Assembly (NCBI GenBank): GCA_001829625.1
Contig: MIBW01000081.1
Span: forward strand, 177 to 57,237
Reading direction: 5' to 3'
Origin: Sulfurimonas sp. GWF2_37_8
GTDB taxonomy: Bacteria > Campylobacterota > Campylobacteria > Campylobacterales > Sulfurimonadaceae
DNA: 57,061 bases
Shown one piece after another: positions 1 to 57,061 of this stretch (positions are counted from its first letter, which is position 1; the number at the start of each line of letters is the position of its first letter). Both the position numbers and the translations under genes were made by a program. Under the pieces are notes generated by a model. The model did not search any database. It was not told where the DNA came from and saw nothing but the letters and a program-made list of their open reading frames with translations.

Positions 1-72
1 TATAAGGATTTAGAAGCTCTTTTGCTCTTTTTGTTGCTATCTATTAACTCTTTGTCTATAGAATTTCTTTGA
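1..72 (+). CDS. C-terminal end of an upstream gene (partial)
   Basis: Frame 1 is open from the first base to a TGA at 70-72. It encodes 23 residues, a hydrophobic leucine-rich stretch (LLLFLLLSI) followed by NSLSIEFL. This could be the last membrane segment of a protein that begins outside the window. The fragment is too short to assign to a family, and a chance open frame cannot be excluded. The next gene starts 44 bp further on behind its own ribosome binding site. Confidence 0.35.
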   Translation, partial: YKDLEALLLFLLLSINSLSIEFL

Positions 73-116
73 AATATTAATAAATACCCTAATTAAGGGC
101 ATTTGGAGGAAATAAT

Positions 117-818
117 ATGGGACTTTATGATCGTGATTATGCAAGAGGGGGCTCTTTTGCTTATGAAAACACTAGCCGAAGTGACACACAAATCATCTCT
201 TTTGTAAAAGAGACGTACAAACTATTTGCTGCTTCTATGATGGCTGGTGCTGTTGGTGCTTACGTTGGTGTTCCTATGGCTGGAACTATTGCAGCCTATT
301 TTTGGCCTCTGTTTTTCTTAGAAATAGGACTTTTGATAGGTTTACATTTTGTAAAACATAAACCTGGCATCAATTTAGCCGTTATGTTTGGTTTTGTATT
401 TATGACTGGATTGATGCTTGCACCACTTCTTTCGCGTACACTCGGCATGAGCGGTGGGGCTTCTATTATTGGAAATGCTTTTGCTATGACATCTGTTGTA
501 TTTGGTGCTATGAGTTTTTACGCTATTAAGACAACAAAAGATTTTACAGGATATGGTAAACCGCTCATGATAGCTCTTTTTGTTATCATCGGTTTTTCGA
601 TTCTTAATATCTTTCTCGGCAATCCAATGCTACATGTCATCATCTCTGGAGCAGTTGTTGTTTTATTTAGTATCTTGGTTATCTACGATACTCAAAATAT
701 CATGAATGGCTCATATGAAACACCTATAGACGGAGCCATAGCACTTTATTTGGATTTTCTCAATATCTTTACGGCGCTTTTACAGCTATTTGGTATCTTT
801 GGAAACAATGAAGAATAA
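117..818 (+). CDS. Bax inhibitor-1 (BI-1/YccA) family membrane protein
   Basis: A 233-residue integral membrane protein of the BI-1/YccA family. It has a soluble N-terminus of about 35 residues followed by about seven hydrophobic segments. The family's C-terminal pattern is clear: YDTQNIMNG, then a YLDFLNIF segment near the end. Family members are proton or calcium leak channels, or modulators of membrane proteases such as FtsH (known for the family, not shown here). The ATG at 117 is preceded by GGAGGA at 105-110, a good Shine-Dalgarno. The next gene begins inside its last codons, so the two are probably co-transcribed. Confidence 0.9.
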   Translation: MGLYDRDYARGGSFAYENTSRSDTQIISFVKETYKLFAASMMAGAVGAYVGVPMAGTIAAYFWPLFFLEIGLLIGLHFVKHKPGINLAVMFGFVFMTGLMLAPLLSRTLGMSGGASIIGNAFAMTSVVFGAMSFYAIKTTKDFTGYGKPLMIALFVIIGFSILNIFLGNPMLHVIISGAVVVLFSILVIYDTQNIMNGSYETPIDGAIALYLDFLNIFTALLQLFGIFGNNEE

Positions 819-1224
819 TGCAATTTTATCACCTGAACTTTTTCGGGTGATAGATGCAAACCTCAACCGCCTCAAAGAAGGCATCCGTGTAGTTGAAGAT
901 ATCATGCGCTACCGTGACAATAATAAAGAACTCTCACTCAGACTCAAACAACTCAGACATAAAGCTCGCATAGAAGAGACATATGAGCTACTCAAAAATC
1001 GGGACAGTATCAACGATGTTCTGCGATCTAGCCTGAAAACAGAATTCAATCGTAGCGATATTACAAGTATCATCACAGCAAATTTTAAAAGAGCGCAGGA
1101 ATCATCTCGTGTTTTGGAAGAGCTTTTTAAACTACAAAACGCAAGCTACAGCGAAAATTTTAAATATATCCGTTATGAATTATATGCGCTTGAAAAAGAG
1201 ATAGTGCTTAACGAGAATAGATAA
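808..1224 (+). CDS. ThiD2-domain protein (often labelled thiamine-phosphate pyrophosphorylase)
   Basis: A protein of 138 residues if the ATG at 808 is used; an in-frame TTG at 790 would add six residues. The opening pattern RVIDANLNRLKEGIRVVEDI matches the small helical ThiD2 domain that in some bacteria is fused ahead of ThiE and has been linked to HMP-phosphate handling in thiamine synthesis. No ThiE TIM barrel follows, so calling it a thiamine-phosphate synthase would be wrong. The start overlaps the BI-1 stop (816-818), and the 3' end overlaps the convergent methyltransferase by 17 bp (1208-1224). Family match from memory; function inferred. Confidence 0.6.
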   Translation: MKNNAILSPELFRVIDANLNRLKEGIRVVEDIMRYRDNNKELSLRLKQLRHKARIEETYELLKNRDSINDVLRSSLKTEFNRSDITSIITANFKRAQESSRVLEELFKLQNASYSENFKYIRYELYALEKEIVLNENR

Positions 1225-1894
1225 ACGCAACCTCAAACTCTAAGTAGTTTAGAGGGTATTCACGCATCAATTTTTTCGTCGCTTTATAATCAAGCGCTCT
1301 TCGTGAAGCACTCACTCCACTTTGCTTGATATATCGGAACATCTCTCTTGTGGACTCAAATTCTAGCTTGTATTGCACAACTTCAAACTCTGCGTCAAAA
1401 TACTTTTTTTGCAGTTCATCTATAGACTCTTTTGAGCGAAGCAAAGGCTCAAGCGATGCCGTTGCGTTTAGAGTTGTAAAAGTACCTGCGGTAAAGATTG
1501 CAAAAGCTACGGGTGCAGCTAATTTTTTTATATTTTCAAATACCATCTCCAAATTCTCTGCCCACTGCAGTGCTGAAGCAGAAAATACATACTCATAACT
1601 ATCTGCTTGAAGGAGATCAAAAAGATTTTGATCGTTAAAATCTCCATACACTGCTTCTATCAGACTAGATTTTGGATGTAGCTCCAACATTCCTTGGGCA
1701 AAGTCTATTCCTTTAAAAAAGTCATATTTCCAGGTGATATTTTTACAAAGGGCTCCATTGCCGCAACCAAGATCCAAAATCTTTTTTGGCGTACCTTTGA
1801 CATACGAAAGAAGTTTGGCCGCCACTTGATTTTGGATGACATTGTAAACGCCATAATGATTTGCATACTTTGAAAACTCTGCGTTTACTCTCAT
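1208..1894 (-). CDS. bioC: SAM-dependent methyltransferase, BioC-like
   Basis: A class I methyltransferase of 228 residues from the ATG at 1894. SAM-binding motif I (ILDLGCGNG) lies at about residues 39-47, with an acidic residue in GIDFAQGML after strand 2. The N-terminal FSKYANHYGVYNVIQ segment resembles BioC, which methylates malonyl-ACP to begin biotin synthesis. The start is chosen because its ATG overlaps the znuB stop as ATGA (1891-1894), a coupling signature; an in-frame start 45 bp upstream lies inside znuB. Its place at the end of a zinc-transport operon does not suggest biotin, so a different small-molecule substrate remains possible. Confidence 0.6.
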   Translation of the reverse strand: MRVNAEFSKYANHYGVYNVIQNQVAAKLLSYVKGTPKKILDLGCGNGALCKNITWKYDFFKGIDFAQGMLELHPKSSLIEAVYGDFNDQNLFDLLQADSYEYVFSASALQWAENLEMVFENIKKLAAPVAFAIFTAGTFTTLNATASLEPLLRSKESIDELQKKYFDAEFEVVQYKLEFESTREMFRYIKQSGVSASRRALDYKATKKLMREYPLNYLEFEVAFIYSR

Positions 1895-2688
1895 TTTTTG
1901 TTCGCTATAAGGGATATGATAAAAAAAGATAATACACATAAGACGATAGTAGCGCCCGAAGGAAGAGAGAAATAAAATGAGAGAGTCATCCCACTTATGA
2001 CGCTCAAAAGCGCAAACGCAACAGAGAGAAACATCGTATTTAAAAAACCCACTCTATACTGAAGCGCAGCCACCGTAGGGATGACCATCAGTGCGCCAAT
2101 AAGTAAACTCCCAACAATTCTAATAGAAAGTGCGATAATAATGGCAACAACCGTCACAAGCAAAAAGTTCAGAAATTGTACTTTTATTCCGCTTGTTTTG
2201 GCAACTTCTTCATCATACGCGATAAAATAGAGCTCTTTTGCAAACGCAAGCAATAAAACCAATGCCACTGTTCCAAAAAATAAAATCGTAAAAACATCTT
2301 CATTACTTACTGCCAATATAGAGCCAAAAAGGTAAGAAAAAAGTGAGTTATTAAACGCGCCGCCCAAAGAGACAATAATGACCGCTATTGCAAGCGAACC
2401 TGAGAGAAGTATCGCCAAGATGGCATCCGAATAGAGCGAAAAGGAACTTCTGAGATATTCAATAAGCCATGCAGACAAAATCGCAACAAGAACAGCGATC
2501 CACAAAGGATTAAAACCTGCGACCAGTCCCACTGCAACACCGACTAAAGCTGAGTGTGCAAGTGTCTCGCTTATCATGGAGTAGCGTTTAAGCACAACAA
2601 AAGTTCCGCTGATAGAAGCTAAAAGGGCTATAAGCATACCTGCAATCAAAGCTCTTTGCATAAATTCGTACTCTAACATTTCCAACAT
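1891..2688 (-). CDS. znuB: Zinc ABC transporter permease ZnuB
   Basis: A 265-residue ABC-3 family permease with about eight hydrophobic segments. SISGTFVVLKRYSMISETLAHS near the N-terminus and GSLLIGALMVIPTVAA in the second half are typical of ZnuB/MntB-type metal permeases. It would form the inner-membrane channel for zinc delivered by ZnuA and driven by ZnuC. The start at 2688 sits 9 bp after znuC, with GGAAATAGG just upstream. The stop overlaps the start of the next gene. The metal (zinc rather than manganese) is inferred from the His-rich partner proteins. Confidence 0.9.
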   Translation of the reverse strand: MLEMLEYEFMQRALIAGMLIALLASISGTFVVLKRYSMISETLAHSALVGVAVGLVAGFNPLWIAVLVAILSAWLIEYLRSSFSLYSDAILAILLSGSLAIAVIIVSLGGAFNNSLFSYLFGSILAVSNEDVFTILFFGTVALVLLLAFAKELYFIAYDEEVAKTSGIKVQFLNFLLVTVVAIIIALSIRIVGSLLIGALMVIPTVAALQYRVGFLNTMFLSVAFALLSVISGMTLSFYFSLPSGATIVLCVLSFFIISLIANKK

Positions 2689-2697
2689 CCCTATTTC

Positions 2698-3462
2698 CTA
2701 ATGCTCATGTTTGTGATTGTGAATAAGATGCGCTTCTATGCCATAAAGTGTACTCATCTCTTCGCAACTTAAAGCTTCTTTTGGGTTATTACAGACGATA
2801 GCTTTTTGATTTATAGTAAAAAGTCGTCCGATATCATCGGCGATAACACCTATATCATGGGTAATAAAAACGATAGTTATCTTCTCTTCTTTATTGAGTT
2901 TTGCCAAAAGTGCATAAAAATTTCTTTGCGAAACTATATCAACTCCCGTATTTGGTTCATCCAAAATGAGTATCTCAGGCTTCGAAGCAAGTGCTCGAGC
3001 GATCATAACGCGCTGACGTTGCCCACCTGAAAGTGTTCCTACCATCTTATTTTTAAGATCCAAGATATCCATCTTAGTCATAGCGTCATTTACAGCCACT
3101 TTATCTTCTTTGCTCAAAAAAGAAAAAAGGCTTCTTTGCGCCGTTCGTCCCATATTCACAATATCCGAAACTGTTGCAGGAAAATTAGCATCTACTAAAG
3201 AGGCCCGCTGTGGTACGTATCCTATTTTATGCCAAGATTTAAAATTTGAGAGTTTTTTACCAAAGAGCTTGATATTTCCTTCACTTGGAGACTCAAGTCC
3301 AAGCAGCATCCGAATAAGTGTCGTTTTTCCGCCGCCGTTGGGACCAATAATCGCAACATATTCACCGCTAAAAATCTCAAGCGAGATATGTAAGAGTATT
3401 TTTTGTCCTCTTACGCTAAAGCTAAGATTTTTTACATCAAAAATAGGAATCTTAAATTTCAT
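2698..3462 (-). CDS. znuC: Zinc ABC transporter ATP-binding protein ZnuC
   Basis: An ABC ATPase with Walker A (GPNGGGKTT), signature LSGGQRQR, Walker B ILILDEP and an H-loop histidine in FITHD, in the usual order. The ATG at 3462 overlaps the znuA stop as ATGA and gives 254 residues; a GTG at 3468 would add two. The C-terminus is histidine-rich (HLIHNHKHEH), as in many ZnuC proteins, and could bind zinc. It sits between znuA and znuB and completes the uptake system. Confidence 0.92.
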   Translation of the reverse strand: MKFKIPIFDVKNLSFSVRGQKILLHISLEIFSGEYVAIIGPNGGGKTTLIRMLLGLESPSEGNIKLFGKKLSNFKSWHKIGYVPQRASLVDANFPATVSDIVNMGRTAQRSLFSFLSKEDKVAVNDAMTKMDILDLKNKMVGTLSGGQRQRVMIARALASKPEILILDEPNTGVDIVSQRNFYALLAKLNKEEKITIVFITHDIGVIADDIGRLFTINQKAIVCNNPKEALSCEEMSTLYGIEAHLIHNHKHEH

Positions 3463-4397
3463 TTGCACATAAGCGCTTTAGAGATTTTGTCTAAATTTTG
3501 TCGCATGATATCTTCATAACTTAGATTTCGCGCAGCTTCATCGGCTGTGATATTACCCAAAGGCTGAAGTACATCTACACTTGCATTTGTCTCATACGAT
3601 ATACTTTTTATCGCCTTGTCACTTACAAAATTTTCAAAAAAGATAGTTGTTGTTCCCTCTTCTTTGATATGTTCTATTAGTTTTGCCATATTTTTTGGAC
3701 TCGGCTGTGCTTCTGGAGATAAACCGCTGAGTGCTTCTACGTGAAACCCATAGCGTTTGGAGAGATAAGAAAAAGCATTATGATTGACAATAATGGTCTC
3801 TAGCACACACTCTTTAAGTTTGCTTGCATAAACTTCATCAAGCTTGAGAAGCATTTGCAAATAAACTTCTTTATTTTTTGTATAAAATGTTGCGTTTTGT
3901 GGAGATAGTTTGATTAGCTCATGCGTAATCACTTCTGTTGCTTTCGCCATATTTTGCAAATCAAGCCAATAATGCGGGTCGGTCGCAACATGAGCACAAT
4001 GCTCATTATGATCTGTATTGTGCTCATGAGACGCTTGAGAATCAAGCTCTCTAAGTGTCACATGTTCACTCATATCAAGGGATTTTCCTTTAAATACAAA
4101 ACCCTCTATCCATGGTTCAAGTCCTGCTCCGCTATAAAATATCAGATCACTTTGTTCTAAAGAAGCAAGCAATTTTGGTGTCGGTTCAAAACTGTGAACA
4201 TCTACGCCAAAAGGTAAAATATTTGTTATTTGAACACTTTCAGCAGCGATATGTTTAGCGATATCATACAGAGCAAAACTACTTGTAGCGACCTGTGGCT
4301 TTTGGCTTTTTGGTTCTTTTTCTTGACTTATAAAGAGTAGTATCATGAGTAATCCAAACGCAGCAAGTACCAAAACTATCTTTTTAAAGTGTTTCAT
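3459..4397 (-). CDS. znuA: Zinc ABC transporter substrate-binding protein ZnuA
   Basis: A 312-residue periplasmic binding protein of the cluster A-I metal-binding family. An N-terminal hydrophobic segment (about residues 7-23) serves as signal or anchor; no lipobox cysteine is seen. Ligand-type histidines occur in GVDVHSFEPTP and VNHNAFSYL. A charged His-rich loop at about residues 123-142 (SHEHNTDHNEHCAH, then DPHYW) is typical of zinc-specific members. It is the first gene of znuA-znuC-znuB, transcribed away from secG, with a TATAAT on the minus strand at 4420-4425. A Zur-type operator was looked for but not convincingly found. Confidence 0.93.
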   Translation of the reverse strand: MKHFKKIVLVLAAFGLLMILLFISQEKEPKSQKPQVATSSFALYDIAKHIAAESVQITNILPFGVDVHSFEPTPKLLASLEQSDLIFYSGAGLEPWIEGFVFKGKSLDMSEHVTLRELDSQASHEHNTDHNEHCAHVATDPHYWLDLQNMAKATEVITHELIKLSPQNATFYTKNKEVYLQMLLKLDEVYASKLKECVLETIIVNHNAFSYLSKRYGFHVEALSGLSPEAQPSPKNMAKLIEHIKEEGTTTIFFENFVSDKAIKSISYETNASVDVLQPLGNITADEAARNLSYEDIMRQNLDKISKALMCK

Positions 4398-4419
4398 AAA
4401 ATCCTCAAATTTTTTCGAA

Positions 4420-4425
4420 ATTATA
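4420..4425 (-). promoter_or_regulatory. -10 element of the znuACB operon
   Basis: The minus strand reads TATAAT here, 23 bp before the znuA start. No clear TTGACA -35 is present, which is usual for Campylobacterota housekeeping promoters. It is divergent from the secG -10 element at 4455-4460, so the two promoters lie nearly back to back. Confidence 0.5.
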
Positions 4426-4454
4426 CCCTATTTTGTAATACAGTATTTTTTAGA

Positions 4455-4460
4455 TATAAT
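4455..4460 (+). promoter_or_regulatory. -10 element for secG-frr-pyrE
   Basis: TATAAT lies 30 bp before the secG ATG, with an AT-rich upstream stretch (ATTTTTTAGA) in place of a -35 box. It is divergent from the znuA promoter. Confidence 0.55.
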
Positions 4461-4490
4461 TCGCCACTTTATACATTCAGGAATAAATAT

Positions 4491-4817
4491 ATGACAACTA
4501 GTTTTTTACTTATTGTTCAAATAGTTTTGGTAGTGCTTATTACCATTGCTGTACTATTACAAAAAAGCTCAAGCATCGGTCTTGGCGCATACAGTGGCTC
4601 AAACGAGTCTGTATTTGGTGCAAAAGGACCAAATAGTTTCTTGGCAAAGGCTACTTTTACTATAGGATTTTTGTTTATTGTTAACACAATCACTTTAGGG
4701 TATATGTACTCTCAAGATGCTCAATCTTCAGTAGTAGATGATATGGTAGAGACAACTCAAGTTGAAGCTCCACTCTCTCCAATAGCTCCAGCACAAGAAG
4801 AAAACACTACAAAATAG
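4491..4817 (+). CDS. secG: Preprotein translocase subunit SecG
   Basis: A 108-residue protein with two membrane segments (about residues 4-24 and 52-72). The connecting loop carries the SecG pattern LLQKSSSIGLGAYSGS...FGAKGPNSFLAKAT. SecG joins SecY and SecE in the inner-membrane translocon. The ATG at 4491 is chosen because homology begins there; an in-frame start at 4389 would run through the promoter region. An acidic, Pro-rich tail of about 30 residues follows the second membrane helix. The order secG-frr-pyrE is conserved in related bacteria. Confidence 0.93.
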   Translation: MTTSFLLIVQIVLVVLITIAVLLQKSSSIGLGAYSGSNESVFGAKGPNSFLAKATFTIGFLFIVNTITLGYMYSQDAQSSVVDDMVETTQVEAPLSPIAPAQEENTTK

Positions 4818-4836
4818 TTGCATCTTTTGCAACTAT
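4814..4836 (+). terminator. Stem-loop overlapping the secG stop codon
   Basis: A perfect 9-bp inverted repeat (ATAGTTGCA / TGCAACTAT) with a 5-nt loop that includes the TAG stop. No T-run follows, so it is more likely an mRNA-stabilising or partial-termination hairpin than a strong terminator. Confidence 0.45.
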
Positions 4837-4924
4837 ACCCTTCCTAAAAAACCTCTTTTACTCACGCTTAAATTTTTCTGGCTACAATTATGCAATTATT
4901 TTTTACAATACCTAAGGAAACCCT

Positions 4925-5482
4925 ATGCTAAACGAAATATACAGCGAATGTGAAAAAAAGATGCAAGGCAGCGTCAATCACATGCTAAGAGATTTTAAAA
5001 CACTCCGAACAGGAAAGGTTATGATATCTGTTTTAGACAATATTAAAATTGACTACTATGGAACAATGACGGCTCTTGATCAGGTTGGTTCTGTAATCGC
5101 TACAGATGCTACGACTATCGTAATCAACCCTTGGGAAAAAAATCTTTTAAATGCTATCGACGGCGCTATCCAAAGAGCAAACATCGGAGTCAATCCAAAC
5201 AACGATGGAGTTCAAATCAAGCTCTTTTTCCCACCAATGACAGTTGAACAACGCAAAGAGTCTGTAAAACAGATGAAAGGTATGGGCGAGGATGCGAAAG
5301 TTTCTGTAAGAAATGATAGAAAAAACGCGAACGATAAAATCAAAAGAATGGAAAAAGACAAAGAAATCACTGTGGACGAATCAAAAGTGGCACAGGAAGC
5401 TATCCAAAAAATCACTGATAAATATGCAGCAAATATCGAGCAAATCTTAAAAGACAAAGAAGTAGAAATACTCAAGGTTTAA
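4925..5482 (+). CDS. frr: Ribosome recycling factor
   Basis: 185 residues, the standard length. The typical RRF start (MxxALxxLRTG-type, here [12 protein letters not shown]), the [18 protein letters not shown] segment and [28 protein letters not shown] are all present. With EF-G it splits post-termination ribosomes. It starts 107 bp after secG with AAGGAAACCC before the ATG, and is followed 24 bp later by pyrE. A TACAATTATG element near 4875 could be its own -10. Confidence 0.96.
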
Positions 5483-5506
5483 AATATTTCACAATCAGGA
5501 ACTCTT

Positions 5507-6115
5507 ATGAATGTTAAAAAAATATATATGGATGCTGATGCACTCTTAGAAGGGCATTTCAAATTAAGCAGTGGCAATCACTCCCAGTATTATCTCCAAT
5601 CTGCAAAAGTTTTGGAAGATCCTAAAACAGCCAAACTTTTAGCAGATGCCCTTGCAAAACAGATACAAGCAAGTGGCTTAGAGATAGACACGGTTTGTGC
5701 TCCCGCTCTTGGTGGTCTTATCGCAGGTTTCGCTCTTGCACAGGCTCTTGATGTACGTTCTATCTTTGCTGAGAGAGTTGGTGGCATAATGAGTATCCGC
5801 CGTGGATTTGAGATAAAAAAAGGTGAAAAAGTGCTCATGTGCGAAGATATCATCACAACAGGCGGCTCGTGCATGGAAGCTGCAGCAGTTGTGCAAAGTC
5901 TCGGAGGAGAGATAGTTGGTGTAGCTGCTCTTGCAAACCGCGGTTTTTGTAAACGAGAAGGAAGCGATGTACAAACGCAGCCTAATTGTAAACTGCCTCA
6001 AGATATCCCATTTTTTGCTCTTGAAGATTTTACATTTGAAATCTATGAGCCGGAGAACTGTCCTCTTTGTAAAGACGGTAGCGAAGCTATCAAACCTGGT
6101 TCAAGAGGTAATTAA
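5507..6115 (+). CDS. pyrE: Orotate phosphoribosyltransferase
   Basis: A 202-residue type I phosphoribosyltransferase that makes OMP from orotate and PRPP in pyrimidine synthesis. The PRPP-binding motif [13 protein letters not shown] lies at residues 109-121 and [11 protein letters not shown] near the N-terminus. The C-terminal about 40 residues contain C-x2-C-like cysteines (ENCPLCKDG), a small extension also seen in related bacteria. It forms an operon with frr; a second pyrimidine gene, pyrG, lies 2.2 kb away. Confidence 0.95.
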
Positions 6116-6227
6116 AAACTACTTTATAGTCCCTTAAAAGGAACTCATCCCTTTTACTTCACCAGGGCTGCTATGCCCACTAAAACTTTGTCTCTTTTAA
6201 GACAAAAAAGGAAGAAAATATACTAAA

Positions 6228-6548
6228 ATGCAAAATATAACAGATTTTAAAGTAGATATCAAACACCTGCAAAAGGTGCACAGAACCATCAGAAAAGCGG
6301 GCAATATTTTTCCCAATGAGACGGAACTTGTTAGCACCTTAGAAAAAGAGATTATTAAAGCGCAAGACGATAATTCGCTCAATCTCTATTATTCTATGGC
6401 GCAGTACCTCAAACAAAGACTCAAAGAACTTCGAGAGCATCTTGCAGTACCGCAACAAGGGGTTGATGAAGCATATGAAGATTTGACTTGGAGTATCAGC
6501 TACCTGCAGTGGCTTGTTGCAGAAAACAAAGAGATAAGCGAAAAATAG
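6228..6548 (+). CDS. Hypothetical protein, 106 aa
   Basis: Not recognised. It is a soluble, charged, helix-rich protein without signal peptide or membrane segment, with repeated hydrophobic/charged heptad-like stretches (IKHLQKVHRTIRKAG; YYSMAQYLKQRLKELREHL). A TATACT lies only 10 bp before the ATG and AAGGAAG lies 13 bp upstream, so the start is slightly uncertain. It stands alone 112 bp after pyrE. Its end is part of a perfect 11-bp inverted repeat shared with the convergent antiporter gene. It is likely real, as it is fully open, has ordinary codon use and fits the space. Confidence 0.7.
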   Translation: MQNITDFKVDIKHLQKVHRTIRKAGNIFPNETELVSTLEKEIIKAQDDNSLNLYYSMAQYLKQRLKELREHLAVPQQGVDEAYEDLTWSISYLQWLVAENKEISEK

Positions 6549-6563
6549 ACTCTTCGCTTATCT
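6532..6563. terminator. Bidirectional terminator between convergent genes
   Basis: AGATAAGCGAA (6532-6542) is repeated inverted and perfect as TTCGCTTATCT (6553-6563) around a 10-nt spacer. Both stop codons (TAG at 6546-6548 and the antiporter stop at 6558) lie in or next to it, so it can fold in transcripts from either side. No long U-tract is present. Confidence 0.6.
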
Positions 6564-8180
6564 GTAGTGTAACTGACAGGTCATCATCCTCTCTACCAGC
6601 ACCCTTGCAACCTCAACTTTTCCATCGACAATCGTTGTAATCCCCAAATCTTTTAACTCTTCTTTTTCTTCTAAGGAGATAACTTTTACGATAAGATTTA
6701 CATCTTTGCTATGTTTTAAAATAGCTTCGCAAATAAGTCTTTTTTTCTCCATATTGTCAAGCGTAACAATGATAGCCGCTGCGTTTTCTAGATACAACGC
6801 TTCAAGAATAGAAAGTTTCGAGGCATCTCCAAGGTAGGCCTCTATACCATCCTCAAGAGCTTCACTCACATGTTTATGTGAATTATCTACTACCACATAA
6901 GGCGCATCTATCTCTTCCAAGTGTTTTGTTACAAATTTTCCGACAACACTGTAGCCGCAAACAATAACATGATCCCTGCGTTTAGCAAGGGGCGTCATAT
7001 CTGTAGCAAAATCTTTTTCTTTAATAAGTGCATCCACGGCTACGTTTATCCTTGTGATGAAAAATGGTGTGAGCACCATAGAAAAAATAACAATAAGCAC
7101 AAGTAAAGACGCAAGCTCTTCATCCAGAAGTCCGCCTGCTCCTGCAACCGCAAAGATAACAAAAGAAAATTCTCCCACTTGAGATAAAGAAAGTGCTGTT
7201 TTTAGGGCTACAGACGAGGAAGAGGAGAAACGCAGAAGCACAAACATTATTGCTGTTTTTAGCACAAGGATAATCGCAAATAATCCCACTATTAAAAAGA
7301 TATTGTCCATAAAAAACGTAACATCAATTTTCATCCCTACAGTTACAAAAAAAGTTCCTAAAAGAATATCTTTAAAAGGCGAGATATCCACTTCAACTTT
7401 GTGGTGGTACTTCGTCTCTGCAATAATCATACCTGCGACAAATGCACCCAAAGAGTAGGTAAATCCCATGTAATGAGCAAGTAAAGATGCGGAAACCACA
7501 ATAAAAAGAACAGAACCCATAAAAAGCTCATCAAGCTCAGAAGAAGCAGAGAAGTGCAGAAGCCAAGTCATAACTTTTTTACCAACAACAAAAAGAAGCC
7601 CTATCACTACAACAGCACTCATAAAGGTATGGCTCAAGATATCTACAAGACTCTGTTCGCCATCACTCATCAAAAAGCTGATAAGAATGAGTATTGGAAT
7701 GACAGCGATGTCCTGAAAGATCAAAATACCCGTTGCTCTTTGTCCGTAGGGTGTATAAATCTCTTTTGTACTTTTGAGATAACTCAGTACCACCGCCGTA
7801 GAAGAGAGTCCAAACGCAAGGGAGATGATGATGGCTGATTTTTCATCCAAATCAAAAACATAATGCCCGATAAGATACGCAACTACTGCTGTAAAACCTA
7901 CCTGCATAACTCCATTGCCAAAAATCTCTTTTCGCATGGTATTCATCTTTGCCAAAGATATTTCAAGCCCAATAGTAAACATCAAAAAAACGATACCAAA
8001 CTCACCAATCATCTCCAATGTATGCGAATGTGTCGCCTCTCTCAAACTAAACGCATAGACGATAATTGTACCCGTTAAAATATATCCTATGATTTGTGAT
8101 ACTCCGAATTTTTTAAGAAAAATATTGAGTATGATAGAGATTCCAAGGGCAATAATGACGTAAAGAAGTGCGTTTTCCAT
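6558..8180 (-). CDS. Monovalent cation:proton antiporter (CPA2/KefB type) with TrkA-N domain
   Basis: 540 residues from the ATG at 8180. About 12 hydrophobic segments form the Na+/H+ exchanger-type fold (ALGISIILN...GYILTGTIIVY; GEFGIVFLMFTIGLEIS), then a C-terminal nucleotide-binding RCK/TrkA-N domain from about residue 400 (HVIVCGYSVVGKFVTKHL; VVVDNSHKHV). Related proteins exchange K+ or Na+ for H+ and are gated by NAD(H) or glutathione adducts. No separate KefF/KefG ancillary protein is next to it, so ion and regulation are open. The start is supported by AGGAAAAA eight bases upstream. Confidence 0.88.
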   Translation of the reverse strand: MENALLYVIIALGISIILNIFLKKFGVSQIIGYILTGTIIVYAFSLREATHSHTLEMIGEFGIVFLMFTIGLEISLAKMNTMRKEIFGNGVMQVGFTAVVAYLIGHYVFDLDEKSAIIISLAFGLSSTAVVLSYLKSTKEIYTPYGQRATGILIFQDIAVIPILILISFLMSDGEQSLVDILSHTFMSAVVVIGLLFVVGKKVMTWLLHFSASSELDELFMGSVLFIVVSASLLAHYMGFTYSLGAFVAGMIIAETKYHHKVEVDISPFKDILLGTFFVTVGMKIDVTFFMDNIFLIVGLFAIILVLKTAIMFVLLRFSSSSSVALKTALSLSQVGEFSFVIFAVAGAGGLLDEELASLLVLIVIFSMVLTPFFITRINVAVDALIKEKDFATDMTPLAKRRDHVIVCGYSVVGKFVTKHLEEIDAPYVVVDNSHKHVSEALEDGIEAYLGDASKLSILEALYLENAAAIIVTLDNMEKKRLICEAILKHSKDVNLIVKVISLEEKEELKDLGITTIVDGKVEVARVLVERMMTCQLHYR

Positions 8181-8318
8181 TTTCCATTTTTCCTGTTTTG
8201 ATACAAAAGTATATCGCAACAAGCTTATAGACCTCTCTTGCCTGTTTTTCTTATAATTTGCCGCCTTCTTACGCAGAAAAGGAACTCTCTTCTATAGAGA
8301 CTTTAAGAGATTTTAGAA

Positions 8319-8324
8319 TATAAT
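8319..8324 (+). promoter_or_regulatory. -10 element for pyrG
   Basis: TATAAT lies 36 bp before the pyrG ATG. A second TATAAT occurs at 8252-8257, so two start sites are possible. Short inverted repeats around 8286-8310 (CTCTTCTATAGAG) lie between them. Confidence 0.5.
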
Positions 8325-8359
8325 CCGCGATTAATAACTAATTTTATGGAGTGTGAGAT

Positions 8360-9979
8360 ATGACAAAGTACATTTTTGTAACTGGGGGCGTTTTAAGTTC
8401 TCTTGGCAAAGGGATCACTGCGGCGAGTGTTGGTACTCTGCTTAAACACTCCGGTAAAAAAGTGGGTATGTTAAAAATCGATCCCTATATCAATGTCGAT
8501 CCAGGGACGATGAGCCCACTCGAACATGGAGAAGTTTTCGTCACAAAAGATGGAGCGGAAACAGATCTTGACATAGGAAACTATGAAAGATTTCTCGACA
8601 CTTCGTATCTCAAATCAAGCAACTTCACTACAGGTCAGGTTTATTCAAGCGTCATCGAACGTGAGCGCGCAGGTGGATACCTTGGACAAACGATACAAGT
8701 TATTCCTCATATCGTAGGTGAAATCGTCAAACGTATCAAAGAAGCTGGTGCAGCTCATGATATCCTTATCGTGGAACTCGGAGGAACAGTCGGTGATATC
8801 GAAGGTTTACCGTTTATGGAAGCTATCCGCCAAATGAAACACGATGATGAAGTTGAGGGAACATTTTTTATCCACGTAACACTCATACCCTTTATCAAAG
8901 CGGCAGGTGAACTTAAATCAAAACCGACACAACATTCGGTTCAAGAACTTCGCCGTATTGGTATCACACCGCAGATGATTATCGCACGAAGTGAAAACGC
9001 ACTTCCAAAAACATTTAAGAAAAAACTTGCCATGAGCTGTGATGTCTCAAGTGACAGCGTTATCGAAGCTCTTGATGCGGCGAGTATTTATGATGTTCCT
9101 ATGTCATTTCTCAGACAAAACATCCTCAAACCTATCGCAAAAGAGCTTGATTTGGGTGAGTGTGTTCCAGATATGGAAGAGTGGGACTCATTGGTCAAAA
9201 AAATCGTACAACCTAAAAATAGAACAGTTGTCGGTTTTGTCGGCAAATATCTTGAACTTAAAGAGGCTTATAAATCTTTAACAGAGTCACTCATCCACTG
9301 TGGTGCGCATCTTGATACACGCGTAGAGATCTGCTGGGTGGACTCAGAGATGATAGAAGAACGCTGTGCAGAAGCACTTTTGAGTGACTGTGACAGCGTT
9401 TTGGTAGCAGGTGGATTTGGTAATCGTGGTATTGAAGGTAAAATTCTAGCTATTGAATATGCACGTGTTAATAAAATTCCTTACCTTGGAATCTGCCTTG
9501 GAATGCAGCTCACACTTGTAGAATATGCGAGAAATGTTCTTGGACTTGAAGGTGCAAACTCTATTGAATTTGATGAAAACACACAGCATCCTATGATCTA
9601 TCTTATCGATAACTTTATGGATCAATCAGGCAATGCGCAACTTAGAACACACAAATCACCAATGGGTGGAACACTGCGTTTAGGTGAGTATCCTTGTGAT
9701 ACAAAAGACGGCTCACTCATCCAAAAAGCTTATGGCGGAGCGAAAACTATCTTTGAGAGACATCGTCACCGTTATGAGGCAAATCCGACATACCGTAAAC
9801 AACTTGAAGATGCTGGCATGATTGTTACAGGTGAGTCAAACGGACTTATAGAAGCTGTTGAAATACAAGGACATCCATGGTTTTTAGGCGTACAGTTCCA
9901 TCCAGAATTTACCTCAAGACTTCAAAGTCCAAACCCTTCTATCTTAGCCTTTGTCGAAGCATCATTGAGTGCTGAGTAA
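8360..9979 (+). CDS. pyrG: CTP synthase
   Basis: 539 residues, the usual length. The N-terminal synthetase domain starts [18 protein letters not shown] (ATP-binding P-loop) and contains the [13 protein letters not shown] segment. The C-terminal class I glutamine amidotransferase has the nucleophile in GICLGMQ (Cys379) and the HPEF His-Glu pair near the end. It converts UTP to CTP. GGAGTG before the ATG is the ribosome site. recJ starts 11 bp inside its 3' end. Confidence 0.97.
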
Positions 9980-11555
9980 AAATATTTTAAATAAAGCGGC
10001 TCTTTTTGAGCTGCTCTCCTTGCGTTTTGACAGGGAAGAGACAAAACTCTCGCAAATCCCAAATCCCGCACTTCTTCTTAATGCACAAAACGCTGCGTTT
10101 ACAATAGCAAACGCTATACGAGAGAAGAAAAGAATCGCGCTTGTCGGCGATTATGATGTTGACGGCGTTAGCTCTACTGCTATTGTGGTTGATTTTTTCG
10201 CTCAAATACCTTACCCTCTAAACGCTATTATTCCTAATCGTTTTCGTGATGGTTATGGCATTTGTGCAAATGTACTTGAGCGCATTGAAGCGGATCTTGT
10301 CATCACGGTGGACAATGGTATCACCGCCTGTGAAGCAGCAGAAATCTGTAAACAAAAAGGCATAGACCTTATCATCACCGACCATCATACTCCGCCTGAT
10401 GTTCTGCCTGACGCTTTTCTTATTGTTGACCCTAAATTGCCACAATGCATATACCCTTTCAAAGAGATATGCGGCGCACAGGTCGCTTGGCTACTTTTGG
10501 CACTGCTAAAAAAAGAGTTGGGGCTAAATATAGATATGCGAAGCTTTTTGGACATTTTAGCCATCGCTATCATCGCAGATGTGATGCCTCTTGTCAACAT
10601 CAACAGAGTGCTGGTTAAAGAAGGTCTCAAAGAACTCATGCGCTCACAACGCCCTTCTTCTGTCATCATCAGAGATTTTCTGGGCAAATCTTCCATCAAC
10701 TCTGAGGACATTGCGTTTATGATAGCACCGCGCCTCAACTCTGCAGGAAGACTTGAAGATGCTTCTATTGCTTTGGAATTTTTTACCGCAACAACTACGG
10801 AAAAAGCTTTTATGCAATTTGAAATTCTTGGCAAACTCAATGATTTAAGAAAAGCCACAGAAGTCCAGTGCACCAAAGAAGCCATGCAAAATGTACATGA
10901 GCAGGACAATGTCATTGTTGTCTTTGGAGAAGATTGGCATGAGGGTGTTGTCGGTATCGTCGCATCGCGTTTAGTAGATAGATTTGGCAAGCCTGCCATT
11001 GTTTTGAGTCTTCATAACGGTGTTGCCAAAGGAAGTGCCAGAAGCGTCGGCGAAGTTGATATTTACGCACTCATCAAGCTTAATGAACACTTGTTGACAA
11101 AATTTGGCGGGCATAAAATGGCAGCAGGTTTGGCACTCAAAGAAAAAAATATCGAAACTTTTAGAGAAGCCATAAACGCAAGTGCTTCAAAAATAGATCC
11201 CCAAGATTTTATACCAAAAGATGAACTTATAGGCTCTCTTGCAACAGATGAAATAGACTTTGAACTTTTGACTTTATTGGAAAATTTTGAGCCATATGGA
11301 GAGGCAAACCTACGACCGCGTTTTCTTATAGAAGATGCTGAAGTAATCAGTATCAAGCTTTTAGGCACAGATAAATCCCACTCAAAAATAGAGATACGCC
11401 AAGGGGCTCATGAGAGAAAAACGCTTGAACTCCTTGCCTTTAGAACTGTTTTTGAGATGCCCCAAGATAGAAAAATAAGTTGTTCCTACACTGTCACAAA
11501 AAACGAATTTAACAATAGAATATCTTTGCAGCTACTTGTACATAAAATCTTTTAG
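9969..11555 (+). CDS. recJ: Single-stranded-DNA-specific exonuclease RecJ
   Basis: 528 residues with the DHH-family metal motifs [12 protein letters not shown] and ITDHHTPPD, then the DHHA1-type motif [12 protein letters not shown]. It degrades ssDNA 5'-3' in recombination and mismatch repair. The start is a GTG at 9969, overlapping the last 11 bp of pyrG. Expression is probably coupled to pyrG, as no separate promoter is visible. It contains an odd palindrome at 10088-10100 made of two facing copies of the abundant word AAACGC/GCGTTT. Confidence 0.95.
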
Positions 11556-11646
11556 TATAAGTTATTATTATAGTACAAATAATCAGTCATTCGCTTTATA
11601 AGAAATTTATGTTACCATTTCGCAAATACTAAAACAAGGATAGACA

Positions 11647-13056
11647 ATGAAAAAGATAATAGTGCTCTCAAGTCTTGCTTTTTTAAGCACGCTCGCTTTT
11701 GCAGAGACTGATATGCAAAAACAGATCGACGATCTCAAAGCACAGTTAGAAAAACTTGAAAAAACGCAAAACTCTCAAGAGAAACAAATCTCCAAAGTCA
11801 ATATACAATCAGCAAAAGACAACATCAAATTTGATGTGGATTTTAGAACTTCGATTGATGCATTAAGTTATGAAACTGCTTCTGGTGAAAAGTTTCATAA
11901 TGATGCACTTTATTCTAACCGTCTTTGGTTAGGTATGGGCTACGCGCCAACAGATGAGATGATTTTTAAAGGCCAACTTGCTTTTAATAAAGCATTTGGT
12001 GCTTCAGCATTTGAAGGGACAAATCCACAAAGAGCTTATGGTTTTGATGCATTTGACTGGGTTGTAAATGAAACATTGACAGACGATAGCCTAAAAGTTA
12101 GAGAAGCATATTGGTTATGGATGCCAACGGTTGGTGGTCTTCAAACAACTCTTAGCGTTGGTCGTCGTCCTGCAACAAACGGAAGTCTTATCAACCTAAG
12201 AGATGATGACAAAGAGCAATCTCCACTTGGTCATGTTATCAACATGGAATTTGACGGCGCATCTGCAAGTGTAAAATTAGACCAAATTGCACAAGGTATG
12301 TCATTTAAATTCTGCCTTGGCCGTGGTTTAACAAATGCTAGAAGCTGGGCAAACAGTTCTGGTATGAATTATTTAGATGCTGGCAATACACTTGACACAT
12401 CGGATATGTTTGGATTTATTTTTGTGCCATACAATGACGGTCAATACTCTGTCAAAACTACATGGTATAGAGGGATGAACCTTCCGGGTACTGTTAGTGG
12501 CGGTGATATGGATCCAACAAATGATTACCTTGAAACGCGTGGTGATATGGATGGAGCAGCAGTTTCACTTATGTCTAATGGTATCGGTGATGAGATTAAT
12601 GAGTTCTTAGATGAAACAGTAATATTTGCTTCATTTGCAACAAGTAAATCTCACCCTGATAGTGGTAAAACTATGCTAGGTAGCGAAGATAGCAAAAATG
12701 GTTACTCTTACTGGATTGGTACACAGATGCCAAACCTTACTGGCGGTAAATTTGGAGTTGAATTTAATCACGGTTCAAGCAACTGGAGACCATTTACTTA
12801 TGGTGAAGATACTATGATTGGCTCTAAAATTGCAGCTCGCGGTAATGCATATGAAGCATACTGGACACAACCAATTGTTGCAGATGCTTTCTCTATGCAA
12901 GTGAGATACACAAGAATAGACTATGACTATACTGGTTCAAATGCTTTTTTTGGTGATTACAGTACGCCATATGCAATAGATTCCAATGAAGCCATTGGTG
13001 GTGGTGCTGTAAAAACAGCTTCAGACCTTCGCGTTTATTTCAGATACAGATACTAA
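11647..13056 (+). CDS. DUF3373-type outer-membrane porin-like protein
   Basis: 469 residues. A Sec signal (residues 1-19, ending AFA) is followed by a coiled-coil stretch (MQKQIDDLKAQLEKLEKTQ) and a long Gly/aromatic-rich beta region ending in ...VYFRYRY with a C-terminal aromatic, as in outer-membrane barrels. Within the barrel, the WLGMGYAPTDEMIFKGQL and SVGRRPATNG segments match the DUF3373 family of Campylobacterota. A periplasmic coiled coil plus barrel suggests a porin anchored to peptidoglycan. Substrate unknown. A strong hairpin follows, so it is probably transcribed alone. Confidence 0.8.
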   Translation: MKKIIVLSSLAFLSTLAFAETDMQKQIDDLKAQLEKLEKTQNSQEKQISKVNIQSAKDNIKFDVDFRTSIDALSYETASGEKFHNDALYSNRLWLGMGYAPTDEMIFKGQLAFNKAFGASAFEGTNPQRAYGFDAFDWVVNETLTDDSLKVREAYWLWMPTVGGLQTTLSVGRRPATNGSLINLRDDDKEQSPLGHVINMEFDGASASVKLDQIAQGMSFKFCLGRGLTNARSWANSSGMNYLDAGNTLDTSDMFGFIFVPYNDGQYSVKTTWYRGMNLPGTVSGGDMDPTNDYLETRGDMDGAAVSLMSNGIGDEINEFLDETVIFASFATSKSHPDSGKTMLGSEDSKNGYSYWIGTQMPNLTGGKFGVEFNHGSSNWRPFTYGEDTMIGSKIAARGNAYEAYWTQPIVADAFSMQVRYTRIDYDYTGSNAFFGDYSTPYAIDSNEAIGGGAVKTASDLRVYFRYRY

Positions 13057-13083
13057 AAACGCAAGAGTTTTTCTCTTTAGTTT

Positions 13084-13117
13084 AGTTCTGCTTATATAAC
13101 CTATAAGTAGAACTTTT
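13084..13117 (+). terminator. Rho-independent terminator of the DUF3373 gene
   Basis: A 13-bp stem with one G-T pair (AGTTCTGCTTATA at 13084-13096, TATAAGTAGAACT at 13102-13114), a 5-nt loop, then TTTATTA. It lies 27 bp after the stop codon. Confidence 0.8.
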
Positions 13118-13249
13118 ATTATAATGTTCTTCCTCTCTACACTTGTTTACTTTAGACACACTTCTTAAAAAATACTGATATTTAAAACTTACCTTAAGCC
13201 CTAAGCTTGTAAAATGGATGCACTTTATCCAAAATAAAAAAGGAAAACC

Positions 13250-14722
13250 ATGAGTAAAAATCAAATTTTAAAAGAGATATTAGCTGAAGTTGATAAGCAC
13301 CCTGAGATTATGTCTCGTCGTGAAGCTTTAAAATACATGAGCATCTCTCCGCTCGCTGCATCTATCTTGGCTGGCACAACTGCTGGCACTACAGCAGCAG
13401 TTGCATCTGATGCAAAAGGTAAAATCGTTATCGTTGGTGGCGGTTTAGCAGGTATGAGTACGGCTGCTCGTCTCGCTAACACTCTTTCAAATCCAGATAT
13501 CACTGTTATAGAGCCAGATCCTCTATCTGTATCGTACCAACCGGGACAAACTCTTGTTGCTGCTGGTCTTTGGGAACAAAGTGATATTCAATACAAAAGA
13601 GATGACAAACTCCCTGCTGGTGTAACACTTATCAAAGGAAGCGTCACTGCGTTTGACCCTGAAAATAACAAAGTTGTTATCGATGGCAAAGATGAAATTT
13701 CTTATGACCAAATGATTATTGCTACAGGTTTAGTGCTTAATTATGCTGCTATCAAAGGTTTAGACGGTGTTATCACTTCTTCTGGAGCTGACAACGCAAT
13801 CGTAAAAGAAAAAGTTGGCAAAAATGGCGTTTATTCTATCTACTTCGCAGACGGTGCATCTGATACATGGAAAGGTATTCAAGAGCTTATTGAAAAAGCA
13901 AAAGCTCATACAGGACCAGAAAAACTTCAAGCACTCTTTACTGACCCTAACACACCAATTAAATGTGGTGGTGCTCCTAAAAAAATCATGTATCTTACAC
14001 ATGCAAGACTTGAAGAAGCTGGTGTTCGCGATAAAGTAGAACTTACTTTTTATCCAGACGGTGGAAAAATGTTCGGTGTTCCTGAATACCACGAAGCTAT
14101 CTTACAGCAGTTCAAAGATAGAGATTTTAAATGGAACTACAAACACAACCTTATTGAAATAGATACAGAGACTAAAATAGCTGTATTTAACAAACACTGG
14201 GAAGAAAAAGGCGCTTATGATAAAGACTTGGAAGAGTTTGAAATTGTTAAAAAGAGCGAGCGTGTCGAAGCAAAATATGACTTTATCCATGTAACACCTC
14301 CGATGAAAGCTCCAGATGTTGTAGGTAAATCAGCGGTTGGTTCAGATAAAGGTTGGGTTCCTGTCAAAAAAGAGACACTACAGCATGTTAAATATGCAAA
14401 TGTATGGTCACTAGGTGACGTTGCGGCTGTGCCAATGGGTAAAACAGGTGGATCGGTTCGTAAACAATACAAAGTGCTTGTGGACAATATGATAGCTGTA
14501 ATGGAAGGCAAAACTGAGCTACCTGCTGCATATGGTGGATATACAGTATGTCCACTTATCACAAGCATTGGTACTGTTATGCTAGCAGAATTTGACTGGA
14601 GTGCAAAACCAACTCCTTCATTCCCACTTGATCCAACAAAAGAGAGATGGATATGGTGGTTACTCAAAGTTTACGCACTTAAACCAATGACTATGATTGG
14701 TATGCTTTCAGGCAAAGCGTAA
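13250..14722 (+). CDS. sqr: Sulfide:quinone oxidoreductase, type II-like, with Tat-like leader
   Basis: A 490-residue flavoprotein that would oxidise sulfide and reduce quinone at the periplasmic membrane face. FAD-binding IVGGGLAGMS is at 61-70. It has exactly two cysteines, Cys239 in KCGGAPKKIMYL and Cys434 in YTVCPLITS; these align with the two redox cysteines of type II SQRs (the human SQOR class), and LAEFDW plus the ERWIWW tail also fit that class. The N-terminus has SRREALKYM (residues 22-30) followed by a hydrophobic Ala/Gly-rich stretch ending VASDA, which looks like a twin-arginine leader. Chosen start ATG 13250, with AAAGGAAAACC upstream. Confidence 0.85.
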   Translation: MSKNQILKEILAEVDKHPEIMSRREALKYMSISPLAASILAGTTAGTTAAVASDAKGKIVIVGGGLAGMSTAARLANTLSNPDITVIEPDPLSVSYQPGQTLVAAGLWEQSDIQYKRDDKLPAGVTLIKGSVTAFDPENNKVVIDGKDEISYDQMIIATGLVLNYAAIKGLDGVITSSGADNAIVKEKVGKNGVYSIYFADGASDTWKGIQELIEKAKAHTGPEKLQALFTDPNTPIKCGGAPKKIMYLTHARLEEAGVRDKVELTFYPDGGKMFGVPEYHEAILQQFKDRDFKWNYKHNLIEIDTETKIAVFNKHWEEKGAYDKDLEEFEIVKKSERVEAKYDFIHVTPPMKAPDVVGKSAVGSDKGWVPVKKETLQHVKYANVWSLGDVAAVPMGKTGGSVRKQYKVLVDNMIAVMEGKTELPAAYGGYTVCPLITSIGTVMLAEFDWSAKPTPSFPLDPTKERWIWWLLKVYALKPMTMIGMLSGKA

Positions 14723-14727
14723 ATCCT

Positions 14728-14752
14728 AAATCCTCTTTTTTGAGGATTTTTT
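14728..14752 (+). terminator. Rho-independent terminator of sqr
   Basis: AAATCCTC / GAGGATTT form a perfect 8-bp stem with a T6 loop, followed by TTT. It begins 6 bp after the sqr stop. Confidence 0.85.
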
Positions 14753-14859
14753 ATACAAAATAGTTACATTTATTATAAATATTATAGATTAACTTTATAA
14801 TAAATAGTATTTTTATTTTTAGTGAGATAAAATAAACGCATTCTAAAATAGGAGAATAT

Positions 14860-15183
14860 ATGAATAAGCTAATTAAAATCGCTCTAAGCTCTGCTTTGAT
14901 CTTAAGCGTAGGTGCTACATCTTCATTTGCAAGCGCAGATAAAGGTCAAAAACTTTTTACAAAAAAATTGAAAAAACCATGTGGTATCACGGGTGCTGCA
15001 ATGGCTGGTAAACACACTCAAGCTGAGTGGGCTGAGATAAAAGAAGATGGAAAAGGTGCAGAAGAGATCAAAAAAATCTGTCCTGCCGTTACTGATGGTG
15101 ATGTAAAAGAAGAATATCTTGAGCATTATTTAGACTTTTTTCACGAATACGGAAGTGACAGCGGGAACGTTCCAGCTTGCTAA
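14860..15183 (+). CDS. Small secreted haem-less cytochrome-like protein
   Basis: 107 residues. A Sec signal (residues 1-25, ending SFA) is followed by an 82-residue mature part. ADKGQKLFTKKLKKPCG resembles the first helix of class I cytochromes c, where CxxCH would follow, but here there is a single Cys41 and no CxxCH anywhere. Cysteines lie at 41, 74 and the C-terminal residue 107; histidines at 52, 89 and 95. Similar proteins in sulfur-oxidising Campylobacterota are sometimes called cytochrome c (recollection). It follows sqr but is separated by a terminator and has its own hairpin, so it is monocistronic. A role in periplasmic sulfur or metal chemistry is only a guess. Confidence 0.75.
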   Translation: MNKLIKIALSSALILSVGATSSFASADKGQKLFTKKLKKPCGITGAAMAGKHTQAEWAEIKEDGKGAEEIKKICPAVTDGDVKEEYLEHYLDFFHEYGSDSGNVPAC

Positions 15184-15190
15184 TCCCTCA

Positions 15191-15222
15191 TTTTTCTCTC
15201 TAAACTCTTTTAGAGAGAAAAA
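15191..15222. terminator. Long perfect hairpin terminator
   Basis: TTTTTCTCTCTAAA and its perfect complement flank a 4-nt CTCT loop, giving a 14-bp stem. Because the arms are T-rich/A-rich the hairpin can stop transcription on either strand. It ends the small secreted protein gene. Confidence 0.8.
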
Positions 15223-15269
15223 GCCTCTCAATTTAGTCACTTTTCAACTAATTCATAACTTTTTTTAAT

Positions 15270-15275
15270 TATAAT
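15270..15275 (+). promoter_or_regulatory. -10 element of the WD40 protein gene
   Basis: TATAAT lies 28 bp before the ATG at 15304, behind an AT-rich stretch (ACTTTTTTTAAT). Confidence 0.5.
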
Positions 15276-15303
15276 GTTCAAATCTTGAGACAAATGGTTT
15301 GCT

Positions 15304-17439
15304 ATGCCCAAAATATATCCTTACGCAAAAGAACGATCCGAAATAATAAGTTTTAATCGCCTTAATAAAAGTTCTTTAGCTTTTGCTACAAAATATAGTG
15401 GTGCTAAGATTTTAGATATACACAAACACACTACTATTCTCAAACTTGTTCATAAAGAGTTAGGTTCTCTGACTACTGCTATTTGCTTCAGTCGAGATGC
15501 TAAAATGATGGCTTTCGCCAATACAAATATCATTTATGTGGTGGATTTGGAAACCAAAGGGCTTGTTAAAAACATAAAAATACCCAACGAAAAGATAGAA
15601 CTACTTAGTTTTTGTCCCGCATCTACTTATGTCATCGCAGGTACAGATTGCGGGAGAGTTTATCAATATAGATATAACCACTCAGCAATACTTTCTCGAT
15701 TGTGTTCTTTTCCTCATAAAGCCAGAGACACTCAGCACAATTTTGTCAGTTCATTTGCTATGTATAATGATAAACTTGCTTGTTCTGGGCAAGGAGGTGC
15801 TATTTTCCTTATAGATTTACATTCAAAAATTCAAAGAGATGTCTTGATAGAGCAAGGGAGTAGAGTGAATGCTCTGTGTTTTATAGATGAAAATACTCTT
15901 ATTAGCGCGAATATTGATGGAGATGTAATTGTTCACTCTCTACAAAATCTCCAAGAACTCAAACGTATAGATGCACCTTTTAAAAATATACAAGATATTG
16001 TCCAAACACCCAACAACAATTATGTTATCGTAAGTGGCAATACAAACTATGTGGCGCTTTTAGATATCAAAAAAGGCAAAGTAGCGCATGCAAAATATAT
16101 AAGTTTTGAGAAAAAAGTAAACAAAATTACACTTTTGCATGATGAGTCCCTTTTTGTAGCTTTAGAAGACTCTGAGATACTCAATGTTAAACTTCCAAAT
16201 AGGGAAGAGCTTAAAGAGCTTGTGATGAAAAATGCTCTTTACGAGGCCTATAGGCTTATAGAAAATGAACCTATTCTCGATGCTACTATCGAATATAAAC
16301 TTCTAGAAAAACGCTATAAAGATATCTATAAAGAAGCTCTCAATGCACTCATTAACCAAAACCTAACAATTGCGCAGCAATGTGTTTCTCCTCTAAAAGG
16401 GATACGCTCTAAAGAACGTGAAATTTCTGATCTATTCAAAGCATTTGAGCATTTTAGTAGATTTAAAATTCTCTATTCAGAGAAAAAATATGCACTCTGT
16501 TTTGCAATGTGTTCCAAATATAATGCACTTAAACTAACCTCTATATATGAGAAGATTGAAGAGGCATGGCGAGAAAGCTTTAAAAACGCTTACAAATATC
16601 TTTCCGTTAATGATACACAAAGCGCGAAAGCACTTCTACATGAATACCTCACCGTTTTAAATAAACGGGAAATTATCAAACTCCTTTTAGTACAAGATAA
16701 TGATTTTATGAGTTTTTTACGCGCAATTGAAGTAAATGATTTTCAGACAGTAGATGAACTTAGCCACAAAAACAAAATATTTTTAGAAGCACCTACTTAC
16801 ATAAGTCTCAACCAAAGCATAGAAAAAAATATCAAAAAAATAGAACGTTTCATTAAACAAGGAGAGTTACAAAAAGCAAAAGAACATCTTCAACTCTTTA
16901 AAAATAGCTCTTTTATGCAAGAAGAGCTCAAGAGACTTATTAGAAGCCTAAACGCCATGATACGCCTGCAAAATGCATATAAAACAAACAATATAAAAAC
17001 ATGCTATGAGATACTTGACACAAATAAAAGCTTAAACGCAAGTAAATTAGGGATACTTTTAAACAAACGTTGGGCTTTACTTGTTAGTAAATGTGAAGAG
17101 TATGCGCTTCAGGGAGACGCTAAAAGTATCAAGTTAGCTTTGGCAAATCTCATCAGTATCAGCACGAGAACAGACAAAATAGGTGACTTACTTCGTGTAA
17201 GTTTCCAGTCAAAAATAAAAGCATCACTTTTTGCAAAAAACTATACGAGCGCACATAATATCATCTACTCCTACATCGATATATTTGGCAATGATAATGA
17301 GATGAAATCTTTGATGAAGACTTATGAATATCTCTCTTCGCAAAAGCTTGCTATAACTTTTGAACAAGGGGAGAGAACACCAAGAGATGCGTGGTTAAGC
17401 TCAGAACTTATTATGGAATTTTCAAAAACTCTTTCTTGA
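15304..17439 (+). CDS. WD40-repeat protein with C-terminal helical repeats, function unknown
   Basis: 711 residues, no signal peptide or membrane segment, so cytoplasmic. Residues about 1-300 show WD40-like blades (SLTTAICFSRDAKMMAFANTNIIYVVDL; ALCFIDENTLISANIDGDVIVHSL; ...YVALLDIKKGKVAHAKY). Residues about 305-700 are almost entirely alpha-helical, with TPR-like pair repeats (ALYEAYRLIENEP; KYALCFAMCSKYNALKL; AYKTNNIKTCYEILDTNKSL). The overall plan resembles eukaryotic propeller-plus-solenoid scaffolds. It stands alone between a terminator and the convergent fliI end. Such proteins recur in Campylobacterota, but I know no assigned role; a protein-protein scaffold is an inference. Confidence 0.75.
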   Translation: MPKIYPYAKERSEIISFNRLNKSSLAFATKYSGAKILDIHKHTTILKLVHKELGSLTTAICFSRDAKMMAFANTNIIYVVDLETKGLVKNIKIPNEKIELLSFCPASTYVIAGTDCGRVYQYRYNHSAILSRLCSFPHKARDTQHNFVSSFAMYNDKLACSGQGGAIFLIDLHSKIQRDVLIEQGSRVNALCFIDENTLISANIDGDVIVHSLQNLQELKRIDAPFKNIQDIVQTPNNNYVIVSGNTNYVALLDIKKGKVAHAKYISFEKKVNKITLLHDESLFVALEDSEILNVKLPNREELKELVMKNALYEAYRLIENEPILDATIEYKLLEKRYKDIYKEALNALINQNLTIAQQCVSPLKGIRSKEREISDLFKAFEHFSRFKILYSEKKYALCFAMCSKYNALKLTSIYEKIEEAWRESFKNAYKYLSVNDTQSAKALLHEYLTVLNKREIIKLLLVQDNDFMSFLRAIEVNDFQTVDELSHKNKIFLEAPTYISLNQSIEKNIKKIERFIKQGELQKAKEHLQLFKNSSFMQEELKRLIRSLNAMIRLQNAYKTNNIKTCYEILDTNKSLNASKLGILLNKRWALLVSKCEEYALQGDAKSIKLALANLISISTRTDKIGDLLRVSFQSKIKASLFAKNYTSAHNIIYSYIDIFGNDNEMKSLMKTYEYLSSQKLAITFEQGERTPRDAWLSSELIMEFSKTLS

Positions 17440-17460
17440 AATTTTCTCTTACAATGAAGA

Positions 17461-18765
17461 CTATTTCATTATTTCAATAAGCGTGTTAAGCGTATCTTCA
17501 AAAGGAATCTGCAACGTTGATTTTTGCGTTAAAAATGCTTCCATATCCTCTTTTTTTGCGATTGCTTTATCAAGTTCTTGATCACTACCTTTTGTATATG
17601 CACCGATGCGGATAAGCACTTCATTTTCTTTGAGCAGTGTATGGTAACGTCTAAATTTCATCACTGCGTTTAGGTGTTCATCACTGATAAGATCATTCAT
17701 AACCCTAGAAGCAGAATTGAGCACGTGTATAGGTGGGTAGATACCAAAATCAGTAAGTTCTCGAGAGAGGACGATATGACCATCCAAAATAGAACGAGAT
17801 TGATCGGCGATAGGATCACTCATGTCATCACCTTCTATTAGAACAGTAAAAAAAGCAGTAATAGAGCCTTTGCCCTCTTCTTTTCCTGCGCGCTCCATGA
17901 GCTGTGGCAATAACGTCAAAGAGGAAGGTGGATAACCTTTTGAAGTTGGCGGTTCACCCAAAGCCAAACCGATTTCTCTTTGTGCCATAGCAAAACGCGT
18001 CACGGAGTCCATGATAAAAAGAACATCCTGTCCTTGATCTTTAAAGTATTCAGCCACACTCATAGCCGCAAATGCTCCATACTTTCGCATGAGCGGAGAA
18101 TCATCACTTGTTGCAGCAATGATAACTGTGTTTTCGAGATTGCCACCGAGATTTTTTTGGATAAACTCAGGAACCTCACGACCACGCTCACCTATGAGCG
18201 CGACAACTTTTATAGGTGCATCTGCTCCGCGAACGATCATCCCCATGAGCGTTGATTTACCGACACCACTTCCTGCAAATATCCCTAGTTTTTGTCCCTT
18301 GCCACATGTCAAAAGTCCATCTATACTTTTAATACCCACACTAAACACTTCATTTATCATACCGCGTTTCATAGGTGCTATAGGCGCTTTGATAATGGGA
18401 GAGAGTTTAGAGTTATTAATGATACCCTTGCCGTCTATCGGGTGCATAAATGGATTGACAACACGCCCAAGAAGAGACTCACCTACGGGAATATTTAAAC
18501 CCGTCGAGTCCAAGAATACTCTATCACCTGAACAAAATCCCTCCACAAAACTAAAGGGTGTGATAAAAAAAGTCGCACCGTCTATCTCTGTCACCATACC
18601 GATAGTCTCATGAGCTGTTGTGTTGGAGACAATTCTTACCATATCGCTGATGCTGACTTTGAGACCTGTCGCTGTGACTATAGTTGCGTTTATCTTAACA
18701 ACTTCTCCAAAAGCTACGGAGTAATCTTTGGAGGAGAGTTTTTCTTTGAGGGATTTGAGTGGCAT
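17461..18765 (-). CDS. fliI: Flagellum-specific ATP synthase FliI
   Basis: 434 residues, related to F1-beta. Walker A is in GIFAGSGVGKSTLMG, Walker B in VLFIMDSVTRFAMAQREIGLALGEPP, with TSKGYPPSSLTLLPQLMERAG typical of FliI. It energises export of flagellar components through the type III apparatus in the cytoplasmic membrane. It is the last gene of the leftward rsmA-rnj-folE-fliI operon (11 bp after folE), which is not a flagellar cluster. No flagellar partner (FliH, FliJ) is nearby. Confidence 0.93.
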   Translation of the reverse strand: MPLKSLKEKLSSKDYSVAFGEVVKINATIVTATGLKVSISDMVRIVSNTTAHETIGMVTEIDGATFFITPFSFVEGFCSGDRVFLDSTGLNIPVGESLLGRVVNPFMHPIDGKGIINNSKLSPIIKAPIAPMKRGMINEVFSVGIKSIDGLLTCGKGQKLGIFAGSGVGKSTLMGMIVRGADAPIKVVALIGERGREVPEFIQKNLGGNLENTVIIAATSDDSPLMRKYGAFAAMSVAEYFKDQGQDVLFIMDSVTRFAMAQREIGLALGEPPTSKGYPPSSLTLLPQLMERAGKEEGKGSITAFFTVLIEGDDMSDPIADQSRSILDGHIVLSRELTDFGIYPPIHVLNSASRVMNDLISDEHLNAVMKFRRYHTLLKENEVLIRIGAYTKGSDQELDKAIAKKEDMEAFLTQKSTLQIPFEDTLNTLIEIMK

Positions 18766-18776
18766 CTCAGGAGTGC

Positions 18777-19358
18777 TTAGTATCTCGTCCCAGTTGGGGA
18801 GTTGATGAGAGAGAAAAATTCACTTCTGGTTTTTTGATCTTTTTTGAAAAGACCACGAAGCGCTGAAGATGTCGTTGTAGAGTTGATTTTTTCCACACCT
18901 CGCATCTCCATGCACATATGACGCGCTTGTATAACAACGGCTACGCCTTTTGGTTCTATCGTGCTCATGATGGCATCGGCTATCTGTTCAGTAAGTTGTT
19001 CTTGTATCTGCATACGACGCGCAAAAACATTCACCACGCGTGGTATCTTTGAGAGACCGACTACCTTGCCATCTGGAATATACGCCACATGAACACGCCC
19101 TATAATAGGCAATAAATGGTGCTCACATGTCGAATAGAACTCGATATCTTTGATAAGCACCATCTCATCATTACTGCTTGTAAAAAGCGCTTTTTCTAAA
19201 ATCTCTTTTGGATTTTCTTTGTAGCCGCCGAATATAAACTCATAGGCTTTTCTCACACGCTTTGGAGTCTCCAAAAGCCCTTCTCTCTCAGGATTTTCTC
19301 CAACATGTAACATCATGCTTTTTACTGCGTTTTCAAAGTCCAAATCTTCTTTTTTCAC
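18777..19358 (-). CDS. folE: GTP cyclohydrolase I
   Basis: 193 residues; the first step of folate and queuosine precursor synthesis. The zinc site residues are in [18 protein letters not shown] and [11 protein letters not shown], and [20 protein letters not shown] is diagnostic. It is tightly packed: 12 bp after rnj and 11 bp before fliI. QueF, a later queuosine-pathway enzyme, is encoded elsewhere in this window at 41.7 kb. Confidence 0.96.
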
Positions 19359-19370
19359 AGAGTGTCCCCT

Positions 19371-21338
19371 TTACGATACAAACACATGCGGTACGATAAG
19401 AGGGTATTTTTTCATTTTTCTATAGATATGTTTTCTTACCACTTGGCGTAAATCATTCTCAAGCGCTCTTGGATTTTCTATCATACCTTCTTTTAGATGA
19501 AGCAAGAAGTGCTCTAAAATATCTTCCATCTCTTTTGCAAAAGCTTTATCTTTTCTATCCGCAACAATACCAAACGTCGTAACTTTAGGTTTGTCTATCA
19601 TTTTTGAGTGTTGTCCATCCACTTGAGCTACAATCATCACGATACCATCAGTCGCAAGTTTTTGACGATCAAGAACGATATCATCTTCGATTTGATGGTT
19701 GTTTTGGTTGTCGATATATGTTTTACCTGTTTTAACTGTTTTAACTTTTCTCATATATTTCGGTGCAACTTCTATCTGTTCACCATCCGTCATAAGAATA
19801 ATATTTCTCTCTGGAATACCACACATCATACCCGTCTCTTTGTGCTTCATAACATGGTTATATTCACCGTGAATCGGTAAAAAGAATTTAGGATTGACTA
19901 AACGCAACATAAGCTTCTGTTCTTCCATAGAAGCGTGACCTGAGACATGAATATCTCTGTCTGTTGCTACTCTTGCACCTGCACGTTGGAGATGATTTAA
20001 CATTCCTGAGATAGAACCTTCATTTCCTGGTATCGCACGAGAAGAGAGTATAACAAGGTCTGTCGGCTTGATTTTGATATGTCTGTGTTCACCTATAGAC
20101 ATTCTAAAAAGTGCAGAATTTGGTTCACCTTGTGAACCTGTTGTAACGATAAGAACTTCTTTGTCATTGCAGTGTGCAACCTCTTCGGCATCAATAAATA
20201 TATTTTTAGGAAATTTCAAATAATCATACTGCATCGCAACTTCAAGATTTCTCTCCATAGAACGCCCGATTACACACACTTTGCGGCCGTATTTGATACC
20301 GTATTGGATAGCTTGTTGTACGCGGTGGATGTTTGAACTAAATGTTGAGAGAAGAACTCTTCCTTCTGCTTTTGAGAACACACGATCCAAAGCAGGACCA
20401 ACACTAAGCTCAGAAGGAGTTGCAACTGTATTATATGAATTTGTAGAATCACTTAAAAGACATAAAACACCCTTCTCTCCATAATATGCAAGTCTATGCA
20501 AATCTGGTGTATATCCATCAACTGGAGTATAATCTATCTTAAAGTCACCCGTATGAATAATTGTTCCAGCATCCGTAGTAATCGCCACCGAAGAGGAATC
20601 GATGATAGAGTGTGTCATATGCATCCATTCTACTTCAAAATCATTTCCAATTTTATAAATAACCCTTTTTTCAATAGGATTGAAATATTTTCTATGCTCT
20701 GCAATATGATGCTCATCAAACTTGTTACCAATCATCGCAAGAGGAAGCGGTGTACCATAGATAGGAAACTGCATCTCTTTGTAAAGATAAGGCATCGCTC
20801 CAATATGGTCTTCGTGGGCATGAGTGATGATGACGCCGACTATTTTGTGTTTTATCTCACGTAGATATGTAAAATCAGGGATAAGAATATCCACGCCATG
20901 CATATCTTCATCAGGAAAACTCATCCCAACGTCGATTAAAATCGCCTCTTTTTCTGTCTCAAAAACAGCTATATTGCCACCAATTTCACCGAGGCCTCCA
21001 AGTGGAGTGATACGCACTTTTGCGTTTGAGTTTAGATCAAGTTTATAGTGCGGATTGAGTCTTTGTTTGTGTGATTCTTGATTTTTAACCACAAAATCTT
21101 TGAGAACTTCATCTATAGGAGCGCTTTGGCGGCGATTACGATTTTTACCGCTGTTTTTGTTGCGGTTTACATTTCCTGCGTTTGTGTTAGCATTTGCGTT
21201 TGCAGGTCTAGTATTTGGGGCTTTTTCGCCTTCTACTCTTGGCGCATTCGGCTTTGGTCTATTATTTGGTCTTCTATTATTTGGTCTGCGATTAGCTGCG
21301 GGACTACTCTCTTGCGTCCCTTGATTCTCTTCTGTCAT
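19371..21338 (-). CDS. rnj: Ribonuclease J
   Basis: 655 residues. The metallo-beta-lactamase core begins near residue 90 (RITPLGGLGEIGGN), with metal motif THAHEDHIGAMPY, a further histidine in HTGDFKIDYTP and the beta-CASP segment GSQGEPNSALFRMS; SGHASMEEQ lies near residue 500. It matures and degrades RNA as endonuclease and 5' exonuclease. The first about 75 residues are an Arg/Asn/Pro-rich extension (NRRPNNRRPNNRP...), like the extended N-terminus of Helicobacter RNase J. Its DNA contains a perfect tandem 15-bp duplication. The start overlaps rsmA by 35 bp, and no clear internal start fits better. Confidence 0.93.
   Translation of the reverse strand: MTEENQGTQESSPAANRRPNNRRPNNRPKPNAPRVEGEKAPNTRPANANANTNAGNVNRNKNSGKNRNRRQSAPIDEVLKDFVVKNQESHKQRLNPHYKLDLNSNAKVRITPLGGLGEIGGNIAVFETEKEAILIDVGMSFPDEDMHGVDILIPDFTYLREIKHKIVGVIITHAHEDHIGAMPYLYKEMQFPIYGTPLPLAMIGNKFDEHHIAEHRKYFNPIEKRVIYKIGNDFEVEWMHMTHSIIDSSSVAITTDAGTIIHTGDFKIDYTPVDGYTPDLHRLAYYGEKGVLCLLSDSTNSYNTVATPSELSVGPALDRVFSKAEGRVLLSTFSSNIHRVQQAIQYGIKYGRKVCVIGRSMERNLEVAMQYDYLKFPKNIFIDAEEVAHCNDKEVLIVTTGSQGEPNSALFRMSIGEHRHIKIKPTDLVILSSRAIPGNEGSISGMLNHLQRAGARVATDRDIHVSGHASMEEQKLMLRLVNPKFFLPIHGEYNHVMKHKETGMMCGIPERNIILMTDGEQIEVAPKYMRKVKTVKTGKTYIDNQNNHQIEDDIVLDRQKLATDGIVMIVAQVDGQHSKMIDKPKVTTFGIVADRKDKAFAKEMEDILEHFLLHLKEGMIENPRALENDLRQVVRKHIYRKMKKYPLIVPHVFVS
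21258..21287. repeat. Tandem 15-bp duplication inside rnj
   Basis: TCTATTATTTGGTCT is present twice head to tail without mismatch. On the coding (minus) strand it encodes the repeated RRPNN pentapeptide of the RNase J N-terminal extension. Being an exact multiple of three, gain or loss of a copy would keep the frame, so the tail could vary in length between strains. Confidence 0.8.
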
Positions 21339-22128
21339 CCAAACTCCTTTGTATTTTTTTATAGAGTTGGTGATAGTCTCCGGTTGCGACTTGATGAGGG
21401 CGTATCGTCAATGTAAGTTCCAATTCTTGGAAAAATTCAGTCAAAGAGTTTTTGTCATATTTGGAAGAGAGATTTTTCATAAGTGTTTTTCGAGGTTGCG
21501 AAAATGCAATTCTAAGCATATCCTCGAAATCCTTATCACTTCTGTCACTTCTTTTTTCTATGAGAAAAACCGCAGAATCAACTTTTGGCTGTGGATCAAA
21601 CGCAGTCGGAGGAACTTTAACAATAATGTTAGACTCCGCAATACTTTGAGTAATAATACTCAAAGCTCCAAAAACGCTATCGCCAGCATCAGCACAAAAC
21701 TTCTCTGCTACTTCAAGCTGCACCATTACAAGCATATTTTTACACATTGGATCTGCGAGTGCCTTCAATATGATGTTTGTCGCAATATAATAGGGCAAAT
21801 TCGCCACTAAATCGTACGGCTCATCAATGAGGCTGCTCTGCCAAGCTTCTAAAACATCTCCGCAGTGGATGCGGAGCCGCTTGGTGGCGATCTCTTCTTT
21901 AAATGTGCTTTGTAATAGTTTACATAAATCGGTATCGACCTCAAAAGCTTCCACACTTTTGACATCAACTAAAAATTTAGTTAAATCACCTAAGCCAGGC
22001 CCAATTTCAACGATTTTATTATCATTTTTGGGCATCGCTTCGACGATTTTGCGCAAAACTCTTTCATCTTGAAGAAAATTCTGTCCATATTTTTTTTTTG
22101 CAACTACACTGTGTTTTTTCATAGCCAT
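21304..22128 (-). CDS. rsmA: 16S rRNA dimethyladenosine transferase RsmA (KsgA)
   Basis: 274 residues. KKYGQNFLQDE at the N-terminus, SAM motif VEIGPGLGDLT and the catalytic NLPYYIATNII are the KsgA signatures. It dimethylates two adenosines in helix 45 of 16S rRNA during small-subunit assembly. It is the first gene of rsmA-rnj-folE-fliI. MAMKK at the start leaves the first or third codon as start; both are ATG. Confidence 0.95.
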   Translation of the reverse strand: MAMKKHSVVAKKKYGQNFLQDERVLRKIVEAMPKNDNKIVEIGPGLGDLTKFLVDVKSVEAFEVDTDLCKLLQSTFKEEIATKRLRIHCGDVLEAWQSSLIDEPYDLVANLPYYIATNIILKALADPMCKNMLVMVQLEVAEKFCADAGDSVFGALSIITQSIAESNIIVKVPPTAFDPQPKVDSAVFLIEKRSDRSDKDFEDMLRIAFSQPRKTLMKNLSSKYDKNSLTEFFQELELTLTIRPHQVATGDYHQLYKKIQRSLDDRRESRDARE

Positions 22129-22212
22129 GAGTTTAGTGTAATATTTCTTAGGTTAAGGTAAGATTTATATAAGATTTTAAAATTTATCCTTTTTTTGTGT
22201 GAGGAGGCTTTG

Positions 22213-22254
22213 ATGCAAACTTTGTTATACTTTTGTTTGTATCATATTTATTGA
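22213..22254 (+). CDS. Possible 13-codon leader ORF before the diguanylate cyclase
   Basis: ATG at 22213 with a strong Shine-Dalgarno (AGGAGG at 22202-22207, five bases away) opens a 13-codon frame that ends at TGA 22252-22254, six bases before the ATG of the GGDEF gene. The main gene itself has only TTGAGGATTC as ribosome site. The arrangement looks like a leader peptide that delivers ribosomes to the next start, but nothing confirms translation. Confidence 0.35.
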   Translation: MQTLLYFCLYHIY

Positions 22255-22260
22255 GGATTC

Positions 22261-25146
22261 ATGAAGATTAAAAACTTTTTTCTATTTTCTACTTTTTTTA
22301 TCATGGCTACAATGGCTTTTTATGGTGCTCATGTCTATAAAAATCATCAAATTTTGGAATACAAACAAAAACAATTTAATTCTATCGCGTTATCTGTGAG
22401 CAATGAAATATCAGCACTTATAGAAGAAAAAAATAATGCGACACTCGCTTTGGCGCTTGCGTTTACACAAGATACCGCTTCCATGGTCGCTTTGTTTCAA
22501 AACAAAACCGCCAGAGAATCTCTTTTGGATTTATCTTCACGAATACGCGATAACAGTGATTTTAAAAATATCTGGATCCAACTTATCGACAAAGATGGTA
22601 ACAGTATCTCACGAAGCTGGGATGAGAGCAGAGATGAAAATCTTACACTGTTGAGAGAAGATATCAAAACTATGCTCAAAAAACCAGAGATTATGACGAG
22701 CTTGAGCGTGGGGAAATACGATTTGAGCTTCAAAGCGATGGTTCCAATATTTGATGAAAGAGGTCTGTTTATAGGTTTTATAGAAATCATTACTCACTTT
22801 AACTCCATAGCAAGCAAGATTCAATCCAAAGGCTATTTACCTCTTATAGTTGTAGATGAAAGATACTCGCGGAAGATAACAAAACCCTTCACACAGCAAT
22901 TTGTCTCAAACCATTATATAGCCAATAAAAATGCCGATACATCCCTTATGGAGTACCTTCGTACAAAAGGGCTAGAAAATTGTATAAGTAAAACAAATAC
23001 TTATACAATAGATAAAGAGTTTGGATATCTTATTGTCAATTATCCGATTTTTGACACACAAGACAAACCAATGGCAAATTTTCTGATATTTAAAAGTTTG
23101 GATGAAATCGCACTTGAATCCATCGAGACAATAAAATCTATTGTCAATCTTCTACTTGTACTTTTTCTCTTAAGTATCTCTTTTATCTTTTATCTCCTTA
23201 GTAACAGCGACAAAACGCAGCAACATGAGGCAAGCAGTTTGCGTATTGCACTTTTCACTGTTTTTTATCTTATTCTTGCTATATCGTACTATTTTTTACT
23301 CTCTTGGAACTATACGCACAAAGAAAAAGAGTATCTACAGATTTATAATAGCAATGTAGAAAAAGATTTTGCGATTATCTATGAAAAATATAGCGCTATC
23401 GCTAAAACTATGTACCAAACAACCATCAATAAACCAGAGGTTTTAAAACTTCTAGCATTGGCCTACAAAAGTGAAGATGAAAAAAATAGTTCTAGAGAAA
23501 AACTGTATCAGTTTCTTGCCAATGATTATGAGTTTCTTAAAAGCCATGAGCTAAGACAGCTCCATTTTCATCTCAAAAATAACGAAAGTTTTTTAAGGTT
23601 TCACAGACCACAAAAATATGGAGATGATTTGAGCCAAACACGAACAACAGTAGCGTGGGTAAATGAAAATCACAAAGAACTCAGCGGTTTTGAGGAGGGG
23701 CGGATATACAACGGATTTCGCCATATTTACCCTCTACTTCAAACGAACAAATACAATGAAAAAGAATCTCTCGGAAGTGTAGAAATCTCCTTTAGTGCCT
23801 ATCCTCTTTGCAAAGAGTTCACAAAGTTTCAGAATACAAAAGCTGGTTTTATTCTCGACAAAAAAGTCATAAATGAAAAAGTTTTTAGCAATGAACTCTC
23901 TAATTATGTCAAAAGTCCTTTTTCTGATTTTTATTATGAGACAGATATAAAAAATCAACTCGAACACTCCTTCGCACACTTTGATGAAATACTTTTGCAA
24001 CAAAATTTAAATGTAGATGCTCTTAATAACATGATTATGAAAGGCAAAACATTTTCCGTGGGCGCAACAAAGAGAGATGCGCTTTTTACTTTTATACCCG
24101 TAAAAAATCCTCTCACAAATAAAGTTTCCGCTGCGTTTATCTTACAAACGCATGACACTATATATGAGAACCTAAGAGACTACTTTATGCTCTTTTTATT
24201 TCTTGGTTTTGCTATTTTGCTCTTTATTTTTCTTTCGTTTTATAAAGAGTACGAAAATATGCTCAAATTTAAATTTTTATCCCAAAAAACAAAAAAAATC
24301 ATTGATTTGCAACAGACTATTTTGGTGATTACCGATGCCAAAAAACTTATCGAAGCAAATCAGAAATTCTTGGATTTTACGGGCTTTAGTTCTTTGGAGG
24401 CTTTCAAAAAATCTTACAACTGCATTTGTGATCTTTTTGAGGAAGACAACGATTTTTTCCATCTCAAAAAAATCAAAAATGGTACAAACTGGGTTGATGT
24501 CCTTGCAAAATTGCCACAAAATAAATGTGTAGTTGCCATGCGCGACACTCATGATGAGAGACATGCGTTTAGCATCTCAATCAGTCAGTATGACGACAAT
24601 TACATACTCTCCTTCAACGATATCAGTGATACGATATTTCATCATATGTCACTCAAAGAAAAAGTGCTCAAAGATAAATTGACTGGAACCTACAATAGAG
24701 AGTATTTTGAAAATATTTTTCCGCTTTTTTTGCAAGAGAGTCAAAATAATGATTTATTTCTAGGAATTGTCCTTTTTGATATTGATCATTTTAAAGAGGT
24801 AAATGATACTTATGGGCACAATCGCGGCGATAGTGTACTCAAAGAATTAGCCCAATGTGTTCGTACATCCATTCGCCAAGATGATGTTCTCGTTCGCTGG
24901 GGTGGAGAAGAGTTTGTGCTGCTCGTCAAAACAAAAACAACAAAAAATCTTTACGATGTCGCAGAGCTTGTACGACAAACAATTGAACAGAATTATTTTG
25001 AAGGATTAGAACATTTAAGTTGTAGTTTTGGAATAACCGTATATCAAAAAAACGAGGATATTTCTCAAACTATAGACAGAGCAGATAAAGCTCTTTATAT
25101 CGCGAAGGAGCAGGGAAGAAACAGAGTTGTGGAGCTTTATATCTAA
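22261..25146 (+). CDS. Diguanylate cyclase with two sensor regions and a PAS-like domain
   Basis: 961 residues. A membrane helix at about 5-25, a first extracytoplasmic region of about 260 residues (with MVPIFDERGLFIGFIEI, typical of Cache-type sensors), two helices near 292-350, a second outer region of about 280 residues, a helix near 645-665, a PAS-like stretch (TDAKKLIEANQKFLDFTGFSSLEAF) and a C-terminal GGDEF domain. The active site is GGEEF at 881-885 and an RxxD inhibitory site (RQDD) sits five residues upstream, so it should make c-di-GMP with product feedback. Two outer sensor modules in one chain are unusual. It is monocistronic and the signal is unknown. Confidence 0.85.
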   Translation: MKIKNFFLFSTFFIMATMAFYGAHVYKNHQILEYKQKQFNSIALSVSNEISALIEEKNNATLALALAFTQDTASMVALFQNKTARESLLDLSSRIRDNSDFKNIWIQLIDKDGNSISRSWDESRDENLTLLREDIKTMLKKPEIMTSLSVGKYDLSFKAMVPIFDERGLFIGFIEIITHFNSIASKIQSKGYLPLIVVDERYSRKITKPFTQQFVSNHYIANKNADTSLMEYLRTKGLENCISKTNTYTIDKEFGYLIVNYPIFDTQDKPMANFLIFKSLDEIALESIETIKSIVNLLLVLFLLSISFIFYLLSNSDKTQQHEASSLRIALFTVFYLILAISYYFLLSWNYTHKEKEYLQIYNSNVEKDFAIIYEKYSAIAKTMYQTTINKPEVLKLLALAYKSEDEKNSSREKLYQFLANDYEFLKSHELRQLHFHLKNNESFLRFHRPQKYGDDLSQTRTTVAWVNENHKELSGFEEGRIYNGFRHIYPLLQTNKYNEKESLGSVEISFSAYPLCKEFTKFQNTKAGFILDKKVINEKVFSNELSNYVKSPFSDFYYETDIKNQLEHSFAHFDEILLQQNLNVDALNNMIMKGKTFSVGATKRDALFTFIPVKNPLTNKVSAAFILQTHDTIYENLRDYFMLFLFLGFAILLFIFLSFYKEYENMLKFKFLSQKTKKIIDLQQTILVITDAKKLIEANQKFLDFTGFSSLEAFKKSYNCICDLFEEDNDFFHLKKIKNGTNWVDVLAKLPQNKCVVAMRDTHDERHAFSISISQYDDNYILSFNDISDTIFHHMSLKEKVLKDKLTGTYNREYFENIFPLFLQESQNNDLFLGIVLFDIDHFKEVNDTYGHNRGDSVLKELAQCVRTSIRQDDVLVRWGGEEFVLLVKTKTTKNLYDVAELVRQTIEQNYFEGLEHLSCSFGITVYQKNEDISQTIDRADKALYIAKEQGRNRVVELYI

Positions 25147-25206
25147 AGCCCCGCATCTACTTAATAAATAAGTGACCTTACAAACTTTTATAAAAAGTGC
25201 GTAACA

Positions 25207-25671
25207 TCAGTAAATAAATAGTAAATAGTAAATAAGCACACCCATACATGAAGTTACACTCATACCCAGAAAAACAAGTTTACCAAGTTTTTTATGCGAT
25301 TTAACTATCGGGGCACTTTTAAGTTTATACTCTTTTATAGCGCTGTAGATTAGTATTGAGTACAATACAACGGTAGCGATTGCTATCAAAATATGAACAA
25401 GTAAAAAGAGTATCATAAAAGTTGCGTTTGCATTACTCTGCTCCATAAACGCAGAAAAACCGCCAGAAATCCTCACACCAACCTCAAAAACACCAACAAT
25501 AAGAAGTGTTATAATAAAAATAGACAACTGCATTTTATAGTGAAGTTCATAGCGTTTTTTCACCGCCATAAAAATTGCAATTCCCATTAAAAGAGGTAAA
25601 ATACCAAAATAAAACGTCACCAAGTCCATATAAAATGGAGCACTTGTACCTAAAAAACCTGATTCAAACAT
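25207..25671 (-). CDS. DUF420-type membrane protein
   Basis: 154 residues with four hydrophobic segments. The layout fits DUF420: a first helix pair, an outside loop, then LLVHILIAIATVVLYSIL and KSHKKLGKLVFLGMSVTSCMGVLIYYLL, which keeps conserved His residues of the family (HILIA; SHKKLGK). Such proteins often accompany haem-copper oxidase assembly genes, but none is adjacent here, so the role is open. It is a single gene, divergent from hisF. Confidence 0.75.
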   Translation of the reverse strand: MFESGFLGTSAPFYMDLVTFYFGILPLLMGIAIFMAVKKRYELHYKMQLSIFIITLLIVGVFEVGVRISGGFSAFMEQSNANATFMILFLLVHILIAIATVVLYSILIYSAIKEYKLKSAPIVKSHKKLGKLVFLGMSVTSCMGVLIYYLLFIY

Positions 25672-25766
25672 AGCCTAACCTTATCATTTTCATAAATTTT
25701 GCTTGCCATTATATCCATATTTTTTTTACTTCTTTGAGACTAAACCTATTCATAAGTCTAGCGTTG

Positions 25767-25772
25767 TATAAT
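25767..25772 (+). promoter_or_regulatory. -10 element of the hisF operon
   Basis: TATAAT lies 30 bp before the hisF ATG, with GTTG immediately ahead of it. No -35 consensus is visible. AAGAGG nine bases before the start is the ribosome site. Confidence 0.55.
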
Positions 25773-25801
25773 TTCACTTTATTCAAAGAGGCCAATCTAC
25801 T

Positions 25802-26560
25802 ATGAACTATTTCGCAAAAAGAATCATTCCTTGTCTAGATGTTAAAGACGGACGCGTCGTAAAAGGTGTTAATTTTGTCGGGCTTCAAGACGCAGGAGAT
25901 CCTGTTGAAGTTGCACGCAGATACAATGAAGAAGGTGCAGATGAACTTACTTTTTTGGATATCACTGCTTCAAGCGACAATCGTGATACAATAGTAGATA
26001 TCGTAGCACAAGTTGCAAAAGAAATTTTCATCCCTCTAACTGTCGGCGGCGGCATACGAAAACTCGAAGATATCTATAAACTTCTCAACGTAGGATGTGA
26101 CAAAGTAAGTGTCAACTCAGCGGCTATCAAACGTCCCGAACTCATCGATGAAGGGGCAAAACGCTTTGGTTCTCAATGTATTGTGACTGCTATAGATGTC
26201 AAACGCAGCGGAAACAAATACCATGTATTTTTAAATGGTGGAAGAGTAGATACAGGTCTTGATGCCGTTGACTGGGCAAAAGAAGTCGTAGATCGCGGTT
26301 GTGGAGAGATTTTGCTCACTTCCATGGATGCAGATGGAACAAAAGCAGGTTTTGAGCTTAATATCACAGAGCAGATATCATGTGCTGTACATGTGCCTGT
26401 AATTGCTAGCGGTGGAGCAGGTACGATGGAACATATCAAAGAAGCATTTTTACACGGTGCGGATGCTGCTCTTGCTGCGAGTATCTTTCACTACAAAGAG
26501 ATTGATATTATGGATCTCAAACATTATCTTCACGCAAACAACATCCCAGTGAGACTTTAA
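25802..26560 (+). CDS. hisF: Imidazole glycerol phosphate synthase subunit HisF
   Basis: 252 residues, a (beta/alpha)8 barrel. The catalytic aspartates are in [15 protein letters not shown] (about residue 11) and [10 protein letters not shown] (about 130). The phosphate-binding segments TVGGGIRK and [10 protein letters not shown] are present. With HisH it makes imidazole glycerol phosphate and AICAR in histidine synthesis. HisH is not in the window. It starts a tight rightward operon hisF-phosphorylase-rlmN-small ORF (gaps of 4 bp, 4 bp and an overlap). Confidence 0.96.
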
Positions 26561-26564
26561 ATAT

Positions 26565-27119
26565 ATGATTATCTGCGCTGGAAACAACGAAAATTTTGAT
26601 TTTGCAACTCCTACGGGAGTAGGGCTTATCGAAACTGCAATGAATCTCACGCGCCTTTGTCTCTTCGACAAGCCTGAGTTTTTACTTTTTGTAGGAACGG
26701 CAGGTAGTTATGGAGAGGCAAAAATCTTTGATATCATCGAGTCAAAAACTGCTTCAAATATCGAACTTGCGTTTCTAAACAATGACGCATACACACCACT
26801 TGATAATGTTGTAACAACTAACACAACTAACAAAAAAGATATTATTATCAACTCCTCTAACTACATTTCCACTAACAATTTGTTAGCTAAAAATTTTCTA
26901 AAATATGAAATAGGCTGTGAAAACATGGAGTTTTTTGCTGTTTTAAAAATAGCACAAGAGTTCAATATTCCAGCTGGTGGTGTGTTTTGTATAACAAACT
27001 ATACTGACAAAACTGCTCATGAAGAGTTTGTAAAAAACCATGAAAAAGCGAAAGAACTTCTGAGTGCTCATGTCAAAAAACGCATCAAACAACTGACAAT
27101 AAATCGAGAGGTACTTTAA
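26565..27119 (+). CDS. Nucleoside phosphorylase-family protein (short)
   Basis: 184 residues, shorter than classical PNP/MTAN proteins (about 230). The family core is visible: ATPTGVGLIETAMNL, FVGTAGSYGEAKIFDI and ENMEFFAVLKIAQEFNIP, which corresponds to the nucleoside-binding Met-Glu region. A conserved late Asp is probably in NYTDKTAHEEF. It may cleave purine nucleosides, but the substrate cannot be read off. It lies 4 bp after hisF and 4 bp before rlmN. Confidence 0.7.
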   Translation: MIICAGNNENFDFATPTGVGLIETAMNLTRLCLFDKPEFLLFVGTAGSYGEAKIFDIIESKTASNIELAFLNNDAYTPLDNVVTTNTTNKKDIIINSSNYISTNNLLAKNFLKYEIGCENMEFFAVLKIAQEFNIPAGGVFCITNYTDKTAHEEFVKNHEKAKELLSAHVKKRIKQLTINREVL

Positions 27120-27123
27120 AAAA

Positions 27124-28200
27124 ATGCTCACATCCAAACCTTCACTTCTTGATTTCACACAAAAAGAGCTCATGCTGCTAATAAAACCATCTTTTAGAGC
27201 AAAACAAATTTTTGGCTGGCTTTATCACCAGTACGCTGAAAAATTTGATGATATGTTAAACATACCAAAATCTCTCAAAGAAGAGCTCGAACAAAAATAT
27301 GTAGTCAATCCCATGAAAATCATCCGTAAAGAAATATCTGAAGATGGAACAATAAAATATCTTTTTGAACTTCAAGATGGAAAAACAGTAGAAGCTGTTT
27401 GGCTCAAGATGAAAGATGAACTTCGTGATGAAAATGATGTAATCACTCAAGAAGCAAAATACACTATCTGCGTTTCTACTCAAGTAGGGTGTAAAGTAGG
27501 GTGTACCTTTTGTCTGACAGCTAAAGGCGGTTTTACAAGGGATTTGACTGCAGGTGAGATAGTCGCTCAAGTTGTAAATCTCAAACGCGACAACAACCAC
27601 AAGCACAATCGTAAAATTAACATCGTTTATATGGGAATGGGTGAACCTCTTGATAACTTTGATAACCTCGCTCATGCCATAGAAATATTTCAAGAAAATG
27701 AAGGCCTTGCAATATCAGGTAAACGCCAAACCGTTTCTACAAGCGGGCTTAGCAACAAAATTGATAAACTTGGTGCCATGGACTTAGGTGTTCATATTGC
27801 CATTTCACTTCATGCCGTTGACGATACATTGCGCACAGAGCTTATTCCCATGAATAAGGCGCACAATATCAACTCTATCATAGAAGCCGTCAAACGCTTT
27901 CCAATTGATACGAGAAAAAGGGTAATGTTTGAGTATCTTGTTATTAAAGATAAAAACGATGATTTGGGTTCAGCAAAAAAACTTGTCAAACTTCTCAGTG
28001 ACATAAAAGCGAAAGTTAATCTTATCTATTTCAATCCATACCCGGGCACAGAGTACAAACGACCAAAAAAAGAGGATATGATTGCGTTTCAAGAATATTT
28101 GGTCAAACATGGTTTACTTTGTACAATACGCGACTCAAAAGGTATTGATATAAGTGCTGCATGTGGACAATTAAAAGAAAAAACAGAAAGTGAGCGATAA
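27124..28200 (+). CDS. rlmN: 23S rRNA (adenine2503-C2)-methyltransferase RlmN
   Basis: A 358-residue radical SAM enzyme. The iron-sulfur site is CKVGCTFC within STQVGCKVGC, followed by the GEIVAQV stretch; MGMGEPLDNF and the C-terminal GIDISAACGQL with the methyl-carrying cysteine are diagnostic. It methylates A2503 of 23S rRNA (and A37 of some tRNAs in E. coli). The start is 4 bp after the previous gene with GAGGTACTTT upstream. Its last base is the first base of the next small ORF (TAATG). Confidence 0.95.
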   Translation: MLTSKPSLLDFTQKELMLLIKPSFRAKQIFGWLYHQYAEKFDDMLNIPKSLKEELEQKYVVNPMKIIRKEISEDGTIKYLFELQDGKTVEAVWLKMKDELRDENDVITQEAKYTICVSTQVGCKVGCTFCLTAKGGFTRDLTAGEIVAQVVNLKRDNNHKHNRKINIVYMGMGEPLDNFDNLAHAIEIFQENEGLAISGKRQTVSTSGLSNKIDKLGAMDLGVHIAISLHAVDDTLRTELIPMNKAHNINSIIEAVKRFPIDTRKRVMFEYLVIKDKNDDLGSAKKLVKLLSDIKAKVNLIYFNPYPGTEYKRPKKEDMIAFQEYLVKHGLLCTIRDSKGIDISAACGQLKEKTESER

Positions 28201-28292
28201 TGGATGCTGTAGAGATATTTCAATTGGTTTTTTTAGTAGTTGTATTTGCAGTCGGAATTGTTGGTTTTATCATAGCGGCAACAAAACCATAA
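28200..28292 (+). CDS. 30-residue single-span membrane micro-protein coupled to rlmN
   Basis: ATG at 28200-28202 overlaps the rlmN stop as TAATG, and TAA is at 28290-28292. The product has an acidic start (MDAVEIF), one hydrophobic helix of about 20 residues (QLVFLVVVFAVGIVGFIIAA) and a basic end (TKP), so it is a likely small inner-membrane protein with N-out/C-in charge balance. The coupling and the clean amphipathic layout argue that it is real. I do not recognise a family. A stem-loop follows at 28299. Confidence 0.6.
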   Translation: MDAVEIFQLVFLVVVFAVGIVGFIIAATKP

Positions 28293-28298
28293 TAAAGC

Positions 28299-28329
28299 TA
28301 GGCGACCAACACACCAGGGAGGTCGTCTA
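28299..28329 (+). other. Stem-loop after the micro-protein gene
   Basis: TAGGCGACC (28299-28307) can pair with GGTCGTCTA (28321-28329), a 9-bp stem with one G-U pair and a 13-nt loop (AACACACCAGGGA). It is GC-rich in an AT-rich gap. No T-run follows, so it is not a classical terminator; it may protect the mRNA end or be part of a small RNA. Confidence 0.4.
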
Positions 28330-28443
28330 TGAATGTAATCTTACCTTACTTACCTTATAAAAATATAATCTTTCTACCTTCTCTTTTTAAACTTAAATAA
28401 AATATAACTTGTAATTTATTTTACAAAATTTCTCAATATATGA

Positions 28444-28476
28444 AGTATTCACACATTGTTCTAAAGTGTGAATACT
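28444..28476. repeat. Perfect 11-bp inverted repeat carrying two DnaA-box-like sites
   Basis: AGTATTCACAC (28444-28454) is repeated inverted as GTGTGAATACT (28466-28476) around an 11-bp spacer. Each arm contains TATTCACA with the TTCAC core described for epsilonproteobacterial DnaA boxes. The centre-to-centre distance is 22 bp, two helical turns, so it could equally be an operator for a dimeric regulator. Confidence 0.6.
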
Positions 28477-28572
28477 ATCACATTCAAGTATAAGTAAATT
28501 TCAAGATTTACCTTTTATTTAAGAAACATTTTATATAAAAATAAACTGAATGTGAAATGTAGCAATATTTCT

Positions 28573-28600
28573 AAATCCCTAAAAATAGGGGTTTTATTGT
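28573..28600 (+). terminator. Rho-independent terminator in the rlmN-rluA gap
   Basis: AAATCCCTA / TAGGGGTTT form a 9-bp stem with one G-T pair around an AAAA loop, followed by TATTGTTTTT. On the plus strand it would end transcripts from the hisF-rlmN operon about 280 bp after the last ORF. Confidence 0.6.
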
Positions 28601-28748
28601 TTTTATCACTCAAACTTATTCATATAATAAACACATTTATAAGTTTTCTTCAGTTATTCACATTGTCTCAAACTTATTCATCTTTTGCTCTGTTTATTGT
28701 TAAAAAATAACTTATACTTTTTATGGCATTTTACAAAACTTTGTTAAC

Positions 28749-29666
28749 TTATTTTATAGAATTTAAAGTTTCTAAACAGAGTTTCTCAAAATCTATATTA
28801 CTTTTAAAATGATATTGTTTTGAATAAAGTTCAAATTCCAATTCATTTGCATGAAGCAGCAATCTATCTGCACCAGATTTTTGAAATCTTTCTTTAGCAC
28901 TTAACTCTCTATTAAGAAATCTTACAATGTCTTCTTCACTTTGTCCATAAATTGGATCACCAACTATAGGATGTTTCACGTGAAACAAATGCACACGTAT
29001 TTGATGCTGTCTTCCTGTATAGGGTGCACACTCCAAAAGAGTCATATCTAACTCAGGAAAATACTTTAAAGATTTAAAATGCGTTTTTGATTCTTTACCT
29101 TTGTCATCCACTTTCACAACCATTCTAACAATAGCACTTTCATCCTCAGCTCTTAAAAGTTTTGCTTCAACAGTGAGTTCTTCCATAAACTCTCCATGTA
29201 CCAAAGCCAAATACTTTTTTTTCATATCTCTCTCTTGAAACATCATTTTAATATCTTTTTCACTCTCTTTGTTTCTAGCACATAAAACAAGTCCGCTTGT
29301 TTCTTGATCTATTCTATGTGCTATATTTGCATCTTTACCGAACTGAGATTTTAATTCATCTATAAGAGAGTAGGCTGTTTTCCTGTTTTGTGGATGAATC
29401 AACATACCACTAGGTTTATCAAAAAGAACAAATTCATCATGAACGGCATGAGGAATCAAGCCTTGAGTAAGAGGTTCAAAATATATAAATTCAAACTCTC
29501 CTTCTACTTCAGTGGAAGCTTTTGTGATAGGAACACCTTCTATCAGAAGCCGTCCTTTTGATATCATTCTTTGTGACTCTTTTGGCGTATAACCTAACTC
29601 TTTTATAAGATACAAGAACGCACGTTGCTTTATTGGAGCATACATTTTTTTTATAACAAATGGCAA
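28749..29666 (-). CDS. RluA-family 23S rRNA/tRNA pseudouridine synthase
   Basis: 305 residues. An S4-like RNA-binding part (ESQRMISKGRLLIEGVPI) is followed by the RluA catalytic domain with HRIDQETSGLVLCAR (catalytic Asp) and GRQHQIRVHLFHVKHPIVGDPIYG. It isomerises uridines in structured RNA. The choice between RluC, RluD and a paralogue cannot be made here. It is monocistronic and divergent from purB. Two start codons are close together (29666 and MYAPIK at 29645); the first is kept. Confidence 0.88.
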   Translation of the reverse strand: MPFVIKKMYAPIKQRAFLYLIKELGYTPKESQRMISKGRLLIEGVPITKASTEVEGEFEFIYFEPLTQGLIPHAVHDEFVLFDKPSGMLIHPQNRKTAYSLIDELKSQFGKDANIAHRIDQETSGLVLCARNKESEKDIKMMFQERDMKKKYLALVHGEFMEELTVEAKLLRAEDESAIVRMVVKVDDKGKESKTHFKSLKYFPELDMTLLECAPYTGRQHQIRVHLFHVKHPIVGDPIYGQSEEDIVRFLNRELSAKERFQKSGADRLLLHANELEFELYSKQYHFKSNIDFEKLCLETLNSIK

Positions 29667-29758
29667 ATTTAATCCTCTTTTTACTATTTATTCTGTAAAA
29701 TAAATAACTTCAAATTTACAAATTTTAACATAATAATAATCATAAGGGCAGGGTGTAA

Positions 29759-31087
29759 ATGATCGAAAGATATTCAAGAGAAGAAATGAGCTCTAAGTGG
29801 ACAATGCAAGCAAAATATCAAGCTTGGCTTGATGTAGAAAAAGCAGTCGTAAAAGCATGGGCTAAACTAGGAAAAATTCCTCAAGAAGATGCCGACAAAA
29901 TAGTCAAAAACGCAGGTTTTGATATCCAAAGAATAGATGAGATAGAAGCAGTTACTCGCCATGACCTTATTGCGTTTACAACAAGTGTATCTGAAACTTT
30001 AGGTCAAGAGAGCAGATGGTTTCATTATGGCATGACATCTTCAGATACGGTAGATACTGCTGTAGCACTTCAGATGAAAAGCTCACTTGAACTTGTTATA
30101 GAAGATGTAAAAATGATTATGGAATCTATCAAAAAAAGAGCTATAGAACATAAAATGACTTTGATGGTCGGACGCTCTCACGGTATCCATGGTGAGCCGA
30201 TAACATTCGGTCTTGTGCTAGCTGTTTGGTACGATGAAATGGCGAGACATCTTGAGAATCTTAAACAAACACTAGATGTTATCTCCGTTGGTCAAGTGAG
30301 TGGTGCAATGGGTAATTTTGCTCATGCACCTTTGGAACTCGAAGAACTAACATGTGAAGAGTTAGGGCTCAAATCAGCTCCTGCATCAAACCAAGTCATC
30401 CAGCGTGACAGATATGCTCGTCTAGCTACAGCCTTAGCGCTAATGGCTTCAAGTATAGAGAAGTTTGCGGTTCAAGTGCGTCACTGGCAAAGAACTGAAG
30501 TATATGAATGTGAAGAGTATTTTGCAAAAGGACAAAAAGGTTCTTCTGCTATGCCACATAAACGCAACCCTATACTCACAGAAAACATAACAGGTTTGGC
30601 GAGAATGATACGTGCTTATGCAGTTCCAGCAATGGAAAATGTAGCGCTATGGCATGAGCGTGATATTTCCCACTCTTCAACGGAACGTTTTTGGCTACCA
30701 GACTCTTTTGTAACAACTGACTTTATGTTACACCGTATGAATAACGTTATAGCTAACCTAACAGTCTATCCAGAAAATATGATGCGAAATCTCAACCTCA
30801 CAGGCGGACTTGTATTTTCTCAAAGAGTTTTACTAGAACTTCCTCTTCAGGGTGTATCACGCGAAGACGCGTATCGCATAGTGCAAAGAAACGCAATGAA
30901 AGTCTGGGAAGAGATACAGCAAGGTAAGCCTACAACAAATGAAAAAGGTGAAAGTCTGTATCTTAACCATTTGTTAGCAGATGAAGAACTAAGAAATTCA
31001 CTCAGTGAAGAAGAAATTCGTGAGTGTTTTAACTATGATTATTACACAAAAAATGTGAACAATATCTTTGCAAGAGTTTTTAAATAA
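29759..31087 (+). CDS. purB: Adenylosuccinate lyase
   Basis: 442 residues of the fumarase/aspartase superfamily. The family signature GSSAMPHKRNPI holds the catalytic serine, TRHDLIAF and GMTSSDTVDTA the substrate site, and RSHGIHGEPITFG the catalytic histidine. It acts twice in purine synthesis. It opens the rightward group purB-nrdA-hypothetical-trx (13 bp to nrdA). The ribosome site is GGGCAGGGTG just before the ATG. Confidence 0.96.
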   Translation: MIERYSREEMSSKWTMQAKYQAWLDVEKAVVKAWAKLGKIPQEDADKIVKNAGFDIQRIDEIEAVTRHDLIAFTTSVSETLGQESRWFHYGMTSSDTVDTAVALQMKSSLELVIEDVKMIMESIKKRAIEHKMTLMVGRSHGIHGEPITFGLVLAVWYDEMARHLENLKQTLDVISVGQVSGAMGNFAHAPLELEELTCEELGLKSAPASNQVIQRDRYARLATALALMASSIEKFAVQVRHWQRTEVYECEEYFAKGQKGSSAMPHKRNPILTENITGLARMIRAYAVPAMENVALWHERDISHSSTERFWLPDSFVTTDFMLHRMNNVIANLTVYPENMMRNLNLTGGLVFSQRVLLELPLQGVSREDAYRIVQRNAMKVWEEIQQGKPTTNEKGESLYLNHLLADEELRNSLSEEEIRECFNYDYYTKNVNNIFARVFK

Positions 31088-31100
31088 ATAGGATCAAACC

Positions 31101-33467
31101 ATGATAACAGTTATAAAAAGAAATGGAAGAACAGAGCAACTGGACATTACCAAAATCCAAAAATATACTTCAGCTGCAGTCAAAGGTTTATCCAATGTAT
31201 CGCAAAGCGAATTAGAAGTAGATGCACAAATTCAATTTCGTGATGGTATAACATCCAAAGAAATACAACAAACACTTATCAAAACAGCCGTAGATAAAAT
31301 AGATATAGATGCGCCTAATTGGACATTTGTAGCGTCTCGTTTGTTTCTTTTTAATCTTTACCATCAGGTAAACGGTTTTACGGGATATAACTCGCTTTTA
31401 AAATATTTTGAAAGAGGTGAAAAAGAAGGACGCATACTTTATGGTCTCAAAGAGATGTATGACCTTGATATTCTTGAAAAACATATCAAACCTGAACGCG
31501 ATTTGCAATTTAACTATCTCGGTATTAAAACACTCTATGACAGATATCTTATAAAAGACAGGAACTCTGATCCGATAGAGCTACCACAACATATGTTTAT
31601 GGCTATAGCTATGTTCTTATCCCAACGAGAAGAAAAACGTGAAGAGTGGGCTATAAAGATCTATGACATGATCTCCAAGTTTGAAGTAATGTTAGCAACT
31701 CCAACACTCTCAAACGCTAGAACAACAAGACACCAGCTTAGCTCATGTTACATTGGCTCAACTCCTGATAACATCGAAGGTATTTTTGATGCCTACAAAG
31801 AGATGGCGATGCTCTCAAAATTTGGTGGCGGCATCGGTTGGGATTGGACACAAGTTCGTTCTATGGGTTCCTATATCGATGGACACAAAAACGCAGCAGG
31901 TGGAACAGTCCCATTCTTGAAAATAACAAATGATATCGCTATAGCTGTTGATCAACTTGGAACGAGAAAGGGTGCTATTGCCGTCTATCTTGAGCCATGG
32001 CATATTGATATCAATGATTTTCTGGATCTCAAGAAAAACTCTGGAGAAGAACGTCGTCGTGCCCATGACCTTTTCCCGTCACTCTGGCTGAACGACCTCT
32101 TTATGCAAAGAGTTCAAGAAGATGGTATCTGGACACTTTTTGATCCTTATGATTGTGGAGAACTTGCGAAAGTTCACGGTGCAGCATTTAACGAAATGTA
32201 CCTTGCGTTTGAACAAAATGAAGCGCTTATAAAAGAAAAAGTAAAAGCGAAAGTATTGTGGAAAAAGATTCTTACTTCTTACTTTGAAACAGGTTCTCCA
32301 TTTTTGTGTTTTAAAGATAACGCAAACAGAGCTAACCCAAATAACCATTACGGTATCATCAGAAGCTCAAACCTTTGTACAGAAATTTTTCAAAATACAG
32401 AGCCAAACCACTACAAAATAAAGTTCATTTTTGAAAACGGCGATAGCGTTAGTTATGAAGAAGATGAGTTAGTAACAGTTGACAGCGGGCTAATTAAACC
32501 TGCTAAAAAAGTAACAGCCCTAGATTCACTCGGCGGACTTCCCATCTATGTAGTTGAAAAAGAAAAAATAGATGGGGCAACAGCTGTTTGTAACCTTGCT
32601 TCTATCAATCTCTCACGCATCAATACAAAAGAAGATATAGATAGAGTTGTTCCGATTGCTGTTCGTGCGCTTGACAACGTTATTGATTTAAACTTCTACC
32701 CTATAGAAAAAGTAAAACGCACTAACATGAGAAGCCGCTCGATTGGACTTGGTGTTATGGGTGAGGCTCAGATGTTAGCAGAACAAAGCATCGCATGGGG
32801 AAGCCAAGAACACTTTGATAAGATAGATGAAATCATGGAATCTGTAAGCTATAACACCATCAACGCTTCTGCTGATTTGGCAGTAGAAAAAGGTACTTAT
32901 CCAGAATTTCAAGGCTCAAAATGGAGCAGGGGTATTATGCCCCATGACCATGCAACCGCAGAAGTTATCAACCTTGTTGACCGCGGCGGTTTATTTGCAT
33001 CAACATATGAATGGGAAGAGCTTCGCGCAAAAGTAAAACGCCAAGGAATGAGAAACGGTTATCTTATGGCTGTAGCACCCACAAGTTCGATATCTATTCT
33101 TACAGGTACGACACAAGCTATCGAGCCTGTATTTAAACGCAAGTGGTTTGAAGAAAATTTATCGGGTCTCATTCCAGTAGTTGTTCCAAACCTCTCTCCT
33201 GATACCTGGGCATATTATACGCCTGCCTATGATATGGACCAAAGATTACTTATCAAAGCAGCAGCAATTCGTCAAAAATGGATAGATCAAGGCCAAAGCT
33301 TAAATATATTCATCACTCTTGATAAAGCAAGCGGTAAATATCTTAACGATATCTATATGCTAGCATGGAAGCTCGGTCTCAAGTCAACATATTATCTACG
33401 TTCACAATCTCCTGAACTAGCAAGTGATGTTGAAGACAGATCTATGGAATGTGTGGGTTGTCAATAG
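31101..33467 (+). CDS. nrdA: Class I ribonucleotide reductase, alpha subunit
   Basis: 788 residues. An ATP-cone (VIKRNGRTEQLDITKI) lies at the N-terminus. The barrel has LSSCYIG, the active-site CNLASINLSRI cysteine region, and PTSSISILTGTTQAIEP. The C-terminus ends in MECVGCQ, the redox-shuttle cysteines. It reduces ribonucleotides using the NrdB radical. NrdB is not next to it but 12 kb away on the other side of oriC. The thioredoxin encoded two genes downstream is a natural electron donor. Confidence 0.96.
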   Translation: MITVIKRNGRTEQLDITKIQKYTSAAVKGLSNVSQSELEVDAQIQFRDGITSKEIQQTLIKTAVDKIDIDAPNWTFVASRLFLFNLYHQVNGFTGYNSLLKYFERGEKEGRILYGLKEMYDLDILEKHIKPERDLQFNYLGIKTLYDRYLIKDRNSDPIELPQHMFMAIAMFLSQREEKREEWAIKIYDMISKFEVMLATPTLSNARTTRHQLSSCYIGSTPDNIEGIFDAYKEMAMLSKFGGGIGWDWTQVRSMGSYIDGHKNAAGGTVPFLKITNDIAIAVDQLGTRKGAIAVYLEPWHIDINDFLDLKKNSGEERRRAHDLFPSLWLNDLFMQRVQEDGIWTLFDPYDCGELAKVHGAAFNEMYLAFEQNEALIKEKVKAKVLWKKILTSYFETGSPFLCFKDNANRANPNNHYGIIRSSNLCTEIFQNTEPNHYKIKFIFENGDSVSYEEDELVTVDSGLIKPAKKVTALDSLGGLPIYVVEKEKIDGATAVCNLASINLSRINTKEDIDRVVPIAVRALDNVIDLNFYPIEKVKRTNMRSRSIGLGVMGEAQMLAEQSIAWGSQEHFDKIDEIMESVSYNTINASADLAVEKGTYPEFQGSKWSRGIMPHDHATAEVINLVDRGGLFASTYEWEELRAKVKRQGMRNGYLMAVAPTSSISILTGTTQAIEPVFKRKWFEENLSGLIPVVVPNLSPDTWAYYTPAYDMDQRLLIKAAAIRQKWIDQGQSLNIFITLDKASGKYLNDIYMLAWKLGLKSTYYLRSQSPELASDVEDRSMECVGCQ

Positions 33468-33471
33468 ACCG

Positions 33472-33837
33472 ATGAAACCACTTTTAGCTAATAACCTCAA
33501 AATATTTTTACAAAGGTTTAATAACTTTAAGAATGCAGAACTTCGTTCTGTGGAAGTTAGCTCACCTACAACTATCTCTGTAACTTTTGCAGCCCAAGAT
33601 AGTGCCAGAGCCTTTAACTGGATAACAATCACGCTAACATTTGAAGGCGTGAGTGATGCTAAACTTATAGAAATAAATAAACTTTCATTTATCGACATGA
33701 GCGATGGCATCTCTCTTGTTTGTGAAACAAATCTTATTGCTTTTAGCATTGGTTCATACAATAGTATAGACGCAATAAAAAATGCAAACCTGTTTGTTAT
33801 CTCAAATAGTTTAAAATATCAAGAAGGTCAATTTTAA
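33472..33837 (+). CDS. Hypothetical protein between nrdA and trx, 121 aa
   Basis: The ATG at 33472 follows the nrdA stop by four bases; a longer frame begins inside nrdA but has no support. No family is recognised. The sequence is a mix of strands and helices, soluble, with no signal, and has patterns such as VEVSSPTTISVTFAAQDSARAFNWITITLTFEG that suggest a small beta-rich domain. No Shine-Dalgarno is visible, so it is probably translationally coupled to nrdA. Position between nrdA and a thioredoxin hints at a link to ribonucleotide reduction, but this is inference only. Confidence 0.65.
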   Translation: MKPLLANNLKIFLQRFNNFKNAELRSVEVSSPTTISVTFAAQDSARAFNWITITLTFEGVSDAKLIEINKLSFIDMSDGISLVCETNLIAFSIGSYNSIDAIKNANLFVISNSLKYQEGQF

Positions 33838-33850
33838 TCAAGGAGTCAAA

Positions 33851-34273
33851 ATGCATATAGTTTGCCCTCACTGTTTAAGCGTGAATAATGTTCCTCAAAA
33901 AAATTCTTATATAAAAGCCAACTGTGGAAAATGTAAAAAATCTCTCCTAGATACAAAACCTATAGAACTAACAAACGCTAACTTTGATGAAGTTGTCATC
34001 AATAGTGATATACCTGTTATTGTAGATTTTTGGGCTCCGTGGTGTGGACCGTGTAGAATGATGGCACCAAATTTTGAAAAAGTGGCTAAAAAATTTGCAC
34101 TCAAAACACTTTTTGTAAAAGTAAACACAGAAAATGAACAAAATCTTGGCAGTAGATTTGGAATACGAAGTATTCCAACACTTATCATATTTAAAAATGC
34201 AAAAGAAGTTCAGAGGATTTCTGGAGCATTAGATGAAACAAGTTTGAGCAGGCTTGTAGAGCAGTTTAATTAA
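33851..34273 (+). CDS. trxC: Thioredoxin 2-like protein with N-terminal zinc ribbon
   Basis: 140 residues. The N-terminal C-P-H-C and C-G-K-C pairs (about residues 4-7 and 24-27) form a zinc ribbon as in TrxC. The thioredoxin domain has the active site WAPWCGPCRMM and the cis-proline in RSIPTLIIF. It reduces disulfides in the cytoplasm, including those of ribonucleotide reductase and probably under oxidative stress. AAGGAG before the ATG. It ends the purB-nrdA group at a strong hairpin. Confidence 0.92.
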   Translation: MHIVCPHCLSVNNVPQKNSYIKANCGKCKKSLLDTKPIELTNANFDEVVINSDIPVIVDFWAPWCGPCRMMAPNFEKVAKKFALKTLFVKVNTENEQNLGSRFGIRSIPTLIIFKNAKEVQRISGALDETSLSRLVEQFN

Positions 34274-34287
34274 AGCTGCTCTACAAG
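34253..34287. terminator. Bidirectional terminator between trx and ppnP
   Basis: CTTGTAGAGCAG (34253-34264) and its perfect complement CTGCTCTACAAG (34276-34287) flank an 11-nt spacer that can extend the stem further. The trx stop codon lies in the loop and the convergent ppnP gene ends 5 bp away. Confidence 0.75.
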
Positions 34288-34291
34288 GATA

Positions 34292-34606
34292 TTATTTAAT
34301 ATAGGAGCAGCAATAATCCGTAACACTCTTGATTTTAATATCAAAAGAACTATTTGATTCAACTGTAAATGAACACGGCGTCGTCATAGAGATATATTCA
34401 TCAGTTCCAGGTAATTTCACTTCAAAATCACCAGAATAAATTTCCATAATCTCTTTATCTTGTGTACCAAATGTGTAATCACCTGGGAGCATAATCCCTA
34501 ATGATTTTATACTTCCGTCTAAAAATTCCACCGTTCTACTTGTAACTTTACCCTCATAATAGATATTTGCTTTTTGTACAACACTTACATTATCAAATTT
34601 TAACAT
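34292..34606 (-). CDS. ppnP: Pyrimidine/purine nucleoside phosphorylase PpnP
   Basis: A 104-residue small cupin of the DUF1255/YaiE family. FDNVSVVQKANIYYEGKVTSRTVEF at the start and ITPMLPGDYTFGT-like LGIMLPGDYTFGTQDKEIMEI are typical. E. coli PpnP splits many nucleosides by phosphorolysis. It is a single gene facing trx. The slightly longer spacing between domains and the CCSYIK tail are ordinary variation. Confidence 0.88.
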   Translation of the reverse strand: MLKFDNVSVVQKANIYYEGKVTSRTVEFLDGSIKSLGIMLPGDYTFGTQDKEIMEIYSGDFEVKLPGTDEYISMTTPCSFTVESNSSFDIKIKSVTDYCCSYIK

Positions 34607-34650
34607 TTACTTACCCTTTATTTTTTTGAAAAATTATATCAAGAATTTAC

Positions 34651-35133
34651 TTATTTGGAGTTTTGCAACCTCACTCTTTGTGAGTGCGTTATAGCAACAG
34701 CGATAGCATCTGTTATATCTAAGGGTTTAATCTCTTTTTTGATATTGAGAAGTTTTTTGACCATAAATGCAACTTGTTCCTTCCCTGCTTTTGCTTTACC
34801 AGTCAGTGCTTTTTTTACTTGAAGTGCCGTATATTCATGAAAATTTCCAAATTCCTGAAGAAGTTTTAGCATAATAGCTCCACGAAATTGTGCAAGTTTT
34901 ATCGTTGTTGCAGGATTATGTGCATAAAAAATATCTTCCATAGCCACCTCATTTATCTCATGCGTTTTAAAAATAATTTCAAGACCTTCAACCATTTGAG
35001 GGATTTGAAACTGTAAATCCTCTGCCTTCATTTTAATAAGACCAGCTTCAATGAGAGAAATTTTTCCATTTTCCAACAATATCAACGCGTATCCCATATT
35101 TCTAGTGCCTGGATCTATTCCGAGTATTGTCAT
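34651..35133 (-). CDS. ruvC: Crossover junction endodeoxyribonuclease RuvC
   Basis: 160 residues from the ATG at 35133. The four acidic metal ligands are placed as usual: [27 protein letters not shown] and the late [12 protein letters not shown] pair. It resolves Holliday junctions as a dimer with RuvAB, which are not in the window. An in-frame start at 35172 would lengthen it without homology and reach the oriC1 region. Its promoter must lie within or next to the DnaA-box cluster. Confidence 0.94.
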
Positions 35134-35172
35134 TGGATTCCATTTTTCATTTTTTATGAAGATTATATACAA

Positions 35173-35290
35173 AAATAGACTCTATTCACATAAATCACAT
35201 TAAGCTATTCACATTATTTTAACCATATTTTATGTATTTTACTGATACTATTCACATATAAATAACTCATTAGGCAATAACTGTGAATAT
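35173..35290. other. oriC1: DnaA-box cluster upstream of dnaA
   Basis: Three direct copies of CTATTCACA (35182-35190, 35205-35213, 35248-35256) and one inverted copy, TGTGAATAT (35282-35290), that covers the dnaA GTG start. Spacings of 23 and 43 bp are near two and four helical turns. Epsilonproteobacterial DnaA boxes share the TTCAC core (established). The last box on the start codon suggests autoregulation of dnaA as well as origin function. Confidence 0.75.
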
Positions 35291-36590
35291 AGGTCAAGAA
35301 GTACTAGAAATGCTAAAACAAGAGATTACGGATGTTGAATATAACAGATATATCAAACATCTCAAATATGATGCAAAAAACTCCACAAGTGATCTTGTCT
35401 TGTACTACGCGCCCAATGCTTTGGTTTCTAACTGGATTAAAAATAAATATGGTGAAAAAATAGCGCATCTATTTGAAGTTAAAAGCGATATGCGCGTAAA
35501 TGTACAAATAACTCTAGAGAGTAAAATGGATAAAGCCAAACTCAAAGAAGTAGCAAAAATAAAAGTTCAACATTCACATTTAAATCCTTCACACACTTTT
35601 GACAATTTTATGGTCGGCGGATCTAACCAGTTTGCCTACGCAGCAGTAAAAAGTGTAAGCGAAAAAGCGGGACAAATTTATAATCCTCTTTTTATCTATG
35701 GTGGTGTCGGTCTTGGAAAAACACATCTAATGCAAGCTGCTGGAAATGTATTTCAAAATCAAGGCAAAGTAGTCATTTATACAACAGTAGAGCAATTTTT
35801 AAATGATTTTGTACGCCATCTAAGAAATAAAAATATGGAAAGATTTCAAGAAAAATACCGTAAATGTGATGTTTTACTTATCGATGATATTCAATTTTTA
35901 AGTAATAAAGAGTCTATTCAAGAAGAGTTTTTTCATACTTTTGAAGCACTCAAGGGACAAGGAAAACAGATTATTCTCACAGCAGATAAACACCCAAAAA
36001 AAATTGCAGGCCTCGAGGCAAGACTTCAAAGCAGATTTGAATGGGGGCTTGTTGCAGATATTCAACCTCCAGAACTTGAAACAAAAATAGCTATTATTGA
36101 GAAAAAATGTGAAATTAATAAAGTAAAACTCACAAAAGATATTATCAACTATATTGCAACGGTTATAGACAGTAATGTCCGTGAAATAGAAGGTATTCTT
36201 TCAAAACTTCATGCCTACTCACAGCTTATCCATGTGGATATAGATTTAGAATTTACAAAAAATATTTTAAAAGATCAAATAAAAGAAAATCGTGCTAACT
36301 TAACACTTGATATAATCATTCAAAATGTTGCAAAAGATCTAAATATCAAACCAAGTGAAATCCGTTCAAAAAGTAGAAGTAAAAACCTTGTTTATGCAAG
36401 AAGAATCTCCATTTACCTTTGCCGTGAACTCACCCAAAATACAATGCCTCAACTTGCTCAATATTTTGGTATGAAAGACCATACAGCTATCAGTCACACA
36501 CTTAAAAAAATAACAGAACTCATCCAAAATGATGAAGATTTTAAAGTTAAAATTGAAGAACTTACCAACAAAATAACTTCTTCAGATTAA
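35283..36590 (+). CDS. dnaA: Chromosomal replication initiator DnaA
   Basis: 435 residues with a GTG start. N-terminal DnaB/DiaA-binding domain, AAA+ domain with Walker A GGVGLGKTH (140-148) and Walker B LLIDDIQFL, and the C-terminal helix-turn-helix with the DnaA signature (YARRISIYLCREL...GMKDHTAISHTLKKI). Domain II is very short, as in other Campylobacterota. It initiates replication at the flanking box clusters and is followed by oriC2 and dnaN. Confidence 0.97.
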   Translation: MNIGQEVLEMLKQEITDVEYNRYIKHLKYDAKNSTSDLVLYYAPNALVSNWIKNKYGEKIAHLFEVKSDMRVNVQITLESKMDKAKLKEVAKIKVQHSHLNPSHTFDNFMVGGSNQFAYAAVKSVSEKAGQIYNPLFIYGGVGLGKTHLMQAAGNVFQNQGKVVIYTTVEQFLNDFVRHLRNKNMERFQEKYRKCDVLLIDDIQFLSNKESIQEEFFHTFEALKGQGKQIILTADKHPKKIAGLEARLQSRFEWGLVADIQPPELETKIAIIEKKCEINKVKLTKDIINYIATVIDSNVREIEGILSKLHAYSQLIHVDIDLEFTKNILKDQIKENRANLTLDIIIQNVAKDLNIKPSEIRSKSRSKNLVYARRISIYLCRELTQNTMPQLAQYFGMKDHTAISHTLKKITELIQNDEDFKVKIEELTNKITSSD

Positions 36591-36769
36591 AAATTATAAA
36601 AATATTTAAAAAAAAGATATAATCATAAAAGTGAATAGATGTGAATGAGTTATACATATTTAGAATATGCTCATAACACTTAAAATAGGGCTTATAGGTT
36701 GATTTTCACTTAATCACAGACCCCTACTACTACATACTAAAAATTATATAAATTAAATAGGAAATTCAA
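36591..36769. other. oriC2: AT-rich unwinding region and DnaA boxes between dnaA and dnaN
   Basis: Directly after dnaA comes a nearly pure AT run (about 36587-36630), then AGTGAATAG (36630-36638), TGTGAATGA (36640-36648) and a weaker ATTTTCACT (36702-36710). The two strong boxes are inverted relative to those in oriC1 and only 10 bp apart. A second AT-rich run is at 36738-36758. The layout matches the bipartite oriC known in Helicobacter, where unwinding takes place between dnaA and dnaN. Confidence 0.7.
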
Positions 36770-37837
36770 ATGAAAATAACTATTTCAAAATCAATTCTTG
36801 AGAACATACTGATAAACGCAGGACCTTTCTTAGAAAAAAAAGATACTTCTCAAATCACTTCTCATGTTTTTATAAAAGCATATGATTCAGAATTAACTCT
36901 TAAAGCAACTGATTATGAAATTGGTTTTATGGTTAAAACTAAAAATGTAAATATAAATGAAGAAGGAACAATTACTGCTAATGGTAAAAAATTTCTTGAT
37001 ATTGTTAAAATACTTAAAGATGGTGAAATAAATTTAGAAGTCAAAAATGATACTTTACATATTTCACAATCTCATTCAAAATTTAAATTACCTACATTCT
37101 CATATAATGAATATCCAGAATTTCCAAATTATGAAGCTAAACCACGTATTTCTATAGAATCACATACTTTAATAGAATCACTTAAAAAAATAACACCTGC
37201 TATTGATACAAACAATCCCAAATTTGAACTTAATGGCGCTCTTATAGAAATAAAACACAATAATATAAATTTTGCTTCAACAGATACTCGACGTCTTGCT
37301 GTTGTAAGTATAGAAAATAATACAGAAAATGAACTCTCATTAATTATTCCAAAAAAAGCTATTGTAGAAATACAAAAACTTTTTTTTGATAATATAGAAC
37401 TTTATTATGATCAAACAAATCTAATAATCCACTCTGAACAATATACATTTTTTACAAAACTAATCAATGGTAAATTTCCAGAATATTCAAGAATTATCCC
37501 TAAAGAAGTTGCAAATATTCTTGTTTTACCAAAAGCTATTATGATTGATTCCATAAAGCAAATTACTACAATTTCAAATGATTTAAAAATTACTTTTTTA
37601 AATGATATTATTACTTTTGAATCATTGAGTGATGATAATATTGAAGCAAAAACAGAAATTTTACATCATACAAATTTTACATCCCCATTTTCTATAGCAA
37701 TAAATTCAAGATATCTACTCGATTTTTTAAACAGCATTCATAGTTCTGAATTTATAATAGGACTTAATGAAAGTAACTTACCATTTGTTTTAGAAGATAA
37801 TAATTTTAAAACAATTGTAATGCCTATTGTTATCTAA
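36770..37837 (+). CDS. dnaN: DNA polymerase III beta sliding clamp
   Basis: 355 residues with the three-fold clamp architecture: MKITISKSILENIL, then NGKKFLDIVKILKDGEI, FASTDTRRLAVV and the C-terminal FVLEDNNFKTIVMPIVI. It tethers polymerase to DNA. It is strikingly AT-rich compared with most genes in the window (codons AAT, ATT, AAA dominate). A 13-bp hairpin starts at the stop codon, separating it from gyrB. Confidence 0.96.
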   Translation: MKITISKSILENILINAGPFLEKKDTSQITSHVFIKAYDSELTLKATDYEIGFMVKTKNVNINEEGTITANGKKFLDIVKILKDGEINLEVKNDTLHISQSHSKFKLPTFSYNEYPEFPNYEAKPRISIESHTLIESLKKITPAIDTNNPKFELNGALIEIKHNNINFASTDTRRLAVVSIENNTENELSLIIPKKAIVEIQKLFFDNIELYYDQTNLIIHSEQYTFFTKLINGKFPEYSRIIPKEVANILVLPKAIMIDSIKQITTISNDLKITFLNDIITFESLSDDNIEAKTEILHHTNFTSPFSIAINSRYLLDFLNSIHSSEFIIGLNESNLPFVLEDNNFKTIVMPIVI

Positions 37838-37868
37838 ATATTTTAGACTTTTTTTAAGTCTAAAATAT
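37838..37868. terminator. Hairpin after dnaN
   Basis: ATATTTTAGACTT and its perfect complement form a 13-bp stem with a T5 loop, one base after the dnaN stop. No U-tract follows, so it may attenuate rather than fully end dnaN transcripts. Confidence 0.65.
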
Positions 37869-37923
37869 CCTTCAAATCCTTCAGAAACACCCGTAAAACT
37901 TCCTTTTAGATAATTTTAGATAA

Positions 37924-40293
<2,370 letters not shown>

Positions 40294-40309
40294 GGCGAAA
40301 TAAAATAAA

Positions 40310-41710
40310 ATGCTTTTGCCTCAGACAAAAGAGAGGGAATACCGTTTTAAGTTAGCACTTAGAATGGGGCTTCCTATCTTTGCTCTTTTAATAACATTTT
40401 TTCTTACTACCTCCATCAACGAAAGCCAAACATTATCAGCATTATTTTATATAGAAGCCATTCTTCTTTTGGCTTTTAGTATTTATTTTATACTTTATAT
40501 AATTTATAATGGATTTGATACGCGGGTTACTGAAATTGTCTCAAAAACGTTTACAAGAGAATACCTTTATAAGTATCTTAAAAAAGAACTTAAAAAAGAA
40601 AAGGAATATACTCTTGTACTTATAAGTATAGATAATCTTCATGATATAAATACTCTTTATGGCATTAAAAATGGAGATAAGGTTCTTTTTGAAGTTGCAA
40701 AATGGATTGGTACATATACACAAAAAAAAGATATAAAAAATTTTCCGCTTGGGCATATCAAAGGTGGAGACTTTGTGCTTGGATTCAAGGGAAATAAAAA
40801 TAAATATAACACGGTTTTAGAGCTCATGTATTTACAAGTAGAGGACTTTAAAATAGATGATATAGAGGTAAAAATTTCAGGTGCGATAACAGATACGAGT
40901 TTTTCAAATGAATTAGAATATATGATTGAAAACCTGTTTGAAATCCAAGAGATGCATAGATATAAAAAATCTTCTCAAAGTAATGATGTAATTGCTCCAA
41001 ATGATTTGGAATTTTTAGTTATAGATGCTCTTAAACACAAAACTTTTATTGTTATGACACAAATTATATTTGAAAAAGATAAAGCTGTTTTAAAAGAGTG
41101 TTTTATAAAATTGCAAACTTCTGATGGAAAAATGATCTACCAAAAAATGTATATGAAAGCTATATCTAAACTTGGTCTAATGTTAGAATATGATTTGATG
41201 GTTTTAGAAAAAATAATCAGTAAAATTGATAACACAATAGAGGAAATTTTAGTGTTTGATATCTCTCCTAGATCACTAAGAAATCAAATTTTTTTGAGTA
41301 AAATTAAAGATTTACTAGAGCATTATCCTTTTGTAAAAAATAAAATAATGTTTATGCTTTATGAAAATGAATATTATTCAAACATTGAAAAATACAACAC
41401 TATAATAAAATCTTTAAAAAAAATGGGTATTCTCATTGGTATTGACAGACTCGGTTCGATACATACATCTTTTTTATATCTAAGAGATTTGAATATAGAT
41501 GTCGTACGATTTGATTCGTTTTATACAAAAGAGATAAAAAACTATCAGGAAATACTTGCAGGTTTTATTTTAACTGCGCACAAGAAAAATGTTAAAACAT
41601 GGATTAAGCTTATTGAAGATGAAAAAGATTTAAAATTAGCACAAAATATAGGGATTGAGTATCTGCAAGGGAAATATCTTGCAAAACTTGAATTATTAAA
41701 AAAGGATTAA
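40310..41710 (+). CDS. Degenerate GGDEF-EAL membrane protein
   Basis: 466 residues. Two N-terminal membrane helices (about 17-37 and 42-63), a GGDEF-like domain (about 70-215) and an EAL-like domain (about 225-466). Both active sites are lost: the GGDEF signature reads GGDFV (152-156), and where EAL should stand the sequence reads ECFIKLQ. The fold features remain (LVLISIDNLHDINTLYGIKNGDKVLFEVAKWI; IGIDRLGSIHTSFLYLRDLNIDVVRFDSFYTKEI). It is therefore more likely a c-di-GMP receptor or protein-docking module than an enzyme. It is packed between gyrB (16 bp) and queF (1 bp). Confidence 0.8.
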   Translation: MLLPQTKEREYRFKLALRMGLPIFALLITFFLTTSINESQTLSALFYIEAILLLAFSIYFILYIIYNGFDTRVTEIVSKTFTREYLYKYLKKELKKEKEYTLVLISIDNLHDINTLYGIKNGDKVLFEVAKWIGTYTQKKDIKNFPLGHIKGGDFVLGFKGNKNKYNTVLELMYLQVEDFKIDDIEVKISGAITDTSFSNELEYMIENLFEIQEMHRYKKSSQSNDVIAPNDLEFLVIDALKHKTFIVMTQIIFEKDKAVLKECFIKLQTSDGKMIYQKMYMKAISKLGLMLEYDLMVLEKIISKIDNTIEEILVFDISPRSLRNQIFLSKIKDLLEHYPFVKNKIMFMLYENEYYSNIEKYNTIIKSLKKMGILIGIDRLGSIHTSFLYLRDLNIDVVRFDSFYTKEIKNYQEILAGFILTAHKKNVKTWIKLIEDEKDLKLAQNIGIEYLQGKYLAKLELLKKD

Positions 41711-41711
41711 A

Positions 41712-42089
41712 ATGAAATACGGCGAAAAAATAGTAAGTGAATTTGACGTAGAAAAAGATTTGGAAATTTGGCCAAATGAACATAAAAAAAATTATCTTAT
41801 AAGGGTGATATTACCTGAGTTTTGTTCACTTTGTCCACGAAGTGGGTATCCAGATTTTGCAACGATTTATCTTGAATATACTCCTGATGATTATGTGGTA
41901 GAACTTAAAGCGATAAAACTTTATATAAACTCATTTATGAATAGATCTATTTCTCATGAAAACGCAGCGAATGAAATCTATGATGTTATTTATGATAAAA
42001 TAAAACCGAAATATTTAAAGTTGACAGCAGACTTCAACCCTCGTGGTAATGTGCACACTGTAATAGAGATTGACAGTTCAAAACTATAA
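41712..42089 (+). CDS. queF: NADPH-dependent 7-cyano-7-deazaguanine reductase
   Basis: 125 residues, the short unimodular QueF form. The catalytic cysteine is in EFCSLCPRSGYPDFATIYLEY, and the substrate/NADPH motif reads VELKAIKLYINSFMNRSISHENAANEI. It reduces preQ0 to preQ1 in queuosine synthesis. GTP cyclohydrolase FolE, which feeds the same pathway, is encoded at 18.8 kb. It starts one base after the previous stop, with AAAGGA before the ATG. Confidence 0.94.
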   Translation: MKYGEKIVSEFDVEKDLEIWPNEHKKNYLIRVILPEFCSLCPRSGYPDFATIYLEYTPDDYVVELKAIKLYINSFMNRSISHENAANEIYDVIYDKIKPKYLKLTADFNPRGNVHTVIEIDSSKL

Positions 42090-42114
42090 AATTTTGGTAA
42101 TTTGAGGAGTTTTT

Positions 42115-42585
42115 ATGTTTGAAAGTTTATTTGGTAAAAAGCATACATTAAGCGCAGAAGCGCAGACTAATGCACATATAACTGAAAAAATTTCACAGAT
42201 GAACCTCACTGATATGAGAGCATATCTCAACAATCGGATAACAGGCTTTAATGTTTGTGAGTTTGGTTTGAGTGAGGTAATGAAAAAGTTGATTTTTATC
42301 GATGAAGAGAGTGAACAGAGATATCTCAAAGCAGATGATATGGATACTAAAATAAAAAAAGCTTTTGACTTAGTTTTGATGATAGCTGTACATAAAAAAA
42401 TATCAATAACTACCGTTGAATATATACAAGAATTTTTAGAAGTTTATAAAGAAATAATTGAAAAATTTGACAGGAGAAATAAGCAAATTTATGCCTCTAA
42501 ACTCCATGAAGCTTTGAAGACTTCCATTAATGGTGTGCACTCTATTGAAGAGCTAAAAAATAAAATGCAGGTGTTAGGAAAATAG
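42115..42585 (+). CDS. Hypothetical protein, 156 aa
   Basis: Not recognised. It is a soluble, all-helical, charged protein (FGLSEVMKKLIFIDEESEQRYL; KAFDLVLMIAVHKKISITTVEYIQEFLEVYKEII). It has a clear ribosome site (GAGGAG eight bases before the ATG), so it is well translated. It follows queF by 25 bp and overlaps the convergent cca gene by 12 bp (42574-42585). No signal or membrane segment. A structural or regulatory role is possible, but nothing specific can be claimed. Confidence 0.7.
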   Translation: MFESLFGKKHTLSAEAQTNAHITEKISQMNLTDMRAYLNNRITGFNVCEFGLSEVMKKLIFIDEESEQRYLKADDMDTKIKKAFDLVLMIAVHKKISITTVEYIQEFLEVYKEIIEKFDRRNKQIYASKLHEALKTSINGVHSIEELKNKMQVLGK

Positions 42586-43812
42586 TTTTCTTTTTAGCCA
42601 CAATTGTGCTTCTGCATTTGTTTTAAATTCCCCATTGATTTGTGCGTCATAGGCATTTTGTAATATTTGTGAAAATTTTACCGAAGGCTCAAGCCCCAAA
42701 TTTATCAAGTCTTTCCCATATAATACTGCTTTCGGAGCTTTATATAATATTTCTAACTTTTGTGCACGCTTTTGAATAGCTAAGTACGTCGCTGCGTTTT
42801 GTGGATAAAGAGCAAGGGATAATAAAATGCAGTGCTTCATTGTAGCTTTACAGGCAAGGCGCATAAGAGTAGCGTCATTCATTTTTTCTTGCAAATTACA
42901 CTCTTGAAGTTCTAAAACGCAAGGTAAGAGTTTTTTTTCATCACTTAGTCGTTTTAAAAAGGAAATTTTTGCATTTTGCTCAAAAGAGAGAGATAAAAGT
43001 CCTAGCATGAGAACTATATTTGTTTGGGCATCATTTGTGAACTGTGTCGCCATAAAATCAATTGCGAGAAGCGTCTTTTGCCACATATTTTCATCCAAAG
43101 TCAGAAACTCTTTAAAATAAGAAAACGCACCTAAATTTTTTAGCAGAAGAAGGCCGACAGAAGGCTTTTTTGATTGAAGCAGAAGTTTTTTAATCTCTTC
43201 ATAAACACGCTCTTTAGGTAGTTCCTGGAGCATATTGTGTGAAATCATCTCTTTACAGAGAGAAAAAAGCTCTTCACTCATGGAAAAATCAAATCGTGAA
43301 CAAAATTGTACAGCGCGGAGAATTCGAAGAGGATCTTCTGCAAAACTTTTTTTATTGACAAAATGCAGAACTTTTTGCCTTAAAGCTTCTCTGCCATTAT
43401 ATGGATCAAGGAAAACTTTGTTTTCTATATCAAAACCGATGGCATTGAGAGTAAAGTCACGTCTTTGGGCAGCGGTTTTAAAATCAAGATTGGCAAATGT
43501 AGAGATTTTGAAACCCGTGTGTCCAGCAGATACTTTGGTTTCAGTTCTTGGAAGTGAAAAATCAAGATCTAAATCATTATAAAGAAGTTTACATACACCA
43601 AAACTTTTTCCTACAGTGATAATCTTGCCGAACCCTTTTAAAATTTCTTCGATATGCGCAAGTGAAGCAACGCCGTAAAGTTCTATATCAATATCTTTGG
43701 AATCTTTACCAAGAAGGCTATCACGTATGTAGCCACCCACTATTATTGGTTTGATATGATGTTTGTGTAATGTATCGAAAATGATGTCAAGGATGTCTGG
43801 ATAGTAAATCAT
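42574..43812 (-). CDS. cca: tRNA nucleotidyltransferase / poly(A) polymerase family protein
   Basis: 412 residues. The class II nucleotidyltransferase core is at the N-terminus (IIVGGYIRDSLLGKDSKDIDIELYG with the DxD metal pair), followed by RRDFTLNAIGFDI and the RNA-binding region (EDPLRILRAVQFCSRF). It adds or repairs the tRNA CCA end; a poly(A)-polymerase-like specificity cannot be excluded from sequence. The C-terminal half (200 residues) is helical and poorly conserved. It is a single gene, converging on the preceding hypothetical protein. Confidence 0.85.
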   Translation of the reverse strand: MIYYPDILDIIFDTLHKHHIKPIIVGGYIRDSLLGKDSKDIDIELYGVASLAHIEEILKGFGKIITVGKSFGVCKLLYNDLDLDFSLPRTETKVSAGHTGFKISTFANLDFKTAAQRRDFTLNAIGFDIENKVFLDPYNGREALRQKVLHFVNKKSFAEDPLRILRAVQFCSRFDFSMSEELFSLCKEMISHNMLQELPKERVYEEIKKLLLQSKKPSVGLLLLKNLGAFSYFKEFLTLDENMWQKTLLAIDFMATQFTNDAQTNIVLMLGLLSLSFEQNAKISFLKRLSDEKKLLPCVLELQECNLQEKMNDATLMRLACKATMKHCILLSLALYPQNAATYLAIQKRAQKLEILYKAPKAVLYGKDLINLGLEPSVKFSQILQNAYDAQINGEFKTNAEAQLWLKRKLFS

Positions 43813-43911
43813 TTTGCACTTTTTGAAGAATTTTATTTCACAATATTATGAAATTCGCTATTAAATATAAGTTTTTATGTGCTTTGAATGGTAGTATAAC
43901 ATTAATTTAGG

Positions 43912-43917
43912 TATAAT
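43912..43917 (+). promoter_or_regulatory. -10 element of typA
   Basis: TATAAT lies 60 bp before the TTG start of typA, with TTAGG just ahead. The leader is longer than for most genes here. Confidence 0.5.
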
Positions 43918-43976
43918 CGCGAAAATTTTTAGCCTAAAGTTTCAGGTATATTTGAAACGAACAAAAAGGAACACAC

Positions 43977-45779
43977 TTGCAAAAAATAAGAAATATTGCA
44001 GTTATCGCACACGTTGACCACGGTAAAACTACATTGGTTGATGGATTGCTTGAGCAATCAGGAACATATGGTGCTCATGAGCAACACGAAGAAAGAGCAA
44101 TGGATAGTAATGCACTTGAAAAAGAGCGTGGAATCACAATCCTTTCTAAAAACACAGCGATCCGTTATAAAGATCACAAAATTAACATTATCGATACTCC
44201 GGGTCACGCGGATTTTGGTGGTGAAGTTGAACGTGTTTTAAAAATGGTAGATGGTGTTTTGGTACTTGTGGATGCGTATGAAGGTGTTATGCCTCAAACA
44301 AAATTCGTTGTTAAAAAGATGCTTGCTCTTGGCAAAAAACCAATCGTTGTTATTAATAAGATAGATAAGCCTTCAGCAGAGCCTGAGCGAGTTGTTGATG
44401 AGATGTTTGACCTTTTTGCTGCCATGGATGCTACGGAAGACCAACTTGATTTCCCAATTATTTATGCTGCAGCACGTGATGGTATTGCAAAGCTTGATAT
44501 GGCAGACCCAGATGGAAACTTTGAGTGTATTTTTGAGACAATTTTGAGTCAAATTCCTGAGCCAGAGGGTGATAGAGAAAATCCTACTCAAGCGCAGGTA
44601 TTTACACTTGACTACGATAACTATGTTGGTAAAATCGGTATTTCTCGTATTTTCAACGGTGTTATTAGAAAAGGTGACAACATTATGCTTGCAAAAGCAG
44701 ATGGCGAACTTGTAAAAGGAAAAATATCTAAACTTATCGGTTTTCATGGTCTAAATCGTATGGAGATTCAAGAAGCTGAAGCGGGTGATATCGTTGCGTT
44801 TGCAGGATTAGAGACTGTAGATGTTGGTGATACTGTTTGTGATCCTAAAAATCCTATGCCTCTTGATCCTATGCACATCGAAGAGCCTACGCTTACGGTT
44901 GTATTTTCTGTAAATGACTCTCCGCTTGCAGGTCAAGAAGGAAAGCACGTTACTTCAAATAAACTCAAAGACAGACTTGAAGCAGAGATGACAACAAACG
45001 TTGCTATGAAGCTTGAAGTTGTAGGCGAGGGTAAATTTAAAGTTTCAGGACGTGGTGAACTTCAAATTACTATTCTTGCAGAAAATATGCGTCGTGAAAA
45101 TTTTGAGTTTGGTGTAAGCCGTCCGGAAGTTATCGTAAAAGAGATTGAAGGCGTTAAATGTGAACCATTTGAGCACCTTGTAATTGACGTTCCAGAAGCA
45201 TTTAGCGGTGCAGTAATCGAAAAACTTGGAAAAAGAAAAGCTGAAATGAAAGCTATGGTTCCAATGGGTCAAGGTTTTCAACGTATCGAATTTGAGATTC
45301 CTGCGCGCGCACTTATTGGTTTTCGTGGACAATTTCTTACAGACACGAAAGGTGAGGGTATTATGAACCACTCATTCTTAGAGTTCCGTCCATACAGCGG
45401 TTCAGTTGAATCAAGAAGCTACGGTGCACTTGTATCCATGGAAAATGGTGAAACACTTGCATATTCACTTTTCAATATACAAGATCGTGGTGTCCTCTTT
45501 ATTGGACCACAAACAAAAGTATATGAGGGAATGATTGTTGGCGAACATTCACGTTCAAATGACCTTGTTGTAAATGCAATTAAAGGTAAAGCTCAATCCA
45601 ATGTTCGTTCATCAGGTGCTGATGAAGCTATTAAATTAATTCCACCTCGTGATATGTCTCTTGAGCGTGCACTTGAGTGGATTGAAGATGATGAGCTTCT
45701 TGAGATTACTCCACAAAGTATCCGTATTCGTAAAAAATATCTTACTGAATCAGAAAGAAAAAGATACTCTCGTAAATAA
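43977..45779 (+). CDS. typA: GTP-binding translational regulator TypA/BipA
   Basis: 600 residues. G1 [10 protein letters not shown]2/G3 region [14 protein letters not shown] and [16 protein letters not shown], and G4 NKIDKP are all present, then the beta-barrel, EF-G-like and BipA-specific C-terminal domains ([14 protein letters not shown]). It binds ribosomes and helps 50S assembly under stress or cold. The start is a TTG at 43977, backed by AAAGGA eight bases upstream and by the alignment beginning at [13 protein letters not shown] strong terminator follows. Confidence 0.96.
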
Positions 45780-45791
45780 TTTTTTCTTCTC

Positions 45792-45820
45792 ACATCTGCG
45801 ACTCTTTCGCAGATGTTTTT
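45792..45820 (+). terminator. Rho-independent terminator of typA
   Basis: ACATCTGCG / CGCAGATGT, a perfect 9-bp stem with a 7-nt loop, followed by TTTT. It starts 12 bp after the typA stop. Confidence 0.85.
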
Positions 45821-45874
45821 CTCTTTCTCTTTCCTTCGCATTTTCTAGCAAATTTAATATTTATGTTGAAATGG

Positions 45875-45880
45875 TATAAT
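45875..45880 (+). promoter_or_regulatory. -10 element of the nrdB operon
   Basis: TATAAT lies 33 bp before the nrdB ATG at 45914. GGAG eight bases before that ATG is the ribosome site. Confidence 0.55.
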
Positions 45881-45913
45881 CATAGACTATATAAAGTTTA
45901 CGGAGCAACATAC

Positions 45914-46936
45914 ATGAATAGAAAACAGATATACAATCCAGATTCTACAGAAAATGTAAATGACAGAAGAATTTTTGGCGGTAATCCGACAGGTATTTTT
46001 GAACTCAATAACATCAAATATCAATGGGCATATAATCTATGGGAGATGATGTTAAACAACACATGGTTTCCAAAAGAAGTAGATATGACGCGCGATGTTA
46101 TTGATTATAAAAATCTCACAGAAACAGAAAAAAAAGCGTATGATAAGGCTCTTTCACAACTCATTTTTATGGACTCACTTCAAACAAACAATATTATTGA
46201 TAACGTAAATCCATATGTTACTGCTCCTGAGGTGAATCTGATTTTAGTGAGACAATCTTTTGAAGAGGCATTACATTCACAGTCTTATGCGGTTATGGTT
46301 GATAGTATTTCAACAAATTCAGCAGAGATTTATGACTTATGGCGCCGTGATATGATGCTCAAAAGTAAAAATGATGCAATTGCCAAAGTCTATCAAGAAC
46401 TTGCAAAAAATCCTTCAGAATATAACTTTCTAAAGGCCTGTTTTGCAAATCAGATACTTGAAGGTATCTATTTTTACAGTGGTTTTGCCTATATTTATAC
46501 ACTTGCGCGTTCTGGTAAGATGCTTGGAAGTGCTCAAATGATACGCTTTATCCAAAGAGATGAAGTAACACACTTGGTGCTTTTCCAAAATCTTATCAAT
46601 ACACTTCGAAAAGAGAGAGCTGATCTTTTTACAGATAAACTTAGAGCTGAAGTTATTGAGATGTTTAAAGAGGCAGTCAAACTTGAGGCTGCGTGGGGTA
46701 AATATATTACTCAAGGGCAAATCCTTGGTCTTACAGATGAGATAGTTGAACAATATATCCAATTTTTGGCAGATGAGAGATTAAACGCAGTCGGCTTCGA
46801 TAAGCTTTATAATGTTTCAAACCCTATAAAATGGGTAGGAGACTTTGCAAAGTTTAATGACCAAAAAACAAACTTCTTTGAAGGAACTGTTACAAACTAT
46901 TCCAAAGGAAGTCTTTCTTTTGATGATGACTTTTAA
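45914..46936 (+). CDS. nrdB: Class I ribonucleotide reductase, beta subunit
   Basis: 340 residues from the ATG at 45914; a longer frame from 45863 would overlap the promoter. The diiron ligands fit in order: an early Asp in the [15 protein letters not shown] region, E and H in [11 protein letters not shown], then a Glu in EGIYFYSGF and E-x2-H in [11 protein letters not shown] tyrosine for the radical lies just after EEALHSQ. It forms the holoenzyme with NrdA, whose gene is on the other side of oriC. Downstream genes follow at 3 bp and with an 8-bp overlap. Confidence 0.95.
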
Positions 46937-46939
46937 AAG

Positions 46940-47668
46940 ATGAGCGCATATATACTTTGCGCACTCTCTTTTAAAACTATTCCAAACTATAACACTAACT
47001 TACAAACGCTATTAACACTCATAAAACAAACACCAAACAACTCTTTGATAGTAGCTCCTGAAGTTTGTTTGAGCGGTTTTGATTATGAACATATTGAAGA
47101 AGTTTGTGCTTTTACATCCACCGCAATCCAAGATATACAAAAAGTTTCTCAAGACAAAATAATTGTATTAACTATGATTGAAAAACGTGATGGTAAAATC
47201 TATAATTTTGCCAAGATATTTCATAACGGAGAACTTGTACATGAGCGTGCAAAAGCTAAGCTTTTTCATTTCGGTGGAGAACATGAGCATTTTAGTGAAG
47301 GTGATTCTAACAATATAGAGATAGTAGAAATTGAAGGAATAAAAATAGGTCTTCTGATTTGTTTTGAGTTGCGTTTTAAAGTTTTGTGGCAGCAACTTGA
47401 AGGCAGCGATGTTATTGTTGTTCCTTCATGGTGGGGTATTTTACGTGCGAAGCATTTTCAAACACTCACTAATGCACTTGCGATTATGAATCAGTGTTAT
47501 GTTATTGCGAGTGACAGTACAAATGAAGAGTGTACAAAACTTAGCGGGATTGTAAATCCGCAAGGGCTGGAGTTACGTAATGGGAATACGTCTTGCTTAA
47601 AGCTACAATATAATAAAAAAGAGATTAGCCTTATGAGACGATATATGAATGTGGGAATAGATGGATAG
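46940..47668 (+). CDS. Carbon-nitrogen hydrolase (nitrilase superfamily)
   Basis: 242 residues with the Glu-Lys-Cys triad: E in VAPEVCLSGFDY, K in RAKAKLFHFGGEHEHF and C in GLLICFELRFKVLW. Superfamily members hydrolyse omega-amides, N-carbamoyl compounds or nitriles. The substrate is not determined by sequence; the short length and the ELRF after the catalytic Cys are similar to omega-amidase-type members (recollection). It starts 3 bp after nrdB and overlaps pcm by 8 bp, so all three are one transcript. Confidence 0.82.
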   Translation: MSAYILCALSFKTIPNYNTNLQTLLTLIKQTPNNSLIVAPEVCLSGFDYEHIEEVCAFTSTAIQDIQKVSQDKIIVLTMIEKRDGKIYNFAKIFHNGELVHERAKAKLFHFGGEHEHFSEGDSNNIEIVEIEGIKIGLLICFELRFKVLWQQLEGSDVIVVPSWWGILRAKHFQTLTNALAIMNQCYVIASDSTNEECTKLSGIVNPQGLELRNGNTSCLKLQYNKKEISLMRRYMNVGIDG

Positions 47669-48299
47669 AATCACGGCAACAAAAACAGCGCGTTTAGCAC
47701 AAGAGTGTAGCGAAAAATTTACTTTGAGTGCCGAGGTGAAAAACGCAATAGCCCTCACAAGTCGTGAAGTGTTTGTACCATGCGGTTTTAAACATAACGC
47801 ATATAAACTCGATGCTCTACCAATAGGCGCAAAACAATATATCAGCTCACCGCTTACAGTTGCAAAGATGACAGAGTATTTACAACCAAAAGGTGCGGAT
47901 AAGGTACTTGAAATTGGTTGTGGAAGCGGATATCAGGCTGCAGTTCTTTCTCATATTTTTCGCGGAGTTTTTACTATAGAGCGCATAGAGATGCTCATGA
48001 TGGAAGCAAAGGTGCGTTTTCGAGAGTTGGGGATTAATAATATACACACCAAAATAGATGACGGACAAAGTGGATGGAAACAGTACGCGCCTTTTGATAG
48101 GATATTGTTTTCCGCATCTGCAAAACAGATTCCACAAACACTTTTTGACCAGCTTCGTGATGGTGGTATTTTAGTGGCACCTATGGATGTTGGTTCAAAA
48201 CAAATCATCACTCGTTTTCAAAAAAAAGGGGCTATTATTGAAAAAATAGAGTTAGAAGTTTGCGATTTTGTGCCTGTTCTAAACGGCATACAAAAATAA
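47661..48299 (+). CDS. pcm: Protein-L-isoaspartate O-methyltransferase
   Basis: 212 residues. The SAM site VLEIGCGSGYQAAVLS and the PCMT pattern QYISSPLTVAKMTEYLQP are clear, and the DRILFSASAKQIPQTLFDQLRDGGILVAPM segment closes the fold. It repairs isoaspartyl damage in aged proteins. The ATG at 47661 overlaps the preceding gene. Spelling is standard with no unusual residues. Confidence 0.93.
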   Translation: MDRITATKTARLAQECSEKFTLSAEVKNAIALTSREVFVPCGFKHNAYKLDALPIGAKQYISSPLTVAKMTEYLQPKGADKVLEIGCGSGYQAAVLSHIFRGVFTIERIEMLMMEAKVRFRELGINNIHTKIDDGQSGWKQYAPFDRILFSASAKQIPQTLFDQLRDGGILVAPMDVGSKQIITRFQKKGAIIEKIELEVCDFVPVLNGIQK

Positions 48300-48314
48300 T
48301 TTTGAAAACCGTTT

Positions 48315-49013
48315 TTAGTTGTAGGGTGCTAAAAATTCCAATTGTGCTTTTATTTTATAGCTGAGTGGTTTTATTTTTTTCAAATTTTTATACTCCGCGC
48401 TGCTGTATGCAGCACTCAGTTCCTTAAAATAATTTTCATATCCGTTTAGATATTGAAATAAAGGTTTTTCCTGTTCTTCGTTGAGATAAAGTTCGGTGAT
48501 GATTGTTGTCATTGCAGTGAGTCTCGTATGAAATGCTTCTTCTAATTTTTCATTTGGATTTCTTATAAAATTGTTTTTAATATTGTTAATTTCATACCAA
48601 TTTTGAGATAGCTCCGACAAGCCTATGGCTGCTATTCTTTTGTCAATGTTATGTGAGCTTTCAATAACTGTTTTGTGATGTTCCTGAAGCTTCGGAGCTT
48701 TTTCTTGTAATTTGCTACTTATATTATTGATAAGCTCAAAATACAGAACAATGTCATCGTGTATTGTTTGTCTATTTTCTTGAGAAATATTGAGCAGTTT
48801 CAATTGTTCTATTATGGATAAAGTATCAGATTTGTATTTTAAAATTTTATAGTATTCACCTCGTTTTACTATGTCATTTGCATCATTTACACTTTCACGA
48901 AAAGCTTTGCTTATCTCTATTTTTTGTTCTTGTTTATTTTGTATTGCATCGTTATAAAATGTAGTTGCATGAAGGTTCAAAAGGCTTACAAATAACATCA
49001 ATAAGTATCTCAT
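48315..49013 (-). CDS. Secreted hypothetical helical protein, 232 aa
   Basis: A likely signal peptide at residues 1-16 (MRYLLMLFVSLLNLHA), then an all-helical mature part rich in charged residues (SKAFRESVNDANDIVKRGEYYKILKYK; HKTVIESSHNIDKRIAAIGLSELSQNW). No cysteines or membrane helices beyond the signal. The pattern is like periplasmic four-helix sensor or cytochrome c'-like bundles without haem motif. Family not recognised. AGGAG ten bases before the ATG is the ribosome site. It is convergent with pcm, 15 bp away. Confidence 0.7.
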   Translation of the reverse strand: MRYLLMLFVSLLNLHATTFYNDAIQNKQEQKIEISKAFRESVNDANDIVKRGEYYKILKYKSDTLSIIEQLKLLNISQENRQTIHDDIVLYFELINNISSKLQEKAPKLQEHHKTVIESSHNIDKRIAAIGLSELSQNWYEINNIKNNFIRNPNEKLEEAFHTRLTAMTTIITELYLNEEQEKPLFQYLNGYENYFKELSAAYSSAEYKNLKKIKPLSYKIKAQLEFLAPYN

Positions 49014-49141
49014 AGTGGTGTACTCCTAAAATATTAACTAAAAAATTATAAAGTGTTCGTATTACAGAATAATTACTTCGATTACTAAAAAATCAAGTTT
49101 ATATATTGTAAAATTGTGCCAAATAATGTGGAGGCTAGGTA

Positions 49142-49975
49142 ATGCAAGAGGTGTACGGTATTGAGTATTCAAAACCTAAAGTTGTTTTACTGCAACAAAC
49201 AGGTATCGGCGTAGCGGAGGCTGCTGCAAGAACCTGTTATGACTCTTTTGCTAACAGTGAGAATGAGGTTATAAAAGATATTGAGGGTGCTTTACCTGAT
49301 ACACAGATGTGTCAGGAAATAAATGCCATCGAGGAATCTGAACTTTTAGATGATTTAGCATGGACCTACTTTCACCACTCCATACTTGAACATGCGAACC
49401 TGAGTTATTTGGTCAGAGGCACAAGCCGCGGTGTTCTACAAGAACACGCAAGACACCGTATTCAAGCAATATCTGTGCGTTCGACTCGTTATACGATGAG
49501 TTCAGTTATTAATGCTTTTGTAGCCTCTTTACATGGTGGCGGTAAAGCATTTTTTATTGATAAAGTGCTTGGATTTGATATGTTTGTGACGGCTAACAAA
49601 GAATATAACACTATAGAAATCGGAGCGATGTATGAGAAGCTCATGTACCAGTCAAATATTGTAGAAGATTTTTACTCTATCGCTGTTGCGAAAAGTTCAA
49701 TAGAACTTTTGGATATATATGCGAATGATGCTGAGGCACTTTTTGCTGCACTTCAAGAGGGGAAGAAAAAACGCAATGTCGGAGATGCATTTAAGCATAT
49801 TATCTCTGATAATGTCAAAGTGGATATGGTTGTGACTTTCAATCTCAGAAGTTTGAAAAACTATTTTACACTCAGAGATAGTGGTGCTGCGTTTTTTCAA
49901 ATTCGTTGGCTGGCACAAGAGATGATGCGCGTGACACCACAAAAATATCTTGACTTGATAGTCAAAAAAAAATAA
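49142..49975 (+). CDS. thyX: FAD-dependent thymidylate synthase ThyX
   Basis: 277 residues. The ThyX signature R-H-R-x7-S appears as RHRIQAISVRS followed by TRY, and the FAD/dUMP region RSLKNYFTLRDSGAAFFQIRWLAQEM closes it. It makes dTMP from dUMP using methylene-tetrahydrofolate and FAD; no ThyA is in the window. GGAGG nine bases before the ATG. It begins the rightward group thyX-lipoprotein-argB-phnA-dgt. Confidence 0.95.
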   Translation: MQEVYGIEYSKPKVVLLQQTGIGVAEAAARTCYDSFANSENEVIKDIEGALPDTQMCQEINAIEESELLDDLAWTYFHHSILEHANLSYLVRGTSRGVLQEHARHRIQAISVRSTRYTMSSVINAFVASLHGGGKAFFIDKVLGFDMFVTANKEYNTIEIGAMYEKLMYQSNIVEDFYSIAVAKSSIELLDIYANDAEALFAALQEGKKKRNVGDAFKHIISDNVKVDMVVTFNLRSLKNYFTLRDSGAAFFQIRWLAQEMMRVTPQKYLDLIVKKK

Positions 49976-49991
49976 TCTCAAGGAACCAATG

Positions 49992-50225
49992 ATGAAACAA
50001 TACTTTATTTTATTTCTGCTTGCGTTTATGTTTGCAGGATGTTCTAACATGACTTTTAATGCCACTATGTGTGACCAGATAGCTTCAGAACCTGGAGCGA
50101 CAATGCCAAAAGAGTGTATGCAGTATGTTGAAGAAGATGCACAAAAAGCTTTTGATAAACCAAAAACAAAAGTAGAAAACAAAGAAAATGTTATCGAATT
50201 TACAAAAGATAAAGATTCGAAATAA
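49992..50225 (+). CDS. Small lipoprotein
   Basis: 77 residues from the second ATG (49992); another ATG immediately precedes it at 49989. A lipoprotein signal of 17-19 residues ends in the lipobox FAGC. The mature part is short and charged, with two further cysteines (MCDQIAS; ECMQY) and a Lys-rich tail. No family is recognised. It lies 16 bp after thyX and 14 bp before argB, so it is probably transcribed with them. Confidence 0.75.
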   Translation: MKQYFILFLLAFMFAGCSNMTFNATMCDQIASEPGATMPKECMQYVEEDAQKAFDKPKTKVENKENVIEFTKDKDSK

Positions 50226-50239
50226 AGAGGAGAAGAACT

Positions 50240-51094
50240 TTGATAGAAAAAATACAAACAGCAAAAACGCTACTTGAAGCACTTCCTTATATAAAAAAGT
50301 ATGCGAATGAAATTTTTGTTATCAAATACGGCGGTTCTGCACAGATAAATCCAGAACTCAAAGATAAATTTGCTCAAGATATTATTCTTTTATATCTCGT
50401 AGGAATCAAACCGGTTATTGTCCATGGAGGCGGCAATAAAATCAATGAGATGCTTGATAAACTTCAAATAAAAAGTGAGTTTGTTGATGGGATGCGGGTG
50501 ACGAGTGAGCAGGTTATGGAAGTTGTAGAGATGGTTTTAAGTGGAAATATCAATAAAGAGATCACAACACTTTTAAATCTACATGGAGCCAAAGCTTTGG
50601 GAATCACGGGCAAAGATGCAAATTTTATAACAGCCGTGCCAAAAGATGGTGGAAAATATGGACTTGTTGGTGAAATTAATAAAGTAGATTCAGCTGTGAT
50701 ACAAAATCTTTTACATGAAAAGTTTATACCAGTTATCGCACCTATTGCTTCGGGTAATGAAATCAATCATCCTGGATTTAACATAAACGCAGACCTTGCC
50801 GCGAGTAAAATAGCCGCAGCGCTTAAAGCCAAAAAGATACTTTTTATGACAGATATCGTAGGTGTTTTGGATAAGGATAAAAACCTTTTAGAGACACTCA
50901 CAGAAGTGCAAATAGAGGCTTATAAAGCTGATGGAACGATTCATGGTGGCATGATACCAAAAGTCGATGCTTGTCTTGAAGCCGTCAACGGCGGCGTAGA
51001 AAAAGCACACATTATAGACGGGAGAGTCGAGCACTCTTTACTTTTAGAGATCTTCACTAGTGAAGGTGTCGGAACAGTCATCAAAAAATCATAG
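50240..51094 (+). CDS. argB: Acetylglutamate kinase
   Basis: 284 residues of the amino-acid kinase family. KYGGSAQIN and VIVHGGGNKINEML form the ATP/NAG binding sites, and GGMIPKVDACLEAV is the late conserved stretch. It catalyses the second step of arginine synthesis. The start is a TTG at 50240 with AGAGGAGAAG upstream; the next ATG in frame lies well inside the conserved part, so TTG is favoured. Confidence 0.95.
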   Translation: MIEKIQTAKTLLEALPYIKKYANEIFVIKYGGSAQINPELKDKFAQDIILLYLVGIKPVIVHGGGNKINEMLDKLQIKSEFVDGMRVTSEQVMEVVEMVLSGNINKEITTLLNLHGAKALGITGKDANFITAVPKDGGKYGLVGEINKVDSAVIQNLLHEKFIPVIAPIASGNEINHPGFNINADLAASKIAAALKAKKILFMTDIVGVLDKDKNLLETLTEVQIEAYKADGTIHGGMIPKVDACLEAVNGGVEKAHIIDGRVEHSLLLEIFTSEGVGTVIKKS

Positions 51095-51119
51095 ACATTT
51101 AATCATTAAAGGAACAAGT

Positions 51120-51674
51120 ATGAATGAAGAAAAAGAATTACAAGCTAGAAGCGGCGGTGTTTGCGAATTATGTGGAAGCAGTGAAGGTTTGAGTCAGTTA
51201 GAAGTTGCTCCATCAGACGGAAGTGCTGAGCAGTCTGTATATGTGTGTGAAAATTGTAAAACGCAGATAGTATCAGATGAACTTGACGAGTCTTACTTTA
51301 ACTGCCTCAATGACGCAATGTGGAGTGAAGTACCTGCTGTAAAAGTGATGTCATACATCCTTCTTAACAAACTTGGTCGTCAAGATCTTCTTGATATGAT
51401 CTATCTTGAAGATGATCAAAAAAGCTGGGGTGACAAAGCTTTAAACGCAGGTGCGAACAAAATAGTACACAAAGATGCAAACGGAGTTGTTCTAAACGCA
51501 GGCGACAGCGTGGTTATTCTCAAAGACCTTGAAGTAAAAGGCGCCGGATTTACTGCAAAACGCGGCACAACAGTTACACGTATAGCACTTCCTGCAGATA
51601 TTGATGACCATATTGAAGGTCGTGTAAATGGAACAAAGATTTATCTCAAAACAGAATTTCTGAAAAAAGTATAA
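51120..51674 (+). CDS. PhnA-domain zinc-ribbon protein
   Basis: 184 residues from the ATG at 51120, with AAAGGAACAAG before it. The N-terminus has a zinc ribbon (CELCGSS and CENCKT), the C-terminus the PhnA/YjdM domain (GDSVVILKDLEVKGAGFTAKRGTTVTRI). Despite the phn name, YjdM-type proteins are not phosphonate hydrolases; their role is unclear. A middle segment of about 60 residues joins the domains. It overlaps dgt by one base (TAATG). Confidence 0.82.
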   Translation: MNEEKELQARSGGVCELCGSSEGLSQLEVAPSDGSAEQSVYVCENCKTQIVSDELDESYFNCLNDAMWSEVPAVKVMSYILLNKLGRQDLLDMIYLEDDQKSWGDKALNAGANKIVHKDANGVVLNAGDSVVILKDLEVKGAGFTAKRGTTVTRIALPADIDDHIEGRVNGTKIYLKTEFLKKV

Positions 51675-52771
51675 TGCAGCCTTTTGAGAGATTTCATACG
51701 ATAGAAGCTGATTTTAGAAATCCTTACGCAAGAGACAGAGACAGGATTATTCACTCTGGTTCATTCCGAAAACTTGAGTATAAAACGCAGGTTTTTTTAA
51801 ACCAAGAGGGTGACTTTTTTCGTACAAGGCTTACGCATTCCATAGAAGTTTCACAAATTGCCCGCTCTATTACCTCTCATTTAGGTCTTAACGAATCTTT
51901 AGCTGAAGCCATTGCTCTTGCTCATGATTTGGGGCACACGCCTTTTGGTCATGTCGGCGGTGATGCACTGGATGAGTGCTTAAAACATGACGGTTTTGTG
52001 CATGGATTTGAGCATAATTTTCAGAGTTTTCGCGTGGTCTCTTCTTTAGAAAAACGCTACAACGGCTACGATGGTCTGAACCTGACTTTCGCTACACTTG
52101 AGGGCATTTTAAAGCACTCTTATCCCTATCACAAAAACTTTTTGCCCGCTCAAATACATGAGCACTTTAACTTTGATACACATCCGTCCATAGAAGCGAT
52201 GGTGGTTGACCGTGCCGATGAAATCGCGTATATGAGCCATGACATTGACGATGGTGTAAATTCCGGACTTATCAGTTTTGATGATTTAAAAGAGAGTGAG
52301 CTCATCCAAGAGATTTTAAAAAAAGTAGCACTTGAAGGCGTTGTGCAAGAAGAAGATGAGATGTTTCGTTACCGTTTTAGCTCCCATCTTATCAACCATC
52401 TAGTTTACTCTCTTTTGGAATTTTCAAAAGACAAAATCAGCGTCAAAGAAGTACTCAGTGCTTCACTTGATTCAAAAAGTGAAATTCCCATAGGGTTTGC
52501 TCCTGAGATTGAGACAAAAATTAAAAAACTCAAAAAAATACTTTTTCAAAAAATGTATCAGCATAAAAAAATAGTTATTAAAATGTATGCAGGAAAACAG
52601 GCTATCAAAGGGCTCTATAAAGGTTTAATGGAAGAGGAAAAAATGCTTCCTGATTTTTACTACAAACAACTCTCTCAAAGAGCAAAACACAGAGTTGTAG
52701 CGGACTATATTGCTTCCATGAGCGACAGGCATGCACTCTCTTTTTACAACGAGATGTACGGTAAGTTGTAA
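51674..52771 (+). CDS. dgt: dNTP triphosphohydrolase (dGTPase family)
   Basis: 365 residues of the HD superfamily. The metal site is in RTRLTHSIEVSQIA (H), ALAHDLGHTPFGHVGGDAL (HD) and VDRADEIAYMSHDIDDG (D). It removes the triphosphate from dNTPs and so tunes dNTP pools. GSFRKLEYKTQVF at the N-terminus is also typical. The start overlaps the PhnA stop. Together with thyX, nrdA and nrdB this gives four dNTP-metabolism genes within 22 kb of each other at the origin. Confidence 0.93.
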   Translation: MQPFERFHTIEADFRNPYARDRDRIIHSGSFRKLEYKTQVFLNQEGDFFRTRLTHSIEVSQIARSITSHLGLNESLAEAIALAHDLGHTPFGHVGGDALDECLKHDGFVHGFEHNFQSFRVVSSLEKRYNGYDGLNLTFATLEGILKHSYPYHKNFLPAQIHEHFNFDTHPSIEAMVVDRADEIAYMSHDIDDGVNSGLISFDDLKESELIQEILKKVALEGVVQEEDEMFRYRFSSHLINHLVYSLLEFSKDKISVKEVLSASLDSKSEIPIGFAPEIETKIKKLKKILFQKMYQHKKIVIKMYAGKQAIKGLYKGLMEEEKMLPDFYYKQLSQRAKHRVVADYIASMSDRHALSFYNEMYGKL

Positions 52772-52946
52772 TTTTAGTACGGCAGCGCTGTGGGCAAAGC
52801 GAGGAAGTACTTTTGGGTATGGAAATAAAATCATTGTGTTGGATGCAGAATTATTTTTAATTTTTGGCATGTGGAAATTTTTCGAGGAAGATAATCAAAG
52901 CCCATGAAATGAGTATCCGTCTCCACCTTATTTTTCTTTTTGAAAG
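52772..52946. other. Gene-less stretch between dgt and the toxin-antitoxin operon
   Basis: No convincing ORF. A loose inverted repeat (AGTAC ... GTACT, 52778-52815) follows dgt and might end its transcription. The remainder is AT-rich with T-tracts leading into the promoter. Confidence 0.4.
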
Positions 52947-52975
52947 TTGACAGATTTATATTTTTATACTACAAT
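52947..52975 (+). promoter_or_regulatory. Near-consensus sigma-70 promoter of the toxin-antitoxin operon
   Basis: TTGACA (52947-52952), 17-bp spacer, TACAAT (52970-52975). It is the only clear TTGACA -35 box noticed in the window; other promoters show only TATAAT. The start would fall near 52982, about 20 bp before the antitoxin ATG. Confidence 0.7.
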
Positions 52976-53001
52976 TAATAAAATCAGATAAAGGACTAAA
53001 T

Positions 53002-53286
53002 ATGACAGCAAGATTTGGAGTGAGAGAGATTACAAGAAATTTTAACATTTTAGAAAACTATGATTATGTAGAAATAGAAGATAAAAAGACACATAATTTA
53101 AAAGGATTATTTGTGTCTGCCGAACTTTTGGATGAAGTAAAAAGTTTTATTGATAACAAAATAAAAAGCAAGAAAAAACAAGAAATTGATGAAATAATGC
53201 AGTTTGTAGGCATAGTAAATGGCGAGTTTGGCGAACTCAAAGCACAAGATATAAAATCTATGAAAAAAGAAAAGTACCGTGAATAA
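53002..53286 (+). CDS. Antitoxin-like small protein
   Basis: 94 residues. VREITRNFNILENYDYVEIEDKKTHNLKGLFVS at the N-terminus looks like a Phd/AbrB-type DNA-binding start (the phrase FNILEN..YVEIEDKK is typical of short antitoxins), followed by a Lys/Glu-rich helical C-terminus (KSKKKQEIDEIMQF) fit to clasp a toxin. It is followed by a PIN-domain gene overlapping by 8 bp, the usual antitoxin-then-toxin order. It probably represses its own promoter. Exact family not certain. Confidence 0.7.
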   Translation: MTARFGVREITRNFNILENYDYVEIEDKKTHNLKGLFVSAELLDEVKSFIDNKIKSKKKQEIDEIMQFVGIVNGEFGELKAQDIKSMKKEKYRE

Positions 53287-53686
53287 AAAGGTATTTTTGG
53301 ACATAAATGTAGTTATAGATATCATAGATGAAGCAAGAGCATCTCATTTAAAAGCGAAAAATATGCTTATAAAAATAATCGAACAAGATTATGAAATCTA
53401 TATGAGTGAAGATGTAATTACTACTATTTATTATATTTTAAAAGGAAATATAAAAGTTTTATATTTTTTCAAAAATATTATGAATAAATGGAACGTTGTT
53501 CCTTTTGGAAAAGATGTTATAGAAGAGTCAATAGATTTTTCAATACTTAACAATAGCGATTTTGAAGATATTTTACAATGCATGTGTGCTAAAAAAAATG
53601 GTTGTAAAATATTTATTACAAACGATAAAAAGTTTATTGATTGCGGCATCGAAATTTTGGATTATGATCAATTTTTAAAAAGATAG
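53279..53686 (+). CDS. PIN-domain toxin (VapC-like)
   Basis: 135 residues starting at a GTG that overlaps the antitoxin end. The PIN acidic residues are visible in order: FLDINVVID (D), an E in the EDVITTIYYIL region, SDFEDILQ (D/E) and ITNDKKF (D). VapC-type toxins cut tRNA or rRNA. The pair is more AT-rich than its neighbours and lacks the AAACGCA word common elsewhere, consistent with acquisition. Confidence 0.78.
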   Translation: MNKKVFLDINVVIDIIDEARASHLKAKNMLIKIIEQDYEIYMSEDVITTIYYILKGNIKVLYFFKNIMNKWNVVPFGKDVIEESIDFSILNNSDFEDILQCMCAKKNGCKIFITNDKKFIDCGIEILDYDQFLKR

Positions 53687-54090
53687 CTGTTACCCATCCT
53701 TATACATAGAGCTAAAAAAAGATATTTATTTGAGAGAATCTGCATTAGGTTAACCAGAAAGAAATTAAGAAAATGCACAAAAAGGTGACTCACACCACTT
53801 TTGACACCCTTTTTTTAAAGATTTAGAGTGTGAATTCTACGCTCTTTCTATTGCTATGCAAGCTTTTATAGAGATTATATGTCAACGGCGGAGTTAAAAT
53901 AGGCAGTATGAAAAGCTGCTAAAAAGTAGTTTTTACAACTCAAAGCTTAAATCAGATTAGTTCTGTTAAAGTCTTTTTTCAAAAATTTGAAAGGAACTGA
54001 TGCAAACTAAATTCGTACCAAAAAAGAGAGATTATTTTTCAAATGATTAGGGTAGAAATGGACTTTTAAAACAAACCTTAAAGGTGCTTA
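53687..54090. other. Gene-less stretch, possible mobile-element scar
   Basis: All frames are broken by stops; only fragments of up to about 20 codons are open. A segment near 53882-53912 reads GTCAACGGCGGAGTTAAAAT, similar in style to the ends of IS21-family elements (recollection, not verified). A hairpin (AAAAAGTAGTTTTT) lies near 53923-53936. No intact inverted repeats or target duplication were found. Next to a toxin-antitoxin pair this looks like decayed foreign DNA, but it may be ordinary intergenic sequence. Confidence 0.35.
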
Positions 54091-54117
54091 AAAGCCCATA
54101 ACTACGATGTTATGCGG
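54091..54117 (-). terminator. Terminator of rpsU
   Basis: On the minus strand CATAAC and GTTATG form a 6-bp stem with a 6-nt loop, followed by GGGCTTTT. It begins a few bases after the rpsU stop. Confidence 0.55.
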
Positions 54118-54120
54118 TTT

Positions 54121-54333
54121 TTATAGTCTTGACTCGTAACGTCTCATCATATAAAGACGTTTTAGCATTTTTTTACGAGATGCTATTTTGAACTTCTTAC
54201 GCTTTTCAGTTTCAGTTTCATGGAAACGTCTCGCACGAGCTTCAGTAACGATTAAGTTACGATCAGTCTGCTTCTTGAAACGGCGGTAAGATGCGTCAAA
54301 ATTATCATCACTACGTAGTATAATACCTGGCAT
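54121..54333 (-). CDS. rpsU: 30S ribosomal protein S21
   Basis: 70 residues, basic, with the family patterns [11 protein letters not shown] and [28 protein letters not shown]. It sits in the 30S platform near the anti-Shine-Dalgarno. Here rpsU is not next to dnaG, though dnaG lies only 1 kb away on the opposite strand; in many Proteobacteria the two share an operon. A TATAAT at 54374-54379 (minus strand) is its likely promoter. Confidence 0.96.
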
Positions 54334-54373
54334 ATCACATCACCCACTTTCTTTAAGATTTTGTCGAAGCGGG

Positions 54374-54379
54374 ATTATA
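54374..54379 (-). promoter_or_regulatory. -10 element of rpsU
   Basis: The minus strand reads TATAAT 41 bp before the rpsU ATG and within 20 bp of the end of the Crp/Fnr gene. Confidence 0.55.
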
Positions 54380-54395
54380 TCATAATCTTTGGGAT

Positions 54396-55010
54396 TTACT
54401 TTATCAATTCAATAACACCGCGCGTTAATTTTATTTTTTTCTGGTTTTCCAACTCTTTTAAAAGTCTGCTGATAACTACTCGTGAGCTTCCGAGTTCGTT
54501 TGCAATCTCTTCATGTGTTGTGTGGATAATCTCTTGATTTTGGGATTGGAGCCATTCTAATATTCTATTGTCGAGATGTTTAAACTTGATATCATTGATG
54601 AGCTTCGCCAGATTTCCCATACGAAGTGTGTATATCGAAAAGAGAAAATTTTGATAAACATGGCTACTGTGTGCCAACTCTTTGACATTTAATGTATCAA
54701 GAAGATAGCCTTCTATGTCTGTAGCAGTGATGGCAGAACCTATAGCTTGAGTCTCTGAAATAGTTGAAGCGGTGTTAATAATACACTGTTCGCCTGCGCT
54801 GAGTGTGTAAAGAGTGATAGCATCCGCATTGTCTGATTGTATGTACAGGCGTACTTTCCCGCTTGTTAAAAATAAAATATTTTTACAAATATCCCCTTGA
54901 AAAAAAAGTATATTTCCTTTTGGGATTTGGATAGGCTTGAGATGATTCTGAAAAAATTCTAGAGCGGAAGGTTCGAGATGATTATAAAAAGAGAAACAGT
55001 TTAGATTCAT
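54396..55010 (-). CDS. Crp/Fnr-family transcriptional regulator
   Basis: 204 residues. N-terminal cyclic-nucleotide-binding fold (KGNILFFQGDICKNILFLTSGKVRLYI), a dimerisation helix and a C-terminal helix-turn-helix (THEEIANELGSSRVVISRLLKELEN). Scattered cysteines (residues 5, 42, 76) are not in the Fnr iron-sulfur spacing, so it is probably not a canonical oxygen sensor. It lies 48 bp after a DUF2892 gene, likely in one operon. Ligand unknown. Confidence 0.9.
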   Translation of the reverse strand: MNLNCFSFYNHLEPSALEFFQNHLKPIQIPKGNILFFQGDICKNILFLTSGKVRLYIQSDNADAITLYTLSAGEQCIINTASTISETQAIGSAITATDIEGYLLDTLNVKELAHSSHVYQNFLFSIYTLRMGNLAKLINDIKFKHLDNRILEWLQSQNQEIIHTTHEEIANELGSSRVVISRLLKELENQKKIKLTRGVIELIK

Positions 55011-55058
55011 GAGCAGCTCCGTGTTAAGTCAAAACACTATAACACGGAAAAAGTAAAC

Positions 55059-55244
55059 TTATACTTTTTTACAGCCTGTATTTAGTTTCAAAAGAGGGTA
55101 AAGGGGGCAAAAGCTTATAGCGGCTGTTGCTAAGAGAACAAGCCCTAAAACTCCCCAATAGTCTTGAGTCATTACGCCCCATATTATAATAACGCTACCT
55201 GCGACAGCTCTTAAAATCCTATCTATTTTTCCTAAGTTACACAT
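55059..55244 (-). CDS. DUF2892 (YgaP-like) small membrane protein
   Basis: 61 residues from the ATG at 55244, with AAGGAGT seven bases upstream; a longer in-frame start is not needed. Two hydrophobic helices (AVAGSVIIIWGVM; VLGLVLLATAAISFCPLYPLL) and the terminal C-P-L-Y-P-L-L pattern match DUF2892, found alone or as the membrane part of rhodaneses such as YgaP. Cysteines at residues 2, 46 and 58. In sulfur oxidisers it often sits near rhodanese or redox genes; here it precedes a Crp/Fnr regulator. Confidence 0.85.
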   Translation of the reverse strand: MCNLGKIDRILRAVAGSVIIIWGVMTQDYWGVLGLVLLATAAISFCPLYPLLKLNTGCKKV

Positions 55245-55322
55245 TGTGACTCCTTGCGTTTTATTTATGGTCGCATTATGGCGCAATGGAAATTTTTTGT
55301 ATGCCACATAAGTTACATAAGA

Positions 55323-55328
55323 TATAAT
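55323..55328 (+). promoter_or_regulatory. -10 element of dnaG at leaderless distance
   Basis: TATAAT ends seven bases before the dnaG ATG at 55335, so transcription would start on or next to the start codon. No Shine-Dalgarno is seen upstream. Confidence 0.55.
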
Positions 55329-55334
55329 TCTCTC

Positions 55335-56984
55335 ATGATAAACCAAGATTCCATAGAAGCCCTTAAAGCACGAATTGATGTTGTTGATGTCGTAGGTTCG
55401 TACATTGAGCTCAGGAAAAGTGGAGCCAATTTTAAGGCTCCTTGCCCTTTCCATGATGAAAAATCAGCCTCTTTTGTCGTAAGCCCATCCAAGCAGATAT
55501 ACCACTGTTTTGGTTGTGGTGCTGGCGGAGATAGTGTGCGTTTTGTGATGGAATATGAAAAACTCAACTACCCAGAAGCATTGGAAAAAATCGCTAGCTC
55601 TTATAATTTTTCTCTCTCATACACAGACAACAAAAATGCAAAACCTCGCTCACAGCTTATGGATAAGGTCAATGAATGGTACCAGGGCCTGTTGGACTCA
55701 AACCAGATTGCAAGTGATTATCTCAAAGAACGCGGGATATATGAGAGCAGTATAGAGAAGTTTGGCGTAGGGTATGCGCCTGACTCAAACGCAACGATAA
55801 GCTTTATAAAGTCGCAGATGTTTCCTCTAAGCGAAGCTATAAATTTGGGAGTTATAGGCTCTGAAGGCGGACGAAGTTTCGCCCGTTTTATTGAGAGGAT
55901 TACTTTTCCTATTCATGCCCCAAACGCAAGTATTGTAGGTTTTGGCGGTAGGACTATCACAGGTCATCAGGCAAAGTATGTGAACTCTCCAGAAACCCCT
56001 TTTTTCAATAAGTCGCGATTGCTTTATGCGTATCATCATGCAAGGCAGGATATTTATAAACAAAAAGAAATCATAATAACAGAAGGTTATCTTGATGTTA
56101 TCATGTTACATCAGGCAGGTTTTACAAACGCAGTGGCAACTTTGGGAACAGCGCTGACGCAGGAGCATCTGCCTTTGCTTCGTAAAGGTGAACCAAAGAT
56201 TATCATGGCATATGATGGAGACAATGCAGGAAAAGCGGCAGCACTTAAAGCGGCAAAACTCTTAAGTATTTCAGGATTTGATGGGGGTGTTGTAATCTTT
56301 GAAGGTGGTATGGACCCTGCTGATATGGTTAAAAATGGTGCAGTTGAAGAGCTCTCAGAGATGTTTCGTTTACCAAAAGCCTTTATCAAATTTGTGGTAG
56401 ATGAAATACTCGTTTTGCATGATTTGAGTGATCCAAAAGCTAAAGAAGCTTCTATGAATGAGGCTACGGCCTATCTCATGACACTCTCACCTCTGCTTCA
56501 AGAAGAGTATAAACCCTATCTTGCATCGCGTTTGGGTATCAGCCCTTCTTTTGTGCGCATCACTAACACATCTAAGACTAACAAGCAAAATAGACAGCTA
56601 ACACAAAAAAATCTTCACAAAGATATGTGGGAGCTTTCTCTTGTCAAAACTGTTTTGGAGTATCCGCAGTTCATAGACCAGATGCTTGATGTGCTTGATC
56701 CTTCTCTTCTTGCGTTTCATGCACGAGAGTTTTCGCAAGCACTTCACGGAGATAAAAATGCACCTGAACTTATGGCCATCTTAGTGGATGAATCGATAAA
56801 TTCTCTTCAAGATGAAGCCTCACTCAAGCAAGAACTTCTTACATTTTTGACAAAATATTATGAAAAAGAACTCAAAAAAATTAACACTCAGGCATCAATC
56901 TCTTTTGAAGAAAAAGCATTTTTGATTCGTAAACTTCGAGGTAAAATAGCCGCTTTACGAAAAGGCGAACTTGTTGCATTTTAG
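55335..56984 (+). CDS. dnaG: DNA primase
   Basis: 549 residues from the ATG at 55335. Zinc finger CPFHDEKSASF...HCFGCGAGGD, then the Toprim core ITEGYLDVIMLHQAGF and YDGDNAGKAA. The C-terminal DnaB-binding part is helical and variable. It lays RNA primers at the fork. Longer in-frame starts (55254, 55278) exist but lie upstream of the -10 element and have no homology. A hairpin terminator follows. Confidence 0.95.
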   Translation: MINQDSIEALKARIDVVDVVGSYIELRKSGANFKAPCPFHDEKSASFVVSPSKQIYHCFGCGAGGDSVRFVMEYEKLNYPEALEKIASSYNFSLSYTDNKNAKPRSQLMDKVNEWYQGLLDSNQIASDYLKERGIYESSIEKFGVGYAPDSNATISFIKSQMFPLSEAINLGVIGSEGGRSFARFIERITFPIHAPNASIVGFGGRTITGHQAKYVNSPETPFFNKSRLLYAYHHARQDIYKQKEIIITEGYLDVIMLHQAGFTNAVATLGTALTQEHLPLLRKGEPKIIMAYDGDNAGKAAALKAAKLLSISGFDGGVVIFEGGMDPADMVKNGAVEELSEMFRLPKAFIKFVVDEILVLHDLSDPKAKEASMNEATAYLMTLSPLLQEEYKPYLASRLGISPSFVRITNTSKTNKQNRQLTQKNLHKDMWELSLVKTVLEYPQFIDQMLDVLDPSLLAFHAREFSQALHGDKNAPELMAILVDESINSLQDEASLKQELLTFLTKYYEKELKKINTQASISFEEKAFLIRKLRGKIAALRKGELVAF

Positions 56985-57006
56985 ACTCTTTATATTTGTC
57001 GTTTTA

Positions 57007-57028
57007 TCTCTTTTTAGAGAAATTTTTT
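57007..57028 (+). terminator. Terminator of dnaG
   Basis: TCTCT / AGAGA, a 5-bp stem with a T4 loop, followed by AATTTTTT, 22 bp after the dnaG stop. Confidence 0.6.
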
Positions 57029-57061
57029 AGAGTAAAACAAGATATTATGCAGTACAATAAA

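Follow-up and report, generated by a model that had tools for sequence, protein, structure and literature searches.

The gap between rlmN and a rluD-like gene in Sulfurimonas sp. GWF2_37_8 holds a conserved locus of the Sulfurimonadaceae, with the geometry of DnaA boxes, in the origin region of the chromosome. It was studied within a window of 57,061 nucleotides, which belongs to a 1.9 Mb assembly as one of its 101 contigs. Its standing as a real DnaA-type locus is supported by its conservation, the fixed spacing of its sites, the rarity of such boxes elsewhere and its relocation as a unit between genera, and the sequence suggests that the cluster did not arise by chance but probably serves the origin machinery as an outlying component. 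The explanation that we favour, with a probability only slightly above one half (0.52), is that the rlmN-rluD gap is an accessory, displaced DnaA-assembly locus of the origin region and not the site at which unwinding occurs.

Layout, rarity and conservation of the box triad

The features of the locus and of its surroundings, with two reference regions nearer to dnaA, are as follows.

28300..28328, no strand: module A, a hairpin (GACC-AACACACCAGGGA-GGTC) that adjoins the triad and is conserved in its own right
28445..28453, plus strand: DnaA-box-like site 1, GTATTCACA, which forms the left arm of an inverted pair with site 2; core TATTCACA in 57/60 Sulfurimonas loci
28467..28475, minus strand: DnaA-box-like site 2, GTATTCACA, right arm, at an offset of 21 bp; core TATTCACA in 47/60 loci
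28519..28550, no strand: TTAAG..TTTTATATAAA..CTGAA, an AT-rich dyad conserved between the second and third boxes and possibly a site for a second protein
28573..28594, plus strand: intrinsic-terminator-like hairpin between the convergent genes, its CCC..GGG arms recurrent in the alignment
28654..28662, plus strand: DnaA-box-like site 3, TTATTCACA, present as such in 52/60 loci
28972..28987, no strand: perfect parS-like 16-mer TGTTTCACGTGAAACA, within the rluD-like gene
35182..35290, no strand: ruvC-dnaA box cluster (oriC1 position), for reference, with three copies of CTATTCACA and one of ATATTCACA
36640..36732, no strand: dnaA-dnaN region (oriC2 position), for reference, with TCATTCACA and the DnaA-trio-like CTACTACTA at 36724-36732

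The gap lies 6.6 kb from dnaA and is bounded by the 3' ends of the two flanking genes, which converge, so that neither needs a promoter within it. The initial annotation had described a 456-bp gap after rlmN; in fact rlmN ends at 28200 and a possible 30-codon reading frame (28201-28293) comes first, leaving a gap proper of 455 bp (28294-28748). This small frame may encode a membrane protein, look-alikes of which (..VGVxGFIxAATK..) occupy the same place in several relatives.

Every site listed in that annotation is present where it was placed, although only three of them are retained as DnaA-box-like. Sites 1 and 2 are enclosed by a perfect 11-bp inverted repeat (28444-28476), and box 3 follows about 180 bp beyond the inverted TATTCACA pair, giving a triad of orientations +, - and + over a span of 218 bp. 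Two near matches, TTATTCATA at 28616-28624 and TTATTCATC at 28674-28682, were rejected as boxes since their TTCAT breaks the TTCAC core and they are not conserved in the alignment. The conserved unit is also longer than was first proposed, extending from 28300 to 28663.

Could such a cluster arise by chance in AT-rich DNA? Within the window TATTCACA occurs nine times, with three copies in the gap, four at ruvC-dnaA and two elsewhere, whereas a first-order Markov model of the gap predicts 0.04 copies there and never produced three or more in 20,000 runs. The control density was taken not from the organism's own genome but from 360 kb (18 x 20 kb) of the relative G061, which we take to be S. denitrificans. 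These stretches contain 11 copies of TATTCACA and no 240-bp segment with two or more, so that the equal density elsewhere that would have made the cluster unremarkable was not seen. The inverted TATTCACA pair occurs once in the organism's own assembly, and exact matches to the pair with its spacer among named records are mostly Sulfurimonas metagenome assemblies. The model, the control sampling and the conservation in aligned loci thus all place the cluster beyond chance.

Conservation of the gap in relatives, which had been put forward as a check, is borne out by a blastn match to its DNA in 93/100 genomes of the same genus. From these 93, 60 loci, mainly the better-scoring ones, were aligned; as the loci were found by similarity, the conservation described for them is conditional on a match. 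Gene order is rlmN, element, rluD in all 55 of the 60 loci for which both flanking genes were found, and the columns of the boxes are 98% identical compared with 64% for other columns (57 sequences, with L010, L052 and L054 omitted). Boxes 2 and 3 stand 173-182 bp apart in 51/60 loci. Of the nine exceptions, three (L010, L052 and L054) come from cut or masked sequence and a fourth (L009) apparently from a site wrongly chosen by the script; the spacing truly differs in L006, L023, L024, L025 and L059. Of the seven genomes that gave no blastn match, G018 has a contig break about 100 bp from rluD but still shows box 3, the best rluD matches in G006 and G024 reach just 32% and 30%, so that the gap cannot be judged in them, and the other four (G034, G035, G066 and G077) are assemblies of at most 76% completeness.

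Two conserved modules can be distinguished in the alignment. Module A is the hairpin, and module B comprises the inverted pair, the dyad, the terminator-like hairpin and box 3. Between module A and the pair there are anything from 78 to 280 positions in the 60 loci, while the distance from box 2 to box 3 is nearly fixed, which marks module B as a rigid unit and module A as separate from it. The dyad TTAAG..TTTTATATAAA..CTGAA is matched by pattern in 61/73 sequences from several genera. In G061 box 2 is degenerate (CTGTTCACA).

It is very unlikely that the triad is the operator of another regulator that shares the TATTCACA word with DnaA by coincidence. Such a regulator could account for the likewise conserved 13-bp pair spacer CATTGTTCTAAnn and dyad TTTAAG..TATATAAA, which DnaA alone leaves unexplained. 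Against it, these genomes also use TATTCACA as their box at oriC1, site 3 stands by itself and lacks symmetry, and the two flanking genes both end at the gap and so require no promoter there.

Position in the origin region of the family and the phylum

The triad has changed its place within the family while keeping its form. In the sister genus g5 it lies just behind ruvC, close to dnaA, and 7/9 genomes (G442, G396, G467, G310, G468, G421 and G271) retain a pair offset of 20-21 bp with box 3 some 173-183 bp further on; the exceptions are G391, whose locus L141 has hairpin A but no adjoining boxes, and G229, which is cut by a contig end. In genera g2, g4 and g7 all or some of the boxes are found next to rluD or within the rlmN-rluD gap, with the pair degenerate or incomplete in exact-core terms in the four g4 genomes. 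No boxes flank rluD in g6, where module A stands alone and far away, and the g3 genome has neither boxes nor module A beside its rluD. Overall, box 2 is followed by box 3 after 165 to 190 nucleotides in 27/52 genomes of the family as against 3/345 outside it.

Outside the family an inverted TATTCACA pair was found in 33 genomes, 30 of which had a locus to examine. Where the offset is 20-22 bp, 21 of the 22 loci are at dnaA or ruvC, compared with one of eight at other offsets, which makes the pair a typical feature of the phylum's origin region at ruvC-dnaA. The ruvC-dnaA boxes of the window (35182-35290) consist of three direct copies and one inverted at 33 bp; a 20-22 bp inverted pair is absent there and present 7 kb away. 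As to ancestry, the locus has the appearance of an oriC1-type pair of boxes that has moved away from ruvC-dnaA.

Compared with the Campylobacterota oriC1, the box cluster at ruvC-dnaA (PMC5043019), the locus is alike in its box core, its 20-22 bp inverted pair and its placement in the origin region, directly behind ruvC in the case of g5. It differs in lying 7-14 kb from dnaA, in the near-fixed distance of its third box and in its dyad core, and the Sulfurimonas species keeps a separate ruvC-dnaA cluster as well. As a candidate origin sub-region of this phylum it has the cluster of TTCAC-core boxes, with three conserved sites, but is found at neither ruvC-dnaA nor dnaA-dnaN, save for its position behind ruvC in g5, and has no unwinding element with a DnaA-trio. 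The distance from module A to dnaA was measured in 20/22 genomes. In 13 of them both lie on one contig, 7.0-13.1 kb apart, and in the other seven the distance is 7.5-13.8 kb on the assumption of a circular record; G082 has the element in the opposite orientation with respect to dnaA.

The DnaA-trio is an unwinding motif, and a triple trio-like run is located at 36724-36732, between dnaA and dnaN. A triple run also occurs just behind dnaA in 11 of 12 dnaA regions of relatives, the twelfth being cut there, whereas the 60 element sequences contain no triple trio and a double one in four cases. With the trio sitting at dnaA-dnaN, the triad was rejected as the site of first unwinding. This agrees with the cumulative skew minimum of the window at 37,941, between dnaN and gyrB, and with unwinding in vitro in the dnaA-dnaN region of all three species studied by Jaworski et al., including S. 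denitrificans (PMC5043019). The local GC-skew minimum of G061 near its origin is ambiguous, at -16 kb, so that skew does not settle the origin in that genome. The dnaA-dnaN gap of the window (36640-36732), with its TCATTCACA box and CTACTACTA run, looks like the real unwinding region.

A further feature of the neighbourhood is the parS-like 16-mer at 28972-28987. A parS-like site with at most two mismatches is present in 59/60 loci, 366-900 bp from module A, and in 0/18 of the distant 20-kb stretches sampled from G061. Such proximity would suit a centromere accessory, in which DnaA or some other protein would join ParB on the neighbouring parS and so link the start of replication with segregation. 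This is nevertheless distinctly unlikely: in g5 parS remains near rluD while the triad, close to dnaA, is about 2-3 kb from it; in g6 parS is at rluD where boxes are absent; and as parS lies within rluD itself the association may be inherited synteny. A larger proposal, to which we give a low but not negligible probability, would have the Sulfurimonadaceae possess a third, detached origin sub-region, made up of the triad together with a dyad core particular to it, moved as a unit and usually located at the parS centromere, where it would couple DnaA assembly to segregation. If true, this would to our knowledge be the first dedicated DnaA-control locus beyond the immediate neighbourhood of dnaA in the Campylobacterota.

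Putative DnaA binding and candidate functions

The DnaA encoded in the window is 82% identical to that of G061 and nearly identical to it at the C-terminal end. According to PMC5043019, Campylobacterota DnaA boxes have a TTCAC core and the footprinted consensus of S. denitrificans is HHATTCACA. The TTATTCACA site fits this consensus and GTATTCACA departs from it at position 1; boxes 1 and 3 of G061 both fit.

The initial annotation held that no comparable locus had been described for this group, a statement that has to be made with care, as Jaworski et al. (2016) predicted an extra 'oriC3' in S. denitrificans (PMC5043019). Like the present locus, oriC3 is an additional origin-like region in the same genus, and the two may be identical: among 13 listed gaps near the origin of G061, compiled from a crude ORF call and without the ruvC-dnaA gap, the rlmN-rluD gap is the richest in near-box sites, with five within one mismatch. 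Provided that G061 is S. denitrificans, this gap would fall at about 2,188,100-2,188,480 of its record. What sets oriC3 apart is that it is reported to have shown no DnaA binding in EMSA. If oriC3 is the rlmN-rluD locus, the negative gel shift is surprising in view of the consensus fit of boxes 1 and 3; the result still stands, and the conservation of the locus calls for this single experiment to be repeated.

How might the locus work? We infer from the sequence that DnaA binds at these sites, and the steps that would follow are correspondingly conditional. Two DnaA molecules may sit head-to-head on the inverted pair, two helical turns apart, and the AT-rich spacer of about 180 bp, nearly constant in length, would draw box 3 into the same complex, perhaps with a bending protein recruited by the dyad. 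Because the locus would be replicated within seconds of initiation and usually adjoins parS, the complex could either keep DnaA near the new origins, so damping re-initiation, or reach the dnaA-dnaN unwinding site via looping.

Possible precedents are the DARS and datA loci of E. coli; a locus of this kind would change the nucleotide state of DnaA by bringing it together with a bending protein at a small number of boxes. DARS promotes the release of ADP from DnaA, and datA, with an IHF site in addition to its boxes, stimulates ATP hydrolysis. In favour of such a counterpart, the locus has three boxes, two of them forming an inverted pair, and a spacer of fixed length; it lies between convergent genes, and its place with respect to the origin is conserved. 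The loci of E. coli do not code for proteins and keep their chromosomal position (PMC5742627, PMC4585315). With DARS1 and DARS2 it shares three DnaA boxes, an inverted pair and a non-coding nature, and with datA a small number of boxes in an intergenic place behind genes. However, in DARS the core box I is opposite to boxes II and III with a characteristic DARS1/2 spacing, DARS1 measuring 101 bp (PMC5742627), whereas in this triad it is box 2 that points the other way and the boxes extend over 218 bp. The chromosomal place also differs from that of DARS1 and DARS2, and is much closer to the origin than that of datA, the locus lying 0.7-14 kb from dnaA and not far out on a chromosome arm. A DARS- or datA-like function is therefore unlikely, and of the options raised initially, which included a reactivation site, an outlying part of the origin fits best.

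Passive titration, in which the boxes would do no more than sequester DnaA at an early stage of the cycle, is given as little weight as the centromere accessory. In E. coli, boxes have been reported to be enriched near oriC, with titration as their proposed role (PMC12371093), but three boxes offer little capacity, and titration alone has no need of a 21 bp inverted pair or of a further box at a constant distance of 180 bp.

A displaced DnaA-assembly locus, the preferred explanation, would have a wider bearing. As far as we know, there is no settled account of how the Campylobacterota, including Helicobacter and Campylobacter, restrict initiation to one round per cycle, and searches of the open-access PMC literature brought up no datA- or DARS-like locus of this phylum. 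A family-wide locus with defined sites opens this control to footprinting and deletion in harmless, free-living Sulfurimonas.

The inverted repeat and the neighbouring hairpin

An inverted repeat next to a terminator-like hairpin could also represent the stem of a small structured RNA. This is the least probable of the explanations weighed here, even with the hairpin located downstream and the neighbouring module A covarying. Pairing in the repeat is confined to an 8-bp core, with positions outside it at about the level of shuffles (59 loci without N), and RNAalifold on the plus strand returned the core of the inverted repeat and nothing else; as pairing stops at the core and no covarying stem is formed by the box repeat, an RNA stem was rejected. 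No Rfam family reached its threshold in a search of 28100-28900, which gave four sub-threshold matches, none credible. A 6S RNA was likewise dismissed, as that of C. jejuni and H. pylori is upstream of purD (PMC3847290).

Module A behaves differently. It has compensatory changes in five of eight pairs, with 18 cells against 5.8 in shuffles (21 sequences from five genera). Since only the core of the box repeat pairs and module A covaries, the boxes have the character of protein sites, and module A that of a hairpin structured as RNA or as DNA.

Module A (28300-28345; also L194, L195, L200, L143, L144 and L138-L142) is specific to the family, with an almost invariant loop. A leader reading frame behind it, with an ATG after GGAGG, was considered and discarded, as many relatives have ATGTAA or have lost the ATG. 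On the minus strand a -10-like TANNATT run precedes module A in most genera, and in g6 module A occurs without DnaA boxes (L154:7162-7184) at the start of a minus-strand ORF of 282 aa, the product of which looks MtfA-like. This last position suggests that module A may be a promoter with a leader hairpin.
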